Assembly: GCA_027327685.1 (NCBI GenBank)
Contig: DAHVYL010000001.1
Span: 1-21,862, forward strand
From: Candidatus Woesebacteria bacterium
GTDB taxonomy: Bacteria; Patescibacteriota; Microgenomatia; UBA8517
DNA: 21,862 nucleotides
Reading direction: 5' to 3'
Positions 1-21,862 of the stretch are shown piece after piece; the stretch's first letter is position 1, and every line of letters starts with the position of its first letter. The notes below the pieces were generated by a model. It saw only the letters and a program-made list of their open reading frames with translations. It ran no database searches and had not been told where the DNA came from. A program made the translations under genes and the position numbers.

Positions 1-1047
1 ATGGATTCTGCTGCCCAGGAAATCACTGCTTTAATTGAGAAGATCAAAGGTGCGAGTCTACCCGAAAAACTTCGTGAACTGGTTTTGGTCCGTTTGGGGC
101 AACTTTCAAAATTAACCAATTCTCCCTCATTTTTGCCTGAGTTCGACAGGATGGAGAGATATATCGACTGGATTACGACTCTTCCTTGGAATAAAAGAAC
201 TCAAGATAGGCTGGATCTTGAAAATGCCAAAAAAGTTCTGGAAACCCGCCACTTTGGCTTAACCGATATCAAAACCCGCATTTTGGAATATATGAGTGTG
301 ATGAAGCTTAAGCAGGAAAAAGGAGAGGTATCGGATATATATAGAGCCCCAATTCTTTGCTTCGTAGGCCTGGTTGGTACGGGAAAAACCACCATAGCCT
401 ATTCAATCGCCGAGGCCTTGGGCCGCTCCATTGCCAGAATCCCTTTTGGGGGAATGGGGGACCCTCTTGATCTTCGTGGACAATCCCGAATGCACGCCGA
501 AGCAGAGCCTGGGAAAATAATTAAAGCCCTTCGTGACACTCAAAGCAAAAACTCTGTTATTCTTCTTGATGAAATTGATAGAGTAACAGACGCGGGTAGA
601 AGTTCAATAATGGGTGTTTTAGTCGAACTTTTAGACCCAAAACAGAACTCTGCGTTTATTGACCACTATATCGACTTTCCTTTCGATCTTTCCGAGACCC
701 TTTTTATTGCAACTGCAAATAACACCACAAATATTGCAACGGCCGTGATGGACAGGCTTGAGCCGATTTCGATGCCCTCCTACACAGATCAGGAAAAAAT
801 TACAATCGCCCAAAAATACGTACTTCCGTCATCGATGAAAACGGCGGGACTTCCTATCGGAAGCTTGGTAATAGATGACGATGTTTGGGCCAATATTGTC
901 AGACCTTTAGGGTATGATGCAGGAATCCGTACTCTGGAGAGAAATATTGATGGAATAGTCAGGAAAGTTGCCAGGACGATTGTTGAAGGAAAAGCTCAAA
1001 ATGTACACGTAACTGGCGCGAATGTGAAAGAATTTTTACCTCAATAA
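1..1047 (+). CDS. Lon-type AAA+ ATPase module lacking the protease domain
   Basis: The protein matches the central part of Lon (protease La): a helical lead-in with the YIDWITTLPW segment at about residues 54-63, Walker A GLVGTGKT (123-130), Walker B LLDEID (188-193), the DHYIDFPFDLSETLFIATAN stretch, and a sensor-2-like region GIRTLER near the end. In full Lon the AAA+ motor unfolds substrates and feeds them to a Ser-Lys S16 protease domain. Here the frame stops soon after the small AAA+ subdomain, so no protease domain exists, and the next gene is unrelated. The amino-terminal LON substrate domain is also missing, but the window begins at this ATG, so an upstream extension cannot be excluded. 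The ATPase motifs look intact. It may act as a stand-alone unfoldase or chaperone, or work with a separate protease; this is inference. The family assignment is firm and the start is uncertain. Confidence 0.85.
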   Translation: MDSAAQEITALIEKIKGASLPEKLRELVLVRLGQLSKLTNSPSFLPEFDRMERYIDWITTLPWNKRTQDRLDLENAKKVLETRHFGLTDIKTRILEYMSVMKLKQEKGEVSDIYRAPILCFVGLVGTGKTTIAYSIAEALGRSIARIPFGGMGDPLDLRGQSRMHAEAEPGKIIKALRDTQSKNSVILLDEIDRVTDAGRSSIMGVLVELLDPKQNSAFIDHYIDFPFDLSETLFIATANNTTNIATAVMDRLEPISMPSYTDQEKITIAQKYVLPSSMKTAGLPIGSLVIDDDVWANIVRPLGYDAGIRTLERNIDGIVRKVARTIVEGKAQNVHVTGANVKEFLPQ

Positions 1048-1082
1048 TGCATTAGCTTTGCCAATGTGGGTTAAAATAGTTT

Positions 1083-1565
1083 ATGAAAGTATTGGTAATA
1101 TCCGATTCCCACGGAAATTTAGTAAATCTAAAACATATTTTAAATTTTGCCAAAAAATACGGAATTTCGGGAGTTATTCATGCCGGCGATTGGAACACAT
1201 CCGCATCCGTTGAAACAGTATCGTCTTTCAAAATTCCGCTTTATACGGTTTTGGGTAATGCAGATGTCGCGCCAGAGGTTGTCAAAAAACTAAAAAATAT
1301 GAGCAAAAAGTTTGCTGAGGATTTTTTGATATTAAATCTCGACGGAAGAAACATTGGCATTACTCACAAGCCTTCAGATAACAAAAAATATTTTTTGAAT
1401 GAAAAACTTGATTTGATTATCAACGGTCATTTGCACTCGAAGTATGAAAGCATCGAAACACCAGTCAAAATTATCAGGCCGGGTGCAATCATTCAAGGCA
1501 GTAATTTTGCTGTCTATGATACGGCGTCTGATAAAATAGAGTTTGTAGAGGATGGGCAAGTTTGA
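1083..1565 (+). CDS. MJ0936/YfcE-type metallophosphoesterase
   Basis: This is a small calcineurin-like phosphodiesterase of about the usual family length (160 residues). The whole metal-binding set can be read: D8 and H10 in SDSHGN, D36 in HAGDW, N59 in GNAD, H95 in ITHK, and H116/H118 in NGHLHS. Family members hydrolyse phosphodiester bonds using two divalent metals in the cytoplasm, but the natural substrate is often unknown and cannot be read here. Its stop overlaps the proposed TTG start of the glycosylase gene by four bases, which suggests co-transcription with the downstream DNA/RNA enzymes. A TAAAAT hexamer ends five bases before the ATG, a possible short-leader promoter but weak evidence in AT-rich DNA. 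Confidence 0.9.
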   Translation: MKVLVISDSHGNLVNLKHILNFAKKYGISGVIHAGDWNTSASVETVSSFKIPLYTVLGNADVAPEVVKKLKNMSKKFAEDFLILNLDGRNIGITHKPSDNKKYFLNEKLDLIINGHLHSKYESIETPVKIIRPGAIIQGSNFAVYDTASDKIEFVEDGQV

Positions 1566-2197
1566 AGAACCTTATTATGGATAAATATACCTCACTGCAC
1601 AAATTGAAAGATAAGATGGAGGGTGATGATTCACTTCCGTTAAAGGAAGGTGCCACAAAATTGGTTTTCGGGGTAGGAAATACCGAAGCCAAAATTCTTT
1701 GCATCGGCGAGGGGCCAGGTTTCAATGAGGACCAGCAAGGATTGCCTTTCGTGGGACAAGCAGGAAAACTTCTGGATAAACTTCTACCGATGGCCGGTTT
1801 GGAGCGGAAAGAAGTTTTTATAACCAACATAGTCCATCACAGAGCTCCCGGTAATAGGGATCCGGAACCTTCGGAGATCGCCGCTTATGGAAAATATCTG
1901 GACAAGATTATTGAAATAATCAACCCGGAAGTGATTATCACTTTGGGGAGATTCTCAATGGCCAAGTTTTTGCCCAATGTTTTTATTTCACAGGTTCACG
2001 GTAAAAAACACAGGGTTTTTTGGAAAGACAAAGAAATTATTGTTGTTCCGATGTATCATCCCGCCGCCGCCTTGCGTAACGGCAACGTTTTGGAGGCCGA
2101 AAAGAATGACTTCTACGAATTGAAAGAAATTTTGCGTAGAATGGGAGAAGGGAAGAAAAAGGAAGTTCCGAAATCGGAACAGATGGGACTGATCTAG
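1562..2197 (+). CDS. Family-4-like uracil-DNA glycosylase without Fe-S cysteines
   Basis: Uracil-DNA glycosylases of this superfamily remove uracil from DNA to start base-excision repair. Recognisable motifs are GEGPGFNED at residues 49-57, PFVGQAG just after it, the ITNIV..R.P.NR segment, and HPAA at 166-169. Spacing and wording fit family 4. Family 4 enzymes normally carry four cysteines that bind a 4Fe-4S cluster. Here the only cysteine is C47, which lies just before the first motif and is not one of those ligands; the region usually reading CxxC has SLPLKEG, and the later cysteine site reads EIAAYG. The start used is TTG, overlapping the upstream stop; an ATG at 1577 (residue 6) is an equally plausible start. 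RNase J follows after six bases. Glycosylase activity is inferred from motifs only. Confidence 0.85.
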   Translation: MKNLIMDKYTSLHKLKDKMEGDDSLPLKEGATKLVFGVGNTEAKILCIGEGPGFNEDQQGLPFVGQAGKLLDKLLPMAGLERKEVFITNIVHHRAPGNRDPEPSEIAAYGKYLDKIIEIINPEVIITLGRFSMAKFLPNVFISQVHGKKHRVFWKDKEIIVVPMYHPAAALRNGNVLEAEKNDFYELKEILRRMGEGKKKEVPKSEQMGLI

Positions 2198-2203
2198 AAA
2201 TTT

Positions 2204-3859
2204 ATGAAAAACAAGCTTAAATTTATCGCTTTGTCGGGCACCACGGGAGTAACCGAAAATCTGTATGTTTATGAATACGGAGGCGACATGATTATTGTCG
2301 ATTGTGGTGTCGGCTTCCCGGAGTCTGAGATGTTTGGTGTCGATCTTGTAATTCCGGACTTTTCCTATATTAAACAAAATGCCGGAAAACTTCGGGGGAT
2401 CTTGATTTCCCACGGTCATGAGGATCATCTCGGTGGGCTTCCGTTTCTTTTGAAGGATGTGAACGCGACAGTTTATGCTTCAAAGTTGGTGGCAGGTTTT
2501 ATCCAGGATAAATTTGATGATTATGCTATGAAATCTCCAAAAATTTCGGTTTTTGATCCGGAACGCGATGTCCTGACGCTTGGAGTTTTCAAAATTACTC
2601 CTTTTAGGGTAAGTCATTCGGTACCCGACGGAGTCGGTTTTTGCATAGATACTCCCGAGGGAAAAATTTTCCACGTACCCGACTACAAGTTTGACTGGAC
2701 GCCCGTTGACGGCCGTCCGTTTGATGTGGCCAAATTGGCGACTTTGGCTTCACAGGGAACTTTGGCACTGGCATCGGATGCCTTGGGTGCCAACACCCCC
2801 GGCTACACCGAGAGTGAGCTTTCAATTGAGAACAGAATCGAGGCAATTGCAAGTGACGCTTCCGGAAAAGTTTATTTAACGACCATTTCCAGTAACATTA
2901 GCCGCATTCAACAAACAATAAATGTGGCAGCAAAATTGGGACGCAAGATTGTTTTTATTGGGCGCTCTATCGAAAGAAAGGCTACCATTGCGAAAGATCT
3001 GGGATATCTTTTTTACCCGAATGATCTGGTAGTCAAGTCGAAACAGGCATCAAGGCTTCCACCCAATAAGATTTTGTATATTATTTCGGGAAGTTATGGA
3101 CAGCCCGGAAGCGCACTTTACAGACTTTGTATGGGGGAGCATGATTTTCTGACAATCGGAAAAGGTGACGCCGTGATATTTTCTTCAGATCCTGCCCCGC
3201 CGGGAAGCAAAGCAAATGTTGATTTTATGGTAGACAAACTGATTGAGGCGGACGTTGACGTTCACTATTATGACATGCAGGAAGATTTGCATGTTTCCGG
3301 ACACGGCAGTATTGGAGACATCGAGATGCTTTTTGCTTTGGTCAAGCCCAAGTATTATATTCCGATCGGGGGAACAATCAGACACATGAGAGCCTATGGG
3401 CTTATCGCCCAAAAAATGGGCGCATCCGAAGGAAATGTGCTGGAACTTTTACCCGGAGAGGTTGTTGAATTTAGTAATCAATACGCAAAGCGTGCTGGCA
3501 AAATTCCGGTAAAAGAGGTAATGGTCGATGGACTGGGAATCGGAGATGTCGGAAATGTGGTTTTGAGGGATCGGCACATCCTTTCCAAGGAGGGAATCGT
3601 AATAGCCATAATTCACTTTGATAGAAATGAAAGCACCCTTTTGCAAAACCCCGAAATCATGAGTCGCGGATTTGTTTTTGAACAGAAATACGGAAGCATT
3701 CTCGAAGATGCAAGCCGTGAGCTCATAAAAGCCCTGCAAAAGAAAAAATCTATTAATGCTAATGTTGTTAAAAATATTGCAATTGATTTCTTGGAGCGGT
3801 TTTTCTATCAAAAGACCGGGCGCCGCCCGATGATTCTTCCCGTTGTGGTTGAGGTTTAA
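2204..3859 (+). CDS. rnj: Ribonuclease J
   Basis: This is a metallo-beta-lactamase/beta-CASP ribonuclease of normal length (551 residues), expected to act in cytoplasmic mRNA decay and rRNA maturation as a 5'-3' exonuclease and endonuclease. Metal-site motifs are H70-x-H72-x-D74-H75, H138 in HSVPD and D160 in HVPDYKFD (usually HTGDFK). SNISRIQQ marks the beta-CASP region, and SGHGS has H367, matching B. subtilis H368. The family motif C, normally PVHGE with a metal-ligand histidine, reads PIGGT here, so G389 takes the place of that histidine. The C-terminal roughly 100 residues match the usual RNase J tail. It starts six bases after the glycosylase stop with no clear Shine-Dalgarno sequence. 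No RNase E is visible in the window. Confidence 0.93.
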   Translation: MKNKLKFIALSGTTGVTENLYVYEYGGDMIIVDCGVGFPESEMFGVDLVIPDFSYIKQNAGKLRGILISHGHEDHLGGLPFLLKDVNATVYASKLVAGFIQDKFDDYAMKSPKISVFDPERDVLTLGVFKITPFRVSHSVPDGVGFCIDTPEGKIFHVPDYKFDWTPVDGRPFDVAKLATLASQGTLALASDALGANTPGYTESELSIENRIEAIASDASGKVYLTTISSNISRIQQTINVAAKLGRKIVFIGRSIERKATIAKDLGYLFYPNDLVVKSKQASRLPPNKILYIISGSYGQPGSALYRLCMGEHDFLTIGKGDAVIFSSDPAPPGSKANVDFMVDKLIEADVDVHYYDMQEDLHVSGHGSIGDIEMLFALVKPKYYIPIGGTIRHMRAYGLIAQKMGASEGNVLELLPGEVVEFSNQYAKRAGKIPVKEVMVDGLGIGDVGNVVLRDRHILSKEGIVIAIIHFDRNESTLLQNPEIMSRGFVFEQKYGSILEDASRELIKALQKKKSINANVVKNIAIDFLERFFYQKTGRRPMILPVVVEV

Positions 3860-3887
3860 GCACACTTCGATATACAATGATTGAAAT

Positions 3888-6005
3888 ATGAGCAAGAAGA
3901 GAAAAAGATTCACAAAGAGGTCATTTAAGTTGAAATTAAAAAAGGAGTCGATGTTTTCGATTTCTCAAATTATCTTCTTTTCGATAGCAGGGCTTATTCT
4001 TATTTCTTTTTCGCGCCAAGGAATGATTCTTGCAGGATTTAATGAGTTTCTTTTGAAATATTTTTCCTGGTCATCAATCTTTTTGCCCTTTATCTTTCTT
4101 TCATTTGCTCTCCTTCTTTCAAAAGTTAAATTTGTTTTGGGTCAGCCCAATGTAGTTGTCGGCGGAATTCTTTTCTTCATTTCCGTGATGGCACTCGGCC
4201 GTGCCGGAACGGCCGGGGAGACGGTTTGGGCTTCGATTGCGGAGCTTGTGATGGGAGTTGGGGCAGGAATTATTTTTGTAGGCGTAGGGATGATTGGCTT
4301 GATAATTCTATTTAATACATCAATTGATCAAGTTTATAAAATCTTCAAAGAATTTTTCAGACAGGCCGGGGTTTATATATATGGCGGTAAAACTCAGATA
4401 AAAGTTGGCGGTGGGATACTTCCGAAAGGGCAGATGAAAGTTACGGGAGGAACCTTTACCACATCCGGTGGAGTAAAACAGGGGGCCTCTCCCACTCCTC
4501 CCTCCAAGGAACCGTTAGAACAAAAACTTGTGAGTAATGTTCCGGGTGAAGAAACTGTCTGGAGATATCCAACGATGGACATATTTGGGGAAGTTGACGG
4601 AGGACACGCAGAGAGGGGAGATATTAAGGGCAATGCTGCAACAATAGAAAAGACTTTGGAATCTTTCGGGATTACTGCAAATGTGGTTGAGGTTAATCTC
4701 GGACCGGCTGTCACCCAGTATGCAATAGAAGTAGCTCTTGGCACAAAACTTTCCAAAATTACTTCCCTGGAAAGGGATCTGGCACTCGCCCTTTCCGCAC
4801 CCACGGGAACCATCAGAATTGAAGCCCCGATTCCGGGCAGAAACCTGGTGGGAATCGAACTTCCCAATCGCTCTGCCGAATTCGTACCGCTTAGAAAAAT
4901 TATGGAATCTCAGGAAATGCAGGGAGCGAAGTCTAAGCTTGAAGTTTCCTTGGGACTCGATGTTTCGGGAAAACCCATTGTCGCCGATATTGCAAAAATG
5001 CCTCACATTTTGATTGCCGGGCAGACAGGTTCCGGTAAATCTGTTTGTATAAACGCATTTTTAATTTCCCTTCTTTTCAGGGCGGCCCCGACGGAGGTAA
5101 AACTTATCTTGGTTGATCCTAAAAGGGTTGAGCTGACCCGCTATGGTGGTATTCCGCACCTTCTTGCGCCGGTCATTGTTGAACCTGATAAGGTTATTTC
5201 GGCACTTCGCTGGATTTTGAGCGAAATGGATAGGCGCTATAAGCTTTTTGCGCAGGCCGGAGCCAGGAACATTGATTCATATAATGAAATGTCCGGATTC
5301 CAAGCACTTCCCTATATTGTTCTTTTTATCGATGAACTTGCCGATATTATGCTTTTTTCACCCGTTGAAGTTGAGGACTCAATTACAAGGATTGCCCAAA
5401 TGAGCCGGGCAACCGGAATACACATGGTATTGGCCACCCAGAGACCTTCGGTTGATGTTATAACAGGACTCATTAAGGCAAACGTTCCGAGTAGGATTGC
5501 TTTTGCTGTTGCCTCCCAGGTCGACTCTCGAGTTATTTTGGATACACAAGGTGCTGAGAAACTTTTAGGCCGGGGGGACATGCTTTATCTTCCTCCAGAA
5601 CAGGCTAAACCAGTCAGGATTCAGGGCGCGTTCGTTGGTGATAAAGAGGTGGCTGCCCTTACGTCGTTCCTTAAGAACCAAGGGGTAAATCCTCAATACA
5701 CGGATGAGGTGACAACAATGGCTAAGGCAGGAACGGTTTCCGTTCCCGGCATTGACGGTACGGTGGATGATCTTTTCAAAGAAGCCGTGAGAATTGTTTG
5801 CCAGTATGATAGAGCCTCGGCCTCGCTTCTTCAGAGAAGACTTTCAATAGGCTATGCCCGTGCTGCTAGAATTGTTGATCAACTGGAAGCTGCCGGGGTT
5901 ATTGCAACCAGCGAGGGTGGAAGCAAAGCCCGAGAAGTATTAGTGCAAAATGCCGATGAGTTTTTAGCCTCCTTCGGAAATCCCCCCTCAGAACAATCGT
6001 CATAA
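3888..6005 (+). CDS. ftsK: DNA translocase FtsK/SpoIIIE
   Basis: FtsK pumps chromosomal DNA through the closing division septum. The 705-residue protein has a basic start, about four membrane segments within the first 150 residues, then a short linker rich in Gly, Thr and Pro in place of the long linker of E. coli FtsK. The alpha/beta RecA-like motor follows, with Walker A GQTGSGKS (378-385), Walker B LFIDELAD (about 479-486) and the MSRATGIHMVLATQRPS segment. The C-terminal 75 or so residues form a winged-helix gamma domain (SLLQRRLSIGYARAARI), which in known FtsK reads KOPS/SRS DNA signals and activates XerCD. All domains appear intact. A weak promoter-like pair (TTGAGG, 18 bases, TACAAT) ends nine bases before the ATG. 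Confidence 0.97.
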   Translation: MSKKRKRFTKRSFKLKLKKESMFSISQIIFFSIAGLILISFSRQGMILAGFNEFLLKYFSWSSIFLPFIFLSFALLLSKVKFVLGQPNVVVGGILFFISVMALGRAGTAGETVWASIAELVMGVGAGIIFVGVGMIGLIILFNTSIDQVYKIFKEFFRQAGVYIYGGKTQIKVGGGILPKGQMKVTGGTFTTSGGVKQGASPTPPSKEPLEQKLVSNVPGEETVWRYPTMDIFGEVDGGHAERGDIKGNAATIEKTLESFGITANVVEVNLGPAVTQYAIEVALGTKLSKITSLERDLALALSAPTGTIRIEAPIPGRNLVGIELPNRSAEFVPLRKIMESQEMQGAKSKLEVSLGLDVSGKPIVADIAKMPHILIAGQTGSGKSVCINAFLISLLFRAAPTEVKLILVDPKRVELTRYGGIPHLLAPVIVEPDKVISALRWILSEMDRRYKLFAQAGARNIDSYNEMSGFQALPYIVLFIDELADIMLFSPVEVEDSITRIAQMSRATGIHMVLATQRPSVDVITGLIKANVPSRIAFAVASQVDSRVILDTQGAEKLLGRGDMLYLPPEQAKPVRIQGAFVGDKEVAALTSFLKNQGVNPQYTDEVTTMAKAGTVSVPGIDGTVDDLFKEAVRIVCQYDRASASLLQRRLSIGYARAARIVDQLEAAGVIATSEGGSKAREVLVQNADEFLASFGNPPSEQSS

Positions 6006-6058
6006 AGCACCCGGAGCCAATTCTCATTGAGCGGAGATCCCAACCAATTTTTGTCTGA

Positions 6059-6090
6059 ATGACAGCCAAAGCCCGTTTTTCTGCTATCAT
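6059..6090 (+). promoter_or_regulatory. Possible promoter of the RodZ-like gene
   Basis: The 108-base gap after ftsK holds TGCTATCAT (6082-6090), an extended -10-like element 23 bases before the ATG, with ATGACA (6059-6064) upstream at a long 20-base spacing. No terminator hairpin is evident in this gap. Confidence 0.35.
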
Positions 6091-6113
6091 AATAATCAAC
6101 ACATCCCGAACAA

Positions 6114-6746
6114 ATGAAGAAAATAGGTCAGATCATGGAAAATGCCCGTAAGGAGAAAAATTATTCCCACCAGAAGCTTGAGGAGATCACAAAAATAAAA
6201 TCATCCTTCATTGCGGCAATCGAAAACGAGAATTGGCAGGCTCTGCCCTCTTTTCCGACAGTGCTCGGATTTGTTAAAAGTATTTCCTCCGCTCTTTCTA
6301 TAGACGAAAGGATGGCGGTGGCAGTCTTGAAGCGCGACTATCCTCCTAAAAAATTAAGTATAAACCCAAAACCCGATATCTCCTCAAAACCATCCTGGAA
6401 TCCGAAGTTCACATTTATATTGGGAATATCATTGGTGATTGCCCTTATTTTAGGATATTTGGCTTTCCAATACATAAAATTTACATCACCTCCAAAGATT
6501 GATCTTGTTAGTCCGGTAGAAGGACAAATTGTGAGCGGGAATTCTGTTTTGGTTTTTGGTTCGACCGATATGGATGTAAAAATAACAGTCGATAATCAGC
6601 CAGTTTTGGTGGATGAAGACGGAAAATTTTCTACGGATCTAGAAGTTTCGCCAATGGCGGAAGAAGTTGTTGTAAGAGCCGTTTCTAGGTCTGGAAAAGA
6701 AACGGTAATAGAGCGTAAAATAGAAGTGCAACAATCAACTAATTAA
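6114..6746 (+). CDS. RodZ-like HTH membrane protein with C-terminal beta-sandwich
   Basis: The first 70 residues form a Cro/CI-type helix-turn-helix of the RodZ kind (GQIMENARKEKNYSHQKLEE, then AAIENENW and LPSFPTVLGFVKSIS). A Pro/Lys linker and one membrane segment at about residues 99-121 follow. The outer 90 residues start with SPVEGQIVSGNSVLVFG and read as an Ig-like, glucodextranase-B-type repeat, not the usual RodZ C-terminal domain. RodZ links cytoskeletal MreB to the elongation machinery in rod-shaped bacteria; that role here is inferred from architecture. It lies between ftsK and a small membrane protein, with 14 bases to the latter. No MreB gene is visible in this window. Confidence 0.8.
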   Translation: MKKIGQIMENARKEKNYSHQKLEEITKIKSSFIAAIENENWQALPSFPTVLGFVKSISSALSIDERMAVAVLKRDYPPKKLSINPKPDISSKPSWNPKFTFILGISLVIALILGYLAFQYIKFTSPPKIDLVSPVEGQIVSGNSVLVFGSTDMDVKITVDNQPVLVDEDGKFSTDLEVSPMAEEVVVRAVSRSGKETVIERKIEVQQSTN

Positions 6747-6760
6747 TAATTATTTAAAAT

Positions 6761-6994
6761 ATGGATTCTGTTCAAACACTTTTGATCGTAGTAGTTATTA
6801 GCCTAACTTTTTTACTTGTAGTTGTTGGCATTCAGGTAATGCTCATAATTATTGACCTTCGGCGGGCCGTTAAAAGACTAAACAGTCTTCTGGAAGATTC
6901 CATTTTGGGAGGGGGACTGATTCGACCGGACAAATTAACCTCCGTAATGGAAATTCTTCACAAGGGGAAAAAACTTGAAACTCACGGTGGCTAA
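6761..6994 (+). CDS. Small single-pass membrane protein, function unknown
   Basis: This 77-residue protein has one long hydrophobic segment at residues 6-32. It is followed by an amphipathic stretch with Arg/Lys and Leu (LRRAVKRLNSLLEDS) and a Gly-rich, polar tail. The layout resembles DUF948-like small membrane proteins, but the resemblance is too general to claim. It sits 14 bases after the RodZ-like gene, whose envelope function makes a shared transcript plausible. The last 20 codons overlap a proposed -35 element for alaS. I do not recognise the family. Confidence 0.7.
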   Translation: MDSVQTLLIVVVISLTFLLVVVGIQVMLIIIDLRRAVKRLNSLLEDSILGGGLIRPDKLTSVMEILHKGKKLETHGG

Positions 6995-6997
6995 AAA

Positions 6998-7006
6998 TGA
7001 TATACT
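6998..7006 (+). promoter_or_regulatory. Extended -10 promoter of alaS, leaderless
   Basis: TGATATACT fits an extended -10 (TGn plus TATACT) and ends six bases before the alaS ATG, so initiation about seven bases downstream would fall on the start codon. TTGAAA at 6975-6980 could serve as -35, but its 20-base spacing is long. The nine-base TATACTTTA recurs in the promoter at 12220. Confidence 0.5.
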
Positions 7007-7012
7007 TTAGCC

Positions 7013-8821
7013 ATGAGCACAGATGAGATTCGGAAAAGATATTTGGAATTTTTTAAGAAAAACGGCCACATTGAAATTACTCCCAGTCCGCTTGTAATAG
7101 ACTCCGATCCCACAACTCTTTTTACCTCGGCCGGCATGCAACAATTAGTACCTTTCTTAAAGGGTGAAAAACACAAAGATGGGAAAAGGTTGGTAAACAT
7201 TCAACCATCCATTCGTATGCAGGATTTAGACGAGGTTGCGGATAATCGACATTTTAGTTTTTTTGAGATGCTGGGTAACTGGAGTTTGGGGGATTATTTT
7301 AAAAAAGAACAGCTTTCCTGGGTTTGGGAGTTTTTTACTCAAGAGCTGGGGCTTAATCCGGAAAAACTCCACGTGTCCGTTTATGCAGGTAATGATGAAG
7401 TTCCAAAAGACACCGAATCCTTTGAGATTTGGAAAAAAATAGGAGTGTCCGAAAGCCATATTCATTTTTATGATGCTCAGAAAAATTGGTGGAGTCGTGC
7501 CGGCGAGCCTTCTAAAATGCCAACCGGAGAAATTGGCGGACCCGACAGCGAAATATTCTACGAGTTTAAGAGTGTTTCCCATGACCCCAGATTTGGTAAG
7601 TTTTGCCACCCGAATTGCGACTGCGGAAAGTTTTTGGAAATCGGCAACTCCGTCTTTATGCAGTATCAAAAAATGGAAGACGGGAAACTTATGGAGCTGC
7701 CTCAAAAAAATGTGGACTTTGGGGGAGGTCTGGAAAGAATTGCGGCTGCAGTTTTGGATAGTCCGGACGTTTTTCATATAGATATATTTTCCGGCGTCAT
7801 CAAAAAAATTGAGAAGGAAACCGGAATTGAATACAACTCTGATTCCGGCAAGGATAAAAGCTTCCGTATTATTGCGGATCACCTTAGGGCGTCCGTAAAT
7901 CTGCTGAGTGAAGGGGTAATTCCCGGAAACAAGCTTCATGGTTATGCATTAAGAAGATTAATTCGCAGATCAATGTTTCACTTTCATCTTTTGGGATCGG
8001 GGATTTCCGGGGGAGCAATTTCTCATATAGCGGAAGAATATAGGAGATTTTACCCTAATGTTAATAAAAATTGGCAGTTTATCGAGGACAACTTAAATGC
8101 CGAAGCCACGCGTTTTGAGGCTGCCTTAAAAAGAGGCTTAGCAAGATTGACCAAGGCCGTTTCCGGAGGAGACGAAATAGATGGAGAGTTTGCCTTCGAT
8201 CTTTATCAGACAGAAGGTTTTCCGCTGGAGCTGACGATGGAAATTCTCAGCCAGAACGGCATGGTTTTTTCCCTGGTAGAAAGAAATGCCTTTGAATCAG
8301 AGTTCGAGAAGCACAGGCAGTCTTCACGAAGTGCCTCAGTAGGGATGTTTAAAGGTGGTCTTGCCGAAGCCTCCGTTGCTACTACCAAACTCCACACTGC
8401 GACACACCTCCTGCACGCCGCGTTGAGACAGATACTGGGTGATCATATCGGCCAAAAAGGGAGCCATATAACAAGCGAGCGTTTGCGGTTTGATTTTTCC
8501 CATTCACAAAAACTTGCGGATGAAGAAATCAAGGGAGTTGAAAATCTGATCAATCTCAAAATAAAAGAGGATTTGCCGGTTAGTTTCAAGGTAATGAGTC
8601 TCCCCAATGCCATAAAGGAAGGTGCAATGCACTTTTTTGCCGAAAAATATGGCGACGAGGTAAAGGTTTATACAATTGGGAATTCGGGTGAGGTATGGTT
8701 TTCCAAAGAAGTGTGCGGAGGGCCCCACGTTACTCACACAGGAGAGATCGGTGGTGTTAAAATAATTAAACAGGAAAAAATAGGGTCGGGAATACTGCGG
8801 GTCTATGCGGCTCTAAAATAA
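7013..8821 (+). CDS. alaS: Alanine--tRNA ligase, short form without C-Ala domain
   Basis: AlaRS charges tRNA-Ala. Class II motifs are visible: motif 2 region HFSFFEMLGNWS near residue 80 and motif 3 GGGLERI at 237-243. A cysteine-rich CHPNCDCG precedes FLEIGNSVFMQY. After the tRNA-recognition helices comes the editing domain with H461-x3-H465 in HTATHLLHAAL and C568-x3-H572 in CGGPH, where most AlaRS have CGGTH. The protein ends about 30 residues after that site, at 602 residues instead of the usual 850-880, so the linking helices and C-Ala domain are absent. Both aminoacylation and Ser/Gly editing centres appear present. A TGATATACT extended -10 ends six bases before the ATG, suggesting a leaderless transcript. 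Confidence 0.97.
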   Translation: MSTDEIRKRYLEFFKKNGHIEITPSPLVIDSDPTTLFTSAGMQQLVPFLKGEKHKDGKRLVNIQPSIRMQDLDEVADNRHFSFFEMLGNWSLGDYFKKEQLSWVWEFFTQELGLNPEKLHVSVYAGNDEVPKDTESFEIWKKIGVSESHIHFYDAQKNWWSRAGEPSKMPTGEIGGPDSEIFYEFKSVSHDPRFGKFCHPNCDCGKFLEIGNSVFMQYQKMEDGKLMELPQKNVDFGGGLERIAAAVLDSPDVFHIDIFSGVIKKIEKETGIEYNSDSGKDKSFRIIADHLRASVNLLSEGVIPGNKLHGYALRRLIRRSMFHFHLLGSGISGGAISHIAEEYRRFYPNVNKNWQFIEDNLNAEATRFEAALKRGLARLTKAVSGGDEIDGEFAFDLYQTEGFPLELTMEILSQNGMVFSLVERNAFESEFEKHRQSSRSASVGMFKGGLAEASVATTKLHTATHLLHAALRQILGDHIGQKGSHITSERLRFDFSHSQKLADEEIKGVENLINLKIKEDLPVSFKVMSLPNAIKEGAMHFFAEKYGDEVKVYTIGNSGEVWFSKEVCGGPHVTHTGEIGGVKIIKQEKIGSGILRVYAALK

Positions 8822-8824
8822 TTT

Positions 8825-11041
8825 ATGAACCTCAAAGATTTTTTGACAAGTAGAGATAGCCCCCCGGAACTTTTCTGGGCGCTTGTCATTGAAAAAGGAT
8901 TGGTACAATCCGGAATTTGGTATGTAGGAGAAGGAACGGCTGAAGTTGTCGGTGTGGGAGCCGGAATTCCCTGGGAAAGTGAAAGCGAGTTGATCGAAGC
9001 AACAGATGCCGCTCTATCCTCGGCTATACAAAAACTGCCGGACAATTATCCGGAACCCCAAAAAACTGTTTTTGGTGTATCTACTTCTTGGGTAAAAGAC
9101 GGTGAAATCTCTCCCGAAAATTTGGGTAAAATAAAAAATCTTTGTACGGAACTTTCACTGACTCCGGTTGGTTTTGTGGTTTTACCCGAAGCCATAGCTC
9201 ACCTTTACAAATCTGAAGAAGGCACCCCTCTTAATGCAATTGTTTTAAAGTCCGGTGATGAAAATCTAGAGCTCTCAGTTTTTAAATTGGGAGAATTGGT
9301 CGGTACGACCGAAGTTTCAAGAAGCGTTTCCTTGTCGGATGATGTTGTAGAGGGTCTTTCCAGGTTCGACGGTGTAGCCCCGCTTCCTACCAGATTTGTA
9401 GTTTACGATGGCAGGGAGGGAGACATGGAGAATGTAAAACAAACCCTGATTAAGGCAAATTGGAGTGAGGGAAAAATCAATTTTTTACACACCCCGCAGG
9501 TTGAAATATTGGCAACAGATAGAAAAGTTTTAGCAACAGCGCTTGCCGGAGGAGCCGAAATTGGAAATGTAACATCCGTTGTGACCAGCGATGAAAGTGA
9601 GGAGGAGCAAGTTATTGAAGAAGAGAATGAGGCACCCCCCCAGGAACAAAAACCTCTTTCTGCAGAGAGCCTCGGTTTTTCAGTCGGCGGAGATGTTTCT
9701 TCCATGAAAAAGGAAGATGTTCAAAACATTATTCCTGTGGAGGATCATGGAACCACGGAAGCTCCCCCTCAATTTGCTCAACCCCAACCCCGCCCCCCCG
9801 GTGCTATCGGTGCCACCCCTGTAAAGATAGCGACGGATTATTTGGCCAAGTCCAAAAGTTTATTTCATTCGTTTTCGAGAATGTTCCCCAAAATAAACGC
9901 TCTTCCCGGCGGTAAAAATAAAAGTTTGATGATAGCTTTAGGAGCTTTGGGGCTTGGGTTTGTTGCGGTTATCGTTCTGTGGTGGTTTGTGCAGGCTGCA
10001 AGAGTAACCATTTTTGTAACTCCGAAAAGAGCCGAGGAAAATGTGCAGATCGTTTTTGACGGTGGCGGTCAGTTTGACAGGGAAAACGGCATAATTCCTG
10101 CCAGAGTTTTGACGGATCAGGTATCTGGAGAAAAAACAAAATCGACAACGGGTACGAAACTGATTGGCAATAAGGCAGCCGGAACTGTACAAATTGCTAA
10201 CGGAAACGGGACTGCTATAAATCTGTCTGCCGGAACACTGTTAGTCTCATCCTCCGGCTTTAAATTTGTAACGGACAATGAAGCCTCCGTCTCCGGACAG
10301 CTTTTACCGGGTTCGCCAGGAACGGCAACGGTAGGAGTAACCGCATATGATATCGGATCTCAATACAATCTTGCCAAGGGTGAAGTTTTCAGTGTCGGAA
10401 ATTATTCAAAAGCACTTGTTGCCGCAACCTCAACGGCAGATTTTAGCGGAGGAAGCAGCCAGCAAATTTCGGCTGTGAGCAAAGAAGATCAGATGGAACT
10501 GGAAACCGGTCTAAAGAATGAACTTAGCCAAAGCGCCAGAACAAATTTGTTGACTCAGGTGTCCGGTAGCGAAGTCTTTGTCAGTGATTTGGCTGCGCTT
10601 GATACGGTGAATGAGAATTTTGATAATGAAGTGGGGGATCAGGCTGATAGCCTCAAACTTTCACTTCAACTTAGTGCAACCGGACTGGCGGCAGATAGAA
10701 ACAAACTTCTGGATTATGCGAAAGGAGTTTTGGATAGCAAAGCTCCGGCAGGTTATTCCCTTTCTTCGGACCAGGTAGATTTTAAGTTTACCTTCGTAGG
10801 CGAAGAGAACGGTAAGTACACTTATGACACTGTAGTTGGGGGCAATTTCCTACCGAATGTTGATACGGAAAAAATCAAAAGCATAATATTGGGCAAAACC
10901 GCATCTGTGGCTACAGATTATTTAAATTCAATTCCCGGGTTTGATCATGCAGACGTTGCTTTGAAAATTAAATTCCCCACCCCTCTTAAAACCATTCCGA
11001 GAATTTCCAAAAATATTGTCATAGATATCAAACCCGAGTGA
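8825..11041 (+). CDS. Membrane fusion protein: degenerate FtsA/PilM-like domain plus baseplate-J-like outer region
   Basis: This 738-residue protein has three parts. Residues 1 to about 250 follow the strand/helix pattern of an FtsA/PilM actin-like fold (for example VLPEAIAHLY, then FKLGELVGTTEVSRS, and LATALAGGAEIGN near the end), but both DxG-type phosphate loops are lost. Residues about 255-345 are an acidic and then Pro/Gln-rich linker. One membrane segment lies at about 367-389. The outer region 390-738 contains AAGTVQIANG, AGTLLVSSSGFKF and GTATVGVTAYDIGSQYN, the pattern seen in CPR proteins annotated as baseplate J/gp47-like. A role as a surface or envelope anchor connected to a cytoplasmic pseudo-actin is inference. 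It starts three bases after alaS without a Shine-Dalgarno sequence, and a sortase gene follows. Confidence 0.65.
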   Translation: MNLKDFLTSRDSPPELFWALVIEKGLVQSGIWYVGEGTAEVVGVGAGIPWESESELIEATDAALSSAIQKLPDNYPEPQKTVFGVSTSWVKDGEISPENLGKIKNLCTELSLTPVGFVVLPEAIAHLYKSEEGTPLNAIVLKSGDENLELSVFKLGELVGTTEVSRSVSLSDDVVEGLSRFDGVAPLPTRFVVYDGREGDMENVKQTLIKANWSEGKINFLHTPQVEILATDRKVLATALAGGAEIGNVTSVVTSDESEEEQVIEEENEAPPQEQKPLSAESLGFSVGGDVSSMKKEDVQNIIPVEDHGTTEAPPQFAQPQPRPPGAIGATPVKIATDYLAKSKSLFHSFSRMFPKINALPGGKNKSLMIALGALGLGFVAVIVLWWFVQAARVTIFVTPKRAEENVQIVFDGGGQFDRENGIIPARVLTDQVSGEKTKSTTGTKLIGNKAAGTVQIANGNGTAINLSAGTLLVSSSGFKFVTDNEASVSGQLLPGSPGTATVGVTAYDIGSQYNLAKGEVFSVGNYSKALVAATSTADFSGGSSQQISAVSKEDQMELETGLKNELSQSARTNLLTQVSGSEVFVSDLAALDTVNENFDNEVGDQADSLKLSLQLSATGLAADRNKLLDYAKGVLDSKAPAGYSLSSDQVDFKFTFVGEENGKYTYDTVVGGNFLPNVDTEKIKSIILGKTASVATDYLNSIPGFDHADVALKIKFPTPLKTIPRISKNIVIDIKPE

Positions 11042-11064
11042 CACCCCCATTTATGTAGTAGAAT
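11038..11064 (+). promoter_or_regulatory. Possible promoter of the sortase gene
   Basis: GTGACA (11038-11043) overlaps the stop of the upstream gene; after 15 bases comes TAGAAT (11059-11064), ending seven bases before the sortase ATG. Each hexamer has one or two mismatches to consensus. The spacing repeats the short-leader pattern seen at alaS and the zinc-ribbon gene. Confidence 0.35.
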
Positions 11065-11071
11065 TGATAGC

Positions 11072-11761
11072 ATGACGCAAAAAGCAATACTACGCCTGTC
11101 GGCCATTGTCTCCGGCATTTCAGGAATGACTATTTTGGTGGGGGTTGTCTACCCGATTATCAGTTATGATGCGACCTATTCCAAAAACTATACAAAATTT
11201 GTTTCTCCACTTGCTGATTCGGGGGGTCAGATCCAAGAGATTTTAACAACAGGGACAAGGGGGACGTCCGAGGGTACAAGGGCCAGTAGTTGGTTTACGG
11301 GTGGAGCTACTCAGGAAGATTTTTCTGTGCCTGTTGTTTCCTATTACAAAATCAGTATCCCAAAGTTAAGGATAGATTCGGCAACGGTTGCAATTGGTGG
11401 AGAAGACCTTTCGAAAAGTCTTATCCAGTATCCGGGGACAGCTCTTCCGGGTAAGCGGGGTAATGCCGTGATTTTCGGCCACTCCATTCTGCCGATTTTT
11501 AATAACCCCAAAAATTATATTTCAATTTTTACCATGCTTCCAACTTTAAAAAAGGGAGACCCGATATATATCAACTATGACGGTGTTTCCTATACATACA
11601 AGGTTGAGGAAATGTTTGAAGTTCTTCCTACCGATCTTCAGGTTTTGGATCAGGATACGAGTGATTCTTTTGTGACACTTGTGACCTGTGTTCCACCGGG
11701 GGATCCGAGGAAACCAAAAAGATTAATAGTTAGAGCCAGAGTTGTTCCTCCCGGAGATTAG
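11072..11761 (+). CDS. Sortase family transpeptidase
   Basis: Sortases cleave a sorting motif and join proteins to the cell surface or to each other outside the membrane. The 229-residue protein has one N-terminal membrane segment (about residues 8-30), a Gly/Thr/Ser-rich stalk to residue 80, and then the sortase beta-barrel. The catalytic set is readable: H137 in FGHSILP, C206 in LVTCVPPGDP and R217 in KRLIVRA. The TCxPPG form occurs in class D/E-like sortases; the exact class is not certain. No LPxTG-type substrate is visible in the window, although the preceding membrane protein is an obvious neighbour. A weak promoter (GTGACA, 15 bases, TAGAAT) ends seven bases before the ATG. Confidence 0.93.
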   Translation: MTQKAILRLSAIVSGISGMTILVGVVYPIISYDATYSKNYTKFVSPLADSGGQIQEILTTGTRGTSEGTRASSWFTGGATQEDFSVPVVSYYKISIPKLRIDSATVAIGGEDLSKSLIQYPGTALPGKRGNAVIFGHSILPIFNNPKNYISIFTMLPTLKKGDPIYINYDGVSYTYKVEEMFEVLPTDLQVLDQDTSDSFVTLVTCVPPGDPRKPKRLIVRARVVPPGD

Positions 11762-11765
11762 GAGT

Positions 11766-11795
11766 GAGTTTATATAAAACTCTATGATGAGTTTT
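11766..11795 (+). repeat. Alternating GAGTTT / AAACTC inverted repeats upstream of ruvX
   Basis: GAGTTT (11766-11771), AAAACTC (11776-11782) and GAGTTTT (11789-11795) form two mutually exclusive hairpins that share the middle arm: 6 bp with a 5-base loop, or 7 bp with a 6-base loop. They lie in the sortase-ruvX gap. The second hairpin ends in four T and might act as a weak terminator for the sortase transcript, although it has only two G-C pairs. Confidence 0.45.
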
Positions 11796-11796
11796 G

Positions 11797-11817
11797 TATA
11801 ATATGCAAGCATATTAT
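11797..11817 (+). promoter_or_regulatory. ruvX -10 within an interrupted palindrome (possible operator)
   Basis: TATAAT at 11797-11802 is a consensus -10 ending 13 bases before the ruvX ATG. It overlaps the inverted arms ATAATATGC (11798-11806) and GCATATTAT (11809-11817), nine pairs separated by AA, which reach into the start codon. A dimeric DNA-binding protein here would cover both the -10 and the start; as RNA, the same arms would fold over the start codon. No good -35 is seen. Confidence 0.55.
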
Positions 11818-12202
11818 GAAAATATTGGGAATCGATTATGGAAAAAGTAAAGTTGGACTCTCGCTTGCCGACGGTCCTTTGGCCGAACCGTTAAAAGTAA
11901 TCAGATATAAAGACCCTGGAATTCTTAGGCAGGGAATAGAAAGGGTAATTAAAGAGGAAAGGATAGACAAGGTTATTGTCGGAGTTTCAGAAGGAAAAAT
12001 GGGAGAAGAGTCTAAGAAGTTTGGTCTTACTCTAAGTAAAAGATCGGGAATCACAGTTGAGACATTTGATGAAACATTGACTTCTCAAGATGCCCAAAGA
12101 ATGTCGGTTGAGGCGGGAGTAAGTCGGAAAAAGCGCCGTAAGATGGAAGATGCCTACGCTGCCACGATAATGCTTCAGAACTATTTGGATAGTCAGTCTT
12201 GA
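11816..12202 (+). CDS. ruvX: RuvX/YqgF-family RNase H-fold nuclease
   Basis: This is a 128-residue member of the YqgF family, linked to maturation of the 5' end of 16S rRNA and historically called a putative Holliday junction resolvase. Family motifs are GIDYGKSKVGLS with D7, IVGVSEGKMGEE, FDETLTSQDAQ with D85/E86, and MEDAYAATIMLQNYL with D112, giving the acidic RNase H-like active site. Length is normal. It lies 54 bases after the sortase stop behind its own -10 (TATAAT), and its start codon is inside an interrupted palindrome. Its stop codon overlaps the -35 of the next gene. Confidence 0.93.
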   Translation: MKILGIDYGKSKVGLSLADGPLAEPLKVIRYKDPGILRQGIERVIKEERIDKVIVGVSEGKMGEESKKFGLTLSKRSGITVETFDETLTSQDAQRMSVEAGVSRKKRRKMEDAYAATIMLQNYLDSQS

Positions 12203-12225
12203 CCCCAAAGGTTTCATGGTATACT
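12199..12225 (+). promoter_or_regulatory. Promoter of zinc-ribbon gene and mltG
   Basis: TTGACC (12199-12204), a 15-base spacer and TATACT (12220-12225) with TG one base upstream. The -35 overlaps the TGA stop of ruvX. The predicted start, about 12232, gives a leader of only four bases before the ATG at 12236. Confidence 0.6.
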
Positions 12226-12235
12226 TTAAGTAGCA

Positions 12236-12439
12236 ATGTTTAAAAGTGTTATTGCCCCGATGCAGGCCTGGTTGCTTTCCCAAGGGAGGTGTGTTGGTTG
12301 CGGAACTCCTCTGGCTGACGGTAAGGTTAAAAAGACAAAATATGGGGAGCAAGTGACTTGTATAAAATGCGGAAGGATATTTATTCATAGCCCCAAAACC
12401 GATAAATATAGAAGAGCTCTTCTTGAGGAAGTTGTTTAG
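12236..12439 (+). CDS. Small zinc-ribbon protein, function unknown
   Basis: The 67-residue protein carries two CxxC pairs, C19-V-G-C22 and C42-I-K-C45, about 20 residues apart, the spacing of a zinc ribbon. The N-terminal 17 residues are hydrophobic with a Trp (IAPMQAWLLSQG), and the tail is basic (HSPKTDKYRRALLEE). It resembles rubredoxin-like or ribosomal-protein-like ribbons in form only, and I do not recognise the family. A good promoter (TTGACC, 15 bases, TATACT with an upstream TG) places transcription start about four bases before the ATG. MltG follows after 27 bases, so the two may share a transcript. Confidence 0.8.
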   Translation: MFKSVIAPMQAWLLSQGRCVGCGTPLADGKVKKTKYGEQVTCIKCGRIFIHSPKTDKYRRALLEEVV

Positions 12440-12466
12440 CCGGTTCTTTATGGGTTTATTTTCTTT

Positions 12467-13417
12467 ATGAAAAAGTTGCTGTTTTTACCACTTTTCCTGA
12501 TCATTATTGTCGCCGGGGTGAGTTTCTGGTTTTATAAAAACTCAAGACCTGTTTCAGATGCGGAAAAATTCAGTTATTTTATAATTGCAAAGGGTGCTTC
12601 GGCATCTCAGATCGGAAATAAACTTGAAAGCGCCGGACTAATAAAAAACGCTCTTGCTTTCAAGCTTTACCTACAATTTACTGGCCAGTCTGGAAAAATC
12701 CAAACAGGAGAATTTAGATTAACCCCTTCATATTCTCTTTTTCAAACCGCCGACGCTCTTTTTAAGGGCCCGATTGAGCTTTGGGTAACAATTCCGGAGG
12801 GATTGAGGCGTGAAGAGGTGGCTCAGAAAGTTGCCGCAACTCTGGGTAGGGACAGTTCTTTTGTTGCTGATTTCCTGCAGGCATCCGAGGGTAAAGAAGG
12901 CTATCTTTTTCCGGACACATACCTTTTTCCGAGGGATGTAGCCGCCTCCACTGTTGTTAAAAGAATGCTTGATACCTTTGCCTCGAGAACCGGCGATTTG
13001 GAAAATAGTTCCGGACTTTCATTTGGACAGGCAATTACTCTGGCGTCTCTCCTTGAACGGGAGACGAAAACCGACAAAGAACGTCCGGTTGTGGCAGGTA
13101 TTCTCATTAAAAGATTAAATTCAGGTTGGCCTCTTCAAACGGATGCGGCAGTGCAATATGCCGTGGGAACGTCAAAAGATTGGTGGCCGATTTTGACCTT
13201 GGATGATCTGTCAATAAAGTCTCCATATAACACCTATAAAAATCGGGGTCTTCCCCCGTCCCCCATCGCCAGCCCGGGACTTTCTTCCATAAAAGGAGTT
13301 TACAACCCAACCCAAAGCGATTATTGGTACTACATTCATGACGCAAAAGGGCAGATCCACTATGCCCGGACATTGGAGGAGCATAACACCAACATTTCTA
13401 AATATTTAGGCAAGTAA
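12467..13417 (+). CDS. mltG: Endolytic murein transglycosylase MltG
   Basis: MltG cuts nascent peptidoglycan glycan strands at the outer face of the membrane and so ends their elongation. The 316-residue protein has an N-terminal membrane anchor (residues 3-23), a LysM-like region with GASASQIGNKLESAGLI, and the YceG core. Core motifs are EGYLFPDTY, LASLLERET with the likely catalytic Glu at E197, LQTDAAVQYAVG, SPYNTY..RGLPPSPIASPG and a C-terminal TLEEHN. The set is complete and the length is near normal. It implies the organism makes a peptidoglycan wall. The start is the ATG directly before the lysine/leucine signal anchor; no Shine-Dalgarno sequence is seen. Confidence 0.95.
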   Translation: MKKLLFLPLFLIIIVAGVSFWFYKNSRPVSDAEKFSYFIIAKGASASQIGNKLESAGLIKNALAFKLYLQFTGQSGKIQTGEFRLTPSYSLFQTADALFKGPIELWVTIPEGLRREEVAQKVAATLGRDSSFVADFLQASEGKEGYLFPDTYLFPRDVAASTVVKRMLDTFASRTGDLENSSGLSFGQAITLASLLERETKTDKERPVVAGILIKRLNSGWPLQTDAAVQYAVGTSKDWWPILTLDDLSIKSPYNTYKNRGLPPSPIASPGLSSIKGVYNPTQSDYWYYIHDAKGQIHYARTLEEHNTNISKYLGK

Positions 13418-13433
13418 AAGGGTGGATTGGGTG

Positions 13434-13461
13434 TTGACAATAAGATCATTCGTTATATAAT
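13434..13461 (+). promoter_or_regulatory. Strong sigma-70-type promoter of rpoBC-str cluster
   Basis: TTGACA (13434-13439) and TATAAT (13456-13461) are both perfect consensus hexamers separated by 16 bases, in the 127-base gap between mltG and rpoB. Transcription should start around 13468-13471, leaving a leader of roughly 75 bases, much longer than at the other promoters proposed in this window. Confidence 0.88.
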
Positions 13462-13470
13462 CCCATCTTA

Positions 13471-13491
13471 GGCGTACATAAATGGTACGCC
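13471..13491 (+). promoter_or_regulatory. 5'-leader stem-loop of rpoB mRNA
   Basis: GGCGTAC (13471-13477) and GTACGCC (13485-13491) are perfect inverted arms of seven pairs around a seven-base loop ATAAATG. The arms begin within about three bases of the predicted transcription start, so the transcript would begin with a hairpin. No U-run follows, so it is not a terminator. A 5'-terminal hairpin could hinder 5'-end decay by RNase J or serve as a regulatory site; both are inference. Confidence 0.65.
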
Positions 13492-13544
13492 CGTCTCGCT
13501 TCAATGTTGCGGGTCTTTAGTGTTTTAATAATTACCAAAGAATA

Positions 13545-16500
13545 ATGACAGCTCAAAAACTATCCCGCCGAAATTTTGGTAAAGAAGAAAAAAAATTACC
13601 AAAAATTAACTTAAGCCAAGTTCAAAAAGAAAGTTGGCAATGGTTTTTGGGAGAGGGTATAAAAGAAGAGCTCACAAATGTTTCTCCGATAGATGATTTC
13701 ACAGGTAAAAACTGGCAACTTTTTTTAGGTGACCATTCGTTAGGACTTCCCACAATTTCTCCACGACTTGCCCAGAAAAAAGGAATCACCTTTGCTTCCC
13801 CTCTCAAAATCCGGGCGACGCTGGTTAATAAAAGAACAGGGCAAGAAGTTACGCAGGATGTGTTTTTGGGAGACATTCCTCAGATGACCTCCGCAGGAAC
13901 ATTTATCATTAACGGAATCGAAAGAGCCGTAATTAATCAAATCGTCAGGTCTCCCGGTGCCTATTTTTCCGGTGAACTCGATCCATCATCGGGACGTATT
14001 CTTTACAAAGCCGAAGTGCGACCCCTTCATGGAAGCTGGCTTGAGTTTGAAGTAACAAGGGGAGATCTAATTTACGCCAGGATCGATAGAAGAAGAAAAG
14101 TTTTGGCAACGACATTCTTAAGAGCCTTGGGAGTTGATTCTGACCAAATGATAGTTGATGCCTTCAAGGATATAGACAAGGATAAGGACCATCGGTATAT
14201 TGCCGCAACCCTGACAAAAGATTCGACTAAAACACAGGAGGAAGCCTTGATTGAAATTTATAGGAAAATGAGACCCGGAGAGCCGGCTGTTTTGGAAAAT
14301 GCCGAAGCCCTTTTCGCGAGCCTATTTACGGATGGCAGGCGATATGATCTTGGTAAAGTCGGAAGATTCAAAATAAATAAAAAACTGGGTCTTAGTCTCC
14401 CCAATGAGAAATCCACATGGGTTTTGACCCGTCAGGACGCGATGGCTGTTATTTCCTATCTAATCGGTTTACAAAACGGAACAGGCAAACTTGACGATAT
14501 AGACCATCTCAGTAACCGCAGGCTCAGGCGTGTTGGTGAGCTTGTTGCAGTCAACGCTTTCAGAGTGGGTCTTTTGAGATTGGAACGAAGCGTTAAGGAA
14601 AAAATGAGCTTGATCTCACCGGATGATAAACCTCTTCCGGCAACTTTAATCAACGCCAGGCCTCTGATTGCGTCCTTGAATGAATTTTTCAGAAGCAATC
14701 AACTTTCTACAATTTTGGACGACACGAACCCCTTAAGCGAGGTCGATAATCTCCGCCGTGTTTCGGTTTTGGGCACAGGTGGAATTAATAGAGAGCGTGC
14801 CAGTTTCTCAATTCGTGACGTTAATGCATCGCAATACGGAAGAATTGACCCGATCAGATCTCCCGAAGGACCGAATATTGGACTGGTTACCTATCTCGCA
14901 CTCTATGCAAAAGTAGACGAATTTGGCTTTATTGAAACCCTGTATCAGAAAGTAGAGAAAAACGGTAAAAAAGCCAGAGTTACCGATGAAATTGTCTATC
15001 TCACAGCGGACGATGAGGAGGACCACTATGTTACACACTCGGGCGTTAGTGTCGATGAAAACGGCTATATTACGGATAAAAGGGTACCTCTCAGATATAA
15101 GGGGAAGTTTATAGAAGGAGCCTCCAATTTGGTCGAATACATTGATGTTACTCCGCGTCAGGTGGTGGGGGCATCGGCGTCTCTCATTCCGTTTTTGGCC
15201 AACGATGAAGGTAACAGAGCGCTCATGGGTTCAAACATGCAGTGTCAGGCCGTTCCTTTGGTTAATCCGGAGTCCCCGATTGTTGGAACCGGGATGGAGG
15301 CTGAAATTTCAGCCGGAATGCAGAGAGTAATTGTGGCAAAGCATGCAGGAACCGTGGAGTTTGCGGACGGAGAAAAAGTTATAGTCAAGCTTGATAAAAA
15401 ACTAAAAAATGGGGAACTGAGCACGGACGATGTTGAGATAACGGATGACGGATCCAGAGAGATCTATTTCTTAACCAAATTCAAACGCACGGCACACTCA
15501 ACTTGCTATAATCAAATAACCAGAGTTGAACCCGGACAGAAAGTTTCTGAAGGGGATCTCTTGGTCGATGGCCCTGCGAGCGAAAGCGGCGAGTTGGGGC
15601 TTGGAAGAAATCTTACAATTGCCTACACCAGCCTTGGCGGATATGGGTTTGAAGACGCAATTCTTATTTCCGACAGGTTGGTTAAAGACGACCTTTTAAC
15701 CTCAATTCACATTGAGGAATATGAGTCGGAAGTTGTCGACACAAAACTTGGACCTGAAGAAATTACCAATGATATTCCAAACGTGTCTGAAACAGAACTG
15801 GCCAACCTTGCTTCGGACGGTATAGTTATGATCGGGGCAGAAGTCGGACCAAATGATATTTTAGTCGGGAAAATCGCTCCTAAAGGTGAGACAGAGCTCA
15901 CGTCCGAGGAAAGGCTTCTCAGGGCGATCTTCGGTGAAAAGGCACGCGAAGTGCGTGATACCTCTTTAAGAGTTCCTCATGGCGAGCGCGGAACCGTGGT
16001 TGACGTTCAAATTCTCGATAGAGACAAAGGTGACGAACTCGGCCCGGGAGTTATTAAAAAAGTGATTGTCAGAGTTGCCCAAATCAGGAAAATTACGGTT
16101 GGGGACAAAGTCGCAGGACGACATGGAAACAAGGGAGTTGTCAGCAAAATTATGCCTGTTGCCGACATGCCCTATCTATCCGACGGCACCCCGGTTGACA
16201 TTCTCATTTCACCTCTTTCCGTCATTTCCCGTATGAACCTCGGACAGCTCATGGAGGCACACCTTGGTTGGGCTTTAAGATCCGAAGGAATTAAAGGAGC
16301 CCTCCCAGTTTTTGACAAAATCGGGGCAGACGTTATTGCGGAAGAACTTAAAAAGGCCGGCCTTCCGGTCAACGGAAAGGCAAGGCTTTATGACGGTCGT
16401 ACCGGTGAGGCATTTCAGGAAGATACGGTTGTGGGGGTCGGCTACATAATGAAGCTTATCCACATGGTGGAGGATAAAACCCATGCCAGGTCTACGGGTC

Positions 16501-16913
16501 CGTACTCTTTGGTTACCCAACAGCCCCTGGGAGGAAAAGCCCAAATGGGAGGTCAGCGCTTGGGAGAAATGGAGGTCTGGGCTTTGGAGGCGCATCGGGC
16601 AAGCCACACCCTTCAGGAAATGCTTACCATTAAGTCCGATGACGTCCTGGGCCGCGCCAAAGCATTTGAAGCTATTGTTAAGGGCACGGAAATTCCGGAA
16701 TCAACAATTCCCGAAAGCTTCAAGGTTTTGGTCCGTGAGCTCAACTCTTTGGGTTTGGCCGTGGATCCTAAAGGAGCAATTATAGCCAAGGAGGTCATGG
16801 AGGGAGTATCCGAAGGTCAAGAATTGGCCAGGGCGGCCGGGGCCGAAGTGGTAGCAACGGATGAATTAGTTGCCGATAGAAGTCCCATGGAAATCGAGGA
16901 AGTTGTGAACTAA
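13545..16913 (+). CDS. rpoB: DNA-directed RNA polymerase subunit beta
   Basis: This is the beta subunit of RNA polymerase, 1122 residues, shorter than E. coli (1342) because lineage insertions are absent. Conserved blocks are RDVNASQYGRI and IRSPEGPNIGL in the fork region, the GDELGPGVIKKVIVRVAQ flap-side segment, VGDKVAGRHGNKGVVSKI, and GPYSLVTQQPLGGKAQMGGQR near the C terminus. The rifampicin pocket is unusual: T389 and N402 sit where E. coli has Q513 and H526, while D392 and S407 match D516 and S531. The near-universal ALEAYGAAYTLQEML segment reads ALEAHRASHTLQEML at 1013-1027. It is first in the rpoB-rpoC-rpsL-rpsG-fusA cluster; rplJ-rplL are not upstream. Confidence 0.98.
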   Translation: MTAQKLSRRNFGKEEKKLPKINLSQVQKESWQWFLGEGIKEELTNVSPIDDFTGKNWQLFLGDHSLGLPTISPRLAQKKGITFASPLKIRATLVNKRTGQEVTQDVFLGDIPQMTSAGTFIINGIERAVINQIVRSPGAYFSGELDPSSGRILYKAEVRPLHGSWLEFEVTRGDLIYARIDRRRKVLATTFLRALGVDSDQMIVDAFKDIDKDKDHRYIAATLTKDSTKTQEEALIEIYRKMRPGEPAVLENAEALFASLFTDGRRYDLGKVGRFKINKKLGLSLPNEKSTWVLTRQDAMAVISYLIGLQNGTGKLDDIDHLSNRRLRRVGELVAVNAFRVGLLRLERSVKEKMSLISPDDKPLPATLINARPLIASLNEFFRSNQLSTILDDTNPLSEVDNLRRVSVLGTGGINRERASFSIRDVNASQYGRIDPIRSPEGPNIGLVTYLALYAKVDEFGFIETLYQKVEKNGKKARVTDEIVYLTADDEEDHYVTHSGVSVDENGYITDKRVPLRYKGKFIEGASNLVEYIDVTPRQVVGASASLIPFLANDEGNRALMGSNMQCQAVPLVNPESPIVGTGMEAEISAGMQRVIVAKHAGTVEFADGEKVIVKLDKKLKNGELSTDDVEITDDGSREIYFLTKFKRTAHSTCYNQITRVEPGQKVSEGDLLVDGPASESGELGLGRNLTIAYTSLGGYGFEDAILISDRLVKDDLLTSIHIEEYESEVVDTKLGPEEITNDIPNVSETELANLASDGIVMIGAEVGPNDILVGKIAPKGETELTSEERLLRAIFGEKAREVRDTSLRVPHGERGTVVDVQILDRDKGDELGPGVIKKVIVRVAQIRKITVGDKVAGRHGNKGVVSKIMPVADMPYLSDGTPVDILISPLSVISRMNLGQLMEAHLGWALRSEGIKGALPVFDKIGADVIAEELKKAGLPVNGKARLYDGRTGEAFQEDTVVGVGYIMKLIHMVEDKTHARSTGPYSLVTQQPLGGKAQMGGQRLGEMEVWALEAHRASHTLQEMLTIKSDDVLGRAKAFEAIVKGTEIPESTIPESFKVLVRELNSLGLAVDPKGAIIAKEVMEGVSEGQELARAAGAEVVATDELVADRSPMEIEEVVN

Positions 16914-16927
16914 AATATCAAATTCAT

Positions 16928-19900
16928 ATGGAACAATTAGCAGATCTAAAAAACTTAGCAGATTTTAAGAGTTTACTTATCATGCTTGCCTCTCCAGAGC
17001 AGATTCGGGCATGGTCTCGCGGCGAAATAACAAAGCCTGAAACAATCAATTACAGGACTCTAAAACCTGAAAAAGACGGTCTTTTTGACGAAAGAATCTT
17101 TGGTCCTACCAAGGATTGGGAGTGTTATTGTGGGAAGTACAAGAGAATCAGGTATAAAGGAGTGATTTGTGATAAATGCGGAGTTGAAGTCACGGAAAGT
17201 AGAGTCAGGCGTGAGCGCATGGGTCATATCGCTCTAGCCACACCAGTTGCCCATGTTTGGTTTTTCAAAGGAGCCCCTTCAAAAATATCCCTTCTTTTGG
17301 GTGTGGCTCCCAGAGGGATTGAACAAGTAATTTATTTTGCAAGATATCTTGTTACCGAGGTTGATGAAGAAGGCAGAAAAGTCGCCGTTAAAAATATTCA
17401 GGAAGCTAAAGAGGAAAGTTTGGGAGAGATTGCCGATAACTTTAAGTCCAGGCGCGATAGTTTAAAAGCCGAAGAGAATGAAGCCAAAGGTAAAATTGCT
17501 ACAAAAATCAAGGACAAAGAACAAGCCTCCCTGGCCATGGCAGAGATAGAACTCAATTTGAGGAAGAAGGAAGCTGCCATTAGTGAAGAAGAAAAAAATA
17601 CTATTTCCAGGACAAACGAACTTTTTGACAACCTGACAATTATCATCAAAGGACTGCGTCCGTTGAGTATTTTGAGTGAGGAAGAATTTGATGAACTATA
17701 TGATCACCAGGCAACAGACTTCTTTACGGCCAAAATGGGGGCAGACGCCGTATTTGAGGCGATTGGTAGGATAAATCTTGAGGAAGTTTCCAAGTCTCTC
17801 CGTGAAGAAATTGGTTCAACCAAGGGTGGAAGCTCGAAGTATATAAAAATCGTCAAGAGGCTGAAGCTTATCGACGGTCTTAGGCGTGCCAAAGTAAACC
17901 CGGCGTGGATGATTTTGAAGGTTTTGCCGGTTCTTCCTCCGGATTTGCGTCCCATGGTTCAACTTTCCGGCGGACGTTTTGCAACTAGCGATCTTAACGA
18001 TCTTTATAGAAGAGTTATCAACAGAAACAACCGTCTCAAACACCTTATCGGATTGGGTGCTCCGGAAATAATTCTCAGGAACGAAAAAAGAATGCTCCAG
18101 GAGGCCGTCGACTCTTTAATTGACGCAAGCCAAAGGAAGGCAACAAGGAAAAGTCGTGGCAGACAGCCATTGAGGTCTCTTTCCGATATGCTTCGGGGAA
18201 AGCAAGGAAGATTCAGACAGAATCTTTTGGGTAAACGTGTCGATTATTCCGGACGTTCCGTTATCATCGTCGGACCGGAACTTAAGCTTACCCAGTGCGG
18301 TCTCCCTAAAGACATGGCGCTTGAAATGTTTAAACCGTTTGTTCTCAGAGAAATGATTGCAAGGGGAATTGCACCGAACGTTAAGAGTGCCAAAAACATG
18401 CTCGATAGACGTCCGCCGGAAGTTTTTGATATATTGGAGGAAATTACGAAAGATCATCCAGTACTTTTGAACCGTGCACCCACCCTTCACAAGCTGTCAA
18501 TTCAGTCATTCTATCCGGTTCTCATCGAGGGTAGTGCCATAAGACTTCATCCGGCAGTTTGTAGTGGATTCAATGCAGACTTTGACGGAGACCAGATGGC
18601 TGTACACGTTCCTTTGTCCGAAAAGGCGGTGGAGGAGGCAAAAACATTAATGCTTCCGACCAACAATTTACTTAAACCAAGCGATGGCGGTCCGGCAGCA
18701 ACACCCTCCAGTAAAGAAATTGCCCTGGGTGTTTTCTACCTTACGTCAATTGATGCCAGGCTTGGAACCTATCCGACGGTTTTTGCCGACAAAGAAGAGG
18801 CAATCTTTGCACAACAAACGGGTAAGCTTGAAATCAGGCAACAAATTCAGGTCAGAATTGGCAAGGGAATCGTTGAAACAACTGTCGGAAGGCTTCTTTT
18901 TAACGAAGTTCTACCGGAAAACTTTGATTTCATAAACGAGTCGGTTACATCATCTGTTATCAAATCTTTGTTTGTCAGAGCCTACGAGACCGTGTCTCGG
19001 GAACGGGTGACTCAAATGGTTGACGATGTTAAGGATTTGGGATTTTTTGGAGGGACAATTTCCGGAATTTCATTTGGTATCTTTGACGCAAAGGTCTATC
19101 CGGAAAAAGCTAAAGTTTTGGAAGAAGCTGATAAAAAAGTTTCCGAAATAGAAGAAAACTTTAATCAAGGTCTGATTACGGCTGAGGAAAAAAGGCGCTT
19201 AAGCCAGGAGGTTTGGATTGATGTTTCCGAGGACCTGGCTGATAAAACCTGGAACGAAATGGAACCGACAAATCCGATTCGTATTGTAATAGATGCAAAA
19301 GTCGGTCGTGCTTCCCGTGACCAGGTTAAGCAGCTTGCGGCTATCCGCGGCTTGGTTGTGGACCCGATGGGTAAAATTGTCGAACTTCCCATCAAGAGTA
19401 ACTTCAGGGAGGGTTTATCTGTGTTTGAATATGTTACCTCCTCCCGCGGATCAAGAAAGGGACTTACTGATACAGCCATTAAAACTGCTGATGCGGGTTA
19501 TCTTACAAGAAGACTGGTTGACGTTGCCCACGATCTCATTGTCAGACTTCCCGATTGTGGTACCAAAGAAGGTCAGGAAATTAGAAAAGAGGTCAGATCT
19601 CAAGTATTTGCAGCCAGAATTTTCGGCAGATTTGCCGCCAAAGACGTGATGTCAAAAGACGGTAAGACGGTAATTGTTCCTGCCGGTGAAATTATTGATC
19701 AGGCGGCAGCCAAGAAGATTGACGACACGGGTATAGTCTCAGTCTTTGTCAGATCCCCCCTTACCTGTCAGGCAAGGCACGGAATCTGTGTTAAGTGTTA
19801 TGGGTGGGATCTCGGAAGCAAAGGCCCTGTCGAAATTGGGACTCCGGTTGGAGTAGTGGCGGCTCAGTCAATTGGAGAGCCGGGAACACAGCTTACGCTT

Positions 19901-20647
19901 CGTACCAAACACGCAGCAGGAGTAGTTGGGGTTGATGTGACCCAGGGTCTTCCCCGTGTTGAGGAATTGGTTGAAGCACGATTACCTAAAGTTGTTTCAG
20001 CCCTGGCCGAAATTACAGGTAAAGCGCGTATTTCTGAGACCGATGAGGGTTGGAAGATAACAATAACTTCTAAGGGAGTTCCCAAGGAAGAGAAAGAATA
20101 TATTGTTCCCAAGACCCTAGAACTTGCAGTTGAGGATGGAGAATTAATCGAAGCAGGCAAAGCTCTCGCAAAAGGTGCACTTGATATCAAGGACATCCTC
20201 TCAATCAAAGGCCTGAGGGCGGCACAGGAATATATTGTCAGTGAGATTCAAAAAGTCTATGAATCTCAGGGGATTCCGATCAATGACAAGCATGTTGAAG
20301 TAATAGTCAGGAAGATGAGCGATGAGGTCAGGATAGTTACCACGGGGGATACACCTTTCTTACCCGGCGAGCTTACGTCACGAGCCAATTTTGATGAAGA
20401 AAATGAAAAGATGTTGGCTGCAGGTGGAGAACCGGCAAGTGCACAACAAGTCGTTTTGGGTATTACCAGGCGGGCGCTTTATACCGACAGTTGGCTTTCG
20501 GCGGCCTCATTCGAGCAGACAACGGACGTCTTGACGGAAGCCTCTCTCCTGGGGCGTGAGGACCACCTTATAGGTCTTAAAGAGAATGTTATTATAGGTA
20601 GGCTTATTCCGGTTTCGCCGGAAAGAGCCCAGATGTCCCAAGGGTAA
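16928..20647 (+). CDS. rpoC: DNA-directed RNA polymerase subunit beta'
   Basis: This is the beta' subunit, 1239 residues, carrying the catalytic Mg site NADFDGD at 549-555. The N-terminal zinc site is C66-x-C68...C81-x2-C84. A Lys/Glu-rich coiled-coil region at about 155-225 is followed by the clamp and RNRNNRL segments. A second zinc site reads LPDCG, then [11 protein letters not shown]. The bridge/trigger region has [14 protein letters not shown] and [17 protein letters not shown]994 replaces the phenylalanine of the usual RTFH (E. coli F935), while H995 matches H936. It begins 14 bases after rpoB with no clear Shine-Dalgarno sequence and ends one base before rpsL. Confidence 0.98.
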
Positions 20648-20648
20648 T

Positions 20649-21071
20649 ATGCCAACAATTAATCAACTGGTCAGAACCGGCAGAAAAAGAATTATAAAAA
20701 AGACCAAAACAATGGCTTTAAAGAGATGGTTTAATGCAAAAACCAGAAAATTTTCCGGAAGTTCATCGTCTTTCAAAAGAGGAGTTGTGCTGGCGGTTCG
20801 TACAATGACGCCCAAAAAACCAAATTCCGCACTTCGTAAGGTTGCAAGAGTCAGGCTTTCCAACAAACAGGAAATTACAGCCTACATTCCCGGAGAGGGA
20901 CACGAACTGGCAGAGCACTCAATTGTCATGGTCAGAGGAGGGCGTGTTAAAGATCTTCCCGGTGTAAAATATCATGTAGTCAGGGGCAGGTATGACACAA
21001 CCGGAGTCAGCGGACGCCAAACCGGAAGGAGCAGATATGGAGCCAAAAAAGGACAAGGAGGAGCTAAATAA
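20649..21071 (+). CDS. rpsL: 30S ribosomal protein S12
   Basis: S12 sits at the decoding centre of the small subunit. [17 protein letters not shown] and [13 protein letters not shown] are strongly conserved; the lysines corresponding to E. coli K43 and K88 and the Asp that is methylthiolated in some bacteria are all present, so the classical streptomycin-sensitive residues are unchanged. Between MAL and KRG there are about 18 residues (rich in basic residues and Ser) where E. coli has five, an insertion of about 13. The gene starts one base after the rpoC stop behind a weak AAGGG, and its TAA stop overlaps the rpsG ATG by one base. Confidence 0.98.
21056..21061 (+). promoter_or_regulatory. 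Shine-Dalgarno sequence of rpsG
   Basis: AGGAGG nine bases before the rpsG ATG, inside the last codons of rpsL. It stands out because most genes here have no recognisable ribosome-binding site, and it shows that the ribosomes probably keep a standard anti-Shine-Dalgarno tail. Confidence 0.75.
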
Positions 21072-21550
21072 TGGCAAGAAAAGGAACAACAAAGGTGAGG
21101 ATAGTTGAGCCGGATCCGATTTATGGAAGCAGGCTTGTTACAAAACTTATTAATAGGAGCATGTACGATGGCAAAAAGTCCGTTGCCAGACGTGAGATTT
21201 ATGAAGCTTTCGATATCATAAGAAAGAAAGCGGAAGAAGACCCTCTTAAGGTGTTTACTCAAGCGATCGAAAACATCAAGCCTGAGATGGAAGTACGTCC
21301 GAGACGCATCGGAGGGGCTGCATATCAGGTGCCCCAACCGGTTCGTGGAGTGAGACGTGAATCATTGGCAGTCAGATGGCTGGTTGCGGCTGCAAACTCA
21401 AGACCAAATTCCGAATTCCACACATACGCCGCAAAACTTGCAACCGAAATAATGGATGCGGCCAAGGGTGAAGGGTTGGCTGTCAAGAAAAGAACCGATA
21501 TGGAAAAATCAGCAGAAAGCAATAAGGCATTTTCTCACTTTAGATGGTAG
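21071..21550 (+). CDS. rpsG: 30S ribosomal protein S7
   Basis: S7 starts assembly of the 30S head by binding the 3' domain of 16S rRNA, and in E. coli it represses its own str operon mRNA. The 159-residue protein matches the family end to end: the N-terminal KLINRSMYDGKKSVA, VRPRRIGGAAYQVPQPVR, RWLVAAANSR and the C-terminal DMEKSAESNKAFSHFRW. Its ATG overlaps the rpsL stop by one base. An AGGAGG at 21056-21061, nine bases upstream, is the only full Shine-Dalgarno sequence I see in the window. Confidence 0.98.
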   Translation: MARKGTTKVRIVEPDPIYGSRLVTKLINRSMYDGKKSVARREIYEAFDIIRKKAEEDPLKVFTQAIENIKPEMEVRPRRIGGAAYQVPQPVRGVRRESLAVRWLVAAANSRPNSEFHTYAAKLATEIMDAAKGEGLAVKKRTDMEKSAESNKAFSHFRW

Positions 21551-21560
21551 ACCTCCTACC
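21546..21560 (+). promoter_or_regulatory. Small hairpin across the rpsG stop
   Basis: GGTAG (21546-21550, containing the TAG stop) pairs with CTACC (21556-21560) around the five-base loop ACCTC. CCTCCT (21552-21557) is also perfectly complementary to the rpsG Shine-Dalgarno AGGAGG. No U-run follows, so transcription into fusA should continue. Confidence 0.35.
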
Positions 21561-21575
21561 GTTTACTAAAAAAAC

Positions 21576-21862
21576 ATGGCAGAGGTAGCAAAAAAAAAGG
21601 CGAGCATTGTAGTTACGGCCACCAAAGACCGTAATGTTTCCTATGAAAAAATACGTAATATCGGCATTATTGCCCATATCGATGCAGGAAAAACCACAAC
21701 CACAGAAAGACTCCTTTTTGAAACCGGGAGAACCTATAAACTAGGTTCTGTCGATGAAGGAACCACTGTTACCGACTGGATGGCACAAGAGCGCGAGCGC
21801 GGAATCACTATCGTTTCCGCGGCAATTACAGCCTTTTGGGATTTAAAGAAAACCACATCCGT
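21576..21862 (+). CDS. fusA: Elongation factor G (5' part; runs off the window)
   Basis: The first 95 codons of the translocation GTPase EF-G are present and the frame is open at the window edge. The G1 loop [13 protein letters not shown] begins at residue 33, followed by [33 protein letters not shown] (switch/G2 region) and SAAITAFW. The protein has about 25 residues before IRNIG where E. coli has about ten, so a basic, probably flexible N-terminal extension is likely unless translation begins internally, for which I see no ATG. It lies 25 bases after rpsG, the standard str operon position. Confidence 0.97.

Follow-up and report, generated by a model that had tools for sequence, protein, structure and literature searches.

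The window analysed in the present study, a stretch of 21862 nucleotides from a tiny, probably host-dependent Candidatus Woesebacteria bacterium, carries on its forward strand a gene for a 738-residue protein, which starts 3 bases beyond the end of alaS and ends 30 bases ahead of a sortase gene. The features of this locus are listed below, with the evidence on which each was called in parentheses.

3888..6005, + strand: ftsK, context (PF01580, PF17854 and PF09397 over cut-off)
6114..6746, + strand: gene for a RodZ-like protein with an HTH_25 domain, context (PF13413, 2.8e-12; NF041534, 1.6e-9, below its cut-off)
7013..8821, + strand: alaS, the upstream neighbour (NF002436, 1.1e-195)
8825..11041, + strand: fused gene for a predicted pseudo-actin and a baseplate barrel (ORF with ATG start, 738 aa)
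8825..9559, + strand: predicted pseudo-actin domain, residues 1-245 (AlphaFold, Foldseek, hhalign)
9560..9919, + strand: acidic/Pro-Gln linker, residues 246-365 (sequence; little conserved in alignment A1 but for one motif)
9671..9694, + strand: LGF....D motif in the linker, residues 283-290 (conserved in the alignment)
9923..9979, + strand: single membrane segment, residues 367-385 (hydropathy script; model helix 367-388)
9998..11038, + strand: beta-rich outer region, residues 392-738 (AlphaFold)
10166..10456, + strand: Baseplate_J barrel, residues 448-544 (PF04865)
10481..11038, + strand: C-terminal alpha/beta part, residues 553-738 (DSSP of the model; no Pfam family over cut-off)
11072..11761, + strand: sortase gene, 229 aa (PF04203, 6.5e-26; TIGR01076 over cut-off)
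11816..12202, + strand: ruvX/yqgF, context (PF03652, 2.6e-26)
12467..13417, + strand: mltG, context (TIGR00247, 4.8e-61)

Relatives of the fusion protein were found in 74 of the 76 genomes searched (own genome counted), which indicates that the open reading frame at 8825-11041 is a real gene. The related genomes G052 and G055 gave no match; G006 has the two halves of the protein in different frames, and the reading frame of G048 stops past the membrane segment. The loci were compared in a sample of 36, out of 38 stretches of which L069 and L070 (contig-1 of the two genomes without a match) were not counted, and alaS lies directly upstream of the fusion-type locus in 31 of these 36 and mltG downstream in 34. 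One locus, L046, which has two genes and no sortase, was excluded from the alignments of the protein (A1), the sortase (A2) and the N-terminal domain (A6).

The initial annotation had assigned the N-terminus to an actin-like fold related to FtsA and PilM, and had named this assignment as its weakest link. An AlphaFold model of residues 1-262 (pLDDT 88.7) contains, by secondary structure and Foldseek, two RNase H-like halves, a half of this kind in actin-like folds having the order beta-beta-beta-alpha-beta-alpha-beta-alpha, and Foldseek matched the model to PilM (5eox_A, E 2.3e-8, TMq 0.58) and FtsA (3wqu_B, E 2.7e-7, TMq 0.62). Single-protein searches of Pfam, NCBIfam and the PDB found no actin relative, nor did a search of the PDB with profile A4, and the fusion protein matched neither the Pfam family of PilM (PF11104) nor the FtsA equivalog TIGR01174 (cut-off 175.85 bits); Pfam and NCBIfam list no GspL family for it, these being the same searches that also missed the actin relation. 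Direct hhalign comparisons of the fused profile A6 (from which L039, with a run of X, was excluded) with PilM (E 0.0013, probability 18) and with FtsA (E 0.0084, probability 5) were weak, so the chain of sequence evidence rests on a free FtsA-like gene of other classes (profile A8), which the fused profile matched over 229 columns with a probability of 99.6 and an E-value of 1.5e-24. The free gene itself matched FtsA at a profile E-value of 3.5e-35 over 364 columns, with sequence present at the SHS2 position, the solved FtsA at 1.5e-26 and PilM at 9.2e-24. When aligned to this gene, the fused profile skips the FtsA 1C/SHS2 region, which was placed by position. The actin-like assignment is thus upheld by the predicted structure and by the sequence chain via the free relative, although the proposed profile comparison with PilM and FtsA succeeded through that relative and not directly.

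The nucleotide-binding DxG loops had been described as decayed, and the alignments agree: the phosphate-1 Asp is present in none of the 36 aligned fusion-type proteins and the phosphate-2 Asp in one (one row was unreadable). The free FtsA-like proteins keep the first nucleotide Asp in 14 of 17 rows, as read from their alignment. Model and sequences together indicate that the N-terminal domain, which is conserved across the window's class, is a predicted actin-like fold whose nucleotide-binding motifs have been lost.

Beyond this domain, composition and the hydropathy script recovered the acidic/Pro-Gln linker and the one membrane segment that had been noted there. The N-terminal flank of the segment is the more positive in 31 of the 36 aligned proteins and the C-terminal flank in three. 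The LGF....D motif of the linker, absent from the initial annotation, is strongly conserved, with Gly284 kept in 35/36, Phe285 in 36/36 and Asp290 in 30/36 aligned proteins.

The outer part was modelled as residues 366-738 (pLDDT 88.3, pTM 0.61) and is beta-rich in this model, as had been proposed for a region of approximately 350 residues. PF04865 matched it with 27.9 bits against a cut-off of 21.1, the coverage being partial (profile positions 20-110 of 255), and was matched at E<=1 by 32 of 36 aligned proteins; the short L095 and L096 were excluded from the outer-region alignment. Profile A7 matched the diffocin baseplate protein TRI-2 with an E-value of 2.8e-6 and Mu gp47 with one of only 0.064. 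At E <= 0.001, a Foldseek search of the PDB with the outer model returned 19 matches, 14 to baseplate proteins and five to GlxA, a galactose-oxidase homologue and no phage protein, and in a viral-library fold search the named matches were mostly baseplate proteins; the TM-scores of the model to baseplate proteins were approximately 0.2. The suggested likeness to baseplate-J proteins therefore stands for the barrel (PF04865, TRI-2 and Foldseek), whereas the likeness in sequence extends over approximately 100 of the 350 residues and GlxA takes its share of the structural matches. A PHROGs search with the fusion protein gave only a chance match (E 0.54). A contractile injection system was considered and rejected, the sheath family being found in none of 15 genomes (own included) and in three of 14 control genomes, with a single PF04865 match in the own genome.

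The membrane-plus-outer part was matched by profile A1 in 364 of 379 Patescibacteria genomes. We examined 20 loci of other classes, taken from the stronger ones among the matches listed, and in 17 of them an FtsA-like gene lies just upstream of the membrane gene, in 15 cases without an intervening ORF and in L177 and L181 with one; the other three have a different gene at this position. In 28 genomes with weaker matches, the FtsA-like gene was clear upstream in six and weak in three, and 19 had none in the flanking stretch, which in some reaches just 300-900 bases upstream. The pairing of the FtsA-like gene with the membrane gene is not universal. Searches of Pfam and the PDB gave no significant relative for the alpha/beta domain with which the free membrane protein begins. 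Among the 20 loci, alaS is found upstream in 11 and ruvX downstream in 10, and genes that look ribosomal lie downstream of some other-class copies, offering no clue. In the window's class the halves are fused, L046 being the one member with two separate genes. Their joining in one chain is a sign that the two genes act together where they are separate. The fusion gene is probably a single-chain version of a two-gene Patescibacteria module. An outer half that is nearly phylum-wide, with halves that are often neighbours, points to an envelope connector.

In a tree of 62 rows, which took 9 of the 35 fused A6 rows and 13 of the 30 PilM loci (one orientation only) and excluded the FtsA row L185 (18% identity), a branch (100/95) separated the free and fused domains from the FtsA and PilM rows, with the fused rows nested among the free ones; FtsA formed one group (100/99) and PilM another (100/100), though the program warned of long branches and the join of PilM and FtsA is possibly false. 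Canonical FtsA was over its cut-off in 30 of 31 genomes, own genome included, and the free FtsA-like partners were below it, none of the 10 scanned exceeding 120 bits against 175.85 for TIGR01174. The own genome also has an MreB, and a separate PilM on another contig. Judged by its sequence, the free partner represents an FtsA-like actin paralogue that differs from both the FtsA and the PilM encoded in those genomes.

The sortase that had been noted next to the fusion gene is likewise present. In 36 aligned sortases, the window's among them, His137, Cys206 and Arg217, presumably the catalytic residues, are invariant, and this conservation indicates that the gene is real. Our survey of related genomes showed that the pair recurs: a sortase lies downstream of the fusion gene in 35/35 fused loci, directly in 34. 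Beyond the fused loci, the sortase was looked for with profile A2 in L162-L181 and L206-L235 and with blastp in L046, and it lies downstream of none of the 21 unfused loci. Fusion and sortase may each represent one inherited event, so these are not 35 independent cases. The window's sortase fell under every class-specific cut-off (class C, D and E models). It may, as proposed, process surface partners; an LPXTG search of the own genome, whose sequence is 87% complete, returned no protein over cut-off. Two sub-threshold matches, which we take to be an MraY-like membrane protein and a ComEA-like protein, were judged false as sortase substrates on reading of their sequences.

In PilM-PilN and GspL an actin-like cytoplasmic part is found with, or fused to, a single-pass membrane protein having an outer domain, and the fusion protein shares this layout, but differs in its Baseplate_J barrel, its lost nucleotide motifs, the lack of a pilus gene in the scanned neighbourhood and the presence of the genome's own PilM elsewhere. 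The free partner resembles FtsA over 364 columns, SHS2 position included, but remains under the equivalog cut-off and coexists with canonical FtsA, and the fused form is without the SHS2 region. The Baseplate_J/gp47 wedge proteins (diffocin TRI-2, phi812 and Mu gp47) share by sequence a barrel of approximately 100 residues and lead the fold search; in contrast with these, the fusion is a membrane-anchored cellular gene with no sheath, and the rest of its outer region is weakly alike. The sortase has the same domain and invariant His, Cys and Arg as sortases of classes C, D and E, but lies below the class cut-offs, with no LPXTG protein over cut-off.

We hold, with moderate confidence, that the fusion protein belongs to a trans-envelope connector, for which it provides a pseudo-actin platform that would work as PilM-PilN or GspL do, though it is apparently a member of neither. 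Its actin-like part would lie in the cytoplasm and, with nucleotide binding lost, would neither switch nor polymerize with ATP, and so would serve as a fixed docking platform. The tail of PilN docks on PilM, and the LGF....D motif might similarly dock a cytoplasmic partner or fold back onto the platform. The outer barrels could assemble as a ring or stalk, which would thereby be tied to the cytoplasm, and the sortase may link something to this assembly or to surface proteins in its vicinity. More tentatively, and as a conjecture to which we give somewhat less than even weight, a near-universal Patescibacteria machine may couple a second FtsA-like actin across the membrane to an outer baseplate-barrel assembly and serve the host-attached life shared by the phylum, the window's class having hard-wired it as a single chain with a dead-scaffold actin and a sortase decorating the outer part. 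Many genomes would then have the FtsA-like actin next to the membrane gene, and others perhaps elsewhere.

The connector might serve growth or division, pilus assembly or host attachment, and the first two are treated here as rival tasks of the same anatomy. A pseudo-FtsA on an outer barrel might couple the cytoskeleton with the synthesis or cleavage of the wall, in concert with three other proteins encoded in the window (FtsK, MltG and the RodZ-like protein), and FtsA is the closest relative of the free partner and mltG a near-constant downstream neighbour. However, alaS and ruvX are neighbours as well, which would also fit an ancient array of housekeeping genes, these two genes keep their places in only about half of the other-class loci, and FtsA itself is over cut-off in nearly all genomes scanned; we regard this task as possible but rather doubtful. 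It is unlikely that the protein is a second pilus platform equivalent to PilM-PilN or GspL, with the pseudo-actin replacing PilM and the outer half aligning the machinery of a type IV pilus or of competence, given the own PilM on another contig, the absence of pilus genes among 11 scanned neighbours and a Baseplate_J barrel not known from PilN or PilO. The scaffold for pili or an attachment apparatus put forward in the initial annotation is, given the same PilM and the lack of a sheath gene, a conjecture. In favour of a pilus task, PilM ranks with the best matches by structure and matches the free gene by profile, type IV pili occur widely among CPR bacteria (PMC6744442) and most T4P genes of Southlakia are essential (class I; PMC10633639).

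Similarly improbable, in our view, is a surface adhesin that its cytoplasmic domain merely anchors, with no part in the cytoskeleton, and whose partner adhesins are displayed by the sortase. The lost nucleotide motifs and the sortase tied to the fusion would fit, as would the near ubiquity of one sortase family in Microgenomates (PMC6744442), but across the class both the N-terminal domain and the LGF motif are conserved, apparently beyond the need of a mere anchor, and many other-class loci retain, next to the membrane gene, a separate FtsA-like gene whose motifs are intact. Descent from a phage tail or contractile injection system as a domesticated remnant is highly improbable: the PF04865 score and the predominance of baseplate proteins in both the PDB and the viral-library matches are set against the missing sheath, a lone and partial PF04865 match, the GlxA matches, the membrane anchor and the conserved housekeeping neighbours.

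Every cultivated member of the Patescibacteria reportedly lives on other microbes, and the mechanisms are described as largely unknown (PMC12206443). Widespread as it is, and often next to the gene of a second FtsA-like actin, the membrane-plus-outer protein is a strong candidate for a core component in the envelope biology of Patescibacteria, and the series from split to fused loci traces the turn of an actin into a pseudo-enzyme. New here are the near phylum-wide outer half, its FtsA-like neighbour gene, the fusion within the window's class and the sortase linked to that fusion; no description of the fusion protein or the split pair was found in the literature searched, which included text of PMC10633639, PMC6744442, PMC12206443, PMC10849945 and PMC11665869. 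PMC6744442 has CPR-enriched families without annotation, and this one may be among them. 'Baseplate J' and 'Patescibacteria' occur together in PMC10715143, which deals with viruses in a cyanobacterial consortium, and FtsA and PilM occur with Patescibacteria in PMC10768705, on TM7x.

Our structural analysis of the focus gene, encoded in a genome of 549,556 bases (83 contigs, 87.5% complete, the window being contig 11) whose nearest named relatives belong mostly to Candidatus Woesebacteria, was centred on the following feature.

8825-11041: fused protein of 738 residues, beginning 3 bases after the end of alaS and ending 30 bases before the start of a sortase gene

Family search identified ftsK, a RodZ-like gene, alaS, ruvX and mltG as its neighbours, and the genes beyond 13545 are presumably rpoB, rpoC, rpsL and rpsG. 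The initial annotation had proposed an FtsA/PilM-like N-terminus by pattern recognition, and structure prediction bears this out: residues 1-262 were modelled confidently (pLDDT 88.7, pTM 0.87, with 28 relatives in the input), and its elements follow the doubled RNase H-like order typical of actins. A Foldseek search with this model returned 585 PDB chains at E <= 0.001, headed by PPX/GppA, PilM (5eox_A, E 2.3e-8, TMq 0.58) and FtsA (3wqu_B, E 2.7e-7, TMq 0.62), and a profile of the fused N-terminal domains alone matched PilM and FtsA weakly. By membership tests, the focus protein does not qualify as PilM, as FtsA or as a full member of the Baseplate_J family.

The outer half was modelled with pLDDT 88.3 and pTM 0.61, and its 19 Foldseek matches at E <= 0.001 comprised five GlxA structures and 14 baseplate proteins, with phi812 at 4.2e-7, diffocin at 9.6e-7 and Mu at 1.4e-5 among the latter. 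As TM-scores to these matches were approx. 0.2, likeness can be claimed for part of the outer half only. Against a viral structure library, the top matches were unnamed proteins together with named baseplate proteins. Sequence likeness is confined to a barrel of approx. 100 residues, which PF04865 recognizes with 27.9 bits (cut-off 21.1) in the focus protein and at E <= 1 in 32 of the 36 aligned proteins. Diffocin TRI-2 matched our profile A5 with E 0.0028 and the more diverse profile A7 with E 2.8e-6, whereas Mu gp47 matched A7 far more weakly (E 0.064). Because the galactose-oxidase homologue GlxA likewise carries the barrel, it need not be phage-derived.

Relatives of the focus protein were found in 74 of the 76 genomes searched, its own included, the two without a match being G052 and G055. 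The whole-protein profile matched 364/379 Patescibacteria genomes (327/336 good genomes), at nearly full length in all 32 sampled from its own class; in other classes, among the matches listed, matches start at model position 226 or beyond, so that they set in where the actin-like domain closes or within the linker. On these sequence matches, the membrane-plus-outer part is a predicted core gene of the phylum. We fetched 36 loci, each with the focus gene, and alaS lies directly upstream in 31 and mltG downstream in 34. In two genomes the fused protein is interrupted: its halves occupy two reading frames at G006:C27:2088-4191, and its frame stops after the membrane segment at G048:C1:10988-12139, which may reflect assembly error, decay or a true split.

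In other classes, an FtsA-like gene (374-437 residues) lies upstream of the membrane gene in 17 of 20 loci with stronger matches, without an intervening ORF in 15 of these, and a different gene takes its place in three. Among 28 genomes with weaker matches, it stands beside the membrane gene clearly in six and weakly in three, and was not found in 19 within the 1.5 kb around the match (for some, only 300 bases upstream). The pairing is common, not universal. The free FtsA-like profile matched the fused N-terminal profile over 229 columns (E 1.5e-24, probability 99.6), as well as FtsA (E 3.5e-35), PilM (E 9.2e-24) and solved FtsA (E 1.5e-26). In a tree of 62 proteins, for which the program flagged long branches, including PilM with FtsA, a branch supported at 100/95 parts free and fused forms from FtsA and PilM, and the fused forms are nested within the free ones. 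Since the FtsA equivalog model found canonical FtsA above cut-off in 30 of 31 genomes, the free FtsA-like protein is an additional actin. At one own-class locus (L046, genome G068, reverse strand) the genes are unfused and 3 bases apart, with an FtsA-like open stretch of 344 codons and a membrane gene of 525, and this locus is an apparent evolutionary intermediate. The first 80-90 residues of the membrane proteins at loci L162-L180 form a small alpha/beta-looking domain ahead of the linker (alignment A11, 13 rows). This domain of other-class membrane proteins is missing in the fused form, and searches of Pfam and PDB gave no significant relative for it.

The nucleotide motifs of the fused form have decayed: the phosphate-1 Asp is present in 0/36 aligned proteins and the phosphate-2 Asp in 1/36 (one row being unreadable), and there is no region at the position of the FtsA SHS2 subdomain. 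By alignment reading, the first Asp is kept in 14 of 17 free relatives and lost in three, and the second loop is altered in several, so that decay is under way in some free lineages too. Nearly every fused protein preserves the linker motif LGF....D; a loose GF...D pattern occurs in 3/50 free membrane proteins (L162, L169 and L179), where it may be due to chance.

The adjoining sortase matches PF04203 and TIGR01076, and His, Cys and Arg are retained in 36/36 aligned sortases. It lies downstream of all 35 fused genes and is directly adjacent in 34 of the 36 loci, standing three ORFs further on in L048; none was found at the 20 other-class loci or at the unfused L046. The link between sortase and fusion could go back to one inherited event each. 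PMC6744442 describes a sortase family as near ubiquitous across Microgenomates. A single sortase was seen in the focus genome, in which, at 87.5% completeness, no LPXTG protein scored above cut-off, and, by its sequence, the focus protein lacks a sorting signal and membrane tail at its C-terminus. Other sortases of relatives lie within approx. 600 bases of LPXTG-like C-termini (G046:C2:84031, inspected by reading as the sole such case; G002:C3:6523; G007:C20:4513; and G001:C28:3245, below cut-off). In this they differ from the sortase that accompanies the fusion.

The predicted folds, the membrane segment with its charge bias, the pairing, the decay and the co-occurrence are the observed basis for a proposed working. 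The pseudo-actin would serve as a fixed platform in the cytoplasm, the LGF....D motif would dock a partner, the outer barrels might come together as a ring or stalk, and the outer part might be modified by the sortase. Candidate tasks of such a connector may be growth or division, pili, or attachment. We take PilM-PilN and GspL to be systems sharing the logic of this pseudo-actin and membrane protein module. Our search of the open literature, supplements lying outside it, found no account of the focus protein or the pair.

Elsewhere in the window, a 67-residue protein with two CxxC pairs (12236-12439) sits between ruvX and mltG, and family search assigned it no family. Positions 1-1047 encode a Lon-type AAA+ module that ends short of the protease domain (TIGR00763 profile positions 252-572 of 795); as ORFs of 346-356 residues at four fetched loci (L039, L042, L053 and L062) match it, its length is not a contig-edge effect.
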